Of a DNA stretch of 64,000 bases, positions 1-64,000 are shown one piece after another. A program made the translations under genes and the position numbers. The notes beneath the pieces were generated by a model that did not search any database, was not told where the DNA came from, and saw nothing but the letters and a program-made list of their open reading frames with translations. This DNA comes from Photobacterium sanguinicancri (GTDB taxonomy: Bacteria > Pseudomonadota > Gammaproteobacteria > Enterobacterales > Vibrionaceae), in the NCBI RefSeq assembly GCF_024346675.1, contig NZ_AP024850.1, positions 1,240,001 through 1,304,000 of the forward strand. The letters are read 5' to 3'. Position 1 is the stretch's first letter. Each line of letters begins with the position of its first letter.

Positions 1-127
1 AGTGAAAATTGTTTATTATTATGAATATATCAATATTGAGAGCTAAGTGTTCAGAGAACGTGCGGAATTGTGTCGTTACTTAATGATTTTGGTCGCGAGT
101 TGCTGCATAATCATTGGATGTTCCGTT

Positions 128-136
128 TGATATAAT
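128..136 (+). promoter_or_regulatory. Extended -10 promoter for lapAB
   Basis: A perfect TATAAT at 131-136 is preceded by TG one base upstream (TGA-TATAAT), which is the extended -10 arrangement. No good -35 hexamer lies 17 bases upstream. It would start transcription near 143, about 27 bases before the lapA start codon. Sequence match only. Confidence 0.5.
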
Positions 137-169
137 CGAACTTTGATGGATTAAGTGAGAGGATTCACG

Positions 170-454
170 ATGAAAATAATTGGCATTCTGCTACTCATAG
201 TCTGCTTTCTGATCACCTTAGCGCTTGGGGCACAAAACCAAGAGCTGGTGAATTTCAATTACCTTGTTGCTCAAGGTGAGTTCCAGTTATCAACATTGCT
301 TGGTATTGCATTCGGTGGTGGTTTTGCTATCGGTTGGTTGATTTGTGGCCTTCTATATTTAAAAGCGCGTGTTTCAAAAAATCTACTGACTAAAAAAGTT
401 GCTAAGCAACAAAAAGAGTTGGAGCAGCTTCGTGCCGCACCAGCGAAGGACTAA
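170..454 (+). CDS. lapA: Lipopolysaccharide assembly protein A (LapA/YciS)
   Basis: Small inner-membrane protein of 94 residues with two hydrophobic segments (about residues 1-22 and 40-65) and a basic, coiled C-terminal tail rich in K, Q and E. This is the LapA (DUF1049) layout. LapA works with LapB to control LpxC turnover and so LPS synthesis. I chose ATG 170 because GAGAGG at 157-162 is correctly spaced before it; a GTG at 155 in the same frame has no ribosome site. lapB follows after 3 bases, so the two are co-transcribed and probably translationally coupled. Confidence 0.93.
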   Translation: MKIIGILLLIVCFLITLALGAQNQELVNFNYLVAQGEFQLSTLLGIAFGGGFAIGWLICGLLYLKARVSKNLLTKKVAKQQKELEQLRAAPAKD

Positions 455-457
455 TTA

Positions 458-1627
458 ATGCTTGAGTTGTTGTTCCTGTTATTACCCATTGCTGCCGCTT
501 ATGGCTGGTATATGGGTAACAGGAACGCACGTAACGATCGCCAAGAGCAGTCTCATCACATGTCACGTCAATACGTGACGGGTTTAAATCTATTACTCTC
601 TGATCAATCAGACAAAGCCGTAGATTTATTTATTGAGCTGCTACAGGTTGATAGTGAAACAATCGACACTCACCTTGCACTCGGAAACCTTTTTCGTAGT
701 CGAGGTGAAGTTGATCGCGCAATTCGCATTCACCAAAATCTTATCGCTCGCCCGAATCTAACAATTGATCAGCGTAATCTTGCGTTGCAACAATTAGCAA
801 AAGATTACATGGCCGCAGGTTTTCTTGATCGCGCTGAAAAGATTTTTCAACAATTGCTTGATGAGCCCGATCATCGTAAAGCAGCCCTTCAACAATTACT
901 TTCTATCTATCAGCAAACCCGTGAATGGGAACACGCGATAGAGATGGCGACGCAACTTGTTAAAATGGGTAAGACAAAGTTAAAGCACGATATTGCACAT
1001 TATTGGTGTGAATTATCGATGTTAGAACTTGGTGCTCAAAACCCGGACAAGGCCAAGCAGCACCTTAAAAAAGCCTTATCAGCAGATAAAACCTGCGTAC
1101 GTGCGACTATAGCGACCGCACGTATTATGATCTCTGAAAAAGAATATAAATCAGCTGCAAAACAGTTAGAACGTATTGCTGAACAAGATGTTGATTTTAT
1201 AAGTGAAGGATTGCCGTTATTGCTTCAATGCTATGAAGCAATGGGGAATGAAACTGCATGGATTAAATACCTGCAAAATTCGGTCGATCACAAAGCTGGT
1301 GCTACCGCCGAGCTGATGTTGGCTGATGAGATCTTTAAGCATGATGGTGCTGCGCTCGCTCAGGCATTTATGACGCGTCAGCTCACTAAAAATCCGACCA
1401 TGAAGGGTTTTTATCAGTTGATGGATTACCACCTTGATGAAGCCGAAGATGGTCGAGCTAAAGACAGTTTAACATCGCTGCGTAAGTTGGTGGGTGAGCA
1501 GCTTAAACTTAAGCCTCATTATCGTTGCCGCAACTGTGGTTTTGCTACCCACTCTTTATATTGGCAGTGCCCATCTTGTAAACGTTGGGGTACCGTTAAG
1601 CCAATCCGTGGTTTAGATGGTGAATAA
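458..1627 (+). CDS. lapB: Lipopolysaccharide assembly protein B (LapB/YciM)
   Basis: 389 residues: an N-terminal membrane anchor (about 1-18), then a chain of TPR repeats (about 35-340), then a rubredoxin-like metal-binding knuckle at the C-terminus with CRNC and CPSC pairs. This domain order and length are diagnostic of LapB, which presents LpxC to the FtsH protease and coordinates LPS assembly at the inner membrane. It is the second gene of the lapAB operon and is followed by an intrinsic terminator. Nothing looks broken; both cysteine pairs are intact. Confidence 0.95.
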   Translation: MLELLFLLLPIAAAYGWYMGNRNARNDRQEQSHHMSRQYVTGLNLLLSDQSDKAVDLFIELLQVDSETIDTHLALGNLFRSRGEVDRAIRIHQNLIARPNLTIDQRNLALQQLAKDYMAAGFLDRAEKIFQQLLDEPDHRKAALQQLLSIYQQTREWEHAIEMATQLVKMGKTKLKHDIAHYWCELSMLELGAQNPDKAKQHLKKALSADKTCVRATIATARIMISEKEYKSAAKQLERIAEQDVDFISEGLPLLLQCYEAMGNETAWIKYLQNSVDHKAGATAELMLADEIFKHDGAALAQAFMTRQLTKNPTMKGFYQLMDYHLDEAEDGRAKDSLTSLRKLVGEQLKLKPHYRCRNCGFATHSLYWQCPSCKRWGTVKPIRGLDGE

Positions 1628-1658
1628 TGTTTGATTTGGTCAATGTTTTATAGCTTAG

Positions 1659-1689
1659 AGCCCACTTTTGATTTGAGTGGGCTTTTTTA
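1659..1689 (+). terminator. Intrinsic terminator after lapAB
   Basis: AGCCCACT (1659-1666) pairs with AGTGGGCT (1676-1683) across a 9-base loop and runs into a T tract. It lies 32 bases after the lapB stop codon. Confidence 0.9.
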
Positions 1690-1937
1690 TAGGTAAAAGA
1701 TGGTCTTTTTTGTTCTAAATTCATTACTTTATTTTTTATTGGATTTTTGATGCTGCATTTAGAGTGGTTGAAATTTTATTGACGATAACAAACGATTGGC
1801 TAATGATGAATGGTGCTGTTTTTGTCCTCTTTGTCGGCAAAAGCAATTAAATCTCGTAAAAAAACAATTTTCATGTACAATCCTGCCGCAGACAGGAAAC
1901 TGTACGTGACTGATTTATTGATAAAGCAGGAGATGCA
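1690..1937. other. Intergenic region before pyrF
   Basis: AT-rich, no credible ORF. It must hold the pyrF promoter. A TACAAT hexamer at 1876-1881 is a -10 candidate with a poor -35. An imperfect dyad surrounds it: GTACA at 1875-1879 and TGTAC near 1901, with CCTG and CAGG inside, so the early transcript could fold. No PurR box was seen. Confidence 0.4.
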
Positions 1938-2633
1938 ATGTTAGACCCAAAAGTGATTGTCGCTCTCGACTACCCAAACCAAGATGATGCGTTAGCTTTT
2001 GTTGACCGTATTGAACCGGGAAGTTGTCGACTTAAAGTTGGCAAAGAGATGTTTACTTATTTTGGCCCTGACTTTGTGCGTAAACTGCATGATCGGGGTC
2101 ATTCTGTATTTCTAGACTTAAAGTTTCATGATATTCCCAATACATGTTCCCGCGCCGTAGCTGCTGCTGCTGATATGGGAGTGTGGATGGTGAATGTTCA
2201 CGCGACAGGTGGTGAGCGCATGATGGCCGCATCACGTGAAATTCTGGAACCTTATGGTAAAGATCGCCCATTACTGATAGCAGTAACGGTACTGACAAGT
2301 ATGGAAGCATCTGACTTAGCGGGTGTGGGTATCCAGTGTGCGCCACAAGAGCATGTATTAAACCTTGCCAACTTGACTAAGAACAGCGGCTTAGACGGTG
2401 TAGTTTGCTCAGCGCAAGAAGCATCAATGCTAAAAGCGCAGCTTGGCCAAGAATTTAAGCTAATTACCCCTGGGATTCGCCCTGCTGGTAGTGCTGCGGG
2501 TGATCAGCGTCGTGTGATGACACCGACTGAAGCAGTACAAGCGGGTTCTGATTACCTTGTCATTGGTCGTCCTATTACAAAAGCGATAGACCCAGCCGCT
2601 GTGTTAGCTGAGATTAATTCATCGTTAGTATAA
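1938..2633 (+). CDS. pyrF: Orotidine 5'-phosphate decarboxylase
   Basis: 231 residues, the normal length. It converts OMP to UMP, the last step of de novo UMP synthesis. The catalytic motif [12 protein letters not shown] (about residues 58-69) holds the Asp-Lys-Asp charge network, and VVCSAQEA and LVIGRPI are the usual phosphate-binding strands of the TIM barrel. An AGGAG ribosome site precedes ATG 1938. In this window pyrC (dihydroorotase) is encoded separately near 42 kb. Confidence 0.97.
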
Positions 2634-2659
2634 TTAGCCTTAGTCATAATTTTTAAAAT

Positions 2660-2690
2660 AACGCCTCGCAGCAATGTGAGGCGTTTTTTT
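2660..2690 (+). terminator. Intrinsic terminator after pyrF
   Basis: AACGCCTC (2660-2667) pairs with GAGGCGTT (2678-2685) and is followed by seven T. Confidence 0.92.
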
Positions 2691-2789
2691 GTTGTTGATT
2701 AGCAATAATCGAAATTTATATTTGTCGAGTCATTATGCCATGTGTCAAAATGTCGTCATTCCCTCTGGCTATATAAGTAACTGGCAAAT

Positions 2790-3299
2790 ATGATTAAAAG
2801 TAGCGGTATTCGAGGTTTCACCTTGATTGAGCTAGTCATTGTTATTGTTATTCTCGGAATTTTAGCCGTTACGGCAGCACCGCGTTTTCTTGATTTGCAG
2901 CACGACGCCCGTAAAGCAACACTTGCTGGGATGAAAGCCGCTATGGCATCTGCATCAGAACAAGTTTACGCGAAATCGATAATCAGCGGGCTTGATCAGT
3001 CCGCATCTGGTGCTGTGGCCATGAATGGTCGTTCGATTATGGTAATTTATGGTTATCCTAAGAGTCGATATAAAGACGTTTGGAGCGAACTATTGGTGGG
3101 TGAGTTCGGGGAAGTGCCTTATGAGGATGCTAGTAAGTATGAGTGGATGTGGCATAACCCCTCTCCTGGCAAGGATGGGCTTTATATCATGCCGAGAAAT
3201 TTCACTAATAAAAAGCAGAATTGCTATGTAATGTACCTGCCACCGAGTTCCAATTCTGTGGGGAATTACACCTTAGATATGGTTGATACGGGCTGCTAA
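2790..3299 (+). CDS. Type IV pilin-like protein (MSHA-type prepilin)
   Basis: 169 residues. A short leader of nine residues ends in glycine and is followed by FTLIELVIVIVILGILA, the class III prepilin cleavage site and hydrophobic helix recognised by PilD. The E at mature position 5 is present. After the helix comes PRFLDLQ and then a globular domain with a C-terminal cysteine pair (NCY near residue 147 and the final C). It resembles MshA-like pilins and pseudopilins, but stands alone between pyrF and sap without other pilus genes. A minor pilin or a type II secretion-like pseudopilin are alternatives. Confidence 0.85.
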   Translation: MIKSSGIRGFTLIELVIVIVILGILAVTAAPRFLDLQHDARKATLAGMKAAMASASEQVYAKSIISGLDQSASGAVAMNGRSIMVIYGYPKSRYKDVWSELLVGEFGEVPYEDASKYEWMWHNPSPGKDGLYIMPRNFTNKKQNCYVMYLPPSSNSVGNYTLDMVDTGC

Positions 3300-3310
3300 T
3301 TCAGCCCGTA
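3287..3310. terminator. Hairpin between the pilin gene and sapF
   Basis: TACGGGCTG (3287-3295) and CAGCCCGTA (3302-3310) form a perfect 9-bp stem with a 6-base loop covering the pilin stop codon. There is no clear T tract on either strand, so termination here is uncertain. Confidence 0.4.
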
Positions 3311-3322
3311 CCAAAACCTAAT

Positions 3323-4147
3323 TTAGCAGCAAATCTTAGGTGTTGCGCCACTAATACGGCTACTGCGGTCGTGTGATGGCGCGGCAAAGTGACTATCTAA
3401 CAGCTTCTGCGTTAAAGGATGCTGAGGGTTGCTGAATACATCGGCCGTTTTGCCTGATTCCACAACTTCACCTTCATGCATTACCATGACTTTGTCAGTA
3501 AAGTGCTTAATTACCCCCATGTGTTGTGATACATAAATGTACGACAATCCCATCTCTTCTTGCAGTTCAAATAATAAATTAATGATTTGCGAACGCATCG
3601 ACATATCTAGGCCGTTCAAAGCTTCATCAGCCACGATAATACAAGGCTGAAGGATTAACGCACGGGCTAAAGATACACGCTGTTTTTGACCTGTTGCCAA
3701 CATTTGCGGGTAGAAGTAAGCATGTTCAGGTAATAGGCCGACACGCTTTAAGGTCTCCATAATACGGCGTTCACGAGCTTGTGGCGTCATATTGGTATTT
3801 CGTTTTAGTGGACCTTCAAGGATCTTCCCGATCTGGATGCGCGGGTTAAGTGACGTGTTCGGATCCTGAAAAATCATTCGGATCAATTTACAACGTGTTT
3901 GAAAATCATTAGGCGACAAAGGATCACCGTTAACACGGATGATACCTTCTGTCGGTTCTACCACACCGGCTAACATTTTAGCGAGTGTTGATTTTCCTGA
4001 ACCGTTCTCGCCCATAAAAGCCATGGTTTCACCTGCTTCTAAAGAGAAAGAAATCGGCTTAACGGCTTCAATAGTACGGCGGCGAAATAACCCCGAACGG
4101 TAGTGATAATCTTTTTTTAAGTTCTCGACTTCAAGTAAAGCACTCAT
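3323..4147 (-). CDS. sapF: Peptide ABC transporter ATP-binding protein SapF
   Basis: 274 residues. Walker A is GENGSGKST (about residues 46-54), Walker B is [13 protein letters not shown], and the signature is the divergent LATGQKQR seen in SapF. It is the last gene of sapABCDF, an importer of antimicrobial peptides, heme or other peptides and putrescine depending on species. Its ATG overlaps the sapD stop by four bases (ATGA), indicating translational coupling. The C-terminus ends in ICC, an ordinary family variation. Confidence 0.93.
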
Positions 4148-5142
4148 TTGTTACCGTCCTCCATGTTTAGCGGGAAATGGCAGCTAAACTTATGGTTTTT
4201 AATTTTCCGTCGCTTAGGTACTTCTACACATTTGCGTTGTGCGTGTGGGCAACGTGGTCCAAGGCGACAGCCTATTGGCAAATGCTGTAGCGGTGGGATA
4301 GAGCCAGCCAAGGTTTCTAACTTACTTTTGTGCGGAATATCTTTACTAAAATCAGGCATCGCTCGTAATAATGCTTCGGTATACGGGTGATGTGGCGATT
4401 CTATTAATTGCTTTCGGTTACCAGACTCGACGGATTGACCACAGTACATCACTGTAATTTTGTCAGCCCATTGAGTGACCGTTGTTAAGTCATGGCTAAC
4501 TAATAGAATCGTTGTGTTGCCCAGTTGATTCATTCGGCTCAGTAAGCGGAAAATTTGCGCTTGAGTGATTGGATCAAGATCATTAGTGGGTTCATCGGCT
4601 ATCAGTAGGCGAGGGCGGTTTGCAATTGCCATCGCAATCATCACTTTTTGGCACTCACCATCCGTTAATTCATACGGGTAGCTATTCATCACACGGCGGT
4701 GTTCTTTGATACCGACTTTATGCAATAGCGCAATGGCTTGCTTTTGACGCCAACGAAAACGTTGCCACCATTTTCCGTTAAACGACGACGACGGGATCGC
4801 TTCTTCTAGCTGATCGCCTACACGTTCTGATGGATCCAGACACGATGACGGTTCTTGGAAAATCATCGCTATTTCACGACCAACTATTTTACGACGTTCA
4901 CGTGGTGATAAAGTAAGAAGATCTATATTACCAAGACGTAAACGGTCAGCACTGATACGCCAGTTATCTTTGCTAACCCCTGCAATGGCTTTTGCAACCA
5001 AGCTTTTACCAGAGCCTGATTCCCCAACAAGGCCACGAATTTCACCTTCATTAAGCGTTAAGCTCATGCGATCGACGGCTTTAACCATACCTTGAGGGGT
5101 ATCGATTTCGATCGTTAGGTTACGTATATCCAGTAATGGCAT
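4144..5142 (-). CDS. sapD: Peptide ABC transporter ATP-binding protein SapD
   Basis: 332 residues with Walker A GESGSGKS (about 39-46), Walker [13 protein letters not shown] and the signature region LTDGECQ, where the usual LSGGQ is degenerate as in enteric SapD. The C-terminal oligopeptide-transporter tail has cysteines in [15 protein letters not shown]. It pairs with SapF to power the SapBC channel. The start overlaps the sapC stop by one base. In enterics SapD also supports Trk potassium uptake; nothing here tests that. Confidence 0.94.
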
Positions 5143-6029
5143 TAGTCTATTCCCGCATTCAAGGCTTGGCGGAGTCCTTCACCAACTAAGTTAATAATTA
5201 ATACGCTGAACATAATGGCAAGGCCTGGCAATGTGACGGTCCAAGGTGCAAGGTAAATCAACTCAACGGAGTCGCCTAGCATTGCTCCCCACTCTGGAGA
5301 TGGAGCTTGTGCGCCTAAACCAAGGAATCCAAGTGCTGCAATATCTAAAATTGCAATGGAAATAGCACGAGTGAGCTCTGTAGTAATTGTGGTTAAAATG
5401 TTGGGTAAAATCGAGTGATACAGCAGATAGAAATCGTTAGCACCATCTAAGCGGGCAGCAATGATGTAATCTTTTTCGACTTCGTTGTGTACCGCAGTAT
5501 AAATAGCGCGAATAAAACGAGGGATCAAGGCTAACCAAATCGCAAACAAGATATTGGTTTCCCCTGGCCCCATATAAGCCACGACGATAATCGCCAGCAG
5601 TAGGGAAGGAATCGATAATACCGTATCAAGGATGTGGTTGAGAAAGCTCGATTTAAGCCCACGCGTCATTCCTGCTAACACACCAATAAAGATACCAATC
5701 ACACTAGAGGCAAACGCGATTAGTAAGGCATAGCCAAACGTTAGCTGAGAGCCTAATAGTAAACGGCTAAGAATATCACGGCCAAGATCATCCGTGCCGA
5801 AGAAAAACTCCACATGGCCAGATTGGTCCCACGATGGTGGCATTAATAATTCGCCCACTTGAATATGCGGCAAATAAGGGGCTAGCCAGTGTGCACTTAG
5901 CGTCAGTAATAGCGTTAAGCATAAGCACCATAAACCAAACATCGCGAGAGAGTTGCTACGAAAGTCTTGGCGAGAACGCTCCCATTGTGTCGGGATTTTC
6001 TGTTCCTGATAAATATTATTTGATGGCAT
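5142..6029 (-). CDS. sapC: Peptide ABC transporter permease SapC
   Basis: 295 residues, about six membrane segments. The N-terminal cytoplasmic arm and first helix (about 30-52) are followed by [16 protein letters not shown], the hallmark of DppC/OppC-type permeases, and an EAA loop near [12 protein letters not shown]. It forms the inner-membrane channel with SapB. The reading frame overlaps the end of sapB by 14 bases. Confidence 0.94.
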
Positions 6030-6978
6030 ACCATTCCTTCCGTACTAGGGGGTTTATTGCCGCGCCCGTTAAGTCAGAGAAGATGTTGGCAATAAGAGTA
6101 AAGCTCGCCACCGTAATAACACCAGCTTGAATAGCCACATAGTTTTGATCTGAGATTGCATCCAGTAACCAACGGCCAATACCCGGCCAGTTGAAAATAG
6201 ACTCCGTCAGCATCGCGAAAGTCATCATGGTTGAAAATTGCATACCAAGTTTTGGAATAATCGGTGGAATAGCATTTTTTCTCACGTGACGGATAATAAT
6301 TTCAAAAGTAGACAGCCCTTTGGTATGAGCTACTTTGATGTAGTTTTGGGTCATTACTTCAGCGACAGATGCACGGGTCAAGCGGATCACTTCGGTTGTT
6401 GGTGCTGTTGCTAAAACTAAAGTGGGTAAAATCAGATGATGGATAACATCGATTAACGCTTCTGCGCGATACGGCTTTTCTGATAACAAGACATCGATAA
6501 TTGCAAACCCCGTGACATGCTGAATTTCATACAACAAGCTGTAGCGCCCAGCGACAGGTAGCCAGCCTAAATTTAATGAAAAAAGCAATATAAGCAGCAT
6601 CGCGAGCCAAAATAGCGGGATCGAATAACCCACTAATGCCAGTGATGAAATGATTGTGTCGATAGGACGACCTTGGCGAACACCTGCTAAAGTACCTAGT
6701 GGAATACCAATAATCAGGGATAAACCAAACGCAAAGAAGCACAGTTCTAGTGTCGCGGGGAATACCGTTAGCACTTCTTGTAAAATAGGCGAACCATCTT
6801 GATTGAGGCCTAAATTACCGGCAAGCAGGTTTTCGATATAAATAAGCCAACCACTCCAAAAGGGTTGATTGCTCCAAAGCGATGTTTGGTCGAGGCGCAG
6901 AATACTGAACCCGATCATTGTGAGTATCGCGAGCGTAATAATAAAAAGATTAAGCCGGCGGATAGTATAAATAAACAT
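6016..6978 (-). CDS. sapB: Peptide ABC transporter permease SapB
   Basis: 320 residues, DppB/OppB-type permease. There is an N-terminal helix (about 9-28), a periplasmic loop, then five further membrane segments; the EAA loop is around VAHTKGLSTFEIIIRHVRKNAI. It starts five bases after the sapA stop codon and overlaps sapC, so the five sap genes form one transcription unit. Confidence 0.94.
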   Translation of the reverse strand: MFIYTIRRLNLFIITLAILTMIGFSILRLDQTSLWSNQPFWSGWLIYIENLLAGNLGLNQDGSPILQEVLTVFPATLELCFFAFGLSLIIGIPLGTLAGVRQGRPIDTIISSLALVGYSIPLFWLAMLLILLFSLNLGWLPVAGRYSLLYEIQHVTGFAIIDVLLSEKPYRAEALIDVIHHLILPTLVLATAPTTEVIRLTRASVAEVMTQNYIKVAHTKGLSTFEIIIRHVRKNAIPPIIPKLGMQFSTMMTFAMLTESIFNWPGIGRWLLDAISDQNYVAIQAGVITVASFTLIANIFSDLTGAAINPLVRKEWYAIK

Positions 6979-6983
6979 GGTAA

Positions 6984-8639
6984 TTACTCGCTTCGGTACA
7001 CGCTAGAAAAAGATCGTGTACCGAATGGACTCATTTGTAGGCCACCAAGAGAACGATGGTGAACTTGGAAATGCACGCCATGTGCCAACGGAACAATGGG
7101 TACTTCTTGGTCGATAACATCTTGAGCGTGGTGGTAATAGCTGACACGTTGATCAAGCTTATTGGTGCGAGAAGCAAGCTCTAACAAATTATCGAACGAA
7201 AGATTACACCAGTTTGCGACATTCAAACCGGCTTGTTTTGCGTCACACGATAGCAAAGGTCGTAAGAAGTTATCAGGATCGCCGCTATCCGCAATCCAAC
7301 CTGTTAATACCATATCAAAGTCATTACTTATGGCGCTCAGGCGATCTTGCTTTTCAATCGTGACATTGAGAATAATGCCAACCGCAGCAAGATCAGCTTG
7401 AATCAGTTCTGCTGTTTTCTTCGGGCTCGGGTTATAAGGACGAGGAGCGAGCGGAACTAACAAGCTTAGTGTCATGCCCGGTTCAATACCGGCTTTTTTT
7501 AATAGTTCACGAGCGAGTTCAGGATTGTAACCTTGAGCTTTACTGGTGTGGTTATATGCCCATGACATAGGGGGAAGCAGGCTTTTTGCTTCAGTCCCTG
7601 TACCGTAATATACCGAATTAAGTAGATTCTCGCGGTTAATTGCAGCATTAATTGCTTGGCGAACCGTGATGTTTTTTACGGAATTTTTGTCATTATTGAA
7701 TGCAAGAAAAGCGACATTCATACCCGTTTGCGCCAGTAGTTCAAACTCTGGGTCATCCGAAATGACGGGTAGCTGGCTGGCCACGGGCGAGGATAAAACA
7801 TCACACTCTTTGCTCAGTAACTTTGCTAGGTCTCCCGTGCCATGGGATGCAATATCAAAGATAACTTGCTCCATGGGGGCTGCACCACGCCAATATCCCC
7901 AATGGCGTTTTAGGCGGATCACATTATTAGGTACGTAAGAGTCTAAATAAAATGGTCCAGAACCGATTGGCTTCATGTCTAGTTGGTCAAGTTGACCTGA
8001 TTTTAGTAGTTGTTGACCATACTCCTGAGAATAAATCACAGCGTATGTTGTCGCTAAGTTTGATAAAAATGCATTATCAGGGCGATTCAGCGTAAAGGTG
8101 ACAGTGTTAGTGTCTACAACTTCAATATCTTTAATCAAGTGGCTAAAGCCGATACTTTCAAACCATGGGTAACGACCACCAGATGCCTGGTAAAAAGGAT
8201 GGTTAGGTTCTATCACTCGCTTAAAGCTGAAGACAACATCTTGCGCATTAAGCGGCCGTGAGGGTTTGAACCAAGAGGTCGTCTGGAATTCAACGCCAGT
8301 GCGCAAGTGGAAGGTATAGACTAAGCCATCGGCACTGATATCCCAGCTACGCGCGAGCCCTGGCAGCGGTTGGTGGCTGACAGAATCAAGTTGTAGTAAG
8401 CGGTCAAAAAGTTGAGCGGCTAAGGTGTCGGCAGTGAGCCCACTATCGGTTAGCTGAGGGTTAAATGTGGCTGGCGTATTTTGCCCACAATAAATAAAAC
8501 CTCGGCTGCGCGTATTGCTGTCTTGGGGAGGTTCTTGGCAGCCAACTAAGCTAACCAGCCCCCAACAAGCGAGCAGGCAACGACTAAAGACGTTCATAAG
8601 GAAAGGGTATTTGTGAAAATAAGCATACAAATTTATCAC
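6984..8639 (-). CDS. sapA: Periplasmic peptide-binding protein SapA, probable lipoprotein
   Basis: 551 residues, SBP family 5 (DppA/OppA fold). I chose the GTG at 8639 because AGGAGA at about 8644-8649 is well placed; an in-frame ATG at 8597 lacks a ribosome site. The N-terminus has a long charged region, a hydrophobic core and LVGC at residues 31-34, a plausible lipobox, so the protein may be a lipoprotein. It captures the substrate of the SapBCDF importer. First gene of the operon; pspF lies upstream in the same direction. Confidence 0.92.
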   Translation of the reverse strand: MINLYAYFHKYPFLMNVFSRCLLACWGLVSLVGCQEPPQDSNTRSRGFIYCGQNTPATFNPQLTDSGLTADTLAAQLFDRLLQLDSVSHQPLPGLARSWDISADGLVYTFHLRTGVEFQTTSWFKPSRPLNAQDVVFSFKRVIEPNHPFYQASGGRYPWFESIGFSHLIKDIEVVDTNTVTFTLNRPDNAFLSNLATTYAVIYSQEYGQQLLKSGQLDQLDMKPIGSGPFYLDSYVPNNVIRLKRHWGYWRGAAPMEQVIFDIASHGTGDLAKLLSKECDVLSSPVASQLPVISDDPEFELLAQTGMNVAFLAFNNDKNSVKNITVRQAINAAINRENLLNSVYYGTGTEAKSLLPPMSWAYNHTSKAQGYNPELARELLKKAGIEPGMTLSLLVPLAPRPYNPSPKKTAELIQADLAAVGIILNVTIEKQDRLSAISNDFDMVLTGWIADSGDPDNFLRPLLSCDAKQAGLNVANWCNLSFDNLLELASRTNKLDQRVSYYHHAQDVIDQEVPIVPLAHGVHFQVHHRSLGGLQMSPFGTRSFSSVYRSE

Positions 8640-8921
8640 TTTCTCTCCTAAGCACCAAGTCAGCAGTGATAATAACCATTGAAAATATCGTGTTTTAGCA
8701 ATATTAGCTGTTAAACCGTAGGCATATTGTTCAACCGTACTATCCTAAAGTGGTGGTCGGGAACGGTTTACGGCACATTCGAAAGCCCATCTTGGATACA
8801 CAATGACAAAACTTTATTTGCTGAAGAGCGATAGAGGGTGCTGAGCTCTTTTCTAAAATCGACGTTGGACATTGTCGACCACCTAATTAAACGTAAACGA
8901 GAGAAGTTTTCACCGCTGACA

Positions 8922-9974
8922 CTAATGACTTGGATCGCTACCAACAAGTTGATATTTCCTAAGTAGTCCTCTTAATTGATGGTAGCTCAATCCTAACTGA
9001 TCAGCGGCTCGGCGTTGATTGAATTGAGATTGCTTTAATGCATGCTGAATTACACTGATTTCTTGTTGTTGTTGCCACTGTCGAAAATCAATGGGCAAGG
9101 TTGGCAGTATACGGTCAGTATGTGGTAGCGGCTCTACAGCGTCATTTGCTGGTGGAGTAATGGGGGAGTGGCTGTCATTTTTCTTAAGTGTATTTTCTTG
9201 CCAAGGTGGAGTAAATGGGTCAGTAATAATGTCATCGATTGGGATATCTTCTTGGCTATGACGAAAGACAGAACGTTCAACGACATTTTTTAATTCCCGA
9301 ATATTTCCCGGCCACTGGTAATCTAATAAAGCACGGCGTGCATCATAAGAGAATCCAGCGAAATAGCCGTAGCCCATCTCTCGACACATTCTCACCGCGT
9401 AGTATTCAGCTAAGGGTAATATGTCTTCTTGTCGTTCGCGCAGTGGCGGTAAATGAATAATATCGAATGCTAAGCGGTCTAAGAGGTCTGATCGAAATTT
9501 TCCATCGCGAGCGAGTTGCGGTAAATCCGCATTGGTTGCACAAATCAAACGGACATTGGCTTGGCAGGTTTTACTGCCACCAACCCGTTCGTATTCACCA
9601 TACTCAATGACGCGTAATAGTTTTTCTTGTACGCCAAGCGGAGCGGTGGCGAGTTCGTCGAGGAAAAGTGTCCCTTCTTCTGCTCGCTCAAAGCGCCCTT
9701 GGTGGCGACCTTTAGCCCCAGTGAATGCCCCTGCTTCATGGCCAAATAATTCAGAATCAATCACGCCTTCACTAAGCGCTGCGCAGTTTAGCGTGATTAA
9801 TGGCTGATCCCAACGTTTTGATAAGTAATGTATTCGTTGTGCGATCAACTCTTTACCTGTGCCTCGTTCCCCAAGGATCAATAATGGTCGATTAAGGGAA
9901 GCTAGCCGAGATGCTGTATCTAGCACACTGAGAAAGGCTTCAGACTCACCAATTAAATTATCCTGTTTTTGCAT
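8922..9974 (-). CDS. pspF: Phage shock protein operon activator PspF
   Basis: 350 residues from the chosen ATG 9974, which matches the usual PspF N-terminus; a GTG 39 bases upstream has no ribosome site. AAA+ sigma-54 activator lacking a receiver domain: Walker A GERGTGKE (about 33-40), GAFTGA loop, Walker B GTLFLDE, arginine-finger region, and a Fis-type helix-turn-helix at the C-terminus (NQRRAADQLGLSYHQLRGLL). It is held inactive by PspA and activates the divergent pspABC promoter. Notably a glutamine-rich linker (QWQQQQE) lies before the HTH. Confidence 0.95.
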   Translation of the reverse strand: MQKQDNLIGESEAFLSVLDTASRLASLNRPLLILGERGTGKELIAQRIHYLSKRWDQPLITLNCAALSEGVIDSELFGHEAGAFTGAKGRHQGRFERAEEGTLFLDELATAPLGVQEKLLRVIEYGEYERVGGSKTCQANVRLICATNADLPQLARDGKFRSDLLDRLAFDIIHLPPLRERQEDILPLAEYYAVRMCREMGYGYFAGFSYDARRALLDYQWPGNIRELKNVVERSVFRHSQEDIPIDDIITDPFTPPWQENTLKKNDSHSPITPPANDAVEPLPHTDRILPTLPIDFRQWQQQQEISVIQHALKQSQFNQRRAADQLGLSYHQLRGLLRKYQLVGSDPSH

Positions 9975-10070
9975 GGTTAATCTCGCTAATTGTTGGCGTA
10001 ATATTCCACACACTAGCAGTGTGTTAAATAAAAGGCAAAGTTAAGTGTCTGATTAATAATAAATTAAAAG

Positions 10071-10086
10071 TTGGCATGAAGCTTGA
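10071..10086 (+). promoter_or_regulatory. Candidate sigma-54 promoter of pspABC
   Basis: TTGGCATGAAGCTTGA resembles the -24/-12 consensus TGGCACG-N4-TTGC: the GG and the downstream TTG are correctly spaced, though the -12 element reads GA instead of GC. It lies about 150 bases before pspA and beside pspF, as expected for a PspF target. Confidence 0.6.
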
Positions 10087-10232
10087 TATATCTATAAGCA
10101 TGACAAGTGAGTCAGCTGATTAATTAGACCAGATTTACACTCAGCTTGTTGAATATCTTTTAGATACACAGTTTTTGATGGGTGCACACCAAACGGTAAT
10201 TCGCACTCGTCCATTCAACGAGGAGAGACATT

Positions 10233-10898
10233 ATGGGTATTTTTTCACGCTTTGCAGATATCGTGAACGCGAACGTTAATTCACTGCTTGATAAAGCGGA
10301 AGATCCACAAAAAATGATCCGCCTGATTATTCAGGAAATGGAAGACACATTAGTCGAAGTACGTACATCGTCTGCACGCGCTTTAGCTGATAAGAAAGAA
10401 CTACACCGCCGTATTGAATCACTGCAAGCACAAGCGGATGATTGGCAGCAAAAAGCGAGCCTAGCGTTACAAAAAGGCCGTGACGACTTGGCACGTGCAG
10501 CTTTGATTGAAAAGCAAAAACTGAGCGATGTGGTGTTAACGCTGAACGAAGAGTACAAGCTGGTTGAAGACACAATCAATAAACTCTCTGGCGAAGTGGC
10601 AGAACTTGAGCGTAAGTTACAAGAAACGCGAGCTCGTCAACAAGCATTAGTGATGCGTCATAAAACAGCGGGTAACCGTCGCGATGTCCGTCGCCAACTT
10701 GATACCGGTAAAGTTGACGAGGCAATGTCGAAGTTTGAACAATATGAACGTCGTATCGATGAAATGGAAGCCGAAGCAGACAGCTATAACCTTGGCCGTG
10801 GTAAAAACCTAGAACAAGAGTTTGCGGATCTACAAGCGCAAGACGAAATTGAAAAAGAGTTAGAGCGCCTCAAAGCAAATATTAAGGATAAAGAGTAA
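10233..10898 (+). CDS. pspA: Phage shock protein A
   Basis: 221 residues of almost continuous coiled coil, with the amphipathic N-terminal helix [20 protein letters not shown] that binds stressed membranes and the RLIIQEMED motif after it. PspA is an ESCRT-III/Vipp1-family protein that both inhibits PspF and stabilises damaged inner membrane. GAGGAGAG sits at 10220-10227 before the ATG. First gene of pspABC, with pspB 54 bases downstream. Confidence 0.97.
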
Positions 10899-10952
10899 GA
10901 TAGCCTTTATATTGATTGGGATGTGTTTTGCTGCGCGAATAGGAGATAACGA

Positions 10953-11183
10953 ATGTCGATGGGATTTATTGTTGGTCCATTAATTGTGTTCATGGTGATT
11001 GTTGCCCCTTTGTGGTTGATATTACACTATCGGAGTAAGCGCCATGCGTCGCAAGGTTTATCCAGTGAGGATCAGGAAAAGCTACAGGCGCTCGTTGTTC
11101 GTGCAGAACATATGCAAACGCGTATTGTAACACTGGAAAAAATCCTGGATGCAGAGGCACCACAGTGGAGGCATAAGCAATGA
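10953..11183 (+). CDS. pspB: Phage shock protein B
   Basis: 76 residues: one membrane helix (about 7-25) followed by a basic stretch (HYRSKRH) and a short coiled coil. PspB and PspC sense membrane damage and pull PspA off PspF. An AGGAGATAAC ribosome site precedes the ATG. Its end overlaps the pspC start by four bases, the usual coupling. Confidence 0.94.
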   Translation: MSMGFIVGPLIVFMVIVAPLWLILHYRSKRHASQGLSSEDQEKLQALVVRAEHMQTRIVTLEKILDAEAPQWRHKQ

Positions 11184-11566
11184 GCAAGATGCTTTATCGT
11201 GACCCCAAAAATGGCAAGCTGGGTGGTGTGTGTGCAGGTGTGGCAGAATACTTTGGCCTAGAAGTTTGGCTTGTGCGTATTCTTACCGTTTCTGCATTCT
11301 TATTAGGATTGGGTTTTGTTGTTCTGGTGGGGTATGTCGCTGCATGCCTTATTCTCGATAAGATGCCAGATGAACGTAGCCAACAGCAGTATGTTTATAA
11401 AGAACATAATGTGAAACAGAAATCATGGCAGGCGGGCTTACCGCCAGAGCAAGTGCTTCGCAACGTCGAACTAGAGTTGGATCACATAGAAAAGGATGTG
11501 CGTGACATTGAAGCATATGTCACTTCTTCCACCTTCAACGTACAACGTGAATTTAAGAACTTGTAA
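11180..11566 (+). CDS. pspC: Phage shock protein C
   Basis: 128 residues. The PspC domain signature LGGVCAGVAEYFGLEVWLVRI (split here at about residues 12-33) is followed by a membrane helix (about 35-58) and a cytoplasmic coiled C-terminus ending near LEHIEKDVRDIE-type heptads. Works with PspB as a membrane sensor. Last gene of pspABC, followed by a UUCG-capped terminator. Confidence 0.94.
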   Translation: MSKMLYRDPKNGKLGGVCAGVAEYFGLEVWLVRILTVSAFLLGLGFVVLVGYVAACLILDKMPDERSQQQYVYKEHNVKQKSWQAGLPPEQVLRNVELELDHIEKDVRDIEAYVTSSTFNVQREFKNL

Positions 11567-11585
11567 GTGTTTCGTTCATTATTGA

Positions 11586-11607
11586 AAGCAGGCTTCGGCC
11601 TGCTTTT
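11586..11607 (+). terminator. Terminator after pspABC
   Basis: AAGCAGGC (11586-11593), loop TTCG, GCCTGCTT (11598-11605), followed by only a short T run. The C(UUCG)G cap makes the stem unusually stable. Confidence 0.8.
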
Positions 11608-11799
11608 CGCATTTTCATCTCGCCATGTTGTATTTCAATCACGATGCTTTTACTTATTAACGCTGCATTTATACTTTAGTTTCAGTGAATAGGTTTATTC
11701 ATCCAAGGTTAATTTTCACTACAGTAAAGTGGCTAACATAGGCTGGTAACGATTTTTGACGTTCATTTTTATGCTTATGTTTTTTTCGCAGGAATTGCT

Positions 11800-13197
11800 A
11801 TGAACCGAATTGGTAATGAATTTAATAAATTGGTGAACCGCAGCCTTGATCGCCATGTTCGTTTGGCTGTCACTGGGTTATCTCGTGCGGGTAAAACAGC
11901 ATTTATCACCTCGTTAATTAATCAGTTGATGCATGTCAGTACTAACCCACGCTTGCCGCTATTTACGGCAGTACGTGATGGGCACTTACTAGGTGCAAAG
12001 CGTGTACCACAGCTTGATTTACACGTGCCTAAGTTTGCTTACGATGAAGGGATGAACTCTCTTCTTGCTACACCGTCAGCATGGCCTGAGCCCACTAAAG
12101 ATGTGAGCCAAACACGGTTAGCATTGCGCTATAAACCGCAAAAAGGGCCAATGAAACTGCTGCAAGATACTGCAACTTTATACTTAGATATTGTTGATTA
12201 CCCAGGAGAGTGGCTGCTGGATTTACCGCTGCTTGATATGAGCTTTACGGAGTGGTCAGCACAACAAGCCAAATTAATGAAAGGGCAGCGTGAAGCTCTT
12301 GCTCAGAAGTGGTTAGCTTTAGGTGCAGAATTGGACCCTTTTGCACCTGCTGACGAAGCGCAAATAGAAGCCATTTCTAAAGCCTTCACAGATTACCTCT
12401 ACGCGTGTAAATCGGAAGGGGGATTGCATTGGGTACAGCCTGGTCGTTTTGTATTACCAGGTGAATTAGCGGGTGCACCTGTATTACAGTTTTTCCCTTT
12501 TGCATGGCTTAAACATCACAGTGAAGCTGAGTTAGCTCAGGCTGATGAACACAGTAATTTTGCCATGTTAGAACAGCGCTATAAGTATTATCAGCAACAT
12601 GTCGTGAAAGCCTTTTACCGCGATCATTTCTCAAAGTTTGATCGCCAAATTATCTTGGTGGATTGCTTAGCGCCATTAAATACCGGTCCAGAATCGTTTA
12701 ACGATATGCGTCAAGCCCTCGATCAATTGATGCAAAGTTTTAAATATGGCCGAAGTTCTTTAATGCGCCGTTTGTTTTCGCCACGGATTGATAAAGTCTT
12801 GTTTGCGGCGACCAAAGCTGATCATGTAACGCCAGAGCAGCACCCTAACTTAGTGAGTTTACTGCAACAGATGGTCAATGAAGCATGGCAGACAGCGTCG
12901 TTTGAAGGCATAAAAATGGATTGTGTGAGTCTATCGTCTATTCAAGCAACAGAGCCTGGCTTTGTGTCCTATCACGGCCAGCAGATGCCCGCATTACGTG
13001 GGAATGACATGGATGATCAGCCACAAACGATTTATCCAGGAGAAGTGCCGCGCCGCTTACCCAATGACACCTATTGGGAACAAAACGGGTTTGATTTTGT
13101 GAACTTCAGGCCATTAGCACAACAAAGTGATGAACCATTGCCACATATCCGTATGGATAAGGCATTGGAATATTTATTGGGGGACAAATTAAAATGA
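11800..13197 (+). CDS. ycjX: YcjX-family GTP-binding protein (DUF463)
   Basis: 465 residues. A P-loop GLSRAGKTAF is seen near residues 25-34 and a VDYPGEW switch-like motif near 131, followed by ILVDCL and ATKADH, which looks like the base-recognition motif (usually NKxD). The family is co-regulated with psp in enterics and is thought to be a dynamin-like GTPase tied to envelope stress. It overlaps ycjF by four bases. Precise function is not established. Confidence 0.92.
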   Translation: MNRIGNEFNKLVNRSLDRHVRLAVTGLSRAGKTAFITSLINQLMHVSTNPRLPLFTAVRDGHLLGAKRVPQLDLHVPKFAYDEGMNSLLATPSAWPEPTKDVSQTRLALRYKPQKGPMKLLQDTATLYLDIVDYPGEWLLDLPLLDMSFTEWSAQQAKLMKGQREALAQKWLALGAELDPFAPADEAQIEAISKAFTDYLYACKSEGGLHWVQPGRFVLPGELAGAPVLQFFPFAWLKHHSEAELAQADEHSNFAMLEQRYKYYQQHVVKAFYRDHFSKFDRQIILVDCLAPLNTGPESFNDMRQALDQLMQSFKYGRSSLMRRLFSPRIDKVLFAATKADHVTPEQHPNLVSLLQQMVNEAWQTASFEGIKMDCVSLSSIQATEPGFVSYHGQQMPALRGNDMDDQPQTIYPGEVPRRLPNDTYWEQNGFDFVNFRPLAQQSDEPLPHIRMDKALEYLLGDKLK

Positions 13198-14234
13198 GCC
13201 AACAACCTCAAGAATTAAAAAGAAAAGTGGTATTTGATGAGCCAAAAGAGGCGGAGCCTGATCTTGAGCTAAACACGCAACTCAAGTTTGCGGGTGACGA
13301 TACCTTTTTACCTGAAACAACATCGAATACTGATGCAGAAACAGACCTTGAAAATGATTTAGAAAGAAGTCTAGCTAAACCAAAGAAAGGCAGTGGCTGG
13401 TTTAAAGGCCTATTGGTTGCTGGTGCTGCGATGGTGGGCTGGCAAACAGTCGATTATGTGGTTACTGCTTACCAAGGCGGTGACTGGCTAGCATTGGGGT
13501 GGAGCGGCATTACTGCGGCAATCGCCACTATGGGGATCACAGCTTTAGGGCGCGAATTGTTTAAGTTACGTCGCTTAAAACAGCGACAAAGTGAACGCGA
13601 TCAAGCTCAAGCATTATTGGATACTGATGGTATGGGGCAGGGTAAAGCATTCTGTACCAAACTGGCTAAACAAAGCGGGATTCATAATGAACATGCGGGT
13701 TATGATCGCTGGCAACAATCATTAGCGGCAACGCATAATGACCGTGAAGTGATTGTACTTTATGATCAAATGGTTATGTCACAACAGGATAAGTTGGCGC
13801 GACGCTTGGTGAGCAAATATTCAAGCGAAGCGGCACTCATGGTGGCACTAAGCCCTCTGGCGATTGCAGATATGCTGCTGGTGGCTTGGCGCAACTTCAG
13901 ATTGATCGAGCAAATCTCGGTAGTCTACGGGGTTGAACTGGGTTACTGGTCTCGCATTCGTTTGGTGAAACTGGTACTCGCTAATATGGCGTTAGCGGGG
14001 GCGAGCGAAGTCGTTGCTGATACAGGCATGAATATGTTGTCGATGGACATTGCAGGTCGTGTATCTACCCGTGTGGCACAGGGTGTCGGTGTTGGATTGC
14101 TGACTGCAAGGTTAGGCTTAAAAGCAATGGCAATAATGCGTCCATTACCATGGCAAGAGGGAACTCAACCTAAGTTGGGTGAAATTCGCCGTGATTTATT
14201 GTCTCAATTAACCAAAAAGCAAGATGAGTCGTAA
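13194..14234 (+). CDS. ycjF: YcjF/TIGR01620 inner-membrane protein
   Basis: 346 residues. The first 65 or so residues are acidic and charged; two closely spaced membrane helices follow (about 73-92 and 98-116), then a soluble domain with further hydrophobic stretches (ALMVALSPLAIADMLLVAW) typical of DUF697. Always paired with ycjX next to psp genes; role unknown beyond the envelope-stress link. A terminator follows 39 bases after the stop. Confidence 0.92.
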   Translation: MSQQPQELKRKVVFDEPKEAEPDLELNTQLKFAGDDTFLPETTSNTDAETDLENDLERSLAKPKKGSGWFKGLLVAGAAMVGWQTVDYVVTAYQGGDWLALGWSGITAAIATMGITALGRELFKLRRLKQRQSERDQAQALLDTDGMGQGKAFCTKLAKQSGIHNEHAGYDRWQQSLAATHNDREVIVLYDQMVMSQQDKLARRLVSKYSSEAALMVALSPLAIADMLLVAWRNFRLIEQISVVYGVELGYWSRIRLVKLVLANMALAGASEVVADTGMNMLSMDIAGRVSTRVAQGVGVGLLTARLGLKAMAIMRPLPWQEGTQPKLGEIRRDLLSQLTKKQDES

Positions 14235-14272
14235 CTACCAGCTTGTTTAACGCTTTCCAATATATCGCAGAA

Positions 14273-14299
14273 AAAGGCAACGTTTTGTTGCCTTTATTT
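14273..14299 (+). terminator. Intrinsic terminator after ycjXF
   Basis: AAAGGCAAC (14273-14281) pairs with GTTGCCTTT (14287-14295) around a GTTTT loop, then T-rich sequence. The 240 bases from here to tyrR hold no ORF; no TyrR box (TGTAAA-N6-TTTACA) was recognised. Confidence 0.85.
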
Positions 14300-14536
14300 T
14301 AAGCTTATCTCCCCCCTCGCTTACTTTTAAGTCGATGTTAGTGTCATGCTCGCTGAATCGATAAATTCGATAATGTGACTACAACATAAACTCAGTCTAA
14401 TTTTGATGCGCTTAGCTGATCTTGAGCACATTTAAACAGATATTTTGTCTTGGGTATCAGGCACTACTTGACTCAAATTGCGCATCAACGCACACTTCAA
14501 CTGTCAGGAAAAGTTGACACTTCTGGAGTGGAAAAT

Positions 14537-16069
14537 ATGAGGCTACAAGTCTTTTGTGAAGATCGTTTAGGAATAACCCGTGAATTACTGGATATTCTGA
14601 CCAACCAACAAATCGATCTTCGTGGAATTGAAATTGATCGCATCGGTATTATTTATTTGAATTGTCCTGAGATTGAATTTGATCTATTCAGTCAATTGAT
14701 GTCACAAATACGCCAACTTGATGGCGTGACAGATGTGCGAAAAATTCAGTTCATGCCCAGTGAACGAGAGCATAAAGAGCTAAGTGCCCTATTGGAAACT
14801 CTGCCTGATCCTGTTTTCTCTATTAACCTGCACGGTAAAATTGATCTCGCCAATGAATCCGCTGAACGCTTGATTGGTAAACCGAGAGAAGAGATTTTAG
14901 GCGAGACTATCCAAACGATTCTGGGCTTTAACTTTCAGCAGTGGTTAGAAAATCAAGCTGGAGAGCACCGCAGTGAAATGGCTGTGATTTCAGGCTTAGA
15001 TTACATGATGGAAATTATGCCTGTGTTTGTGGCAGACGATAATGAAGAGTCAGTCATGGCCAGTGCTGTAGTACTGCTTAAATCGTTATCTGAAGCTAAA
15101 ATGCCGATTGCCATGCGTAAAATCAGCGGCGATAACGGTTTTGAACACCTCATCGGTCAGTCATCGCGCTTTAAACATTTACTGTCGCAGGCTAAAAAGC
15201 TCGCATTGCTTGATGCACCGTTGTTGATCCAAGGTGAAACAGGAACTGGTAAAGAAATGCTAGCGCGTGCCTGTCACCAGCGGTCTGTTAGGCGTGATCA
15301 GCCATTCATGGTCGTGAACTGTGTATCGATGCCAGATAATGCTGCAGAAACCGAGTTATTTGGTTTTGCAGGCAGTGCGACAGAGCCAAGTAAAAAAGGG
15401 ATATTTGAACAAGCGGATGGTGGCACTGTTTTCTTGTACGAAATCGGTGAAATGTCGGCTCACCTTCAAATTAAGCTATTGCGCTTTTTACAAGATGGTA
15501 CTTTCCGGCGTGTGGGTGAAGAGCATGAAATCAAAGTTGATTTGCGTGTTATTTGCTCAACACAAAAGAAGTTGCCTGATTTGATCACTGCTGGGCAGTT
15601 CCGTGAAGATTTATATTATCGTTTAAATGTTCTGGCGTTAGTCGTGCCACCGCTGCGTGAACGTACCGCAGATATCGTACCGTTAGCCGATTTATTTCTA
15701 TCACAATTTGCTCAAGAACTTCAGCAACCTAAACCGAGTATTCCCGATAAATTGGCCCAATACCTAAGCCAATATGCGTGGCCAGGTAATATCCGTCAGC
15801 TAAGAAACGTGTTGTTCCGTGCCATGACACAGGTTGATGGTGGTGAGCTAGAAATTGAAGATATTCAATTACCTGAAAATGAAACAACCAGTATTATTAG
15901 TGATGAAATTCTTGATGGGTCATTAGATGACATTATGAAAAGGTATGAGTCAGGTATTCTTACCAACTTATACCGCAGTTATCCATCGACGCGTAAATTA
16001 GCGAAAAGGCTTGGGGTTTCCCATACCGCTGTTGCCAATAAGCTACGTGAGTATCAAATTAATAAGTAG
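14537..16069 (+). CDS. tyrR: Transcriptional regulator TyrR
   Basis: 510 residues from ATG 14537, where GGAG at 14525-14528 and the canonical MRLQVFCEDRLG N-terminus agree; 29 upstream in-frame codons are unlikely to be translated. Order: ACT domain (1-72), PAS (about 78-185), AAA+ (about 205-430) and a Fis-like HTH (480-508). TyrR controls aromatic amino acid genes with Tyr, Phe or Trp as effectors. The Walker A GETGTGKE is intact and the sigma-54 loop GAFTGA is absent, as usual for TyrR. The Walker B reads FLYEIGEM, with Tyr301 where Asp is normal. Confidence 0.95.
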   Translation: MRLQVFCEDRLGITRELLDILTNQQIDLRGIEIDRIGIIYLNCPEIEFDLFSQLMSQIRQLDGVTDVRKIQFMPSEREHKELSALLETLPDPVFSINLHGKIDLANESAERLIGKPREEILGETIQTILGFNFQQWLENQAGEHRSEMAVISGLDYMMEIMPVFVADDNEESVMASAVVLLKSLSEAKMPIAMRKISGDNGFEHLIGQSSRFKHLLSQAKKLALLDAPLLIQGETGTGKEMLARACHQRSVRRDQPFMVVNCVSMPDNAAETELFGFAGSATEPSKKGIFEQADGGTVFLYEIGEMSAHLQIKLLRFLQDGTFRRVGEEHEIKVDLRVICSTQKKLPDLITAGQFREDLYYRLNVLALVVPPLRERTADIVPLADLFLSQFAQELQQPKPSIPDKLAQYLSQYAWPGNIRQLRNVLFRAMTQVDGGELEIEDIQLPENETTSIISDEILDGSLDDIMKRYESGILTNLYRSYPSTRKLAKRLGVSHTAVANKLREYQINK

Positions 16070-16095
16070 CCGCGCTGAAGGGCGGCTGCTTAGCA

Positions 16096-16587
16096 TCACC
16101 TCTGCGACTTATGTGCAGAAATTAAGGCAAGTTGCCCTGTTTCAAGCGCGTGTAATTGCTGAATAACGTCATCACCGAAGTGATAGCGAGACGAAATATT
16201 TTTCTCAACACGGTGGCAGGGGATGACGATGGGAATCGGGTTTACATTTCTCGCCATGCCGACAGCACTGGCGGCATGGGGTAACCCAATACGTTGGGCT
16301 ATCTGCTGGTAGGTCTGCTGGTGATTAAACGGAATATGGCGCAGTGCTTGCCATACTTTAATTTGAAAATCTGTACCTTGTGGGGCAATCGAAAACGTGA
16401 ATTTTTTCCGTTTACCTTCAAAATACTCAGTTAACTCATGAGTATAAGGCTGCATTTTTGTTGGCTCATGCTCCCAACGCTTGTCGGGACTGAAACCAGG
16501 GCTGCAAATGGTGAGTTGGCGGAGACCTTGTGAGTCTGCCAGCAAGAAAATTCTACCAATATCAGTATCAAGATAGTCGAAATACAT
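16096..16587 (-). CDS. Methylated-DNA--cysteine S-methyltransferase-like protein (Ogt/Ada-C family)
   Basis: 163 residues. The C-terminal half has GTDFQIKVWQALRHIPF, TYQQIAQRIG (recognition helix), SAVGMARNVNPIPIVIPCHRV with the methyl-acceptor cysteine in PCHR. That is the O6-methylguanine repair family. The stretch after PCHRV normally reads xGxLxGYxxGLxRK; here it is replaced by a divergent sequence (SRYHFGDDVIQQLHALE), so substrate-loop contacts differ. Full activity is likely but not certain. Divergent from rimJ with 22 bases between the start codons. Confidence 0.87.
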   Translation of the reverse strand: MYFDYLDTDIGRIFLLADSQGLRQLTICSPGFSPDKRWEHEPTKMQPYTHELTEYFEGKRKKFTFSIAPQGTDFQIKVWQALRHIPFNHQQTYQQIAQRIGLPHAASAVGMARNVNPIPIVIPCHRVEKNISSRYHFGDDVIQQLHALETGQLALISAHKSQR

Positions 16588-16609
16588 AGTTACGGCTTAA
16601 GGGACTAAT

Positions 16610-17188
16610 TTGTTTAATTCTATTATAAACCGTTCATCAAATTTAGCAGTTGATGATCTGAAAATTCGTCTAATTGGTAACAAAGATGCGGAACTGATTA
16701 CAGCTTATTACCAAAAAAACCGAGCTTACCTTCAACCTTGGGAACCTTTACGGGAAGAGCATTTCTACACGTTAGAGGGCTGGGAAAAGCGCTTAATTCA
16801 ACTGACTGAACTACAGAAGCACCACCTTGCTTATTATTTCATTATCTTCAAAGCAGGAAGCGAAGAAATTTGTGGTGTTGTCAATTTTAGTAATTTAGTG
16901 AAGCATCCTTTTCATGCTTGCCATGTTGGCTATTCACTTGCTGAACACTCTCTAGGGCTCGGCATTATGCGTCGTGCTGTGGCTGCAACAGTGCAATGGA
17001 TATTTGAAGAGCATAATTTCCATCGGGTGATGGCGGGTTATATGCCACGTAATGACAGAAGTGCCAAGGTACTATCGTCGTTAGGCTTTGAAAAAGAAGG
17101 CTATGCGAAAGACTATTTATTGATTAATGGAGCGTGGGAAGACCACATCCTTACATCAAAAATCAACCCGAACTGGAAAGTGTTGTGA
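16610..17188 (+). CDS. rimJ: Ribosomal protein S5 alanine N-acetyltransferase RimJ
   Basis: 192 residues, GNAT fold. Conserved blocks match RimJ: LQPWEPLREEHFY, VNFSNLVKHPFHACHVGYSL, the acetyl-CoA loop LGLGIMRRA, and GFEKEGYAKDYLLINGAWEDHILT. Translation starts at a TTG at 16610 with AAGGGA at 16598-16603; no ATG is available upstream in frame. RimJ acetylates the N-terminus of S5 and acts in ribosome assembly. Confidence 0.92.
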   Translation: MFNSIINRSSNLAVDDLKIRLIGNKDAELITAYYQKNRAYLQPWEPLREEHFYTLEGWEKRLIQLTELQKHHLAYYFIIFKAGSEEICGVVNFSNLVKHPFHACHVGYSLAEHSLGLGIMRRAVAATVQWIFEEHNFHRVMAGYMPRNDRSAKVLSSLGFEKEGYAKDYLLINGAWEDHILTSKINPNWKVL

Positions 17189-17274
17189 TCGCAGAGATTG
17201 CCATATTGTAATCATTGGGTGCGTATCTATCACCGCCGGTTTCAACGTGACCTTGTGACCATATTTTGTAGAAA

Positions 17275-17307
17275 GTATAAAAAGGGCTTGCGCAGTGCAA
17301 GCCCTTT
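17275..17307 (-). terminator. Terminator of pykA (bidirectional hairpin)
   Basis: AAAGGGCTTGC (17281-17291) pairs with GCAAGCCCTTT (17297-17307). On the minus strand the stem is followed by TTTTTATA, so it ends pykA transcription; it may also stop rimJ. Confidence 0.9.
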
Positions 17308-17342
17308 GGCATTTTTAACGGTGCAATTGCTAGCAGCGCGTA

Positions 17343-18788
17343 TTACTCAACAGTAAGGATACGCATGTTGTTGGTTGAACCAACGGTATCCATAACATCA
17401 CCTTGAGTGATGATCACGAGATCACCCGTTGCTAGGTAGTGTTGTTCTTTTAGCACAGCTACTGCGTGTTTAGCTGCGTCTAGGCCTGCATCGCTTTCAC
17501 GATCGAAGAAGATCGGTGTTACACCACGGAATAGTGCAGCTCGGTTTAGCGTGCTTTCGTTACGTGACATAGCGAAAACCGGTAAACCAGATGAGATACG
17601 AGACATCATTAGCGGTGTACGACCAGATTCAGTCATTGTTACCATCGCTTTAACGCCTTCCATGTGGTTAGCTGCGTACATGGTAGACATTGCAATCGTT
17701 TCTTCTGGAGATTCAAACGTACGTGCTAGACGGTGGTTTGAAACATTGATGCTTGGCTCTTTTTCAGCACCCAGACAGACACTTGCCATTGCTGTTACTG
17801 TTTCAACAGGGAAGTCACCTGCAGCTGTTTCAGCTGATAGCATTACTGCATCTGTACCATCAAGAACCGCATTTGCTACGTCCATGACTTCTGCACGAGT
17901 TGGCATTGGGCTAGTGATCATTGATTCCATCATTTGTGTCGCAGTAATAACCGTACGGTTTAGACTGCGTGCACGACGGATCAGTTTCTTTTGAACACCA
18001 ACAAGCTCAGGGTCACCAATTTCAACACCAAGATCACCACGAGCAACCATCACAACGTCAGATGCAAGGATGATGTCGTCCATTGCTTCTGTCGATGCTA
18101 CAGACTCTGCACGTTCAACTTTAGCAACTAGTTTAGCTTCAAGGCCTGCATCAACGGCTAGACGGCGTGCGTACTTCATATCTTCGCCGTTACGCGGGAA
18201 CGAAACAGCAAGGTAATCAACTTTCATTGCAGCCGCGGTTAAGATGTCTGCTTTATCTTTATCAGTCAGTGCTTCGGCTGATAGGCCGCCACCTTGTTTG
18301 TTGATGCCTTTATTGTTTGATAAAGGGCCTCCAACAGTGACTTCAGTGTGAACTTTATTACCTTCAACAGCGACAACACGCAGTTGCACGCGGCCATCGT
18401 CAAGTAATAGCACATCACCAGTCGTTACATCTTTTGGCAGCTCTTTGTAATCAAGACCAACGGCGTCTTGATGACCTTCGCCTTTTGGCAGATCGCTATC
18501 AAGTGTGAATTTGTCACCAATAGCGAGTTGAATTTTGTTGTCTTTAAACGTTGAGACACGAATTTTAGGACCTTGCAAGTCACCAAGAATAGCAACGTGC
18601 TTGCCAAGTTTAGCGGCAATTTCACGGACTTCTTTGGTACGTTTGATATGGTCTTCAGGGCTACCATGGGAGAAATTCATACGAACAACGTTAGCGCCAG
18701 CTGCGATAATCTTTTCAAGATTGTTATCACGATCGGTCGCTGGACCCAGAGTAGTAACGATTTTAGTGCGTCTTAGTCTTTCAGACAT
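17343..18788 (-). CDS. pykA: Pyruvate kinase II
   Basis: 481 residues from ATG 18788; GGAG seven bases upstream decides this start over an in-frame ATG four codons earlier. Converts PEP and ADP to pyruvate and ATP. Catalytic features: [19 protein letters not shown], the active-site lysine region, [11 protein letters not shown] and [10 protein letters not shown] (the pyruvate kinase signature). The sequence is of the AMP-activated PykA type, and hexR lies directly upstream as in enterics. A possible HexR operator sits about 130 bases before the start. Confidence 0.96.
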
Positions 18789-18913
18789 TGGGAACTCCAT
18801 TTATGATTCATAAATAATAATAGGCTGGTTAGGAACGGGCCAGTTGAATCTATTATCTGTTTGAAATATTACTACATGATGAGGGAAATGATCGTTGTTA
18901 TTCATCAATAAAC

Positions 18914-18928
18914 TGTAAGAAATATACA
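18914..18928 (-). promoter_or_regulatory. Possible HexR operator upstream of pykA
   Basis: TGTAAGAAATATACA has the arms TGTAA and TACA of the 15-bp HexR consensus TGTAATTTAATTACA as I recall it; 10 of 15 positions agree. It is between hexR and pykA, where HexR control of glycolysis would be expected. Confidence 0.35.
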
Positions 18929-19000
18929 TGTAATAGGTGAAATAAAAATGAATGTGAGTGCGGATTTATGCTGTATAGGCAAGGGAAGTATAAGAAAACA

Positions 19001-19031
19001 AAAAAAGGCATGAATATAAATTCATGCCTTT
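19001..19031 (-). terminator. Terminator of hexR
   Basis: AAAGGCATGAA (19004-19014) and TTCATGCCTTT (19021-19031) form a perfect 11-bp stem. Read on the minus strand it runs into TTTTTTGTTTTC. It separates hexR from pykA. Confidence 0.92.
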
Positions 19032-19061
19032 CGGTACGGTGCGACTGGTTTTAATCGTATC

Positions 19062-19916
19062 TTAGATAAGATCTTGTTTAGAGAAACGGGAGTCTTTCAG
19101 AGAGTCTTTCACTCGCTTTAAATTCTCACGAAAACCAGCGCCACGGCGCAGTGTAAAGCCCGTTGCTAGTACATCGATAACTGTCATTTGAACGACGCGG
19201 CTCGCCATTGGCATATAAATATCCGTGTCTTCAGGTACATCCAAGCAGATAGACAGTGAGCACTCATTATCTAACGGTGAATCTTTTTCGGTGATACCAA
19301 TAACAGTGGCACCGTTTTCACGTGCCATGCGAGCGATCTCAACCAAGCTCTTAGTACGACCCGTGTGAGAGATAACCACCACGACATCACCATCACTGCA
19401 GTTAATCACACTCATACGTTGCATCACGATATCGTCAAAACAAACGACCGGGATGTTAAAGCGGAAAAACTTGTTCTGTGCATCATGTGCAACAGAAGCT
19501 GATGCGCCAAGACCAAAAAACGAGATTTTCTTTGCCTGAGTAAGTAGATCAACCGCGCGATTTACTTGCAAAGGTTCTAGGCTATTTTTTGCTACATCTA
19601 GACAAGCCATCGTTGATTCGAAGATTTTTGACGTGTAAGCGTCAGGGCCATCATTTTCTTCAACATTGCGGTTCACATAAGGTGTACCATTTGCAAGGCT
19701 CTGTGCTAAATGCAATTTAAAATCGGGAAAGCCTTTCGTGTCTAATCGGCGACAAAAGCGGTTTACCGTTGGTTCACTCACATCAGCCATTTTAGCCAAT
19801 GTTGCAATGCTAGAGTGAATAGCTGTTTGCGGGGAAGCAATGATAACTTCTGCAACTTTACGTTCAGACTTACTGAAGTTATCTAAATTTTTCTGAATTT
19901 TTTCTAGGGTATTCAT
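19062..19916 (-). CDS. hexR: Transcriptional regulator HexR (RpiR family)
   Basis: 284 residues. N-terminal RpiR helix-turn-helix (about 1-77, with MADVSEPTVNRFCRRLDTKGFPDFK) and a C-terminal SIS sugar-phosphate domain (about 125-260, GLGASASVAHDAQNKF and ISHTGRTKSLVEIA). HexR senses 2-keto-3-deoxy-6-phosphogluconate and controls central carbon genes. Adjacent to pykA, as in many gamma-proteobacteria. Good family match throughout. Confidence 0.94.
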   Translation of the reverse strand: MNTLEKIQKNLDNFSKSERKVAEVIIASPQTAIHSSIATLAKMADVSEPTVNRFCRRLDTKGFPDFKLHLAQSLANGTPYVNRNVEENDGPDAYTSKIFESTMACLDVAKNSLEPLQVNRAVDLLTQAKKISFFGLGASASVAHDAQNKFFRFNIPVVCFDDIVMQRMSVINCSDGDVVVVISHTGRTKSLVEIARMARENGATVIGITEKDSPLDNECSLSICLDVPEDTDIYMPMASRVVQMTVIDVLATGFTLRRGAGFRENLKRVKDSLKDSRFSKQDLI

Positions 19917-20219
19917 CGAGATTACCGCGCTTCGTTACTGAATTTCAAAAGACTACATAGTTAGCCAATATAGTGAAACTATACTACCTCTGTGATTGTT
20001 ACTCCTAGTGAATCGATCAATATCGTCATTCCTTTTTATTATAATTTGACAGGGATCGAGTTTTCCCTTTCAGAATTGAAAATAAAATGCGTAAAATCAT
20101 CAAAAATACGCGCAGTTTGGCACTTATTCTGTTATTTAATTTCATATTATGGGAATTAATTTACAGCTTGAAATAAATGGTGCGGAAATAATGTTTATTA
20201 CAGACTGAAAGGAAATAGC
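19917..20219. other. Divergent promoter region hexR / yeeZ
   Basis: 303 bases without a gene. A perfect 15-base palindrome TATAGTGAAACTATA lies at 19969-19983, about 53 bases before hexR on the minus strand; it could be a -10 element, a regulator site, or both. A TTGACA at 20047-20052 has no convincing -10. The rest is AT-rich. Confidence 0.5.
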
Positions 20220-21056
20220 ATGAAAGTCAGTATTTGTGGGTGTGGTTGGTTAGGATTACCGTTGGCACGTCACCTAAAGAAAGCTGGGTTTACGGTGCAG
20301 GGAACCAAGCGGACTGAAGCGGCAGCTCAGGCACTCTGTGATGAAGGCATTCGTGGTTTTCCACTGATCTTGCCGCTAACTAACGAACAACTGCCAGTTG
20401 TGAGTGATTTTTTTGATTGTGATGTGATGGTGCTGAATGTTCCTCCTGGTCGTCAAACAGCACTGTCCATGCAGTACGCCAGCACGATGTTAACCTTATG
20501 TGGTGAGGCAAAGAGGCGAGGAGTCCAGCAACTTGTCTTTATTAGTACGACCGCGGTTTATGGTGATGTGAAAGGTGTAATAACAGAAGTGACAACACCT
20601 GACCCGATTACTGAGTCGGGTAAAGCTCATTATGAGATAGAGCAAGGCTTGATAGCATCGTGGAGTGATCGGGTTACCATTCTCAGGTTAGCTGGCTTGT
20701 TTGGTCCAAATAGGCATCCGATTAAATTTTTATCAGGGCGTAAAGGTATTCAGCAAGGAGGGGCTCCAGTTAATCTTATTCATAAGTATGATTGTATTAG
20801 AGCAATTACTGCGATTATTACTGCTCAGCCTAAACAGAATGTTTTCCACTTAGCTTCAAGTCAGCACCCTTCACGATCAGAGTATTACACTACGATGGCA
20901 AAAAAAGTGGGGTTAGCTATACCTGAATTTAGTGATAACGAAGGTGGTAGTGCAAAGAAAATTGATGCGTCGTTTAGTTGTGATCAACTAAATCTGGTGT
21001 TGGATCAAGACGACTTATTAGCGATAGTCCCTGAATTAGATGATGCCAAGTGCTAA
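20220..21056 (+). CDS. YeeZ-like NAD(P)-binding epimerase/reductase (SDR superfamily)
   Basis: 278 residues. The Rossmann motif GCGWLGLPLA occurs at residues 7-16, followed by LNVPPGRQ, FISTTAVYGD (extended-SDR Ser/Tyr region) and a substrate half containing NLIHKYDCIRAI. This is the YeeZ family; the reaction is unknown. AAAGGAAATAGC precedes the ATG. It converges with the small-RNA cluster on the opposite strand, whose first terminator lies nine bases past its stop. Confidence 0.85.
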   Translation: MKVSICGCGWLGLPLARHLKKAGFTVQGTKRTEAAAQALCDEGIRGFPLILPLTNEQLPVVSDFFDCDVMVLNVPPGRQTALSMQYASTMLTLCGEAKRRGVQQLVFISTTAVYGDVKGVITEVTTPDPITESGKAHYEIEQGLIASWSDRVTILRLAGLFGPNRHPIKFLSGRKGIQQGGAPVNLIHKYDCIRAITAIITAQPKQNVFHLASSQHPSRSEYYTTMAKKVGLAIPEFSDNEGGSAKKIDASFSCDQLNLVLDQDDLLAIVPELDDAKC

Positions 21057-21065
21057 TTTTGAGAT

Positions 21066-21095
21066 AAAAAAACGCTGAGCAAAAAGGCTCAGCGT
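21066..21095 (-). terminator. Terminator of small RNA unit 1
   Basis: ACGCTGAGC (21072-21080) and GCTCAGCGT (21087-21095), loop of six; on the minus strand the stem is followed by seven T (21072-21066). Confidence 0.92.
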
Positions 21096-21229
21096 GAATA
21101 TCCAAAAAATTAGGAGTTTAAGCAGCAGTGGCAGTTTAAGATTAAATGCATAAGGACTCAGTAGCACTTACCCAGAACGAAATAACATATTAATAAATCA
21201 GTCAGTGGGTAAAAAGTTAATCTCAATCT
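21066..21229 (-). ncRNA. Small RNA, RybB/MicV-like seed, unit 1
   Basis: About 164 nt between a sigma-E-like promoter and an intrinsic terminator; the start is estimated from the promoter. The core at 21110-21133 reads TGCCACTGCTGCTTAAACTC then CTAA on the minus strand and contains GCCACTGCT, identical in units 2 and 3. The AU-rich linker after the core would suit Hfq. The 5' part is unique and can pair TTACCCA with TGGGTAA (21206-21212 and 21068+100 region, 21168-21174). From the core to the 3' end is 67 nt. No good ORF is shared among units. Inferred role: sigma-E repressor of outer-membrane protein mRNAs. Confidence 0.72.
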
Positions 21230-21235
21230 ATATAG

Positions 21236-21262
21236 TATGACTTTACGAAATCAGGTTGGTTC
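21236..21262 (-). promoter_or_regulatory. Sigma-E-like promoter of sRNA unit 1
   Basis: Minus strand: TTTGAACCA, then 16 bases, then TCATA. Spacing GAAC-N17-GTC is the same as in units 2 and 3 and equals that of enteric rpoH P3 as I recall it. Confidence 0.6.
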
Positions 21263-21342
21263 AAATTAATTTCAAAAAAGTGTTATTTTAATGCTTCGAT
21301 GCGTTTTTAACGGTGAACGGAACTTTTTCAAGTTTGGCACAT

Positions 21343-21373
21343 AAAAAAATCCCGCTGAACCTTCAGCGGGATT
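21343..21373 (-). terminator. Terminator of small RNA unit 2
   Basis: AATCCCGCTGAA (21348-21359) pairs with TTCAGCGGGATT (21362-21373); seven T follow on the minus strand. Confidence 0.93.
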
Positions 21374-21479
21374 ACCAAACGGTATAAATCATTTACACAA
21401 AATAAGGAGTTTTAGCAGCAGTGGCATCAATGTTTAATGATGAAAACACTCTTTTTTCATCACCATTAATTTGAATGTC
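21343..21479 (-). ncRNA. Small RNA, RybB/MicV-like seed, unit 2
   Basis: About 137 nt. The shared core lies at 21403-21426: TGCCACTGCTGCTAAAACTC then CTTA, one or two substitutions from units 1 and 3, with GCCACTGCT (21417-21425) intact. Downstream TGTGTAAAT is shared with unit 3. The 5' part folds into a hairpin, TGATGAAAA with TTTTCATCA (21438-21462), just before the core. From core to 3' end is 83 nt, close to the size of enterobacterial RybB. It has the best sigma-E promoter match of the three. Confidence 0.75.
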
Positions 21480-21485
21480 ATATAT

Positions 21486-21512
21486 TCAGACTGGCTGTTT
21501 TCATAAAGGTTC
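21486..21512 (-). promoter_or_regulatory. Sigma-E-like promoter of sRNA unit 2
   Basis: Minus strand: TTTGAACCTT with a 16-base spacer from GAACCT to TCTGA. The -10 TCTGA and spacing match rpoH P3 exactly. The preceding AATTTC is shared with unit 3. Confidence 0.68.
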
Positions 21513-21589
21513 AAAGAAATTCAAAAAAAGATTAAATAAAATTAAACCCCTTTAAAAATCAGTATGTTGACGTCTGGTGAATTTGGGGC

Positions 21590-21618
21590 AAAAAAAAGCC
21601 CACTAACAATGAGTGGGC
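21590..21618 (-). terminator. Terminator of small RNA unit 3
   Basis: GCCCACT (21598-21604) pairs with AGTGGGC (21612-21618); eight T follow on the minus strand. Confidence 0.92.
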
Positions 21619-21729
21619 GAAGCTCTATTTACACAATTAGGAGTTTAAGCAGCAGTGGCATTGTCGATTGAAGAGGATAATGCGTGTTGGCGGCCTGCGA
21701 ACAATTCATATATCGTCAATCTTAATGTC
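21590..21729 (-). ncRNA. Small RNA, RybB/MicV-like seed, unit 3
   Basis: About 140 nt. The core at 21637-21660 is identical to unit 1: TGCCACTGCTGCTTAAACTC then CTAA, with GCCACTGCT at 21651-21659, followed by TTGTGTAAAT as in unit 2. Core to 3' end is 70 nt. The 5' part (about 70 nt) is unlike the other two units. On the minus strand a 26-codon ORF runs through the core, but it is not conserved in the other copies, so a non-coding role is preferred. Start position estimated. Confidence 0.75.
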
Positions 21730-21735
21730 ACTATA

Positions 21736-21762
21736 TATGACTGGCATTTATCGACTTAGTTC
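21736..21762 (-). promoter_or_regulatory. Sigma-E-like promoter of sRNA unit 3
   Basis: Minus strand: AATTTCTTTGAACTA, 16 bases, TCATA. Nearly the same -35 block as unit 2 and the same spacing as both others. GCCAGTC before the -10 is also shared with unit 2. Confidence 0.62.
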
Positions 21763-21943
21763 AAAGAAATTATGAATTTTCGTTGTTTTGTTTTTAACTT
21801 CATGATTTTAAATTAAATTTAAATCGGATTTATTTCGGTCATTCAAAAAATGATATAAATCAGGGTTTATCCTGCTGTGCTCTGCCACTATGCCAGCTCA
21901 TATTGTTGTAAAGACAGTCTCTATGTCGTTAAAGGAGAACGCG

Positions 21944-23068
21944 ATGACTCAGAGTTTTTCGCTGAATACGTACCTTGAGCAATTAGCACAATTGGTCAAT
22001 ATTGATTGTGGTAGCCACACCCCAGAGGGGATTGCGAAAGTAGCAGATGTGCTTACCCCTATGTTTGAAGCTATTGGTTTTACCGTTACTCGTCATCAAC
22101 CCCACCCAGAGTCTGGGCCATGTTTGGCTATTACTAATAAACCCGACGCAGAGCATTATGATGTGATGCTAAGTGGCCATATGGACACGGTATTTCCAGT
22201 CGGTACTGTTGCTGAGCGCCCGATGACTTTTGATCAAGAAAAAGTCTATGGCCCCGGCGCGACAGATATGAAGTCAGGCATTCTGAGCGCACTTTATGCA
22301 TTACAAGCGCTAACTGACGATGAACGTTCCCGCCTTGCAATTGTAGTTGTCTTAAACTGCGATGAAGAAATTGGTTCTATCTATTCGCGTGAGTGGCTTG
22401 AAGGTTTTGCACGTAAGAGCCGCCAAGTGCTTGTTTGTGAGGCATCGCGCCCGACAGGTAACTTGATCCGTTCGCGTAAGGGTAATGCTAAGTACGAAAT
22501 TGAATTCCACGGTGTCGCTTCCCATGCTGGCTCTGCATTGGCTGAAGGCGTGAATGCAATTTATGAACTTAGCCATTGGTCATTAGCGATTAAAGGCATG
22601 GTTAACCTTGAAACGGGCACCACGATGAATGTGGGTGTCATTGAAGGTGGTATGGCTGTCAATGTCGTGCCAGATTACGCAAAAGCGACGGTTGACCTGC
22701 GTTTCTGGAACACTGATGAAGCAGAGGCGATCCACGAGAAGCTATTAGCCATGGCTGAAACGCCGTTTGAAGCTGGTGCGAGTGTGACGGTTAATCGCGT
22801 TACCTTTAAACCATCTATGCAGCCTTCAGATTACACAGAAGCCCTGATCAAGCTTGTAAGTGAAGAAGCAGAGAAACTGAACATTGTTTATGGGTGGGAA
22901 GATGCGGGCGGTGGTTCTGATGGTAACTTCACCGCAGCGCTTGGCACGCCAACACTTGATGGTTTTGGCCCTATGGGCGCAGGTTTTCACAGTGACAAAG
23001 AATACCTTCTGATCGACTCAATTGAGCCGCGTATTAAACTGTTAGCGAATACGCTACGCTGTTTGTAG
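21944..23068 (+). CDS. M20 family metallopeptidase (carboxypeptidase G2-like)
   Basis: 374 residues from ATG 21944, which has AAAGGAG at 21931-21937; an upstream in-frame ATG (21890) has none. Zinc ligands of the M20 family are visible: SGHMDTVF (His, Asp), GPGATDMKSG (bridging Asp), NCDEEIGS (Glu-Glu), CEASRP and the final GFHSDKEYL histidine. A central dimerisation domain (about 175-285) interrupts the catalytic domain. Closest in style to glutamate carboxypeptidases that cleave C-terminal Glu; the substrate is unknown. No signal peptide. Confidence 0.88.
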   Translation: MTQSFSLNTYLEQLAQLVNIDCGSHTPEGIAKVADVLTPMFEAIGFTVTRHQPHPESGPCLAITNKPDAEHYDVMLSGHMDTVFPVGTVAERPMTFDQEKVYGPGATDMKSGILSALYALQALTDDERSRLAIVVVLNCDEEIGSIYSREWLEGFARKSRQVLVCEASRPTGNLIRSRKGNAKYEIEFHGVASHAGSALAEGVNAIYELSHWSLAIKGMVNLETGTTMNVGVIEGGMAVNVVPDYAKATVDLRFWNTDEAEAIHEKLLAMAETPFEAGASVTVNRVTFKPSMQPSDYTEALIKLVSEEAEKLNIVYGWEDAGGGSDGNFTAALGTPTLDGFGPMGAGFHSDKEYLLIDSIEPRIKLLANTLRCL

Positions 23069-23100
23069 ATTTACTCAACCAGATTTACTCACCTACAGCT

Positions 23101-23134
23101 AAAAGCCAAAACTGAAAAGTTTTGGCTTTTTTAT
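23101..23134 (+). terminator. Terminator after the M20 peptidase gene
   Basis: A perfect 13-bp stem: AAAAGCCAAAACT (23101-23113), GAAA loop, then its complement (23118-23130), ending in T residues. Confidence 0.93.
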
Positions 23135-23144
23135 TGTTTGCAGC

Positions 23145-23176
23145 TTGACCTTAGACTTAGCTCCAAGGTTTATATT
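23145..23176 (+). promoter_or_regulatory. MerR-family operator-promoter of zntA
   Basis: TTGACC (-35, 23145-23150), a 20-base spacer and TATATT (-10, 23171-23176). The long spacer carries the dyad ACCTTaGAc / gCTcCAAGGT (23148-23169). An over-long spacer filled by a dyad is the hallmark of MerR-type activation (ZntR, CadR, CueR). No regulator gene is next to it, so control is in trans. Confidence 0.82.
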
Positions 23177-23246
23177 TATTGCCAGAACAGTCATTCATAC
23201 CGTCAGCATTGTTTATTACGGTATGAAAGCATTAAGGAGATGCGCT

Positions 23247-25796
23247 ATGTGTGCTCAATGCAACAGTAAAAAAACTCATATTCACACAACGAAAGCAACG
23301 GCGGGTAATGCAACCACAGTGAAAGTTGAAAGTGCCGCCGTAACTGATTGTTGTACGACAACAACGGACAGCTCTGCAAGTTGTTGTGGTTCTTCTGATT
23401 CAACTGATGGCGATGATGGTGGCGATGTAGCCTCTTCAGGCTCCATAACTTCTCTATCTTCGGCAGGTAAATCGATGGCTAAATTTAAAGTGTTCACAGC
23501 AGTTGAACATGCGGACTCGTCCTCAGCGTTAAATGCACATTCTCGTTCAACAGAACAACATAGCCATACGACTGAATTGTCACAGAATCATAAGACAGAA
23601 ACGCAACAAAACAGTGACGCCTCTGGTTGCTGTAGTGCTGGGCAATGTTCAGCGAATGAAAGTGTGCTGAATGATGAAAGCTTTGAGGCTGGAATCGCTA
23701 AGGAGTCAGGGCACACACAGCGTTGGAATATTTTAGGGATGGATTGCCCAAGCTGTGCCGCTAAACTTGAAAAAGCGGTTACAAGTCTTGCTGGTGTCGA
23801 GCAAGCCAAAGTGATGTTTGCCACTGAAAAGCTAGTGGTAAGCAGCGCGTCTCCAATGGCGGATAAAATTGAAGCCAAAGCCAAAGAAGTCGGTTTTCGC
23901 TTAGTCGGTTCTAAATCCTCGGCCAAAGAGGAACAGCCTAGTTTTATTCAGCAACATTTCCCAGTGATTGCGATTGCATTAATGATGGCCGCTTCATTTG
24001 CGATCGATAGTCAGTCTGAATTTTATGGCTTGATTGCTTTTTCTATTACCACAATGTTGGGATTAATCCCGATCCTGAAAAAGGCGATTAGCTTAGCGAA
24101 AACAGGTTCTCCATTCTCTATCGAAACCTTGATGTCTATTGCGGCACTCGGTGCGCTTTATTTGGGCGAAACCGCTGAAGCTGCAATGGTGTTATTACTC
24201 TTCTTATTAGGTGAACAGCTTGAAGGCTATGCTGCTTCTCGTGCCCGAAGCGGTGTGAAAGCGCTAATGGATCTTGTGCCTGAAGAAGCGACGATTGTAA
24301 AACCTAACGGTGAGCGTTCGAAAGTTGCAGTGGATAGCCTAAAGAAAGGTGATGTAATTGAAGTAGCGCCAGGTGCACGTTTACCGGCTGATGGTATTGT
24401 GCTGGATATAGCGGCCAGTTTTGATGAAAGTGCATTAACGGGTGAGTCTGTTCCTGTCGAGCGCCTACCGGGTGATAAAGTCATGGCGGGTTCATTGGTT
24501 GCAGATAAGGTTGTTCAAGTCACCATTGAATCAGAACAAGGTGACAATGCTATCGATCGTATTCTTCATTTGATTGAAGATGCTGAATCTCGTAAAGCAC
24601 CGTTAGAGCGTTTTCTTGATAAGTTTAGCCGTTGGTATACACCAGCAATGATAATACTTGCGGCCTTGGTGATTGTTATTCCACCTATGTTATTTGGTCA
24701 GTCATGGGATGAGTGGTTATATAAAGGCTTAACCTTGCTGCTTATTGCTTGTCCGTGTGCTCTGGTTATTTCAACGCCTGCTGCTATAACTTCGGGCTTA
24801 GCCGCTGCAGCTAAACGAGGTGCATTAATCAAGGGTGGTGCAGCGCTTGAACAGCTTGGACATATTAAAACGGTCGCGTTTGATAAAACCGGTACATTAA
24901 CCGAAGGTAAGCCAGTGATGACAGATTTGGTGAGCTGGGAAGGTGATGAAACAAGATTATTACGCCAAGCTGCGGCTATCGAAGCTGGCTCGCTTCATCC
25001 ACTCGCAATGGCGGTAATCAAAGCCGCTGAGCAAAAGGGCATTGCTATTCCTGAAGCGAAACACCGTGAAGCATTGGTGGGCAAGGGGATTCAAGGTGAA
25101 GTCGATGGCACGACGATCTTATTGTGTGCTGCCGATCGCTTACCTGAGAGTGTGTTACTTAATGCAGATCAGCAACAGGCCGTTGATGCACTAGAAGCGC
25201 AAGGCAAAACGCTGGTGGTTGCAATGCGTGATGGTGTCCCTGTTGGTGTTATCGCATGGCGTGATAATTTACGGGAAGATGCTGCCAAAGCAATTCAAGC
25301 CTTAAAAGGCATCGGTGTTGGTGCTGTGATGTTAACAGGTGATAACCAACGAGCAGCAAGTGCCATTGCTGCTGATATTGGTATCGACTTCCGTGCGGGT
25401 CTATTACCAGCAGATAAAGTGTCTGCAGTACGCGAGATGAACGACATACATAATGTTGCCATGGTGGGTGATGGCATTAATGATGCACCAGCAATGAAAA
25501 CGGCTTCTATTGGTATTGCGATGGGCGGTGGTACCGACGTGGCGTTAGAAACTGCAGATGCAGCGTTAACACATAACCGCGTATCTGAACTGCCGAACAT
25601 GATCATGCTTTCACGTGCAACCTTAGCGAATATTCGCCAAAATATCGTGTTAGCCTTAGGGTTGAAAGGTGTTTTCTTGGTAACGACCTTGCTGGGTATG
25701 ACAGGTTTATGGGTGGCTGTTTTAGCGGACAGTGGCGCGACAGCACTCGTGACATTAAATGCTTTAAGGTTACTTCGTTTTAATCCGGATAAATAA
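23247..25796 (+). CDS. zntA: Zn/Cd/Pb-exporting P1B-type ATPase ZntA
   Basis: 849 residues from ATG 23247, with AAGGAGA at 23234-23240; the operator lies just upstream and rules out the longer frame. An unusual N-terminal extension of about 155 residues is rich in Cys, His, Ser and Thr (MCAQC, CC, CCG, GCCSAGQC). Then an HMA metal-binding domain with GMDCPSC (residues 164-170), membrane helices, TGES actuator motif, CPC (502-504) metal site, DKTGT with phosphorylated Asp546, SLHPLA and GDGINDAPA. Exports divalent heavy metals across the inner membrane. Confidence 0.95.
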   Translation: MCAQCNSKKTHIHTTKATAGNATTVKVESAAVTDCCTTTTDSSASCCGSSDSTDGDDGGDVASSGSITSLSSAGKSMAKFKVFTAVEHADSSSALNAHSRSTEQHSHTTELSQNHKTETQQNSDASGCCSAGQCSANESVLNDESFEAGIAKESGHTQRWNILGMDCPSCAAKLEKAVTSLAGVEQAKVMFATEKLVVSSASPMADKIEAKAKEVGFRLVGSKSSAKEEQPSFIQQHFPVIAIALMMAASFAIDSQSEFYGLIAFSITTMLGLIPILKKAISLAKTGSPFSIETLMSIAALGALYLGETAEAAMVLLLFLLGEQLEGYAASRARSGVKALMDLVPEEATIVKPNGERSKVAVDSLKKGDVIEVAPGARLPADGIVLDIAASFDESALTGESVPVERLPGDKVMAGSLVADKVVQVTIESEQGDNAIDRILHLIEDAESRKAPLERFLDKFSRWYTPAMIILAALVIVIPPMLFGQSWDEWLYKGLTLLLIACPCALVISTPAAITSGLAAAAKRGALIKGGAALEQLGHIKTVAFDKTGTLTEGKPVMTDLVSWEGDETRLLRQAAAIEAGSLHPLAMAVIKAAEQKGIAIPEAKHREALVGKGIQGEVDGTTILLCAADRLPESVLLNADQQQAVDALEAQGKTLVVAMRDGVPVGVIAWRDNLREDAAKAIQALKGIGVGAVMLTGDNQRAASAIAADIGIDFRAGLLPADKVSAVREMNDIHNVAMVGDGINDAPAMKTASIGIAMGGGTDVALETADAALTHNRVSELPNMIMLSRATLANIRQNIVLALGLKGVFLVTTLLGMTGLWVAVLADSGATALVTLNALRLLRFNPDK

Positions 25797-25861
25797 AGCC
25801 ACTAACAATCGATATTTGTTGGTTAAATTATCAGCGTTATTGGTGATTGATTGACTAAAAT

Positions 25862-25898
25862 AAACCGCAGATTACAGAAATGTAACTGCGGTTTTTTT
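25862..25898 (+). terminator. Terminator after zntA
   Basis: AAACCGCAG (25862-25870) pairs with CTGCGGTTT (25886-25894), continued by TTACA/TGTAA and a GAAA loop; seven T follow. Confidence 0.93.
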
Positions 25899-25927
25899 GT
25901 GATCTTTGCCATCCGCAAACGATTTTA

Positions 25928-25943
25928 GGTGATCTTCGTCACT
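25928..25943 (+). promoter_or_regulatory. CRP site, distal, udp promoter
   Basis: GGTGATCTTCGTCACT: both GTGA and TCAC half-sites with a 6-base gap. Its centre is 53 bp upstream of a second CRP site, the spacing used by CytR-CRP promoters. Confidence 0.75.
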
Positions 25944-25980
25944 TTATTGTGAGAAATGAAAACGAAGCGATTTCACTTAA

Positions 25981-25996
25981 CGTGACTGTTATCACT
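25981..25996 (+). promoter_or_regulatory. CRP site, proximal, udp promoter
   Basis: CGTGACTGTTATCACT. A TATCGT -10 candidate at 26019-26024 would place the start near 26031, so this site would be centred about -42, a class II position. Confidence 0.75.
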
Positions 25997-26137
25997 AAAA
26001 AGTGTGATTTGATGGGCTATCGTAAGAACATGCTTTTGAGAGTGAAACTCGCTGAGTATGACTCTTAACGTACCCTATGATTAAAGTGCTCTGGTTACCT
26101 TACCTAGAGCGCAATAACGATGAAAAAGGATATCAAT

Positions 26138-26905
26138 ATGTCTGACAATAATGTTTTCCATTTAGGTGTTAACAAAGCGGATCTTAACGGTGCTGAATTA
26201 GCGATCATTCCTGGTGATCCTGCTCGCGTAGAAAAGATTGCAAACCTAATGGATAACCCTGAGTTTCTAGCAAGCTCTCGTGAGTACACTGTATTTCGCG
26301 CGAAACTTGATGGCAAATCAGTCGTAATTTGTTCGACAGGTATTGGTGGTCCATCTACATCGATTGCTGTTGAAGAGCTAGCGCAACTTGGTGTGCGTAC
26401 TTTCTTACGTGTTGGTACAACAGGCGCTATCCAGCCACACATCAACCCTGGTGACATGATTGTTACGACTGGTTCAGTTCGTCTTGATGGTGCTAGCCTT
26501 CACTTTGCACCTATGGAATTCCCAGCAGTTGCAGACTTTAATGTTGCAACAGCAATGAAAGCCGCATGTGATGCAGACAATGCAACAGTACACACTGGTG
26601 TTACCGCTTCTAGCGACACCTTCTACCCAGGCCAAGAGCGCTACGATACATTCACAGGCCGTGTTGTTCGTCGTTTCCAAGGCTCTATGGATGAGTGGCA
26701 GCAAATGGGCGTGCTTAACTTTGAAATGGAATCTGCAACATTATTAACTATGTGTGCAAGTTCTGGTTTACGTGCTGGTTGTGTTGCGGGTGTTATCATC
26801 AACCGTACGCAAAAAGAGATCCCAGATCACGCAACATTGAAAGCGACAGAGACTCGCTCAATCAAAGTTGTTGTTGATGCTGCACGTCGCATGCTTGCTG
26901 AATAA
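26138..26905 (+). CDS. udp: Uridine phosphorylase
   Basis: 255 residues. ATG 26138 has AAAAGGA seven bases before it; an ATG six codons upstream does not. Splits uridine to uracil and ribose 1-phosphate in pyrimidine salvage. PNP/UDP family motifs: [13 protein letters not shown] (phosphate site), [32 protein letters not shown], and [13 protein letters not shown] with the ribose-binding Glu. Very close to the enteric enzyme. The upstream tandem CRP sites suggest CRP and CytR control, as for enteric udp. Confidence 0.97.
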
Positions 26906-26940
26906 TATCTGCAAAATGTAGTTTTAGTTTCTACATGTTT

Positions 26941-26966
26941 AAAACCACCTTCGGGTGGTTTTTTTA
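26941..26966 (+). terminator. Terminator after udp
   Basis: AACCACC (26943-26949), TTCG loop, GGTGGTT (26954-26960), then T residues. Confidence 0.93.
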
Positions 26967-27193
26967 TGGCTGGGATTCGGCAGTAGATACAGTATTGACT
27001 GAATGAGTGGCAAGATGTTGGTATTTCTAGATACGTTAGAGAGCACAGTGTAAAGGTGCATATTTATCTATAAAATTACGTTTTTTACACTTGGTAACAT
27101 TTGCTGGTGGCCGTTAATTGCTCTTTATATTTACTTAAATCAAAAAAGTTGAATGTTTTTCTCTTTTTGCCGCATTTTTCAACGTTTATTGGA

Positions 27194-27222
27194 TTGATCT
27201 TGCCGTGATCATCCATTAGAAT
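27194..27222 (+). promoter_or_regulatory. Candidate sigma-70 promoter of satP
   Basis: TTGATC, 17-base spacer, TAGAAT. Start would be near 27229, about 68 bases before satP. The remaining 230 bases between the udp terminator and here are AT-rich with no ORF or clear CRP site. Confidence 0.55.
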
Positions 27223-27296
27223 TCGCCGCGCATTACAGATGCACACATTTTTTAATATTTATTACTTTTTTTGAACTACTCCTGTAGGGGAACTCA

Positions 27297-27890
27297 ATGT
27301 CTACAAAACTAGCTAACCCAGCGCCTTTAGGTTTGATGGGCTTTGGTATGACTACCATCCTTTTAAACATCCACAACGCGGGTTTCTTCCCTATTGATTC
27401 AATGATCCTAGCAATGGGTATCTTCTACGGCGGTCTTGGTCAAGTGCTAGTAGGCATGATGTGTTTCAAACGTGGTGATACGTTTGGTACAACAGCATTC
27501 ACTTCTTACGGTCTATTTTGGTTAACGCTTGTTGGTATTCTAGTTATGCCAAAAATGGGTCTAGCTGCAAGCCCTGCACCTTTCATGGGTTGGTACCTAC
27601 TACTATGGGGCATTTTCACTGGCTTCATGTTTATCGGTTCACTATGCTACCCACGTGCTAAGCAATTTGTATTTGGTTCATTAACAGTATTGTTCTTCCT
27701 TCTTGCAGCTCGTGATTTCACAGGTAGCGCACTGATCGGCACAATCGCTGGTTTTGAAGGTATTATCTGTGGTGCAAGTGCAATTTACTTTGCAATGGCA
27801 CAAGTACTAAATAATGAGTACGGCCGCACAATCCTTCCAGTCGGTGAGAAAAAAGCAGTTAAAGCGACACCGCTAAAAGCTGCAGCTTAA
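27297..27890 (+). CDS. satP: Acetate/succinate transporter SatP (GPR1/FUN34/YaaH family)
   Basis: 197 residues, six membrane segments. The family signature [14 protein letters not shown] is at residues 7-20, and the constriction residues of the central pore are in the helices that follow ([20 protein letters not shown]). SatP moves acetate and succinate with protons across the inner membrane. A TAGGGGA ribosome site precedes ATG 27297. Single-gene unit between two terminators. Codon choice looks biased towards frequent codons, hinting at strong expression. Confidence 0.93.
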
Positions 27891-27906
27891 TCCCACCTGA
27901 TTGACG

Positions 27907-27935
27907 AAAAAACCTCGCTTAGGCGAGGTTTTTTT
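27907..27935 (+). terminator. Terminator after satP
   Basis: AACCTCGC (27911-27918), loop TTAG, GCGAGGTT (27923-27930), with flanking A and T runs; works in either direction. Confidence 0.93.
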
Positions 27936-27992
27936 GATCGTCTAGAATAGTAGTGTTTCGGCATCGTTATTCTAGACTATAAGGAAATCAGC

Positions 27993-28961
27993 ATGGCACA
28001 GCGATATGCAGCGATTATGGGCGCACTCATAGCAGATGCTGCGAGCATGGGTACCCATTGGATTTATTCCCCCGAGCGAGTGAAATCGCTTTTATCTCTT
28101 CCTAATTTTCCTTTTATTGAGCCTAACCCTGAACACTACCAAGGGGTTGATAGCTACTATGCGCACGATAAACTCGTTGCGGGTCAATCGACTATTTACG
28201 GTGAATGGTTAGCATTATATGTCCGCTTATTAAGTAACCCTGCAATTAGTACTCATCAGATCCAGCAGCACATTTTAGAATGCTTTGGTCCGGGGGGAGA
28301 ATTCATTGGTTATGTGGATAGCCCGACTAAAGCATTAGTCTTATCTCTATCATCGCAAGACCCTGACGATTGGCCTGAAGACTCAGGCAGTGACGATGAT
28401 CAAAACCCCGCCTTGTGTGCGATCCCTGCTTTAGTCGCCTTAAAATACCCATCAGAAAAGCTGGAACAAGAAATCGACAGGATTGTGGGTATCACTCATC
28501 AAGATGATGTGGCTATCAGGTGTGCAAAAGCCTTTGCTTGTGCCTTGAATGAAGCACTTCGTTCTCGTCGTATTGATCCTGTTTTGAATATACTTAAGAT
28601 TAAATCGCCGGAAGCAATAAAAGAAAAAATCGAGCAGGTGAGGGTACTGAATGATGATGTTAACGACTTAAATCATGTACTCACGATAGTTAATCAAGCC
28701 TGCCATTTAGGCGATAGCTTACCGTTGGCGGCATGGGTACTAAAAAACAGTGATAGCTATACAGAAGCGGTGCTTAACAATATTAAAGCTTCAGGTGATA
28801 GTTGTGGTCGGGCAATGATGGTAGGGGCAATTGCAGGAGCTTGTTATGGCTTTGGTGATGAGAAAGGAATACCTATCTCATGGCTAACCACGCTACAAAA
28901 TGGCGAGGCCATCGCGGAAGATATCGAAGCCTTATTAGCGGCGTCTGGCAAGCTTACGTAG
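27993..28961 (+). CDS. ADP-ribosylglycohydrolase family protein
   Basis: 322 residues, all-helical. The N-terminal signature GALIADAASMGTHWIY (about residues 10-25) matches the Gxx(A/G)DAxG motif of the DraG/ARH family, and a DxD-like stretch occurs near the acidic segment DDWPEDSGSDDD (about 127-138). Near the C-terminus SGDSCGRAMMVGAIAGACYG matches the second metal-binding block. Members remove ADP-ribose from proteins or small molecules; the substrate is unknown. TAAGGAAATCAGC precedes the ATG. Some motif residues differ from DraG, so activity is uncertain. Confidence 0.82.
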   Translation: MAQRYAAIMGALIADAASMGTHWIYSPERVKSLLSLPNFPFIEPNPEHYQGVDSYYAHDKLVAGQSTIYGEWLALYVRLLSNPAISTHQIQQHILECFGPGGEFIGYVDSPTKALVLSLSSQDPDDWPEDSGSDDDQNPALCAIPALVALKYPSEKLEQEIDRIVGITHQDDVAIRCAKAFACALNEALRSRRIDPVLNILKIKSPEAIKEKIEQVRVLNDDVNDLNHVLTIVNQACHLGDSLPLAAWVLKNSDSYTEAVLNNIKASGDSCGRAMMVGAIAGACYGFGDEKGIPISWLTTLQNGEAIAEDIEALLAASGKLT

Positions 28962-29000
28962 TTGCTGTTGGGGTGGAAGCATCATATAGATTGAGGTAAT

Positions 29001-29036
29001 AAAAAAGGCTACCGAATCTTAGATTCTGTAGCCTTT
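29001..29036. terminator. Hairpin downstream of the ADP-ribosylglycohydrolase gene
   Basis: AAAGGCTAC (29004-29012) and GTAGCCTTT (29028-29036) with an inner AATC/GATT helix. On the minus strand it is followed by six T. Confidence 0.8.
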
Positions 29037-29043
29037 CATTTTT

Positions 29044-29074
29044 AAAAATCATAGCCTTAGAGGCTATGATTTTT
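29044..29074. terminator. Bidirectional terminator at the end of sdaA
   Basis: A perfect 13-bp stem, AAAAATCATAGCC (29044-29056) with its complement (29062-29074), 17 bases past the sdaA stop. T-rich on both strands. Confidence 0.88.
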
Positions 29075-29091
29075 AATTAATAGGTGACCTA

Positions 29092-30453
29092 TTAACAGAT
29101 AACCTTGATTGCTAGACCACCCTGAGATGTCTCACGGTATTTAGCATTCATGTCTTTACCTGTTTCCAGCATAGTCTCGATAACTTTATCAAGAGATACG
29201 CGAGGAGCAGATGAACGACGAAGCGCCATGCGTGTTGCATTAATTGCTTTAACAGCAGCAATACCATTACGCTCGATACAAGGAACTTGTACTTGGCCAG
29301 CAACTGGGTCACATGTTAGACCTAGGTTGTGCTCCATTGCGATTTCAGCCGCCATACATACTTGCTCTGGGCTACCACCCATAAGCTCAGCAAGGCCTGC
29401 TGCTGCCATAGAACAAGCAACACCCACTTCACCCTGACAGCCAACTTCAGCACCAGAGATAGAAGCGTTACGCTTGTAAAGACCACCGATAGCGCCAGAT
29501 GCCGCGAAGTAACGCGTGTAATCTTTAGGGCCAACAGATTGAATGAACTTATCGTAGTAAGCTAATACTGCAGGGATGATGCCACAAGCGCCGTTTGTTG
29601 GTGCTGTAACAACACGGCCACCGGCTGCGTTTTCTTCGTTAACAGCGAAAGCGTACATGTTAACCCAGTCAACAACTGTCATAGGGTCATTGCTTAGCTT
29701 TTCGTTCGTCATTAGTTGCTGACGAAGTGCTGCTGCACGACGAGGAACACGTAGTGGACCAGGCAGGATACCTTCTTCGTTCATACCGCGTTCCATACAC
29801 TCACGCATGGTTTTCCAGATATTAGCGAAGTAAGTGCTGATCTCGTCTTCTGCGTTCATTGCGCGTTCGTTCGCCATTACTAGCGAGCTGATAGATAGAC
29901 CGTGCTCATTACATTGCTCTAAAAGCTCATCGGCTTTAGTGAACATGTAAGGTACTTTAACGGTTGATTCTGATTCTTTGCCGAAGTGTTCTTCATCAAC
30001 AATGAAACCACCACCGATAGAGTAGTATGTTTTGGTATACGCAACTTCTTCATTAACAAAGGCAGTAATTGACATGCCATTTTCATGAAGAGGAAGGTTA
30101 GTAGTGTGGAAGTTCATGCCACCGTCACGAGGGAAGTCGACAGTGTGGCAGTGCATACCTACAGGAAGGCGCTCTGTTTCTTCAACACGAGAAATAAAAC
30201 CAGGAATGCTATCAATATCAACATGCTCAGGACTGTTGCCAGCTAGACCCATGATGATAGCGATATCTGTGTGGTGACCTTTACCGGTAAGAGAAAGAGA
30301 ACCATAAACGTCAACGGTAATTTTGGTTACATCACGTAATTTGCCCATTGAGCGCAAGTCATCGATGAACTCTTTGCCTGCTTTCATTGGACCGACAGTG
30401 TGTGAACTGGAAGGACCCACACCGATTTTGTAGATATCAAAAACACTGATCAT
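29092..30453 (-). CDS. sdaA: L-serine dehydratase (iron-sulfur, single chain)
   Basis: 453 residues. The ATG at 30453 is eight bases from GAGG, whereas the ATG two codons upstream is too close to it. Deaminates L-serine to pyruvate and ammonia. The N-terminal domain begins [22 protein letters not shown] (a substrate-binding SSSHT loop), and the C-terminal catalytic domain has [26 protein letters not shown] and [16 protein letters not shown], whose cysteines hold the 4Fe-4S cluster. It is preceded on the same strand by a serine transporter, forming a serine-use locus. Confidence 0.96.
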
Positions 30454-30543
30454 GTTCATTACCTCAGCCTGTTTTAAAGTACTCTGCTTTAAATTCGGAC
30501 TGTATCGTTTTATTTGTCTCGCCCCTTCCTTGGCGAGATGTAG

Positions 30544-30583
30544 AAAAACAAAAGAGCAGTAGATGATTCATCCCTGCTCTTTT
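30544..30583 (-). terminator. Terminator or attenuator between sdaC and sdaA
   Basis: AAAAGAGCAG (30550-30559) pairs with CTGCTCTTTT (30574-30583); on the minus strand TTTTGTTTTT follows. A second stem, TCTCGCC/GGCGAGA, lies at 30517-30538. sdaA transcripts starting at sdaC would have to pass both. Confidence 0.75.
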
Positions 30584-30692
30584 GAGTACTCTATTTTACG
30601 CGATTTCTCTGTGAAGACCATGCGTTGTAGCACATTTTCTTATCGTAAATCTACGTTAGCAGCAAATAACACTCTAAGAGTGTCATTTAACC

Positions 30693-31943
30693 TTATAGTG
30701 CGCCGTAGATTACAGAAGTAATCGCTGCAACACCACATAGTGCTGTGAAAATACGTACAGGCGCTGAAGTTTTGTACTTAGCCATTGCTGGAACTTTGTA
30801 CATTGCGATAACAGGCATTAGGAACAAGATACCTGCAATCATCGGTGCACCCATCGTTTCAATCATACCCAAGATGCTTGGGTTAATAATCGCAACAATC
30901 CACGTAGTGATAACAATGAAACCTAGAGAGATTTTCTCAGCTTTCTTAACAGATGTTTTCTCTGATTTAACTAGACCAACAAGACCTTCGTGTGCACCAA
31001 GGAAGTGACCGAAGTAGCTTGATGTGATTGCAGCGAATGCAACTAGTGGACCTAGAAGAGAAATCAATGGTGATTCATGAACGTTAGCTAGGTAAGAAAG
31101 AACACTGATGTTCTCTGCTTGTGCCATTGCTAGTTGCTCAGGAGACATTGAAAGTACTACAGAGAATACGAAGAACATTACAAAGCCCATTAGCATCATC
31201 GCTGCACCACCAGTGATCATGTCAGTTTTTTGAACTGCATTGTCACCGTATACACGACGTTGTTCTTTAGTGAACTGGCTAATGATTGGGCTGTGGTTAA
31301 AAGAGAAAACAATGATTGGGATTGCTAACCAGATAACTGTTGGCATTGAGCTCCAGTCTGGTGCAACTTCAACCATAGAAGTGTTCCAGCCAGGAATCAG
31401 GTAAATAGAAAGTGCTAGTAGGATGAATACTAGTGGGTAAACCATTGCTGATGTCGCTTTAAGCATTAGTTCTTTACCGAACACAACACCTGCTGTCATC
31501 AGAGCGATAAGTACGCCAGACAGTAATGCGCGTGGAATTGATTCCATGCCCATTTGGTTTACAAGGAATGAATCAACAGTATTAGTAATACCTACACCGT
31601 AGATAAGTACAATCGGGTAAATGGCGAAGAAGTAGGCAAACGTAATAATTTTTGCGCCAGATTTACCGAAATGTTCTTCAACAGTATCAGTGATGTCTGC
31701 TTCTGGATTTTTAGAAGACAGAACGAAACGAGCTAGACCTTTGTGAGCAAACCAAGTCATTGGTGCTGCGATCAAAGCCAAAATAACGAGAGGCCAGAAG
31801 CCACCAGCGCCTGCTTTGATTGGAAGGAAAAGTACACCGGCACCAACAGCGGTACCAAATAGTGATAGAGCCCAAGTGAAATCTTTGTAGGTCCACTTTG
31901 TTTTTGGAGCAGTTGCTGATGCGGAACTTGTAGTAGTTTGCAT
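30693..31943 (-). CDS. sdaC: Serine/threonine transporter SdaC-like (HAAAP family)
   Basis: 416 residues, about eleven membrane segments starting near residue 25. The first helix motif GTAVGAGVLFLPI and later FSFNHSPIISQF and SSYFGHFLGAHEG are features of the HAAAP family serine permeases. It imports serine with protons. sdaA (serine deaminase) lies downstream. A strong CRP site upstream points to induction under carbon limitation. Confidence 0.92.
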   Translation of the reverse strand: MQTTTSSASATAPKTKWTYKDFTWALSLFGTAVGAGVLFLPIKAGAGGFWPLVILALIAAPMTWFAHKGLARFVLSSKNPEADITDTVEEHFGKSGAKIITFAYFFAIYPIVLIYGVGITNTVDSFLVNQMGMESIPRALLSGVLIALMTAGVVFGKELMLKATSAMVYPLVFILLALSIYLIPGWNTSMVEVAPDWSSMPTVIWLAIPIIVFSFNHSPIISQFTKEQRRVYGDNAVQKTDMITGGAAMMLMGFVMFFVFSVVLSMSPEQLAMAQAENISVLSYLANVHESPLISLLGPLVAFAAITSSYFGHFLGAHEGLVGLVKSEKTSVKKAEKISLGFIVITTWIVAIINPSILGMIETMGAPMIAGILFLMPVIAMYKVPAMAKYKTSAPVRIFTALCGVAAITSVIYGAL

Positions 31944-32064
31944 AGTATAAATCCAATTTTCGGAACGGGAACGTTAGGAACGAGGCGCATTCTGAGGATT
32001 TATAAAAGTAAAACTTTGATTAAGATCTCGTTATTGGATGTATATATTTTGCAATACAAATAAA

Positions 32065-32080
32065 GGTGATCACGGTCACA
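32065..32080 (-). promoter_or_regulatory. CRP site upstream of sdaC
   Basis: GGTGATCACGGTCACA has two intact half-sites, GTGA and TCACA, separated by six bases. A TATATA at 32041-32046 (minus strand) is a -10 candidate, which puts CRP about -39 to -42, near the class II position. Confidence 0.75.
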
Positions 32081-32129
32081 TTTTATCTGTGATTTGCATA
32101 AGTAAAACTTATCCGTCGCAATATAAAGT

Positions 32130-32753
32130 CTAATGCCAAAGTTGCAGTGATAAAATTTTAATCATTTGTGCTGTTGCTCCCCAAATTGAATATTTGCTGA
32201 ATGATATGGAATAAATATCATGTAAATGGCCATTTATTGGGAATTTATGGCTTTTTATATTCAATGGGTTGATTAGGTGGTTGATAGGAACCTCGAATAA
32301 ACTATCAACTTCGTTGCGATCTAATGTGGGTGAGTAGTTTGGGGAAATGGTTGATAAATATGGTGTGACGACATATCCGCTAATTGTCGGAAGTGGAGGA
32401 AGTTGTCCTAAAATGTTATCACGTTGACAAATAATGCCGGTTTCTTCGTACGTTTCTCTTAACGCTGTATCAATAAGATCAACATCAGAGTGTTCTTTTT
32501 TCCCACCAGGAAATGCAACTTGTCCTGGATGGTGCTTTAAGTGATGGGCGCGTTGAGTTAATACAACATTGAAGGTGTTGTTACGCGGAACAAGTGAAAT
32601 AAGCACAGCGGCGGGTTTAAATGCAGAACGGTGTTGTTGCTTAGAAAAAGAATGCGCAGCAAGATGCTGACGCACTCGCAACTGATGACTTTCGTCATAG
32701 TCTGCGGTCGGCGCCAGTATAAATCGGCTTAGTAATTGCTGCTGTTGGTTCAT
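32130..32753 (-). CDS. nudL: Nudix hydrolase, CoA pyrophosphatase NudL-like
   Basis: 207 residues. Nudix box at about 84-106: G-GKKEHSDVDLIDTALRETYEETGI fits GX5EX7REUXEEXGU (shown in parts; Glu residues present). The preceding motif RAHHLKHHPGQVAFPGG is the NuCoA signature (LLTxR-x-HxGQVxFPGG), so CoA is the likely substrate, cleaved to 4'-phosphopantetheine and 3',5'-ADP. Next to pabB, a conserved neighbour in gamma-proteobacteria. Confidence 0.9.
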   Translation of the reverse strand: MNQQQQLLSRFILAPTADYDESHQLRVRQHLAAHSFSKQQHRSAFKPAAVLISLVPRNNTFNVVLTQRAHHLKHHPGQVAFPGGKKEHSDVDLIDTALRETYEETGIICQRDNILGQLPPLPTISGYVVTPYLSTISPNYSPTLDRNEVDSLFEVPINHLINPLNIKSHKFPINGHLHDIYSISFSKYSIWGATAQMIKILSLQLWH

Positions 32754-32835
32754 AACCCTTCCATGGCTAGTATTGTACTATTTGTATATACAGCTTCTAT
32801 TTTAGTCGTTTTGGGACAGAAACGACGAGTTGTCT

Positions 32836-32900
32836 CAATATTTAGCTATCCATTGCTAAATATTGCTTGAAACAGCGCTCAGGATAACCGTGTTTCAAGC
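32836..32900. repeat. Two abutting perfect inverted repeats between nudL and pabB
   Basis: CAATATTTAGC (32836-32846) and its complement (32855-32865) form an 11-bp stem with an 8-base loop. It abuts, sharing one base, a 10-bp stem GCTTGAAACA (32865-32874) with TGTTTCAAGC (32891-32900). No T tract follows on either strand, so this is not a classic terminator. Confidence 0.75.
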
Positions 32901-32972
32901 CGATATTCAATCACAATACTGTTTTATTGTTAAATTGATCACTGATTAAGTTATCAGTATGTAGTCATAATA

Positions 32973-34370
32973 CTATAAAACAGGAAGTATTTTACTCAGC
33001 TTGTCCAGTGTCTCTTGATACTCACTGTTCACTTCACTGTCAGCTACAATGCCACCGCCTGCCCATGCATACATTTTATCGTGCTCAGCGACCAAGGTAC
33101 GAATGGTAATGCTGGTGTCCATATTGCCGCACTGGCTAATGTAACCAATGCTGCCGCAGTACATATTGCGGCGGTTTGGCTCTAGTTCTTCAATGATTTC
33201 CATCGCACGTACTTTAGGTGCACCAGTAATCGAACCGCCAGGGAAACATGCGCGTAGTAAATCTGATGGTGAATACGGGTTATCTAATTCGCCAGTGACA
33301 GTGCTAACAAGGTGATGGACTGCTGGGAAGCTTTCAATTGCAAACAAACTCGGTACTTTTACCGTGCCTGCTTTTGCGACTCGGCCAATATCGTTACGCA
33401 ATAAATCAACGATCATTAAGTTTTCAGAACGATCTTTTTCTGCGCAACGCAGTGCCTCAGCACTGGCTTGATCTTGCTGCTGATCAGTAAAGCGGGGGCG
33501 AGTGCCTTTTATTGGTTTGGTTTGAATATATCCTTGTTTGTGCTGTAAAAATCGTTCTGGTGATACAGATAAAATACAGCTTTGATTCGTGCGGATAAAA
33601 CCAGAAAACGGCGCACCATTCGTTGCATCTAACTTACAATATGCCGCCCACTCATTACCGTTATAACTTGCTGAAAAACGTTGTGCTAAGTTGATTTGGT
33701 AACAATCACCAGATGTTAAATATTCCTGCACTTGATTAAACTTTTTGCAATAACTCGCAAAAGTCATGTTGGCAGACCATTCAGATGTTAATGCAAATTC
33801 ATCAGCATGTTGTAAACCATGTTTTTCGTGGTTCAATTGCGCACTGTTTTTAAGTTCGGTTAACCAAGCTAATCGATTACTGTTTTTGGGAGAGACTAAA
33901 AACAGTTCTTGGCGTTGATGATCGGCAATCAGAGCCCAATCATAAATTCCAACAGCCATATCAGGTGTGGTTAAGTCTTGGATTGATGTGGAAGGTAACT
34001 TCTCGACTCGTCGCCCTAAATCATAGCCAAAAAAGCCCAAGGCCCCACCAAGAAAAGGGATATCCGTCATAGTGTTAACCGACGGTAATAATGAAGCTTG
34101 TAGCGATGCGACTAACTCAAACGGATCATCGGTGCTTGTTTTTTCATCACCTTCTGACAATTTAATACGGGTTATTTCACCTTGTGTCTCTAAAGTGGCT
34201 AAAGGATCAGCAACTAAAATATCAAAGCGATTATCTGGATGATTGTTTGCAGCAGAGCGTAATATCATAGCCCACGGCATTGCGGATAGTGGTGAAAACC
34301 ACTCCAGAGATGCCGTTGGATGATACTTGAGCTGTTCTATCTTTAGTGAGGATTGCGATTTACAAATCAT
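32973..34370 (-). CDS. pabB: Aminodeoxychorismate synthase component I
   Basis: 465 residues, chorismate-utilising fold. The nucleophile lysine motif PIKGTRPR is at about residues 287-294, and further conserved blocks are LMIVDLLRNDIGRVAKAGTV, SFPAVHHLVSTV and CFPGGSITGAPKVRAMEII. With PabA glutamine amidotransferase it makes 4-amino-4-deoxychorismate for folate. The PIKGT lysine distinguishes PabB from anthranilate and isochorismate synthases. Divergent from the fumarase gene. Confidence 0.94.
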   Translation of the reverse strand: MICKSQSSLKIEQLKYHPTASLEWFSPLSAMPWAMILRSAANNHPDNRFDILVADPLATLETQGEITRIKLSEGDEKTSTDDPFELVASLQASLLPSVNTMTDIPFLGGALGFFGYDLGRRVEKLPSTSIQDLTTPDMAVGIYDWALIADHQRQELFLVSPKNSNRLAWLTELKNSAQLNHEKHGLQHADEFALTSEWSANMTFASYCKKFNQVQEYLTSGDCYQINLAQRFSASYNGNEWAAYCKLDATNGAPFSGFIRTNQSCILSVSPERFLQHKQGYIQTKPIKGTRPRFTDQQQDQASAEALRCAEKDRSENLMIVDLLRNDIGRVAKAGTVKVPSLFAIESFPAVHHLVSTVTGELDNPYSPSDLLRACFPGGSITGAPKVRAMEIIEELEPNRRNMYCGSIGYISQCGNMDTSITIRTLVAEHDKMYAWAGGGIVADSEVNSEYQETLDKLSKILPVL

Positions 34371-34644
34371 TTTCTTTTTTGTGACAGCTGTTCGATTAGC
34401 GCGTAGCGCGAAGTTGTCGGCAAGAGTATCATAAAGTTAGTTTTGAATACGACGCCCAAGGAAGAACCTTTTGGTGTATTTTTGGCGATTTATGTCAGTA
34501 AATATAACAAAAGGAATATGCCGCAGGATATTGGCAATGTGATTACCCTTTTCCCTATAAATACTGATTGGTATTTTGAAGTGGTAATCATGACAAGGAC
34601 GCAAATCGGGCGCCATGGAATGATAATAATCAACGAGGGCAAAT

Positions 34645-36153
34645 ATGACTGTCATCCGTAAAGAAGATGTGATTAGTAGTGTTGCAGATGCTTTGCAATA
34701 TATCTCTTACTATCACCCACTGGACTTTGTTCAAGCATTGGAAAAAGCGTACAACAAAGAACAAAGTCAGGCAGCGAAAGATGCTATCGCGCAGATTTTA
34801 ATAAACTCGCGAATGTCTGCGGAAGGTCACCGCCCAATTTGTCAGGATACAGGCATTGTTACTTGTTTTGTTAAGATCGGCATGAATGTCCAGTGGGACA
34901 GCGATTTAACAGTGCAAGAAATGATAGATGAAGGTGTACGACAAGCTTACACCAACCCAGATAACCCGCTACGTGCATCCGTTGTTGCTGATCCAGCAGG
35001 TAGCCGTACGAACACCAAAGATAATGCTCCAGCGGTTGTGCATATTGACATGGTACCGGGCAACAAAGTTGATATTCAAATTGCAGCCAAAGGCGGCGGT
35101 TCTGAAAATAAAACAAAAATGGTGATGTTGAACCCGTCTGATGATATTGCAGAGTGGGTTGAGAAAACCGTACCACTAATGGGTGCTGGTTGGTGTCCTC
35201 CGGGTATGCTTGGTATAGGTATTGGCGGTACAGCTGAAAAAGCAGCGGTACTGGCAAAAGAATCCTTAATGGAATCGATTGATATCCATGAGCTACAAGC
35301 GCGCGGTGCACAGAATGCAGAAGAAGAACTTCGCTTAGATATTTATGATCGTGTGAACAAGCTAGGTATTGGTGCACAAGGCCTTGGTGGCATGACGACG
35401 GTTATTGATGTGAAAATCAAAACTGCGCCAACCCATGCTGCCTCTAAACCTGTTTGTATGATCCCGAACTGTGCGGCAACACGCCATGTTCATTTCACGC
35501 TTGATGGTCAAGGTCCTGCAGAATTAACACCGCCGAAACTTGAAGATTGGCCTGAAGTAACATGGGAAGTGGGTGATAACGTTCGTCGTGTGAATGTAGA
35601 CGAGATCACTAAAGCGGATGTTCAAGAGTGGAAATCAGGCGAGACAGTACTGCTGTCAGGTAAAATTTTAACTGGTCGTGATGCAGCGCATAAGCGTATT
35701 CAAGACATGCTGGCACGTGGTGAAGATTTCCCTGTTGATTTCAATAACCGCTTTATTTATTACGTAGGTCCTGTTGATGCAGTGGGTGATGAAGTTGTAG
35801 GCCCTGCTGGCCCAACAACATCAACGCGTATGGATAAATTTACTGACATGATGTTAGAGCAAGCTGGCTTAACAGGCATGATTGGTAAAGCTGAACGCGG
35901 TCCAATGGCAATCGAATCTATCAAGGAAAACAAAGCGGTTTACTTGATGGCAGTGGGCGGTGCAGCTTACCTTGTTGCGAAAGCCATCAAAAAAGCACGT
36001 GTTGTCGCTTTTGAAGATTTAGGTATGGAAGCGATTTACGAGTTTGAAGTGGAGGATATGCCAGTGACAGTGGCTGTTGATTCAACTGGTAATAATGCCC
36101 ACCAGACAGGTCCAGATATCTGGAAAGTGAAAATTGCTGAAATGGATGCTTAA
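34645..36153 (+). CDS. fumA: Fumarate hydratase, class I (iron-sulfur)
   Basis: 502 residues. The 4Fe-4S ligands are seen as RPICQDTG, GWCPPGMLG and IPNCAATRH. The N-terminal alpha domain (about 1-280) is fused to the beta domain (about 290-500), which ends near VDSTGNN. It interconverts fumarate and malate in the TCA cycle. GAGGG at 34635-34639 precedes ATG 34645. FumA and FumB cannot be told apart from sequence alone. The preceding 270 bases (34371-34644) hold no supported ORF. Confidence 0.95.
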   Translation: MTVIRKEDVISSVADALQYISYYHPLDFVQALEKAYNKEQSQAAKDAIAQILINSRMSAEGHRPICQDTGIVTCFVKIGMNVQWDSDLTVQEMIDEGVRQAYTNPDNPLRASVVADPAGSRTNTKDNAPAVVHIDMVPGNKVDIQIAAKGGGSENKTKMVMLNPSDDIAEWVEKTVPLMGAGWCPPGMLGIGIGGTAEKAAVLAKESLMESIDIHELQARGAQNAEEELRLDIYDRVNKLGIGAQGLGGMTTVIDVKIKTAPTHAASKPVCMIPNCAATRHVHFTLDGQGPAELTPPKLEDWPEVTWEVGDNVRRVNVDEITKADVQEWKSGETVLLSGKILTGRDAAHKRIQDMLARGEDFPVDFNNRFIYYVGPVDAVGDEVVGPAGPTTSTRMDKFTDMMLEQAGLTGMIGKAERGPMAIESIKENKAVYLMAVGGAAYLVAKAIKKARVVAFEDLGMEAIYEFEVEDMPVTVAVDSTGNNAHQTGPDIWKVKIAEMDA

Positions 36154-36175
36154 TACTGACATCTGTTAAATAAAT

Positions 36176-36199
36176 AAAAAGGAGCTTCGGCTCCTTTTT
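36176..36199 (+). terminator. Terminator after fumA
   Basis: AAAAAGGAGC (36176-36185), TTCG, GCTCCTTTTT (36190-36199). Confidence 0.94.
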
Positions 36200-36458
36200 G
36201 CTTTTCTGTTGTTATTTTATCTTGCTGTTGCGAGTTCATTTCATAAAAACCACTTGGTTTGGCTCTATTTTCCCTATCGCCTTTCATGTCATAACTTCGC
36301 TTGTTATAAGCATAAATATCCTTTCTGCTGAACTCTGTGTCTACACTGTTTAAAAGCATCCACAAAATTTTTACTGTATTAATGTGCAATTTGTCACACT
36401 TAGTCAGGCAAAAAAAGGATGTTTATCAGCGCCAGATAAAAGACTGACAGGGGTGTAG
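36200..36458. other. Intergenic region before the RND efflux operon
   Basis: About 260 AT-rich bases, no ORF and no adjacent regulator. An ATAAC/GTTAT inverted pair occurs near 36291-36307. I could not name a promoter with confidence. Confidence 0.5.
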
Positions 36459-37607
36459 ATGCCGATGATGATGGATAAGTGCGTAAGTGCTCAGTCGCAG
36501 AATCTCGATAAACAGAGCTTCGTTGACGAGAGCTCTACAAACAAATATTTATTCTTAAAAGGCAAACAATACGTCACACGATTTTTTACTGCAATGGCAG
36601 CATGCTTATCATTAGCGGCGTGTGGGGAGAAAGAACTCGCCGTGGCTGAACCTGATTCACGGCCAGTGAAATTGATGCCAGTTTCCGTTGGCAATAAAGA
36701 TACGTTTCGAACTTTTCCTGCGACCGTTGAAGCTGGTGATAAGGCCATTCTGGCGTTTAGGGTTTCTGGTGAATTGGCCAGTATCTCTGTGAATGCTGGT
36801 GATGTTGTGAAAAAGGGTAAAAAGTTGGCAATGCTTAATGTTGATGAGCTCACGCAGTTGATGAAGCAAGCGCAAGCGAACTATCAACTGGCATTAGTTC
36901 AATTTAACCGTGACGTTGAACTGCGAAAGACCAAGGTGATATCTGAACTCGATTACGATACGTCCAAAGCCGCCCTCAAACAAGCCAAAGCCAGCCTTGA
37001 TAAAGCCAAAGCCAATCTTAGTTATGCCACCTTACTTGCCCCTTACGATGGCAACATTTCATTGTCTTTGATTGAAAATTATGAATTTGTGAACGCGAAA
37101 GAACCGGTATTACATATTCAAAGTGCCGGATTAATTAACGTGACCTTCCAGTTGCCCGATCACTTATTTTCACGATTTAAAGGCTACACCAACACGATTA
37201 ACCCAGTTGTGACGTTTGATACTGAGTTAGATAAAACCTATCTCGCACAATTTAAAGAAGTCGATACCGAGGCAGACCCAAAAACATCCAGCTACAAGGT
37301 GACGTTATACATGGAACGCCCGAGAGGTAAGAATATTTTGCCAGGGATGTCTGGACAAGTTCGGATAAAAATTCCTAGAGGGAAGGTCGGAGCGATTCCT
37401 CTGCGTGCGATTATCACCGAAGGCAGTGCAACGTATGTTTGGCGTGTTAGCGATGAGGGATTAATTGAAAAAACAGCCGTTGAATTAGATGAAAATAACC
37501 GAATCACGCAAGGACTCCAAGATGGAGATTTGATTGCTACTTCGGGGGTTGATGAATTGGTCGATGGTCAAAAAGTCCGTTCTTGGATTAAAGAGAGGGG
37601 GCTATAA
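36459..37607 (+). CDS. RND efflux periplasmic adaptor (membrane fusion protein) 1
   Basis: 382 residues. A lipobox SLAAC with the acylated Cys55 follows a hydrophobic stretch, but 40 hydrophilic residues precede it, unusually long. ATG 36459 has AGGGG five bases upstream and no later ATG before the signal. Body: barrel-sandwich (VSGELASISVNAGDVVKKGKKLA), a helical hairpin (about 125-170), then beta-barrel. It links the RND pump to an outer-membrane factor. Followed one base later by a second adaptor, an arrangement known for Vibrio VexIJK. Confidence 0.9.
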   Translation: MPMMMDKCVSAQSQNLDKQSFVDESSTNKYLFLKGKQYVTRFFTAMAACLSLAACGEKELAVAEPDSRPVKLMPVSVGNKDTFRTFPATVEAGDKAILAFRVSGELASISVNAGDVVKKGKKLAMLNVDELTQLMKQAQANYQLALVQFNRDVELRKTKVISELDYDTSKAALKQAKASLDKAKANLSYATLLAPYDGNISLSLIENYEFVNAKEPVLHIQSAGLINVTFQLPDHLFSRFKGYTNTINPVVTFDTELDKTYLAQFKEVDTEADPKTSSYKVTLYMERPRGKNILPGMSGQVRIKIPRGKVGAIPLRAIITEGSATYVWRVSDEGLIEKTAVELDENNRITQGLQDGDLIATSGVDELVDGQKVRSWIKERGL

Positions 37608-37608
37608 C

Positions 37609-38709
37609 ATGATGAAGCTATTATCTACGTCAGGTCTTTTTACGATTGGTTTAACCGCTATTTTAGTGTCGGGCTGTGATAAAGCGGCCGTCGAACCAAG
37701 AGTGATCGCTCAGCCGATAAAAATTTCCACGGTGTCATTGGCCAATGCTGCACCATTATTGACTTTTCCCGCTGTCGCAGCTGCGGCAGACAAATCCAGC
37801 TTATCTTTTCGCATCCAAGGCGAAGTTACTAAAGTATTGATTCGTCCTGGTGCATTAGTGAAAAAAGGCCAGTTACTGGCAGAACTTGAACCTACAGATT
37901 ATCAACTAGAAGTCGATGATGCGCTCGCTAAATATAATGTGGCAGATAGCCAGTATCGTCGTTCGGCAAAATTGGTCGATAAAGGCTATATAGCGCAGTC
38001 TCAATTTGATGAATTACGCGCCCAACGTAGTATCGCCAGAGCGCGATTAGATCTTGCGCGATTACGGTTAACCTTTACTAAACTACGTGCGCCTTTCTCT
38101 GGTGTTATCTCTAAAGTCCCCATTGAAGAATTTGAAAACGTACAAGTGGGCCAACAAGTGATGAATATCCATAGTACTAAGCAGGTGGACATTCATATTC
38201 AAGCGCCAGATATGGTTTTCTCTCAGCGTTCAGCGGTCGAGATTGAACGTGATAGACCCAATGCCCGCGTAGTAATGCCTGATGGCGTGGAATATCGCGC
38301 CAAGCTAAAAGAATTCACCACCGAGCTTGACCCTGATTCAGGCACTTTCCTTGTAACGTTAACCATGCCAATGCCTAGCGATCGCTTCATTCTTGATGGT
38401 ATGGCCGTTGAAGTAAAAGCGGATGCGCAAAAGTTGAAAATTTATCAAGAAGGTGAGCCTGTTGTGCCCGTTGAAGCTATTTTCAACGAAGACGGTGATG
38501 GGATCGAACAAGCCAATAAATTCGTATGGGTCGTCAATACGGACAATACCGTCACGAAACGGCAAATCATAACCGACAAAGTGGTTCCTGAAGGGGTGCG
38601 AATTCTTTCTGGTGTGACAGAAGGTGAGCAAATAGTCATCGCGGGTGGTAATCGCCTTCGTGATGGGCAAAGTGTGATTGTTGTTGATGAAGAGGATAAC
38701 CAACCATGA
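37609..38709 (+). CDS. RND efflux periplasmic adaptor (membrane fusion protein) 2
   Basis: 366 residues from ATG 37609, which follows GAGGGGG by seven bases; a second ATG lies directly after. Signal peptide with lipobox LVSGC, then the lipoyl half (IQGEVTKVLIRPGALVKKGQLLAEL), hairpin and second lipoyl half (TFTKLRAPFSGVIS). It overlaps the pump gene by four bases (ATGA). About a quarter identical to adaptor 1 by eye; the two may form a mixed hexamer. Confidence 0.9.
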   Translation: MMKLLSTSGLFTIGLTAILVSGCDKAAVEPRVIAQPIKISTVSLANAAPLLTFPAVAAAADKSSLSFRIQGEVTKVLIRPGALVKKGQLLAELEPTDYQLEVDDALAKYNVADSQYRRSAKLVDKGYIAQSQFDELRAQRSIARARLDLARLRLTFTKLRAPFSGVISKVPIEEFENVQVGQQVMNIHSTKQVDIHIQAPDMVFSQRSAVEIERDRPNARVVMPDGVEYRAKLKEFTTELDPDSGTFLVTLTMPMPSDRFILDGMAVEVKADAQKLKIYQEGEPVVPVEAIFNEDGDGIEQANKFVWVVNTDNTVTKRQIITDKVVPEGVRILSGVTEGEQIVIAGGNRLRDGQSVIVVDEEDNQP

Positions 38710-41700
38710 AACAAGATATCGCATCCTATTTCATCGAAAATAAAGTGATTAGCTGGATGTTGACGCTTATCTTTATGATCGGCGGCACCATGGCTTTCTT
38801 TGGTCTTGGCCGTTTGGAAGACCCTGCTTTTACGATTAAAGATGCCATGGTGGTGACCTCATACCCTGGCGCCACCCCGCTGCAAGTTGAAGAAGAGGTG
38901 ACGTACCCGATTGAAAAAGCGATTCAGCAGCTGACCTATGTCGATGAGGTGAATTCCATTTCAAGTCGTGGCTTATCACAAATAACGGTCACGATGAAAA
39001 ACAACTATGGCCCAGACGATTTACCCCAAATTTGGGATGAACTACGCCGAAAGGTCAACGATTTAAAACCGAGCTTACCACCCGGTGTTGCTGACCCTTC
39101 GGTGATTGATGATTTTGGTGATGTGTTCGGCATTTTATTAGCGATAACGGGGAATGGTTACAGCTACAAAGAATTGAATGATTACGTTGATTACCTACGA
39201 CGAGAAATCGAGTTAGTTGATGGTGTTGGTAAAGTGTCAGTCACTGGAACGCAGCAAGAACAAGTCTTTATTGAGATATCACTCCAGCGTTTGACTAGTT
39301 TGGGAATTTCTCCCCAAACGATTTATGGCACCTTAGCGGCACAAAACTTAGTTAGCAGTGCAGGGGCTGTGCGTGTGGGTGATGAATATATTCGAGTTCA
39401 CCCAACAGGCGAGTTCAAAAACGTTGATGAGCTTGGGGACTTGATCATCACGGAGAGTGGTGCAGAAGGGCTGATTTATTTACGTGATGTCGCCACCATT
39501 CAGCGTGGTTTTAAAGAAATTCCCTCCAATCTGATTAATTTCAATGGTAAGCAAGCACTGAACGTGGGGATCTCGTTTGTCTCTGGCGTCAATGTGGTGA
39601 AAATTGGTGACCAAGTTCAGCGTCGCCTTGCCGAATTGAAAGAACAGCAGCCTATTGGGATTAACATTAGTGCTGTTTATAGCCAGCCAACGGAAGTGGA
39701 TAAATCGGTCAGTGGCTTTGTGGTCAGTTTAGGCCAAGCTGTCGCCATTGTGATCGTAGTGTTGTTGTTTTTTATGGGGCTACGGTCCGGTCTTTTGATT
39801 GGCTTAATTCTGTTACTGACAGTGTTAGGTACTTTTGTGTTCATGAAGTGGATGGCAATCGACTTACAACGTATCTCCTTAGGGGCTTTGGTTATCGCGC
39901 TGGGGATGCTGGTGGATAATGCCATCGTGGTGGTCGAAGGGGTGCTGATAGGGATGCAAAAGGGGCGGACTCGCTCTCAGGCTGCCTCTGATATTGTTAC
40001 CCAAACCAAGTGGCCCTTGCTAGGGGCGACGGTTATAGCAGTAATGGCGTTTGCCCCCATTGGTTTGTCACAAGATTCGACTGGTGAGTATTGCCGAACC
40101 TTATTTACCGTATTACTTGTTTCCTTAATGCTTAGTTGGTTTACCGCGATTTCGCTCACGCCCTTTTTCTGCGACATGTTCTTTAAGAGCGTTAAAATCG
40201 ATGAAAACGCCAAGGATAGTGATCCTTATGCGGGTAAATTCTTCGTCGTATATAAAGCCTCTTTAGAGTGGTGTATGCGCCGCGCATGGTTAACGGTTGT
40301 TTCGCTCGTGATTATGCTGGGTGTCAGTTTGTATGGGTTTACCTTACTTAAACAGTCCTTCTTCCCTTCTTCAACAACGCCTATGTTTATGGTGGACGTG
40401 TGGCTGCCAGAAGGCACCGATATTCGTGCGACCAATGCGGCGTTAAAAGAGTTGGAAGGGGCTTTACAACAGCAAGACGGGGTCGAGTATGTTAGCTCAA
40501 GTGCAGGGAAAGGTTCGCAGCGATTTATGCTGACCTACACACCTGAAAAAAGCTATGCCTCATACGGTGAACTTATTGTTCGCTTGGAATCGTTTGATGC
40601 AGTGCTACCTAATATGGCGATGTTTAGCGAGTTACTCGATAAGGAATTCCCACAGCTTGAGTACAAGCTCAAACAAATCATGCTTGGTCCATCTTCTGGC
40701 GCCAAAATTGAAGCGCGTCTTGTTGGGCCTGATCCAACGGTGTTACGTAGCTTAGGAAAGCAAGTGGTCGATATTATGCATGCCGATCCCGGTGCGTTTA
40801 ATATTCGTCATGATTGGCGTGAACGTACCAAGGTTATTGAGCCTGTATTTAATGAAAGCCAAGCGCGTCGATACGGTATTACCAAAGAAGAAGTTGATGA
40901 CTTATTACAAATGGCTTTTTCTGGCTTAACGGTTGGTATTTACCGAGATGGGACTAACTTGATGCCAATTGTGGCGCGTTTACCAGAGAAAGAACGGGTC
41001 GATGTTTCTACTATTGAAGGCATGAAAATATGGAGCCCCGTCAATCAAGGTTACGTACCGTTACAACAAGTCATGCTGGGTGTGAACATACGTTGGGAAG
41101 ATCCGTTGATTGTTAGAAAAGACCGTAAGCGAATGCTAACTGTCATGGCCGATCCCAACCCATTAGGTGATGAAACGGCTGCAACGGTGCAAGCACGTAT
41201 TCAACCTGTGATTGAAGGACTCGATTATCCTCCAGGCTATTCTTTAGAGTGGGGCGGTGAGTATGAATCGTCGGCTGATGCACAAGCGTCGTTATTCTCA
41301 ACTATGCCTATGGGCTACTTGGTGATGTTCTTGATTACGATTTTCTTATTCAAGAAGGTTAAAGAAGCCTTGATTGTGTGGGCGACAGTTCCACTGGCGG
41401 TAATCGGTGTGACGACAGGCTTATTAGCCCTTAATACGCCATTTGGTTTTATGGCGTTACTTGGATTTTTAAGTCTTTCTGGCATGTTAGTTAAAAACGG
41501 TATTGTCCTGATTGATCAGATAGAAATTGAGGTAGCCAGCGGTAAAGACATGTATAGCGCCGTGGTTGATGCGGCGGTGAGTCGGGTACGACCTGTGTGT
41601 ATGGCGGCGATAACAACCGTGCTCGGGATGCTACCTTTATTACCTGATGTGTTCTTTAAGCCAATGGCGGTTACTATTATGTTTGGTCTGAGCTTTGCCA

Positions 41701-41798
41701 CTGTGCTGACCTTGATTGTGGTGCCTGTGCTTTATCGTTTGTTTCATAAGGTCGAGATTCCAGACTCTAGTTCGGTGCAGTTAGCGACGCAGAGCTAA
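38706..41798 (+). CDS. RND-family multidrug efflux pump
   Basis: 1030 residues with twelve membrane helices in two halves: the first helix is near residues 15-32 and the next set begins about 333; the second half repeats from about 515 and 860. The proton-relay Asp pair appears in helix 4 (LGMLVDNAIVVVEGVLIGM). Large periplasmic loops (about 35-330 and 555-855) are the substrate porter and docking domains. Third gene of a two-adaptor operon; no outer-membrane channel gene is in this window, so TolC is presumably supplied elsewhere. Substrates unknown. Confidence 0.94.
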   Translation: MKQDIASYFIENKVISWMLTLIFMIGGTMAFFGLGRLEDPAFTIKDAMVVTSYPGATPLQVEEEVTYPIEKAIQQLTYVDEVNSISSRGLSQITVTMKNNYGPDDLPQIWDELRRKVNDLKPSLPPGVADPSVIDDFGDVFGILLAITGNGYSYKELNDYVDYLRREIELVDGVGKVSVTGTQQEQVFIEISLQRLTSLGISPQTIYGTLAAQNLVSSAGAVRVGDEYIRVHPTGEFKNVDELGDLIITESGAEGLIYLRDVATIQRGFKEIPSNLINFNGKQALNVGISFVSGVNVVKIGDQVQRRLAELKEQQPIGINISAVYSQPTEVDKSVSGFVVSLGQAVAIVIVVLLFFMGLRSGLLIGLILLLTVLGTFVFMKWMAIDLQRISLGALVIALGMLVDNAIVVVEGVLIGMQKGRTRSQAASDIVTQTKWPLLGATVIAVMAFAPIGLSQDSTGEYCRTLFTVLLVSLMLSWFTAISLTPFFCDMFFKSVKIDENAKDSDPYAGKFFVVYKASLEWCMRRAWLTVVSLVIMLGVSLYGFTLLKQSFFPSSTTPMFMVDVWLPEGTDIRATNAALKELEGALQQQDGVEYVSSSAGKGSQRFMLTYTPEKSYASYGELIVRLESFDAVLPNMAMFSELLDKEFPQLEYKLKQIMLGPSSGAKIEARLVGPDPTVLRSLGKQVVDIMHADPGAFNIRHDWRERTKVIEPVFNESQARRYGITKEEVDDLLQMAFSGLTVGIYRDGTNLMPIVARLPEKERVDVSTIEGMKIWSPVNQGYVPLQQVMLGVNIRWEDPLIVRKDRKRMLTVMADPNPLGDETAATVQARIQPVIEGLDYPPGYSLEWGGEYESSADAQASLFSTMPMGYLVMFLITIFLFKKVKEALIVWATVPLAVIGVTTGLLALNTPFGFMALLGFLSLSGMLVKNGIVLIDQIEIEVASGKDMYSAVVDAAVSRVRPVCMAAITTVLGMLPLLPDVFFKPMAVTIMFGLSFATVLTLIVVPVLYRLFHKVEIPDSSSVQLATQS

Positions 41799-41829
41799 GT
41801 CGGTCAAATATCGCGATAGATGAGATACG

Positions 41830-41863
41830 AAAAAGGCTCCGCTTTTATTAAAGCGGAGCCTTT
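41830..41863. terminator. Shared terminator, RND operon and pyrC
   Basis: A perfect 14-bp stem, AAAGGCTCCGCTTT (41832-41845) with its complement (41850-41863), loop TATT. T tract is clear on the minus strand, so it ends pyrC; on the plus strand it is weaker. Confidence 0.9.
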
Positions 41864-41898
41864 GTGCTATTCAGTTTGCAGTTTGAATTAAAGAGCGC

Positions 41899-42927
41899 TT
41901 AGCGTACTTTCCACTGCATGTCTTCACCCGCCAGAATTGGCACTACTACGTCGTTACCAAAGGTCATGGTTTCAGGTACTGCCCATGCTTCTTTTTGTAG
42001 CGTAATCGTGTCGGTGTTACGCGGTAGGTCGTAGAAGTCAGGGCCGTTAAAGCTGGCAAAGCCTTCTAGCTTATCTAAAGCATCAGCTTCTTCAAATACA
42101 CTCGCGTAAAGCTCGATAGCGGCGTGTGCTGTGTATGAACCTGCACAACCACACGCTGATTCTTTACGGCCTTTAGCGTGTGGCGCTGAATCTGTCCCTA
42201 AGAAGAACTTCTTGCTGCCACTGGTTGCGGCTTCAATCAACGCTTGTTGATGCGTGCTACGTTTTAGGATTGGTAGGCAGAAAAAGTGTGGACGGATACC
42301 GCCAACCAACATGTGGTTACGGTTAAACATCAGATGGTGAGCTGTAATTGTCGCAGCAACGTTCGGGCCTGCATTTTTCACAAACTCTACAGCGTCAGCC
42401 GTGGTGATGTGCTCAAGAACAATTTTCAGTTCTGGTAGCATGTCAACAATTGGGCCTAAAACGTTATCTAGGAAAGCTTTTTCGCGGTCGAAGATATCAA
42501 CATCGTGTGTAGTCACTTCACCGTGGATAAGCAAAGGCATACCGACTTCTTGCATTGCTTTGAATGTAGGAAGTAGCTGTTCAATCGAAGTCACACCTGA
42601 ATCTGAATTGGTTGTTGCGCCAGCAGGGTAAAGTTTAGCGGCGTAAACATGGCCAGTGGCTTTGGCTTTGCGGATTTCTTCAGGAGAGGTGTTGTCGGTT
42701 AGGTAGATAACCATAAGAGGGGAGAAATTGCCTTGAGGACCTTCAGCAAGAATACGTTCACGATAAGATAATGCTGCATCGGTGTCCGTTACTGGTGGGA
42801 TCAAGTTTGGCATTATGATCGCGCGTCCCATATAACGGCTGATGTCGCGAACAGTATCTTTTAGTACGTCGCCATCGCGTAAATGCACATGCCAATCATC
42901 GGGGCGTGTGATAGTCAAAGTCGTCAT
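41899..42927 (-). CDS. pyrC: Dihydroorotase
   Basis: 342 residues. Third step of pyrimidine synthesis: N-carbamoylaspartate to dihydroorotate. Metal ligands: the DWHVHLRDG HxH motif (about residues 12-16), the carboxylated lysine in [12 protein letters not shown] (about 101), LIHGEV and LEHIT histidines, and the catalytic Asp in GTDSAPH. Type of PyrC found in enterics. Upstream lie a PurR-box match and a long inverted repeat. GGGAGG before the ATG is the ribosome site. Confidence 0.96.
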
Positions 42928-42948
42928 AGTCGCTTACCTCCCAAAAAA

Positions 42949-43012
42949 TTTGCCCGATTCTAAAAGTATAACTTAATGATGTAAAGGTGAATTCTACATC
43001 AAATCGGGCAAA
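42949..43012. repeat. 11-bp inverted repeat flanking the pyrC promoter
   Basis: TTTGCCCGATT (42949-42959) and AATCGGGCAAA (43002-43012) are perfect complements, 42 bases apart. A TATACT -10 candidate (minus strand, 42966-42971) lies between them. The inner arm would form the start of the pyrC leader. Confidence 0.8.
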
Positions 43013-43024
43013 CGGTGATTTTAG

Positions 43025-43040
43025 ACGCAATCGTTTGCTG
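43025..43040 (-). promoter_or_regulatory. PurR box upstream of pyrC
   Basis: ACGCAATCGTTTGCTG matches the PurR consensus ACGCAAACGTTTGCGT at 13 or so of 16 positions and is nearly palindromic. pyrC is a known PurR target in enterics. Confidence 0.65.
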
Positions 43041-43060
43041 GAGGTCGCTATTTGGTCGTG

Positions 43061-44080
43061 TTATTTCCTATTCATTAACACGACTGAGTAGACGACTACT
43101 GACATGCCAATCGCATGGTACAAGGTAAATGCTTCTCCCAGTAATACCACAGCGAAGATCGCAGTAATAGCTGGGCCTATATTACTGGTTAAGCTGAGTT
43201 GCGAGGGACTTAAGCGTTGCATTGCTGCTGCGATTAAGAAAGAAGGCAATACGGTACAAAAGAACCCCATTATCACACCTATGATGATGAACTCTCGACT
43301 AAATGTACTTGGCTCAACACCAGTGATATTACTTTGTAACAGAATGATAAATCCCGCCGAACCCATACCGATACAAGTAAAGAGTTGGCTGCCCATTTTG
43401 GTGATCAGGGATTTACTCAATACTAAATAGGTCGCGAAGATGATTGCAGAACCTATGGCTAGTCCACTGCCTAATAGGGTGTTACCTCCCATGCTGGATA
43501 GGTCGTGCGCCACGATACAGCTGACGCCGAGATACCCTAATCCTGTTGCTTTCAGGGTACGTGATGAAGGCGTTTGTTTTAGCCAGAACCAGCTAATTAG
43601 CACCACAAATGTTGGGAACAGGAATATAAGTAAACGCTCAAGCTGCGCACTGACGTACTGAAGCGACAAAATATCCAAGTAGGAAGCTATGTAATAGCCT
43701 AATACACCAACAAGCCCTGCGGGTAAGCTATAACGAAGAAGGTTACTCCTATGGGTTTGATGGCGGCATAGCCATAGCAGCATCGCAAGGTAAAAAGGGA
43801 GCGAGAAAGCAGCACGTATCGCCATTATAGCAACGGGATCGCCGCCGAATTGATACGCGAACTTAACCAAAATCGGCTTGATAGAAAATAGCACTGTCGC
43901 AATTAATGCCAGCAGTATCCCAGTGGCAATATCTGCGCCTGTATTATTTCGCACCTCTATATTTCGCGCCTCTGTATTTCGCGCTTCCGTATTCAGGGTG
44001 TCCGTCTTTTGGGGGGCACTAGCAACGTTGCTTTGCTTGATATTGTTATTTGAGTGCGTGTTTGCGTTGGTTGTATCCAT
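43061..44080 (-). CDS. EamA/DMT-family transporter
   Basis: 339 residues. The first 48 residues are hydrophilic and contain an NTEAR-NTEAR-NIEVR repeat encoded by four 15-bp tandem units. Ten membrane segments follow, in two EamA halves (about 52-190 and 200-335). Family exports small metabolites or amino acids; the substrate is not predictable. The ribosome site before ATG 44080 is weak. A leader ORF with a good ribosome site lies upstream. Confidence 0.85.
   Translation of the reverse strand: MDTTNANTHSNNNIKQSNVASAPQKTDTLNTEARNTEARNIEVRNNTGADIATGILLALIATVLFSIKPILVKFAYQFGGDPVAIMAIRAAFSLPFYLAMLLWLCRHQTHRSNLLRYSLPAGLVGVLGYYIASYLDILSLQYVSAQLERLLIFLFPTFVVLISWFWLKQTPSSRTLKATGLGYLGVSCIVAHDLSSMGGNTLLGSGLAIGSAIIFATYLVLSKSLITKMGSQLFTCIGMGSAGFIILLQSNITGVEPSTFSREFIIIGVIMGFFCTVLPSFLIAAAMQRLSPSQLSLTSNIGPAITAIFAVVLLGEAFTLYHAIGMSVVVYSVVLMNRK
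43945..44004. repeat. Four 15-bp tandem repeats inside the EamA gene
   Basis: TATTTCGCACCTCTA, TATTTCGCGCCTCTG, TATTTCGCGCTTCCG and a decayed TATTCAGGGTGTCCG, in frame (5 codons each, encoding N-T-E-A-R on the minus strand). Length can vary by slippage without shifting the frame. Confidence 0.85.
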
Positions 44081-44222
44081 ACTTGGCTCTTTATTAACAA
44101 CTGTGAAGTTCGCAGTAAAGGTGTCAGCTGAGCGGTGATGGATGCAGGAGGAAGGCTATTTTTTCGGCTGAAGCTTTGGTTTGAATCATAGCGGCTGTGC
44201 ATACATCACAGCCCAAAGGAAA

Positions 44223-44309
44223 CTACAGGCTGAGAGTCTGGGAGAGGTTGAGCCAGAGGAGGTGAGCGGGTGCTGTCGCACAAGTTAGTGAAGGGTGATA
44301 GGTCATCAT
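44223..44309 (-). CDS. Possible 28-residue leader peptide upstream of the EamA gene
   Basis: ATGATG at 44309-44304 is preceded by GAGGAG (44319-44314), a strong ribosome site, and the frame runs 28 codons to TAG. The peptide begins MMTYHPSLT and is leucine-rich towards the end (LLWLNLSQTLSL). A hairpin, GGCTGTG/CACAGCC (44193-44213), follows the stop codon. No homologue is known to me and no amino acid run is obvious, so attenuation is a guess. Confidence 0.35.
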   Translation of the reverse strand: MMTYHPSLTCATAPAHLLWLNLSQTLSL

Positions 44310-44442
44310 ACTGCTCCTCGTCGTTAAGAAATAATCATGTTTAAAAACAAGCTAAAGCTTTTGGTCTTTAGCCGCAAGGGTATGGTATTAAAACAGTGCG
44401 AAATAAGGGGATAGTTGAATATCACCGAATAAGCGCGCATAT

Positions 44443-44470
44443 AAAAACGGCTAACTGATGTTAGCCGTTT
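44443..44470 (-). terminator. Terminator of the chemoreceptor gene
   Basis: AAACGGCTAAC (44445-44455), TGAT, GTTAGCCGTTT (44460-44470); minus-strand T tract follows. Confidence 0.92.
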
Positions 44471-44525
44471 GTCTTTTATGTTGATTGCATCACGCTTACT
44501 TGGTGATCAATGAAGCCAAAATTAA

Positions 44526-46529
44526 TTAAACCTTAAAGCGATGCACCAAGCTGTTTTGCTGGTGGGCCAGTTGATCCAGCTTGCTACTTGCTTCTGCGAC
44601 TTCTTCCATTGAAGTAAAGTTTGCATCAGCAATATGGCTGATATCTTCAAGGCTACGTGCAATGTTCCCCGTGGTACTGCGCTGCTCTTGCGCTGCATGG
44701 GCAATGTGCTCGCTCATTTCGCTGATATCTAGAATAATGGCTTGGATTTCTTCCATTGCACCGTTGGCATCTGATGCTTGACTGATGCTGTTATCCATCT
44801 CAGAAACGCAGCTTTGCATCATGGTAACAGCCTGCCCAGAGCTGCTTTGTAAGCTTTGAATCATGGATTCAATTTCAGCGGTTGAATCTGTGGTACGTTT
44901 CGCAAGGACACGAACTTCGTCTGCGACTACAGCAAACCCGCGACCTTGATCGCCTGCGCGTGCTGCTTCAATTGCTGCGTTTAATGCGAGTAAGTTGGTT
45001 TGGTCTGCGATATTGCGAATGACATCTAAAATTGATCCAATATTACTGCTCATTTCTTGTAGCTTGCCTACGGCACTGACTGACTCATCCAGTCGCGTAG
45101 ATAATTGGTGAGCGGTATTGATGTTGCGGCTCATTACGTCACGGCCAATATCAGCGGCTTTACTCACTTCAATAACACGTTCCATTGAGCTTTGTGCGCT
45201 GCGAGAGACATCTGCCACGGATTGCTCCATTTCTGTCATTGCCGTGGCAACAGAGCCTGTTTGCTGACGCTGTTCATTGAGGCGATCTTTAGCCGCAGTT
45301 GTTGTAGTTTGGTTTTCAGTTGCAACATTGGTTAAATCTTCAGAAGCAGAACTGATCTCTCCCAACACCTCTTGTAAGTTGCCAGCTAAGGTATTGATAT
45401 GGCTGCTCAGCTTTTGGAATTCGATGAAGTGATTATTTTCAATTCGCTGAGTCATATCACCATCGGTAAGCGCTTCTAATGTTTTAAGTGTTGAACGAAG
45501 TGGTTTTCGTACGCTTTGTGCGAGTACCCAGCCGATGAAAATTGCAAAAAATGTCACACAAAAACCGATAAGCACAGCATTACGTAGGCCTTGATTATAG
45601 GCAGTTTCAGCTTTTTCGATAGCACCATTCATCAGGCTGTTTGCTTGATTTTGGAAGGTGTTAAGTAAGTTAACAGCTTCATCGACTTCTGTCGCTAATA
45701 CCGAGATGTTGTCATACAGGCGGTTTTTAGCATTGACGTAATCGTAATGGGTCGCAAGGATACCGTCGCTTTGGCCTATATCACGCGTATATTGCTGAAT
45801 AGCCTTATCAAAGTTTTGTTTTAGTGCCGGTAGTTGAGTTGATAAACCTCGGTAAGCATCATTCAAATGGCTGATATAGCGTCTGTTTTTTTTCATCGCC
45901 TTACTGATAGCGTCAGCATCATCGATGGCAAGGGCATCGGATGTAATGGTTTCTGTTTGCTCTAACTTGATGAAATAACTCTTAGCCATCATTTTTACAG
46001 TGAAGCTCTCTTGATCATCAATGTATTCCTTCATCTTTACGCTTAATTGGGGGTAAAGTTGTTGGAATCGGCGGGCCATTCGTTGACGTTCAGCTTGAGC
46101 AACAAGTTGTGTGCGATAATTGGCCATCGCATTATTTGCCTCAGTGAAATAACGTTGTTCTAGGCTTAGTAGCTGATCGGTTTGGGCGCGAAGTGCTGGG
46201 TGTTTTTGCACTTCGTTAAGCAATGCTTCCTGTGTCGCTAAATAGGTATTGTGCGCTTCAGTGAAGGTTGCTTGATAGGTTGCCATGCGATCGAGGTTTT
46301 GACTGGTGAGGTAGTCTTTGAAAATCTTGTCGGCTGCTAATAAGCGTACACTCGCTTGGCTGGCAGTCGAAACTAGCGGTAGCGATTCTGATGTAACCGC
46401 CTCTAGCTGGGCATGAATGCGGTTAGTTCCTTGCAACATCAATGCGATTGTTATAACAAAAAGTACAACCATGACTGCAAATCCCGCATACATTCGACGT
46501 ATGACAGAGGTTTGTCTTTTATTCTTCAT
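44526..46529 (-). CDS. Methyl-accepting chemotaxis protein
   Basis: 667 residues. Membrane helices at about 13-32 and 319-340 enclose a 285-residue helical periplasmic sensor (HBM-like length). HAMP follows (about 341-395), then the signalling domain with the hairpin tip [40 protein letters not shown] (about 510-550, given in family terms). No C-terminal NWETF-type pentapeptide; ends LVHRFKV. Ligand unknown. Confidence 0.93.
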
Positions 46530-46882
46530 AATGTCCCTAAATAGTCGCTCAAGGCATACTTGGGTGAGTGTGTATGCAAAATAAGAAAAGTACGTTTAAC
46601 CGCTGAGTCTGACTTCTTTTTCATCGGTGTTTCATTACTAATCAAAATAGCTAAGTATCTGTTCTGTACTATGTTTGACTGTAACACCAGTTGTAGAGTC
46701 TTAATGTTAGCCTTGATAATAATTGAGTTTCTAATACACATTCTTTGAACTGCGCTGCAAAAAAAGAGTCACAGAATGCAATATTCACTGGAATTAATGT
46801 TTAAAACAGTGTTCAATATTGCTCTGAACGCTGGAGTCGAGCATACTCTTTGGTGATGTAATCTTTTGAAATGGAGCATGGC
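46530..46882. other. Intergenic region chemoreceptor / hinT
   Basis: 353 bases, divergent promoters, no ORF supported. A candidate hinT promoter is TTGCTC (46819-46824), 17 bases, CATACT (46842-46847). No sigma-28 site was recognised for the chemoreceptor. Confidence 0.4.
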
Positions 46883-47233
46883 ATGGCCGAAGAAACGATC
46901 TTCAGTAAAATTATTCGTAAGGAAATCCCAGCGGATGTCCTTTATCAAGATGAGATGGTGACAGCATTTCGTGATATTAACCCGCGTGCGCCAAGTCATA
47001 TTCTGATTATTCCGAATAAGCTGCTTCCAACAGTTAACGATATAGAAGCAGACGATGAAGCGATGATGGGACGTTTGTTTACCGTTGCACGTAAATTAGC
47101 GAAAGACGAAGGTATTGCTGAAAATGGTTACCGTTTAATTGTGAACTGTAATCCGCATGGTGGCCAAGAGGTTTACCATATCCACATGCATTTAGTCGGT
47201 GGTCGTCCACTTGGCCCTATGATTGTTGGCTAA
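46883..47233 (+). CDS. hinT: Purine nucleoside phosphoramidase HinT (HIT family)
   Basis: 116 residues from ATG 46883, with TGGAG six bases before; four in-frame codons upstream were excluded. The HIT triad HIHMH is at residues 99-103 area, with the preceding [13 protein letters not shown] block. Hydrolyses AMP-lysine and other phosphoramidates. Start of the hinT-ycfL-lpoB-thiK neighbourhood shared with enterics. Confidence 0.95.
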
Positions 47234-47241
47234 ATAAGTAA

Positions 47242-47277
47242 GAGGAGTGAAGGCATGCTAGGCATGGTTCACTCCTC
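47242..47277 (+). terminator. Hairpin after hinT
   Basis: GAGGAGTGAA (47242-47251) and its complement TTCACTCCTC (47268-47277), 16-base loop, no T tract. May be a weak terminator or processing site. Confidence 0.5.
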
Positions 47278-47334
47278 GTTATTGACTGTTTGTTGGTGAT
47301 TAACCAGCTCAATGGATGAAAGGCTATAAATTTC

Positions 47335-48720
47335 ATGCTGAAAAAAGCCGCAACGGTATTGTTATCTTTGACATTAGCGGCCTGTGCTAATTTATCTGCT
47401 CAGGGATTGTTTAGTCATTACAGTGCAGCGATGGCCCCTACACATACGGCTTTAGAGCAAGGGCGATACGAATCCGCAATTGAATCATTGCCAACAGCAC
47501 CTGCTGGCCCCATTCTTGATGGTATGGAGCAGGGACGAACACGCTTTATTGCTCAACAATATCCTGCCAGTTTTTCTGCTTTTCAGGGCGCTGATATCGC
47601 CGTGAAAGAGCAACAGAGTAAAGCGATTATCCAAGTGTCTGAAGGCTTTAATCAAGCTGGTGCGATACTAACTAACGATAATATGATCACCTATCAACCG
47701 ACTGATTACGAGTTGGGCTTTTTACATCTTTATCTTGCGCTTAATTACGTACAGCAGCATAAACTCGAGGGTGCATTAGTTGAAGTGCGTCGTGCGAATA
47801 TGGTGCAAGAAGCGGCACGTAAAATCCGAGAGAAAGAACTTGCTAGTGCTGAAAAGGCGGTAAAGAAAAAAGGCATTAGTGACAATATTGGTGCGGTACT
47901 GGCACGTTACCCTGATGCGGGTACAACGCTAAGTGCAGTACAAAATGGCTATCTGTTTTTCTTATCGGGTGTGTTGTACGAAGCGGATGGCGATTTGAAT
48001 GGCGCTTATATCGACTTCAAGCGCGCATTAGCGGTTGCTCCTAATAATATATATGTCGCACAAACAGTACTGCGTTTAGCAACACGACTACAAATGCGTG
48101 ATGATTTACAAACACTCGAAGCGCGTTATGGTAAGTATCAAAAGTCAGCGAAAAATGAAGGTAGAGTGGTTATCTTTGATGAGCAAGGTGTCGTTGCTGC
48201 TCGTGATAACTGGCGATTGCCGCTTTATCTGAGTGACAGCCGTGGTCAAGGTGCTATCTATAATTTAGCATTGCCATACTATCGCAATGTGACTTTACCA
48301 AGATTATCGCCACTTAAATTGGGCAATAACTCATTGAATAGTGAACAAGTTGCTAATGTTAATAGCATGGCGCAACAGAGCTTGTCTGAAGGTTTACCAG
48401 CAATAGTGGTTCGCCAAGCATTGCGTGTACTGGCAAAAGATGAAGTGAGACGTACAGCTGCAAAAAATGGCGATGATGTTGGCAATGTATTAGCGAATAT
48501 TTTTAATACGCTGACAGAGCAACCCGATACGCGTAGTTGGCAAACATTGCCAGCCGCTATCAATATTTATCAGGATGATGTCAAAGCGGGAACGCAGACG
48601 TTAAGTTGGAATGGGCAACAGTTGGATGTTGAAGTGAAAGCAGGACGCACAACCATGGTTTGGGTGTCACGCCAAGGCAATCAAGTCAGCTGGTGGTCAG
48701 TATTACTAGGAGCAAATTAA
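47335..48720 (+). CDS. COG3014-family lipoprotein
   Basis: 461 residues. Signal peptide with lipobox LAAC (Cys17), then a helical region with TPR-like repeats around YQPTDYELGFLHLYLALNYVQQHKLEGALVEVRRANM and VLYEADGDLNGAYIDFKRALAVAPN (each shown whole only as family cues, positions about 121-160 and 210-240), then a C-terminal beta domain. Function unknown; it consistently precedes ycfL-lpoB in Vibrionaceae, hence probably outer-membrane and envelope-related. Stop overlaps the ycfL start by one base. Confidence 0.88.
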   Translation: MLKKAATVLLSLTLAACANLSAQGLFSHYSAAMAPTHTALEQGRYESAIESLPTAPAGPILDGMEQGRTRFIAQQYPASFSAFQGADIAVKEQQSKAIIQVSEGFNQAGAILTNDNMITYQPTDYELGFLHLYLALNYVQQHKLEGALVEVRRANMVQEAARKIREKELASAEKAVKKKGISDNIGAVLARYPDAGTTLSAVQNGYLFFLSGVLYEADGDLNGAYIDFKRALAVAPNNIYVAQTVLRLATRLQMRDDLQTLEARYGKYQKSAKNEGRVVIFDEQGVVAARDNWRLPLYLSDSRGQGAIYNLALPYYRNVTLPRLSPLKLGNNSLNSEQVANVNSMAQQSLSEGLPAIVVRQALRVLAKDEVRRTAAKNGDDVGNVLANIFNTLTEQPDTRSWQTLPAAINIYQDDVKAGTQTLSWNGQQLDVEVKAGRTTMVWVSRQGNQVSWWSVLLGAN

Positions 48721-49106
48721 TGAAAGCACTATCTGTCTTGTTATTTGCATTGATGCTGTCGGCATGTGCGCCACGGACATCAGGCATTAGCATTGAAAGC
48801 AGCAATCAAAATGTGGTGATTGGCAATTCATCTTTAGCGAGTAAGTTAACGATTGAAAAAGCCATGATTACAAATGTAAATGGATTGATGAAAGCAGCTG
48901 TGCCTGTAACGAGTCAATCTGAAAATGACCTCCAACTTCAATATCGTATCTATTGGTATGATGCACAAGGCCTTGAGCTTGAGGGCAGCGATGCACCTTG
49001 GCGCCAATTTGTGATTCATGGTAAAGACTCGATGACACTCCAAGCGGTAGCGACTAGTGCTAACGCAAAGCAGTACCGAATTTATATTCGCCGCGCTAAT
49101 TATTAA
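48720..49106 (+). CDS. ycfL: YcfL-family lipoprotein
   Basis: 128 residues from ATG 48720, which overlaps the previous stop (TAATG). Lipobox LSAC at residues 13-16. The rest is a small beta domain with QYRIYWYDAQGLEL and YRIYIRRANY, the DUF1425 signature. Sits in hinT-(COG3014)-ycfL-lpoB, as the enteric order hinT-ycfL-lpoB. Function unknown; presumably outer-membrane. Confidence 0.9.
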   Translation: MKALSVLLFALMLSACAPRTSGISIESSNQNVVIGNSSLASKLTIEKAMITNVNGLMKAAVPVTSQSENDLQLQYRIYWYDAQGLELEGSDAPWRQFVIHGKDSMTLQAVATSANAKQYRIYIRRANY

Positions 49107-49130
49107 TTGATTATTTTTAAAGGTAAGAAG

Positions 49131-49724
49131 ATGAAAAAAGGCCTAATCGCTGTATTAAGTTTAGCTATGTTATTGGGTGGTTGTGCTCAGAAAGTTAGCT
49201 ACGGTGACGCTCAAGAAGCGGAAACGACAACCATTGAATTTGGTTCTACGGATCTACAGAAAATTGCGGTAGAAATGACAGATAGCATGCTTGCTTCTGG
49301 TTCTGTTGCTTACATCACGGCTAATGGCAAACGTCCGATCGTAGTGGTTGATAGTATTAAAAACAAAACCAGTGAGCACATTGATACAGAATCTGTAACG
49401 GATTCTATCAGCACGCGCCTATTAAATTCTGGTAAGTTCCGTTTTGTTGATATGACGCGTGTTGAAGCGGTTCGTAAACAACTTAACTTCCAAAATAACG
49501 ATGAGCTAGTTAATCAAAGCACTGCTATTCAGTTCGGCCAAATGGTTGGCGCGCAATACATGCTTTACGGTAATCTAGCGAGCATCGTTAAGCAAAACGG
49601 TAGTGACAAAGACGTTTACTACAAAATGACAATGCGCTTGATGGATCTTAAAACAGGTTTGATCGAGTGGGCGGACGAGACTGAAATCCGTAAGCAAGAA
49701 GCGAAGTCGCTATTTGGCATGTAA
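49131..49724 (+). CDS. lpoB: Penicillin-binding protein activator LpoB
   Basis: 197 residues from ATG 49131. Lipobox LGGC (Cys19), short linker, then a TolB-N-like domain with KRPIVVVDSIKNKTSEHIDT and YMLYGNLASIV. LpoB is an outer-membrane lipoprotein that stimulates the peptidoglycan synthase PBP1B. Shorter linker than E. coli LpoB, which may affect reach through the peptidoglycan. AAAGGTAAGAAG is the ribosome site. Confidence 0.92.
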   Translation: MKKGLIAVLSLAMLLGGCAQKVSYGDAQEAETTTIEFGSTDLQKIAVEMTDSMLASGSVAYITANGKRPIVVVDSIKNKTSEHIDTESVTDSISTRLLNSGKFRFVDMTRVEAVRKQLNFQNNDELVNQSTAIQFGQMVGAQYMLYGNLASIVKQNGSDKDVYYKMTMRLMDLKTGLIEWADETEIRKQEAKSLFGM

Positions 49725-49748
49725 TACCAATTAGTCACTGATTCAACA

Positions 49749-49785
49749 AATAACGCCAATGAATGCTCGTTGGCGTTATTTTTTT
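49749..49785 (+). terminator. Terminator after lpoB
   Basis: AATAACGCCAA (49749-49759) pairs with TTGGCGTTATT (49770-49780); seven T follow. Confidence 0.94.
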
Positions 49786-49850
49786 GCCAAAAAAGTACGA
49801 TCGTGCTAAAAATGGTGTCAGGCATTAAATAGGCAGCACTCGTACCGATA

Positions 49851-50447
49851 ATGAGCAAAAAGAAAGCAACACGAGAACATATTCTAGCCACAGCTTTTGA
49901 GGCCGCTAGTACGACAGGATTAGACAGCTTAACCATAGGGAAGCTGGCGACGGATGTGGGTATGTCTAAAAGCGGTTTATTTTCTCATTTTCAGTCGAAA
50001 GAAAACCTGCAGGTGGCTGTGATTGAGTATACCGGCATGTTGTTTGTTGAGCGGGTGATCCAACCTGCACGAATAGCGCAGACGGAGAATGTTGAACACA
50101 AGCTACGTCTATTGTTTAAACATTGGCTTGCTTGGAATCGTTCATTCCAAGGTAGCTGTATGTTTATCGATGCATGGAAAGATAAAGCAGGTGAGGCTGA
50201 TTGCGCTTTACAGGCTGCTTTACAAGGAATGACGCGTCGTTGGCTGGATTATTTGGTACACCAACTAGAGAAAGGGAAAGCGAGTGGAGAGTTTCGTGTA
50301 AGTATTGATAGCTGGCAAGAAGTTTACCGTTTATATGGTATCTATTTGAGTAGCCACTTATTTCAATCATTAGCATTAGAAACCGATGATCATCAGCGTT
50401 TTTGGACTGGGATCGACAGTTTGTTTAACGAATGGCGACAGCCATAA
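49851..50447 (+). CDS. TetR/AcrR-family transcriptional regulator
   Basis: 198 residues. The N-terminal HTH (about 8-55) has LTIGKLATDVGMSKSGLFSHFQSKENL, the TetR signature (shown as family cue). The C-terminal ligand domain has SCMFIDAWKDKAGE, seen in the YcdC/AcrR subclass. Probable repressor of itself and of the downstream alpha/beta hydrolase gene, 125 bases away. Ligand unknown. Confidence 0.9.
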   Translation: MSKKKATREHILATAFEAASTTGLDSLTIGKLATDVGMSKSGLFSHFQSKENLQVAVIEYTGMLFVERVIQPARIAQTENVEHKLRLLFKHWLAWNRSFQGSCMFIDAWKDKAGEADCALQAALQGMTRRWLDYLVHQLEKGKASGEFRVSIDSWQEVYRLYGIYLSSHLFQSLALETDDHQRFWTGIDSLFNEWRQP

Positions 50448-50572
50448 CTATCAGGGTATAAATTGCAGCACAGTGATGTTATGCGTTTATGCCTTAAATT
50501 TTAATAATAAAAAGCACGGTCGTTCTATTTTTGGTTTCAATATAACGTCGAGACTTGATGGAGAAGGTTAGG

Positions 50573-51421
50573 ATGAGTAGCAAAATTTACTTTAAGCAAA
50601 CAGGTGGCGTGAATTTACGCCGTGGGTTCATTAATGTTGCATCACGGTTGCATCATCGTATTGCTCCTGCACATGCAAAGCAATTTGCCAAAAAACTATT
50701 GCTGACGCCTGTGCGTTCTAAAAAAGTCATCATTGAACCTGAAGGGCTTGTGCGCCAGTCGATTGAGACATCAGAGGGTAAGATCATGACTTACCGTTTA
50801 GGAAGTGGTCCTACGTGGGTGCTAGGCCATGGTTGGTCTGGCTCATCCAGTCAATTTTTCCCATTGATGGAGTATATTGCGCAGGCTGGCTATACCGCAT
50901 TGGCGTTTGATAACCCGGCTCATGGTGAGAGTGAAGGTCAGTTTGGGCATTTGCCTGGGTTTGTCGCTGCTTTAGATGGTGTTTTAGAACAGCAAGATGC
51001 CATTGCTGGTATTGTTGCACATAGTATGGGAGGCGCAATGGTACTTGAGAGTCGACACCTATGCTTAGAGAGTAAACCTGTGTTATTGGTTGCCCCTGTA
51101 CTCAATTATGCTGAAAACCTGATGACAACGGTTGAGCGTTCAGGCTTTTCAATGAAGCTTTTCCAAGAAGTGATTGATGAAATTGCGGTGAGTTATCAAT
51201 ACGAACTTGAAAGTATTAACCCATTGCAGCGTCTTCAGCTCACGAAAGCTCGCACGGTTATTGTGCATGATAAAGCTGATAAATTTGCATCCTTCTCAGA
51301 ATCCGAGCTGGCAGGAGAATTGTCTCATGTTACCTTGATTGCAACTGAAGGGTTAGGGCATGGCCGAATCCTAAAAAGTGAGCAATTACGTCAAGGTTTT
51401 GATTTATTAGCGCGTGCTTAA
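50573..51421 (+). CDS. Alpha/beta hydrolase
   Basis: 282 residues from ATG 50573, preceded by AAGG; two upstream in-frame starts have weaker signals. Oxyanion motif GHGWSGSSSQF (about 87-97), nucleophile elbow AHSMGGAM with Ser about 152, catalytic Asp near HDKADKF and His in GLGHGRIL. Cytoplasmic, no signal peptide. Substrate unknown. Probably controlled by the TetR gene before it. Confidence 0.9.
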   Translation: MSSKIYFKQTGGVNLRRGFINVASRLHHRIAPAHAKQFAKKLLLTPVRSKKVIIEPEGLVRQSIETSEGKIMTYRLGSGPTWVLGHGWSGSSSQFFPLMEYIAQAGYTALAFDNPAHGESEGQFGHLPGFVAALDGVLEQQDAIAGIVAHSMGGAMVLESRHLCLESKPVLLVAPVLNYAENLMTTVERSGFSMKLFQEVIDEIAVSYQYELESINPLQRLQLTKARTVIVHDKADKFASFSESELAGELSHVTLIATEGLGHGRILKSEQLRQGFDLLARA

Positions 51422-51467
51422 AGCCGTGGTTTAGTAGGTATAAATTTAAATAGGCAGAATTAAGAAA

Positions 51468-52307
51468 ATGGCAACAAAGGTAGATACATTGGTTTTTGAT
51501 ACGGCGATTAAAACCATGATTGAGCATCAGATTGGTCAGCCTATTATTAATGCAGCCCCTTTGTTGGGGGGGCTAAGTAATCGTTGTTGGCGAGTCGACT
51601 TTGATTCATTTTCTGCCGTATGGCGACCTGTTGCCAAGGCATCAGATGCGTTTGCTGTTTCGCGCTTGCATGAGTCTCAAGTACTTCTTCAACTACAGGA
51701 AAAGCCATTTTCACCCAATGTCTTATTACTTGCCGATGATGGCTTACTTGTTGAGTGGCACGCTGGTGAGGTGCATCACACGCCATGTGATCTTAATACG
51801 ATGATGTCTCTTCAAGCACGTATTCATCAATGCGTAGCGCCTGTTCACACTTTAGACGTACACGAAAAAGCGGCTTTGTACTGGTGCGCAATATTGCCTG
51901 ATGACAAGCATGCTGAGCTTGAGTCGGTTTTTAATCGTTTTCAGCAAACCGCGCTGCCTTATGCCTTTCCGCTGACTTGCTGTCACTTTGATTTGGGCTA
52001 TTACAACGTTATTCGTTGTGAAGACCAGACGGATGCAGTCATTGACTGGGAGTATTCGGCAGCAGGTGACCCAGCATTGGATCTGGCGATGACAATTCAA
52101 GCCAATGACTATGAGCGTGAAGCCGCAGTGAATGCATATTGTCGAGCGCGTAATGACGATAACATTGAGTATTGGCAAAACGCTGTCATTGCATGGCAAC
52201 CTTGGTGCGATTATCTTGCCATGCTATGGTATTTTGCAGGAGCGCAAGTTTGGCAAGATCAGAGCTATCGTGATCAAGGTAAAAAGCTATTAAATCAATT
52301 GCTTTGA
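51468..52307 (+). CDS. thiK: Thiamine kinase-like phosphotransferase (ThiK/APH fold)
   Basis: 279 residues. Aminoglycoside phosphotransferase fold: catalytic loop CHFDLGYYNVI (HxDxxxxN, about residues 165-175) and metal loop IDWEYSAAGDPALDLA. The position after ycfL-lpoB matches enteric ycfN (thiK), which phosphorylates thiamine in salvage. Other choline- or aminoglycoside-kinase functions are possible. Ribosome site weak. Confidence 0.78.
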   Translation: MATKVDTLVFDTAIKTMIEHQIGQPIINAAPLLGGLSNRCWRVDFDSFSAVWRPVAKASDAFAVSRLHESQVLLQLQEKPFSPNVLLLADDGLLVEWHAGEVHHTPCDLNTMMSLQARIHQCVAPVHTLDVHEKAALYWCAILPDDKHAELESVFNRFQQTALPYAFPLTCCHFDLGYYNVIRCEDQTDAVIDWEYSAAGDPALDLAMTIQANDYEREAAVNAYCRARNDDNIEYWQNAVIAWQPWCDYLAMLWYFAGAQVWQDQSYRDQGKKLLNQLL

Positions 52308-52444
52308 TTGAAATATAAGCGAACTAGCAGAACGGAATTACAAGGAATGTAATTTCAACTCGTGGTAACGGTCTATATTGATCGTTAAAGGCATTACATT
52401 CGTATTAATTTAGTGTCACAAACATAGACTGACTCCAAGGATTA

Positions 52445-53365
52445 GTGAGGTTAGTATTGAAATCGCTTTTATCATCATTGTTTCATAATACAGATACTGC
52501 TAAATCTTGGCGGTATACCTTCTGCTGTTCTTACCTGCTACGAGCAAGTGTGATTCTCACTGTCCTTTTTACAACAGGGTGCGTGCTTCGTCTTGGTTAC
52601 AATACGCTTAATTTCTGGATCCCATATTATGTTTCGGATTATGTCAGCTTAAACTCAGCGCAAGAACGCGCGTTTGAAACTAATCTTGATTTGGCACTTG
52701 AACAACATCGCGTAAAAGAGCTTCCTAAGATCCACCGTTTAATTTCAGAACTTCAAGCGGATCTTGAAAAACCACTGACTTTCCAGCAGATAAAAAGCTA
52801 TCACTTCAAATTTACAGCGGTGGGGCAAGAATCGGCGACTATTTTCATTCCGACATTTTCAGCTATGTTGAGATCGCTTAATGCTTCCCAGCGAAACCAA
52901 TTTAATAAAAAAATTGAAGATGATATTGAAAAAGTACGGCAAGAGCGTGTGAAGCTCACGACTGAACAAAAAATTAAAAAGCGAAGTTTGGATCTTCAAG
53001 CAAAAGCGAAAGATTGGTTAGGCTCGCTAACCACTAAGCAAAGAGGGCTACTAACAGAGCTTGCAGGCTACCAAGTCGAGATGGAGCCGACATTTTTCTC
53101 AGTCAGACAGCATTTTTTATCTGATTGGAAAGCCTTGATGTCTCAACAGCGCTCAACGCAATTTCAACAGCAACTCAAGATAACGGTTCACCAGCTTTTG
53201 GCTTTTGAAAACCCTAAAGTAGAAAAAGAACTCACCTTCTATTTGAATCGCCGTTTTGATGTTATGCGCCGACTTAATCATAGCCTGAGCGATAACCAGC
53301 TTGAACACTTACAGGGATTGTTGACTGATCTGCGTAAGGATATGGCAAAGCTTATTCATGAATAG
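52445..53365 (+). CDS. DUF6279-family lipoprotein
   Basis: 306 residues. Membrane-like signal with lipobox TTGC (Cys near 46), preceded by about 25 hydrophilic residues. The body is mostly helical, charged, with repeated QERVK and TKQR-type segments. GTG 52445 has AAGG only four bases away; a TTG at 52457 after GAGG is an equal alternative. Function unknown; conserved in Vibrionaceae near this locus. Confidence 0.85.
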   Translation: MRLVLKSLLSSLFHNTDTAKSWRYTFCCSYLLRASVILTVLFTTGCVLRLGYNTLNFWIPYYVSDYVSLNSAQERAFETNLDLALEQHRVKELPKIHRLISELQADLEKPLTFQQIKSYHFKFTAVGQESATIFIPTFSAMLRSLNASQRNQFNKKIEDDIEKVRQERVKLTTEQKIKKRSLDLQAKAKDWLGSLTTKQRGLLTELAGYQVEMEPTFFSVRQHFLSDWKALMSQQRSTQFQQQLKITVHQLLAFENPKVEKELTFYLNRRFDVMRRLNHSLSDNQLEHLQGLLTDLRKDMAKLIHE

Positions 53366-53629
53366 CACTGAGTAAATAACCTATGCTATTGGTCTATACG
53401 TTTAAATATTAAGATATGCTTTGCCGCCTTTTCATCGCAACAACGCCTATTTTGGGGCAGCGAAAAGCAGATGAAATAGCGCTAACCTTACTAATATGAA
53501 GGCTGGCGGCTGTGCAAAGAACTGTGGAGTATTCCTCGATTTTGCATACTAATCCCGACAATTGACTTTTAAACCCTACGAAACGTGTTAGATTAATTTT
53601 GCAAGATATATAAACCGAGGGAGAAAAGG

Positions 53630-54172
53630 ATGATCATTTATCTGCACGGCTTCGATTCAACAAGCCCAGGTAACCACGAAAAGGTTTTACAACTACAGTT
53701 TATCGATCCCGATGTACGGTTTGTTAACTACAGTACGCGCCATCCTAAACACGATATGCAGCACCTACTAAAAGAGGTGCACAAATTGATTGAAGAATCG
53801 AGTGATAAAAACCCTATTATTTGTGGGGTTGGTTTGGGTGGGTTCTGGTCTGAGAGGATTGGTTTTTTATGCGGTATTAAACAGGTCATTTTTAACCCGA
53901 ATTTACACCCTGAAATTAACATGGAAGGAAGAATTGACCGACCAGAAGAGTATTTAGACATAGCGACTAAATGTGTTTCCGAATTTAGAGAAAAAAATGC
54001 AGGTAATTGTCTATGCATACTTTCAACTCAAGATGAAATATTAGATAATCGTCACACAAGTGATGCTCTAGGTGATTACTACAAAATCATCTGGGATGAG
54101 AAACAAACTCATAAATTCCAAAAATTATCTCAGCATCTACAAACTATAAAAGCGTTTAAAGAAACAATCTAA
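53630..54172 (+). CDS. ycfP: YcfP/UPF0227 esterase-like protein
   Basis: 180 residues. Begins [17 protein letters not shown], the UPF0227 hallmark; the usual nucleophile elbow GxSxGG is replaced by [12 protein letters not shown], and the last His is in KQTHKF. YcfP is an alpha/beta hydrolase of unknown activity, and the elbow serine is missing here as in the family. GAGGGAG before ATG 53630. Confidence 0.92.
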
Positions 54173-54187
54173 GCCTCCTACGCCTTT

Positions 54188-54213
54188 GAAGGACTGATTA
54201 TAAATCGGTCCTT
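54188..54213 (+). terminator. Possible weak terminator after ycfP
   Basis: AAGGACTGATT and AATCGGTCCTT (54189-54212) with one G-T pair; no strong T tract. Confidence 0.5.
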
Positions 54214-54340
54214 CTATCTATTTGCCCTCTGAAACCGCGAGGTTTCATGGTCAGTTTGTCTTAGTGTTTACTGTTGTCAGCCACAGAGCTAAGTCGAGCT
54301 ATTCAAGACAAGAATTCGATAAATCAAAGAGGAAGTAATC

Positions 54341-55630
54341 GTGACGCGAATTATCGTTGTTGGCGGTGGTGCCGGTGGGCTTGAGCTTGCTACAAAACTA
54401 GGTCGTACATTGGGTCGCAAAGGTCGTGCAGAAGTCACGCTTGTTGATCGCAAAGCAAGTCATTTATGGAAGCCTCTTCTACACGAAGTAGCAACAGGTT
54501 CGATGGACGCAGGTGTGGATGCATTAAGCTATCGCGCACATGCTAAAAATCATCACTTCGATTTCCAAATGGGTAGTTTGCAAGAAATTAATCGTGAAGC
54601 TAAAACGATTACGCTTTCTGAATTACACAATAAACAAGGTGAATTGTTAATGCCTGAGCGTGAGCTTGCGTATGACATCCTTGTTATGGCGATCGGCTCA
54701 ACGTCTAACGATTTCAACACTCAAGGCGTACGTGATAACTGTATTTTCCTTGATAGCCCAGAGCAAGCACACCGTTTCCGTACAGAAATGAACGATCAGT
54801 TCTTGAAGCTTCACGCTAATAAAGAGCAGAAAACCGTTGATATCGCAATTGTTGGTGCAGGTGCGACGGGTGTAGAACTTTCTGCTGAACTACACAATGC
54901 TGTGAAAGAGCTGCAAAACTATGGTTTTGGTGGTCTAGACAGCTCACGCTTAAACGTGAATTTGGTTGAAGCGGGTGAGCGTATTCTTCCTGCTTTACCG
55001 CCACGTATTTCATCAGCAGCGCACAGTGAACTAACCAAGCTTGGTGTGAATGTTCGCACTGCTACAATGGTAACGAAAGCCGATGAGTCTGGTCTAACAA
55101 CGAAAGACGGTGAACACATTCCTGCACAAATCATGGTTTGGGCTGCTGGTATTAAAGCACCTGATTTCATGAAAGACATTGCGGGTCTTGAAACTAATCG
55201 CATTAACCAACTTGTTGTTAAACCAACACTGCAAACTACGCGTGATGATGACATTTACGCGATTGGTGATTTAGCGTCTTGTGTTCAAGCTGATGGTAGT
55301 TTTGTACCACCTCGAGCACAAGCTGCACACCAAATGGCAAGTCGTTGTTTTTCTAACATTGTTGCGAAAATCACTGACCGTGAGCAAAAACCATACGTAT
55401 ACAGTGACCATGGCTCACTTGTTTCTTTAAGTCGTTTCTCGACGGTAGGTAGCCTGATGGGTAACCTAACGAAAGGCTCGATGATGGTTGAAGGTCGTAT
55501 TGCACGTGTTGTGTATATTTCACTATACCGAATGCATCAGGTTGCTTTGCATGGTGTGATTAAGACGGGTTTGATGATGCTGGTAGGGCGAATCAACCGC
55601 GTACTTCGTCCGAACCTGAAACTTCACTAA
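54341..55630 (+). CDS. ndh: NADH dehydrogenase, type II
   Basis: 429 residues, GTG start with GAGGAAG nine bases before. FAD motif [14 protein letters not shown] (about 8-21), NADH motif [15 protein letters not shown] (about 170-184), a second FAD region [11 protein letters not shown], and a hydrophobic, positively charged C-terminal amphipathic region that binds the membrane. Passes electrons from NADH to ubiquinone without pumping protons. Confidence 0.96.
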
Positions 55631-55655
55631 GTTAGCTTGAATAAACCAGATAATA

Positions 55656-55688
55656 AAAAACCGCCAATGTGATAATGGCGGTTTTTTT
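55656..55688. terminator. Bidirectional terminator, ndh and FKBP gene
   Basis: CCGCCA (55661-55666) pairs with TGGCGG (55676-55681), flanked by six A and eight T, between convergent genes. Confidence 0.88.
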
Positions 55689-55719
55689 TACGTCTGCGTT
55701 TTAGGGCTTTTTTAAGCGA

Positions 55720-56193
55720 TTAGTTGATTTTGATGAGCTCAACATCAAAAATCAGCACTGAACCTGGTGGAATGCTACCAATTGCACGGTTGCCATAAGC
55801 AAGATTAGCAGGAATAAAGAAGCGGGTTTTCTCGCCCTCTACCATTAGCTGTACACCTTCAGTCCAACCTGCGATTACTTGGTTTAGACCAAAATCAATT
55901 GGTTGACCGCGATCTACTGAACTATCGAATACAGAACCATCTAATAAAGTACCATGGTAGTGCACAGTCACTTTATCTGATGCTTTTGGATGAGCGCTGC
56001 CAGTGCCTGCTTGAAGCACTTGGTATTGCAGACCTGAAGCTGTGACATTCACACCCTCATTTTGTTTGTTCTCAGCCAGAAAGGTTTCACCTGCTTGGAT
56101 ATTTTCAGCTGCTGCTTTTTTGTTGCTTTGAGAGCGATACATGAAAAAAATCACGAAGCCAATAATGGCAATGGTTACGATAATCTTGAACAC
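55720..56193 (-). CDS. Membrane-anchored FKBP-type peptidyl-prolyl isomerase
   Basis: 157 residues. An N-terminal membrane helix (about 3-18) followed by a short charged linker and an FKBP domain (about 60-157): VTVHYHGTLLDGSVFDSS, QVIAGWTEGVQLM, GEKTRFFIPANLAYG and VLIFDVELIKI. FKBP family. Likely faces the periplasm and helps fold secreted proteins. Distinct from the dimeric FkpA/FklB because the long N-terminal dimerisation domain is missing. Confidence 0.92.
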   Translation of the reverse strand: MFKIIVTIAIIGFVIFFMYRSQSNKKAAAENIQAGETFLAENKQNEGVNVTASGLQYQVLQAGTGSAHPKASDKVTVHYHGTLLDGSVFDSSVDRGQPIDFGLNQVIAGWTEGVQLMVEGEKTRFFIPANLAYGNRAIGSIPPGSVLIFDVELIKIN

Positions 56194-56407
56194 AGGCTGT
56201 CCTTTAAGTGTTTGAGTTGAAATTATAATACGTGGTTTAAGTTATACCAATCCCATCAATTATCCAAACATTCTTGTTGGTTTCAATGACTAAGAACTGC
56301 GTTATAGATTTTTCAGGTAGAACAAATAGCTAGCTGCAATCAATGCCGAGTTATTAGTGATTTTTCTGCACAATATCTTGCGTAGTTAATCAAGATAATT
56401 GGCCGCT

Positions 56408-56977
56408 TTAGAAAGCTTCATCCAACAGCTTTGTATCACTCGGTATGATGGAATAAAGGTTGGCATCAATGGGATCGCCATACATCATTATTTTGTTACG
56501 CAGTAAGCCTTCAAATTTTGCACCAAAAGTTAACGCGGTACGTTGGCTCGCAATGTTATCGGGGTGGGTGACGATATCAAGACGGGTTAATCCTAGCGTA
56601 ATGAAGGCTAAGCGGCAGATGACATACAGCGCTTCAGAGGCAATGCCTTTTCGGTGATGGCTTGAACGGATCCAATAACCGACATTTGCCGAATTGGAGT
56701 TAGCCAATACATCATAGAGTGAAATACTGCCGACAAAAGTGTCACTACATCGGTCAAAAATTGCGAGCTCATAGCACACATCCGAGCGCCAATTTACTCG
56801 ACTAGTAATTATCCACTCATTTGCATCGTGCTGATTGTAGCTATCACCACACCATTCTAACCAAGGCGTTAGTTCTGGTAACGATTCATGCACCGCTTCT
56901 AAGTGAGGAAGCAAATCGACACTTTTATAAGGGCGTAGAGTAAGACGTGGAGTGTTGTAGATATAATCTAAATTCAT
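56408..56977 (-). CDS. GNAT-family N-acetyltransferase (RimJ/RimL-like)
   Basis: 189 residues. Starts TPRLTLRPYKSVD and has the acetyl-CoA loop RKGIASEAL at about 112-120, followed by RLDIVTHPDNIASQR. Acetyltransferase of unknown target; less like RimJ than the gene near 16.6 kb. Single gene; regulation not seen. Confidence 0.88.
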   Translation of the reverse strand: MNLDYIYNTPRLTLRPYKSVDLLPHLEAVHESLPELTPWLEWCGDSYNQHDANEWIITSRVNWRSDVCYELAIFDRCSDTFVGSISLYDVLANSNSANVGYWIRSSHHRKGIASEALYVICRLAFITLGLTRLDIVTHPDNIASQRTALTFGAKFEGLLRNKIMMYGDPIDANLYSIIPSDTKLLDEAF

Positions 56978-57000
56978 TGGTATTTAATACGTTTGAATAG

Positions 57001-57025
57001 AAAAAACCTCGCTAAAGCGAGGTTT
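57001..57025 (-). terminator. Terminator of csiV
   Basis: AAACCTCGCT (57004-57013) pairs with AGCGAGGTTT (57016-57025); minus-strand T tract. Confidence 0.9.
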
Positions 57026-57032
57026 CAAAAAA

Positions 57033-57890
57033 TTAAGCACCGACACGACGTACTTGAATAATCATACCCATTAGTGGGTGATCCAAGTAGTGGGTTTCGC
57101 TGCTCTTCATTCGACGTGTTTGCTTAAAGCGGAAGTCTTTCAGGAACTCTTCTACTTCAACCCGCTTTTTCACTTCTTGAAGGTGGCCAACTTGCACGTT
57201 CCCTTCGTTCCCTAATGTATCAATTTCAAGCGGTTCAGTACCTACAATGACTTCACGGCGACCTGGTTCACGTAAGTCTAAATCGGCTTCAACGAACAAG
57301 TAGTGTTGAACATAGACTTGTAACTTGCCGTCAAGTTCAAACAGTGAGTTTTTGATAGCAGACTCGTTAATGTTATTGATGCCTGTATTGGCTGTACCAT
57401 TGTCAGTTGTGACGACAATACCGCCTTCTTCGCTTGGCGTTGTTGTGCTGAAGTCTTGATTGGCTTGTGCTGTCACAGCATCGCGAGAACTACCATCCTC
57501 AAAGTAACGATCTGAGAAATCTTTGCCTGCGGTTAAATGAATACGAGGTGCTGCACCTCTACTTTTATCACCCTGACGCCATGCAATGTGAGCAAGAGGC
57601 GTGAATCCAGCATGATTTTTTAGCTTGGCGTATTCATTATTTAATTGGTATTGGCTTGGTGGTAAAACGCGTACGCCTTTCGCTGCAAGATGTTCGGTAT
57701 CACTAAAGGCAATGGTGCCACGTAAATCAATGGGCTTTTGGGCATCAGGCCATGATTCATTGACTTGCTCTGGATTAATGTTGCGCTTAAACAAAATGAC
57801 TTCAATATCAAATTGTCGTGCTGCAAAACTTGGCCAACTTACTACTAAAAGCAGTAAATAGATAAACTTTTTCAAGGTAATACTCCGCAC
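57033..57890 (-). CDS. csiV: CsiV-family peptidoglycan-binding protein
   Basis: 285 residues with a cleavable signal peptide (cut after SFA, about residue 23). Begins mature with RQFDIEVILFKRN and ends with a conserved HYLDHPLMGMIIQVRRV motif, both typical of CsiV. In Vibrio cholerae CsiV supports PBP1A/LpoA-dependent cell-wall synthesis. Sits 14 bases after the end of mfd and likely shares its transcript. Confidence 0.88.
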   Translation of the reverse strand: MRSITLKKFIYLLLLVVSWPSFAARQFDIEVILFKRNINPEQVNESWPDAQKPIDLRGTIAFSDTEHLAAKGVRVLPPSQYQLNNEYAKLKNHAGFTPLAHIAWRQGDKSRGAAPRIHLTAGKDFSDRYFEDGSSRDAVTAQANQDFSTTTPSEEGGIVVTTDNGTANTGINNINESAIKNSLFELDGKLQVYVQHYLFVEADLDLREPGRREVIVGTEPLEIDTLGNEGNVQVGHLQEVKKRVEVEEFLKDFRFKQTRRMKSSETHYLDHPLMGMIIQVRRVGA

Positions 57891-57904
57891 GTTAGTGCAT
57901 TCAA

Positions 57905-60900
57905 TTATAAGCGGTTTTCAGCAAACTGTGTTAAGACATCGTCAACAAACTTGACGCGGTCTTTCGCATTATTTAGCGGTATAGCTAACTTCAGCTTCGT
58001 TGGCCCTTCCATTCGGTATTTCTGCGGCTGTGATTGTAACAAGCCAACAAGGAAGGTCGGGTTGATGCTGGCATCTGGATTGAATTCAAGATACGCACCT
58101 TTTTCACCTGCTTCAATACGCTTAATGCCAATGTCTGCAGCTTTCAGTTTGATTTTGTTTAATGCTAACAGGTTCGTTGTAGCTTCGGGTAGTAGGCCGA
58201 AGCGATCTATTAGCTCAACTTTCATTTCATTGATCGCATTTTCATCACTCGCACTCGCAATACGTTTGTATAGCGATAGGCGGGTATTGATATCTGCGAT
58301 GAAATCGTCAGGGATCAGAGCGGGTATGCGTAGTTCCACTTCAGTTTGTTGCTTCAACAAATCATCGAGCGATGGTTCTTTACCTTCTTTTAATGCATCA
58401 ACAGCCTGTTCTAGCATTTCCATGAAGAGGGTAAAGCCAACAGATTGGATTTGACCACTTTGATCATCGCCCAATAGCTCACCTGCACCACGAATTTCTA
58501 AATCGTGGGTTGCAAGGGTAAAGCCAGCGCCAAGATCTTCTAATGAGGCAATCGCTTCTAAACGTTTGACTGCATCTTTGGTCATGCGTTTAGGATGCGG
58601 CGTTAGCAAATATGCATAAGCTTGGTGGTGCGAGCGACCAACACGGCCACGCAGTTGGTGTAGCTGAGCCAAACCCAGGTTATCTGCGCGGTTCATGATG
58701 ATGGTGTTTGCTGTCGGCACATCAATGCCGGTCTCAATAATGGTCGTACAGACTAATACATTGAAACGCTGGTGATAGAAGTCACTCATGATGCGTTCAA
58801 GCTCTCGCTCAGGCATCTGACCGTGAGCAAATGTAATACGCGCTTCTGGCACGAGCTTGGTCAGTTCTTCGACCGTTTTTTCGATGCTGTCTACTTCGTT
58901 ATGCAGGAAGTATGTCTGACCACCACGCATAATCTCACGTAGAATTGCCTCACGTACCACTAAATCATCACGCTCACGCACGAATGTTTTGATGGCGAGG
59001 CGACGTGCTGGTGGGGTAGCTATAATGGATAAATCACGCATGCCACTCATCGCCATATTCAGCGTACGCGGAATAGGCGTTGCCGTAAGGGTTAAGATAT
59101 CGACATCGGCACGTAGTGACTTAATTTTCTCTTTTTGACGAACACCAAAACGGTGTTCTTCGTCGACGACTAATAAACCAAGGTCGTGATATTTAATTGA
59201 AGCATTTAGGAGTTTATGAGTGCCGATCAGGATATCAACTTTGCCAGCCTCTACGTCTGCCATAATTTGCTTTTGTTCCTTTGGCGTTTTAAAACGCGAA
59301 AGTACTTCAACCCGCACTGGGGTGTTTGCAAAACGGTCTCGGAAGTTTTCAAAGTGTTGCTGGGCAAGCAGCGTCGTTGGCACTAAGACACTGACTTGTT
59401 TGTTGTTATCGATAGAGACAAACGCGGCTCGCATTGCGACTTCCGTTTTACCAAAACCAACGTCACCACAGACTAGGCGATCCATCGCTTTTGCTTGGCA
59501 CATGTCAGACAGTACGGCATTAATGGCAAGTGCTTGGTCATGGGTTTCTTCAAATGGGAACCCCGCACTGAAATCAGCATAACCTTCGCGGTTTAGGATA
59601 AATTTATGGCCAGGTTTTAGCTCTCGTTTAGCGTAAACATCAAGTAATTCCGCAGCCACATCTCGGACTTTTTCTGCTGCACGTTTGCGTGCTTTGGTCC
59701 AGGCTTCACCACCTAATTTGTGCAGTGGTGCTGTATCTTCAGCGCCACCTGAGTAACGACCGATTAAATGTAAAGAGGCGACAGGCACATAGAGCTTCGC
59801 ACCACCTTGATATTCTAGGGTAACGTATTCTGTCTTTAATCCGCCGGCTTCAAGCGTTTGTAGCCCTTTAAAGCGGCCAATACCGTGATCGATGTGCACC
59901 ACGGGTTGATCGATTTTTAATTCAGCCAGGTTACGGATAAGGGTATCGGCATTTATGGTTTTCTTTTCTTCACGTCGACGGCGTTGGATAACGCGCTCAC
60001 CCAATAAATCACTTTCACAAATGAACGCGATATTGGCATCTGACAAGATAAAACCATTCTCAGCGGCACCAATAACCAGCGTGTATTCACTTGGCGCTTG
60101 CAGTGCTTCGGTGAGGTTTGGACATACCATTGGGCGAAGTTTGATGCGCGCAAGCAAATCGAGTAAGGCTTCTCGACGGCCTTCAGAGGCAACTGAAAAA
60201 ATCACTTTACCGCTGAACCCTTCAATAAAGCGGCGTAATTCAGCGAAAGGTTCTTTTAGCTGCTGGTTAATCATTAACTCAGGCACAGCTTCTAGGGCCG
60301 GGTTATATCGGCCTGCTTTATCCGATTCAGCTTCATGGCGAAGACGTACTTGTGGTAACGGTTTAAAGCCAGCAAACATTTCGTCTTTGCCTAGCCATAA
60401 TTCTGCTGGTGGCAGCAATGGGCGCAGCGGATCGACGCGACGTTGGTCGTAACGGTATGCTGCATCAGCTAAAAACTGATCGACAGGTGATTCCAGCTCG
60501 CCCACAGTCACTAACAAACTGCTTTGTGGCAGGTAATCAAATAGCGTTTCTGTTTGCTCAAAGAACAGTGGTTGCCAGTATTCAATACCCGCAGGCCATG
60601 TCCGCTTGCTGACTTGCTGGTAGATAGACTCTGGTTCGCGGCGTGCATCAAAACGTTCACGCCAGCGCATACGAAAGTTTTCTACTGCGATTTCATCAGT
60701 TGGGAACTCATGAGCAGGTAGTAAATGGATTTCGTTGATTTCACCTGTTGAGCGCTGATTTTCAGGATCAAACTGGCGAATTGAATCGACTTCATCGTCA
60801 AAAAAATCAATGCGGTATGGGTGGTTACTGCCCATAGGATATAAATCAACAAGAGAACCGCGGCTGGCATACTCGCCGTGTTCCATCACTTGATCAACAT

Positions 60901-61360
60901 GACGATAACCCGACGCTTCAAGTTGAATACGGAGCTTCTCAAGCGACAACCGATCACCGTTACTCACTAATAGCGCATGCTGATGTAAAAACGATTGTGG
61001 CGTTAAGCGTTGCAGCAGTGTGCTTACTGGGATGAGTAATACCCCAGAACTTTGTGTCGGTAACTTGTATAAGCAAGCGAGTCGGTCAGAGATAATATCT
61101 TGGTGCGGTGAGAAATTATCGTAAGGTAAAGTTTCCCAGTCGGGGAAAACGGTAACGTCATGCGCGGTAAATTGGCTTACTTCAGGTTGAAGGCGTAATG
61201 CCGACTGTGAATCAGCGACAACAACCAGCAGTGGGCCTTTATGTTCATTGGCAAGCTCAGCAATAGAAAGGGCAAGTGCCGCCCCAGAAAGGTTGCCTAC
61301 GAATCGTTTGTCACCCGCTTTCTGTGGATGAGGTATAGCAAGAATAGATTCTGTTTTCAT
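57905..61360 (-). CDS. mfd: Transcription-repair coupling factor Mfd
   Basis: 1151 residues. N-terminal UvrB-like region (about 1-330), RNA-polymerase-interacting CarD-like domain (about 480-550, VHIDHGIGRFKGL), RecG-like translocase with Walker A GDVGFGKTE and Walker B VDEEHRFG, and a C-terminal UvrA-inhibiting domain. Removes stalled RNA polymerase at lesions and recruits UvrAB. First of mfd-csiV. Normal length. Confidence 0.97.
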   Translation of the reverse strand: MKTESILAIPHPQKAGDKRFVGNLSGAALALSIAELANEHKGPLLVVVADSQSALRLQPEVSQFTAHDVTVFPDWETLPYDNFSPHQDIISDRLACLYKLPTQSSGVLLIPVSTLLQRLTPQSFLHQHALLVSNGDRLSLEKLRIQLEASGYRHVDQVMEHGEYASRGSLVDLYPMGSNHPYRIDFFDDEVDSIRQFDPENQRSTGEINEIHLLPAHEFPTDEIAVENFRMRWRERFDARREPESIYQQVSKRTWPAGIEYWQPLFFEQTETLFDYLPQSSLLVTVGELESPVDQFLADAAYRYDQRRVDPLRPLLPPAELWLGKDEMFAGFKPLPQVRLRHEAESDKAGRYNPALEAVPELMINQQLKEPFAELRRFIEGFSGKVIFSVASEGRREALLDLLARIKLRPMVCPNLTEALQAPSEYTLVIGAAENGFILSDANIAFICESDLLGERVIQRRRREEKKTINADTLIRNLAELKIDQPVVHIDHGIGRFKGLQTLEAGGLKTEYVTLEYQGGAKLYVPVASLHLIGRYSGGAEDTAPLHKLGGEAWTKARKRAAEKVRDVAAELLDVYAKRELKPGHKFILNREGYADFSAGFPFEETHDQALAINAVLSDMCQAKAMDRLVCGDVGFGKTEVAMRAAFVSIDNNKQVSVLVPTTLLAQQHFENFRDRFANTPVRVEVLSRFKTPKEQKQIMADVEAGKVDILIGTHKLLNASIKYHDLGLLVVDEEHRFGVRQKEKIKSLRADVDILTLTATPIPRTLNMAMSGMRDLSIIATPPARRLAIKTFVRERDDLVVREAILREIMRGGQTYFLHNEVDSIEKTVEELTKLVPEARITFAHGQMPERELERIMSDFYHQRFNVLVCTTIIETGIDVPTANTIIMNRADNLGLAQLHQLRGRVGRSHHQAYAYLLTPHPKRMTKDAVKRLEAIASLEDLGAGFTLATHDLEIRGAGELLGDDQSGQIQSVGFTLFMEMLEQAVDALKEGKEPSLDDLLKQQTEVELRIPALIPDDFIADINTRLSLYKRIASASDENAINEMKVELIDRFGLLPEATTNLLALNKIKLKAADIGIKRIEAGEKGAYLEFNPDASINPTFLVGLLQSQPQKYRMEGPTKLKLAIPLNNAKDRVKFVDDVLTQFAENRL

Positions 61361-61370
61361 GGGGCTCTAA

Positions 61371-61979
61371 TTAACTATTTGAACGTTGTTGTGCGCGTTC
61401 GCGCAGCAATTTTTGTTGAACATGCAAAGCCGCTCGGATTAATAAATCACGATCGTTTTCAAGTAGCTGGCTATAGCGCAGGTGCACTTCGTAGTTGTTT
61501 TTATCGCCGCTGTTGCCTTTGGCATCGCCAGTTTGATTGCTGTATGGCTGGCAATCAATAACGTCGGCATAACAATAGATAGCGGCTGGTGGATCGGTTA
61601 AAAACAGTTTCATGCGGACAGTACAACCAGTGGCCAGCGGTGTTGGCGAAAGAAAGCTCAGTCGGCTGGCACCAAAAGTTCGGGTTGTAAAACGAATGGC
61701 CGGATCATCTTGTTGGGAAAGAACATAGGAGAGCAATAGATTGATCTTGGTATTTTGAGCACCAAGGTAGCCAATTAACGCTTTGCTATCGTCGCTGCCA
61801 AAATTAGACAATAGACGCTCTGTACTTTCTTCTAGTTCGCTGCATTCACTAGCAACACGAAATAGCGGGGGAATTTCTAAACGAAAGGCCTCTTCATCAG
61901 GGCATGCAGTGTTCTCGTCAAGTGGCTCTACATTAATAGTCAGCCCTGCATGGACTGAAAAATATTCATCCTGAATCAT
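61371..61979 (-). CDS. PilZ-like protein upstream of mfd
   Basis: 202 residues. Two-part protein with a helical N-terminal half and a beta-barrel half (about 95-175). The PilZ motif is atypical: the RxxxR can be read in RFTTRTFGASR, but DxSxxG is absent (GASRLSF instead). A PilZ protein adjoins mfd in Vibrio cholerae (PlzB). c-di-GMP binding is doubtful here because the key residues are replaced. Ends 10 bases before mfd, same strand. Confidence 0.75.
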   Translation of the reverse strand: MIQDEYFSVHAGLTINVEPLDENTACPDEEAFRLEIPPLFRVASECSELEESTERLLSNFGSDDSKALIGYLGAQNTKINLLLSYVLSQQDDPAIRFTTRTFGASRLSFLSPTPLATGCTVRMKLFLTDPPAAIYCYADVIDCQPYSNQTGDAKGNSGDKNNYEVHLRYSQLLENDRDLLIRAALHVQQKLLRERAQQRSNS

Positions 61980-62178
61980 CGGGTGCTCTGTTTTTTAATT
62001 CAATTTAAGGATTATCACGCACCTTTGCCAATCGAGCAAGTGAAGCGGTTTAACTGCTCATTATTTGTCTATATTTAGCTGTTGTTTTTTCATTACTTTT
62101 ACTTAGGCGGTTGGTAATCACTCACGGCAAGGGTTATGCTTGCAGGCAGTTATTTATTGATGGTTTTTGAGCGAGTTT

Positions 62179-63387
62179 ATGTTTCATCCCGTCTCACTTT
62201 TTATAGGGTTACGTTATTTGCGTGGCCGTTCTGGCGACCGATTTAGTCGCTTTGTCTCTTATATGTCGACCGCAGGTATCACGATAGGTGTGCTTTCTTT
62301 AGTGACGGTATTGTCGGTGATGAATGGTTTTGAGCAACAGCTCAAGCAGCGTATTTTAGGGGTCATGCCTCAAGCTGTGATTAGCGAACCAGCAAATATC
62401 ACCTTGTTAGCAGACCAAGCGCCAGCATGGCTTTCTGAATTACCGCATACCACACAAGTTACGCCAGTTGTTCGTGGTGAAGCTATTTTGCAAAGTGCCC
62501 AGTCATTATCTGCGGGTATGTTAATGGGGGTTGACCCATCTGAACTTGAACCTATCGCGCAACAAATGACATTGGGTAACCTTTCTGACCTGACATCGGG
62601 TAGCTATCGTGTGGTGCTTGGCCAAGCATTGGCGGTACAACTGGGTGTACAGGTGGGTGATAAAGTGCGCTTGATGGTCACCAGTGCTAGCCAATACACA
62701 CCATTAGGACGTATTCCAAGTCAGCGAAACTTTACTGTGTCTGGCTTGTTTGATACTGGATCTGATGTAGACAAACAGCTGATCGTGGTGAACATACATG
62801 ACGCTGGTAAGTTGTTACGTTTGAAAAAAGATGAAATTTCTGGCTGGCGTTTATTCTTAGATGATCCGTTTGCGGTGACTGAACTGGCTAATATGTCGTT
62901 ACCAGATGGCTGGGCATGGTCTGATTGGCGTGAACAACGTGGCGAACTTTTCCAAGCTGTTAAAATGGAAAAAAACATGATGGGCTTGATGTTAGGGCTA
63001 ATTATTGGTGTTGCTGCGTTTAATATTATTTCTGCGTTGATCATGGTGGTGATGGAGAAACAAGCCGAAGTCGCCATTTTGAAAACCCAGGGTATGACTA
63101 ATTTTCAAGTTTTGATGGTGTTCATTGTTCAAGGGGCGAGTAGTGGTGTTATTGGTGCCTTAGCGGGTGGATTACTCGGGGTATTGTTGGCTCTTAACCT
63201 CAATACTGTTATGACGGTATTTGGCGTACAGTTGATTACTGTTGGTGGTTCACTGCCTGTTGTTATTTCACCGCTTCAAATTTTGTTTGTTATTTTAGGT
63301 GCTATAGCATTAAGCCTATTAGCCACTGTTTTTCCTTCTTATCGTGCAGCTACTGTTCGTCCTGCTGAGGCACTTCGTTATGAGTAA
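62179..63387 (+). CDS. lolC: Lipoprotein-releasing ABC transporter permease LolC
   Basis: 402 residues from ATG 62179 (GAGCGAG four bases before); a TTG at 62167 is less likely. Four membrane helices (about 20-42, 265-290, 315-340, 355-385) with a large periplasmic domain (45-260), MacB/FtsX fold. Extracts lipoproteins from the inner membrane for LolA. Conserved [20 protein letters not shown]. Stop overlaps lolD by eight bases. Confidence 0.94.
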
Positions 63388-64000
63388 TTCGTTATTAGTT
63401 TGTCATGGTTTGCGTAAAGTTTATCGCGAAGCTCAGATGGAAACCGAGGTACTGAAAGGTGTTGGCTTTAGTATTGAAAGCGGTGAACTTGTCGGTATTG
63501 TCGGATCATCAGGTTCAGGTAAAAGTACGTTGTTGCATTTATTAGGGGCTTTGGATGAACCAACTGCGGGCGAGGTTTTTTTCAACGGAAACAACTTGGG
63601 CGCAATGAGTACGAATAAACAAGCGAAATTGCGTAACCAAGAGATTGGTTTTGTGTATCAATTTCACCACTTACTAGCTGACTTCAGTGCGTTAGAAAAT
63701 GTGGCGATGCCCCTGCTTATTGGTGGTGTTGCGATTAATGAAGCCAAATCACGAGCAGAAGAATTGTTGACGATGGTTGGTTTAAGCCATCGAGTAGAAC
63801 ACCGTCCGTCAGAGCTTAGTGGTGGGGAGCGTCAGCGTGTGGCCATTGCACGTGCGTTGGTGAATAAGCCGTCGTTAGTCTTAGCTGATGAGCCAACGGG
63901 TAATTTAGACCATAAAACGGCATTGGATATTTACGATTTAATGCGTCGTTTGAATACTGATTTTGGTACAGCATTTTTAGTCGTGACGCATGATAAAGAA
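63380..64000 (+). CDS. lolD: Lipoprotein-releasing ABC transporter ATP-binding protein LolD (partial)
   Basis: 207 codons are in the window, cut by its end, in frame. Walker [11 protein letters not shown]-loop YQFHHLL, signature [10 protein letters not shown], Walker [13 protein letters not shown] and the start of the H-loop VVTHDKE. Powers LolCDE; starts at ATG 63380 inside the end of lolC. The rest of the gene and any lolE lie beyond the window. Confidence 0.95.

Follow-up and report, generated by a model that had tools for sequence, protein, structure and literature searches.

An 833-bp gap in the 64-kb stretch of Photobacterium sanguinicancri DNA analyzed here (hereafter, the window) is flanked by two plus-strand ORFs, which by our own reading encode an NAD-epimerase and an M20-peptidase, and holds three minus-strand units at positions 21066-21762 (Table 1). 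In each of units A, B, and C, a sigma-E-type promoter precedes a variable 5′ part, which leads into a core of 25 nt; an AU-rich linker connects the core to the terminator. The three tandem minus-strand units of the original prediction were recovered at the same place, with core coordinates differing by 1-2 nt, and the promoter and the hairpin with T-run predicted for every unit were found in all three.

Table 1. Features of the array and its flanks, in window coordinates (R1 and R2, covariance models described in the text)
Feature	Position	Strand	Remarks
NAD-epimerase ORF	20220..21056	+	
Unit A promoter, sigma-E-type	21736..21762	-	GAAC 21762-21759, N17, GTCATA 21741-21736; predicted start ~21731
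Unit A, predicted ~142-nt VrrA-like sRNA	21590..21731	-	Loop-bearing array member; R1 77.1 bits, R2 91.4 bits, both high by construction, as unit A sits in both alignments
Unit A 5′ stem-loop	21666..21721	-	Arms ~21721-21713 and 21674-21666; apical GGCCG 21695-21691; coordinates taken by hand from alignment A2
Unit A pairing core GCCACTGCTGCTTAAACTCCTAATT	21635..21659	-	Predicted
Unit A terminator hairpin and T-run	21590..21618	-	
Unit B promoter, sigma-E-type GAAC-N17-GTC	21489..21512	-	Predicted start ~21481
Unit B, predicted ~139-nt sRNA without GGCCG loop	21343..21481	-	R1 56.0 bits, R2 43.8 bits (in the R1 alignment, absent from the R2 alignment); folding z -2.9
Unit B pairing core GCCACTGCTGCTAAAACTCCTTATT	21401..21425	-	Predicted
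Unit B terminator hairpin and T-run	21343..21373	-	
Unit C promoter, sigma-E-type GAAC-N17-GTC	21239..21262	-	Predicted start ~21231
Unit C, predicted ~166-nt sRNA without GGCCG loop	21066..21231	-	R1 69.1 bits, R2 44.2 bits (in the R1 alignment, absent from the R2 alignment); folding z -3.66
Unit C pairing core GCCACTGCTGCTTAAACTCCTAATT	21108..21132	-	Predicted
Unit C terminator hairpin and T-run	21066..21095	-	
M20-peptidase ORF	21890..23068	+	

On the two strands of the window together, the motif GAAC-N17-GTC has seven matches, three of which are the array promoters (21762, 21512, and 21262). Their GAAC elements lie exactly 250 nt apart, although the intervening units differ in length. The remaining matches, at 2548 and 57338 on the minus strand and at 12054 and 46747 on the plus strand, may be chance occurrences or sigma-E promoters. 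A consensus scan of positions 20900-22000 found three terminators, against 0.5 expected from the shuffle mean, and one weak sigma-70-like site, against 4.1 expected.

Compared with the 25-nt query, the cores of the window units (GCCACTGCTGCTWAAACTCCTWATT) have 25, 23, and 25 identical positions; when the window was dinucleotide-shuffled 20 times, the top match per shuffle had 16-18. Among the three paralogs, core identity is 92-100%, whereas that of the 5′ part is only 41-53% (shuffled background, 55%), which supports the expectation of a nearly identical core within differing flanks and of selection acting on that core. A core-pattern scan returned 19 stretches, 18 of them from Photobacterium; the single match in Faecalibacter is taken as chance. 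All three window cores open with GCCACTGCT, which we take to be the RybB seed. The RybB-like seed of the original prediction stands in part: the 9-mer is present, but it is internal, lying 56-99 nt downstream of the predicted start and not at the 5′ end. Across the genus, 77 of 140 units have the exact 9-mer; in others the sequence is, e.g., GCCACTACT, with most of ACTRCTGCTWWAAMTCC retained. The conserved core extends over more than double the length of the RybB-like 9-mer. In folding predictions the core is less paired than the 5′ part in 133/140 units.

Distribution in Photobacterium and relation to VrrA

A covariance model of the core and terminator (R1) was built here and used for a census of the genus; alignments A1 and A2 contain 33 of 44 extracted units and 29 of 37 loop-bearing units, respectively. 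R1 has matches in 49 of 52 Photobacterium genomes, including all 48 of good quality, and the three genomes without a match are 74-85% complete. A total of 167 matches were obtained at E <=1, of which 13 fall in other genera, and 142 of the remaining 154 were counted as units (weakest counted unit, E 0.35, L134). The 12 excluded matches are weak (E 0.021-0.96), and by eye each of them is a RybB-type RNA, a class described below. Counts of regions, folding, and mini-ORFs cover 140 of the 142 units, and the loop count covers 141. The hexR and pykF genes lie beyond the epimerase gene in 48 of 49 genomes, the contig ending first in the last one (G033).

The 142 units of the 49 genomes form intact arrays of 1-6 members and one contig-broken array of seven, which supports the predicted amplification. 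One unit was found in 6 genomes, two in 12, three in 21, four in 5, five in 2, six in 2, and seven in 1. The array with seven units (G009) is divided between two contig ends (L114/L115), the break falling within units that are nearly identical, and its count may be an assembly artefact or a miscount. A tandem triplication had been called unusual; this holds in comparison with Vibrio (see below), but within Photobacterium multiple units are the rule, as 43/49 genomes have at least two. The promoter pattern GAAC-N17-[GC]TC was detected upstream of 141/142 units, one match being spurious (it touches the core), which leaves about 140; the unit without a match is cut by a contig end. The opposite-strand control gave 3/142.

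In the covariance-model check proposed with the original prediction, the Rfam search yielded no match for RybB at the gathering threshold in the window and none at E <=10 in the units. For VrrA (RF01456), unit C scored 21.3 bits, below the 50-bit gathering cut-off, and units A and B produced no match. Applied to 60 genomes (36 of the genus, own genome included), the VrrA model reached its cut-off in 0/60; at E 0.01 it matched in 6/60, all six inside this array, the own genome not among them. In family f2 it matched in 0/11. Other Rfam matches (ncr1575, Hrs12, snoR72, and others) were below their cut-offs and were taken as chance.

The genomes of group g36 were taken as Vibrio because VrrA scores above the cut-off in 34 of 41 of them. 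One vrrA was found in 38/41 of these genomes, a count from a model that would miss loopless copies. In the three g36 genomes covered by both searches, the match of R1 is the vrrA gene itself. In 25 Vibrio-type stretches, which together contain 21 distinct vrrA genes, R1 found vrrA in 25/25 (E 6e-6 to 0.039) and nothing else below E 0.4. A second model, R2, for which loop-bearing units supplied the 5′ stem, loop, and core, found vrrA in 24/25 of the same stretches (E 1e-5 to 0.45; L217 was missed), its match being weak in the best-scoring Vibrio-type vrrA (17.3 bits, E 0.45). One Vibrio-type vrrA (L096) reads GCCACTGCTTTTTCTTATTTAACTCCTA, a RybB seed followed by the VrrA half. The genomic site of the Vibrio-type gene, beside TetR and fadE in the five stretches read, is unlike that of the array. 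Of 20 Vibrio-type genomes that have hexR and vrrA on one contig, 15 have them no more than 15 kb apart, and in the four loci read vrrA lies on the opposite side of hexR relative to the array. Because the Rfam cut-off is not reached and the genomic site differs, we did not file the units as members of RF01456.

The apical GGCCG loop is common to unit A and Vibrio-type vrrA and is absent from units B and C. GGCCG within 110 nt past the -10 element was found in exactly one unit in 47/49 genomes and in two units in the other two (51/141 units); the stricter motif GGCCGYCRAA (one edit allowed) was found in 37/140 units and 35/49 genomes. From these counts per genome, the array is one VrrA-like gene accompanied by loopless derivatives. 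In the P. angustum group, the loop-bearing unit has swapped core halves, with ACTCCT before GCCACTGC (L100:3205-3272 and L099:2703-2770).

In 29 loop-bearing units, pairing of the 5′ stem is kept in 95.4% of cells, with two-sided changes in 7 of 9 pairs, and its covariation score was reached by 0/500 shuffles; the tested structure is itself a prediction from that alignment, which favors it somewhat, and relatedness among sequences can outscore shuffles even where no structure exists. Versions of the stem slid by 1-3 columns are 31-47% paired. Over 140 units the 5′ part folds better than shuffled sequences (mean z -1.94). Unit A alone is weak in this respect (folding z -1.45), and its core is partly paired in the predicted fold.

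Kinship of the copies and a separate RybB-type RNA

Each of the window units A, B, and C is 90-100% identical to its own counterpart in genome G023 (four parts compared). Of 131 units tested, 117 have their closest relative in another genome and 14 in the same genome (G009, G026, G027, G028, and G029), where duplication looks more recent. These data bear on the reading that the copies are purely redundant dosage, all units being functionally equal. In its favor, the core is the part best shared among the paralogs, and the arrays of G028, G015, and G027 contain recent, near-identical duplications. However, the 5′ part of each window unit is kept at 90-96% in G023, most units are closest to a relative in another genome, and a single unit per array carries the VrrA loop in all but two genomes, so that pure redundancy appears somewhat unlikely. 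Units B and C are best explained as old derived copies that keep mainly the core.

A second kind of RNA was revealed by a pattern in which a sigma-E promoter is followed immediately by RCCACTRCTT. This RybB-type pattern was detected in 46/52 Photobacterium genomes (44/48 of good quality), compared with 3 matches in the reversed control; a second, distant match in G069 is probably chance. In the own genome, the pattern gives a predicted RNA of ~64 nt whose predicted 5′ end carries the RybB seed; it is located outside the window (L288:2464-2600; pattern match G000:C1:2480963-2481005, plus strand). In 40/46 genomes the RybB-type RNA is encoded on the strand of the array, up to 3.1 kb upstream of it. 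Its neighbors in G000 (the own genome), G023, G014, and G033 are TetR and fadE, the genes beside which vrrA is found in Vibrio-type genomes; in G070 (a genome of the same species) and G013 the RNA is on other contigs. The contig of the incomplete genome G013 (L292) carries, along with this RNA, hexR and a protein matching one of the genes that separate vrrA from hexR in Vibrio-type loci. In three further genera (g27, g30, and g37, one genome each) a RybB-type RNA is located upstream of an R1-type unit. Since the RybB-type RNA occupies the place of vrrA in some genomes and lies upstream of R1-type units in others, the two seed types share genomic sites. In the Vibrio-type loci examined, the RybB-type pattern gave one unconvincing match (L176) and no others.

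The three units could also be read as triplicated RybB/MicV orthologs with the seed at the RNA 5′ end, as each core opens with the 9-mer taken for the RybB seed. We rejected this orthology as improbable, given the internal position of the seed in the units and the existence of a separate RNA with its own promoter and a 5′-terminal RCCACTRCTT, usually encoded upstream of the array. The lack of an Rfam RybB match in the window and units points the same way, although the RybB-type RNA itself has no Rfam RybB match either. The proposed RybB/MicV-type family is accordingly corrected to a VrrA-like one. Because both R1 and R2 find vrrA, the 5′ stem covaries, and the 5′-terminal RybB seed belongs to a separate RNA, the family is, judged by sequence comparison, a divergent VrrA and not RybB.

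Still less probable is that the core represents a tiny ORF (ATG-CCA-CTG-CTG-CTN..., MPLLL...) and the units are mini-mRNAs or dual-function RNAs. An in-frame ATG precedes CCACT in 67/140 units, and MPLLLNS can be read in 44/140. On the other hand, 43/140 units have no ATG, GTG, or TTG start, a Shine-Dalgarno-like site is present at 0/97 of those that do, frame shifts and early stops vary while the DNA of the second core half is conserved, and the 5′ stem covaries as RNA; the coding reading was rejected. The conserved core in tandem copies might likewise suggest a repeat element (MITE or CRISPR-like) in place of sRNA genes, a practically negligible and rejected option, as the own genome contains only these three core copies (allowing 3 mismatches, or at E 0.1), the same epimerase gene adjoins the units in 49/49 genomes, every window unit has a promoter and a terminator, and unit spacing varies between 185 and 592 nt, plus two longer gaps of 877 and 1147 nt.

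Porin complementarity and proposed mode of action

The predicted porin targets are supported by computation. Complementarity to the core is higher at nine porin starts of the own genome than in 47 window genes (z-score p 0.00023 for the core of A and C, 0.00025 for that of B; start codons chosen by rule), whereas reversed cores gave p 0.99. For eight other outer-membrane genes, p is 0.31 (core A/C) and 0.038 (core B). Codons of the signal peptide may contribute to the porin complementarity. A search of the own genome for near-exact targets of the core, with 3 mismatches allowed, gave the three cores and nothing more. In 6/6 genomes, GGCAGTGGA is conserved ahead of the ATG of a porin with a similar N-terminus (...LYD), and another porin class keeps TAGGAGTTATTCC before the ATG in 4/6 genomes, among the porins read (G000, 9/9; G010, 3/3; G067, 5/6; G028, 5/9; G029, 4/5; G023, 6/9). 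As leader motifs, GGCAGTGGA and TAGGAGTTATTCC fit the two halves of the core. Over the nine porins, the RybB-type RNA gave p 0.011. One porin (L219, G000:C1:961400-963100) has a leader carrying AAGAAAAGGCAGTGG before the ATG, and the RybB-type RNA is predicted to pair with this leader over 16 nt at -24.8 kcal/mol.

We consider the locus, at a probability of about 0.8, to be a tandem array of three sRNA genes that derive from a VrrA-type gene, are driven by sigma-E, and repress porin translation. The units are very probably VrrA-like sigma-E sRNAs of a genus-wide, mostly tandem family, and are likely porin repressors. Computation shows the units with their promoters and terminators, their homology and conservation, the structure, and the complementarity to targets; the course of events that we infer is as follows. 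Upon outer-membrane stress, sigma-E would transcribe each of the three descendants of the VrrA-type gene separately, each probably ending at its own terminator. The product of 139-166 nt would comprise a 5′ stem-loop, an exposed core, and a terminator tail with a U-run that probably binds Hfq. The RybB-like half of the core, GCCACUGCU, would pair with sites resembling GGCAGTGG that precede porin start codons or follow them closely, and the VrrA half, AACUCCUAAUU, with AGGAGTT ribosome sites of another porin class; such pairing would block the start of translation and lower porin synthesis. As unit A keeps the VrrA 5′ loop, and B and C mainly the core, the array would raise the dose and may also diversify its activity. 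A wider and tentative possibility, to which we give less than even odds, is that the sigma-E sRNAs of Photobacterium form a rheostat set by copy number. In each array, a single ancestral VrrA with the loop (two in a few species) would act with clade-specific loopless derivatives that have private 5′ domains, and their two-headed core would hit two porin classes beside a RybB-type RNA, porin repression being tuned by a gene number of 1 to ~7.

Multicopy sRNAs are known, but studies of dose versus specialisation usually concern one species at a time. Photobacterium provides a natural series of 1 to ~7 copies at one locus. Since nearly every array has one recognizable ancestral copy along with derivatives that keep mainly the core, dose versus specialisation becomes directly testable. 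The locus also connects the two seed types, VrrA and RybB, through the genomic sites that they have in common, and it suggests a divergent clade of VrrA missed by the current Rfam model.

Comparison with known systems

What is new here is the amplification of a VrrA-like gene and its regular design. A literature search found no paper on VrrA-type arrays or on VrrA of Photobacterium, within a coverage that does not extend to the key 2019 EMBO J paper on RybB, VrrA, and MicV. RNA-seq of P. profundum is reported to have yielded 460 putative sRNAs, tabulated in a supplement (PMC3505737), and the array RNAs may already be in that table, unrecognised.

VrrA is described as a sigma-E-dependent repressor of ompA that pairs at the ompA start (PMC2628432). 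Repression of ompT is a further mark of VrrA, and what the array shows on this side is its complementarity to porin starts. VrrA of Vibrio cholerae and other Vibrio (RF01456) resembles the array units in its sigma-E-type promoter, a CTGCT followed by the AACTCCTA core, and the terminator; a 5′ stem with the GGCCG loop is shared with unit A only, and VrrA is found by models built from Photobacterium. It differs in being a single gene with other flanking genes, whereas Photobacterium has a tandem array with loopless derived units, scores below the Rfam cut-off, and a core compressed to GCCACTGCTGCTWAAACTCC. RybB of enterobacteria and MicV of Vibrio share with the units the GCCACUGCU seed, a sigma-E-type promoter, and predicted porin targets; MicV was compared from a review description (PMC7602753) and had no match in the Rfam searches. 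The array units are longer than these RNAs, carry the seed internally, and coexist with a separate RybB-type RNA.

Other sRNA families come in sets of related copies. The Qrr sRNAs of Vibrio are siblings with a common core and in this respect resemble the array units; unlike these, their genes are dispersed, are controlled by sigma-54 and LuxO, and serve quorum sensing. The nearest functional analog, with no sequence relation claimed, is LhrC1-5 of Listeria, which PMC4132741 presents as multicopy, induced by envelope stress, and sharing a C-rich motif thought to block ribosome sites, with additive action proposed; Qrr is named there as an analog. The LhrC sRNAs differ from the Photobacterium array in their Gram-positive host, their control by the LisRK two-component system, and the near identity of their copies (PMC4132741).
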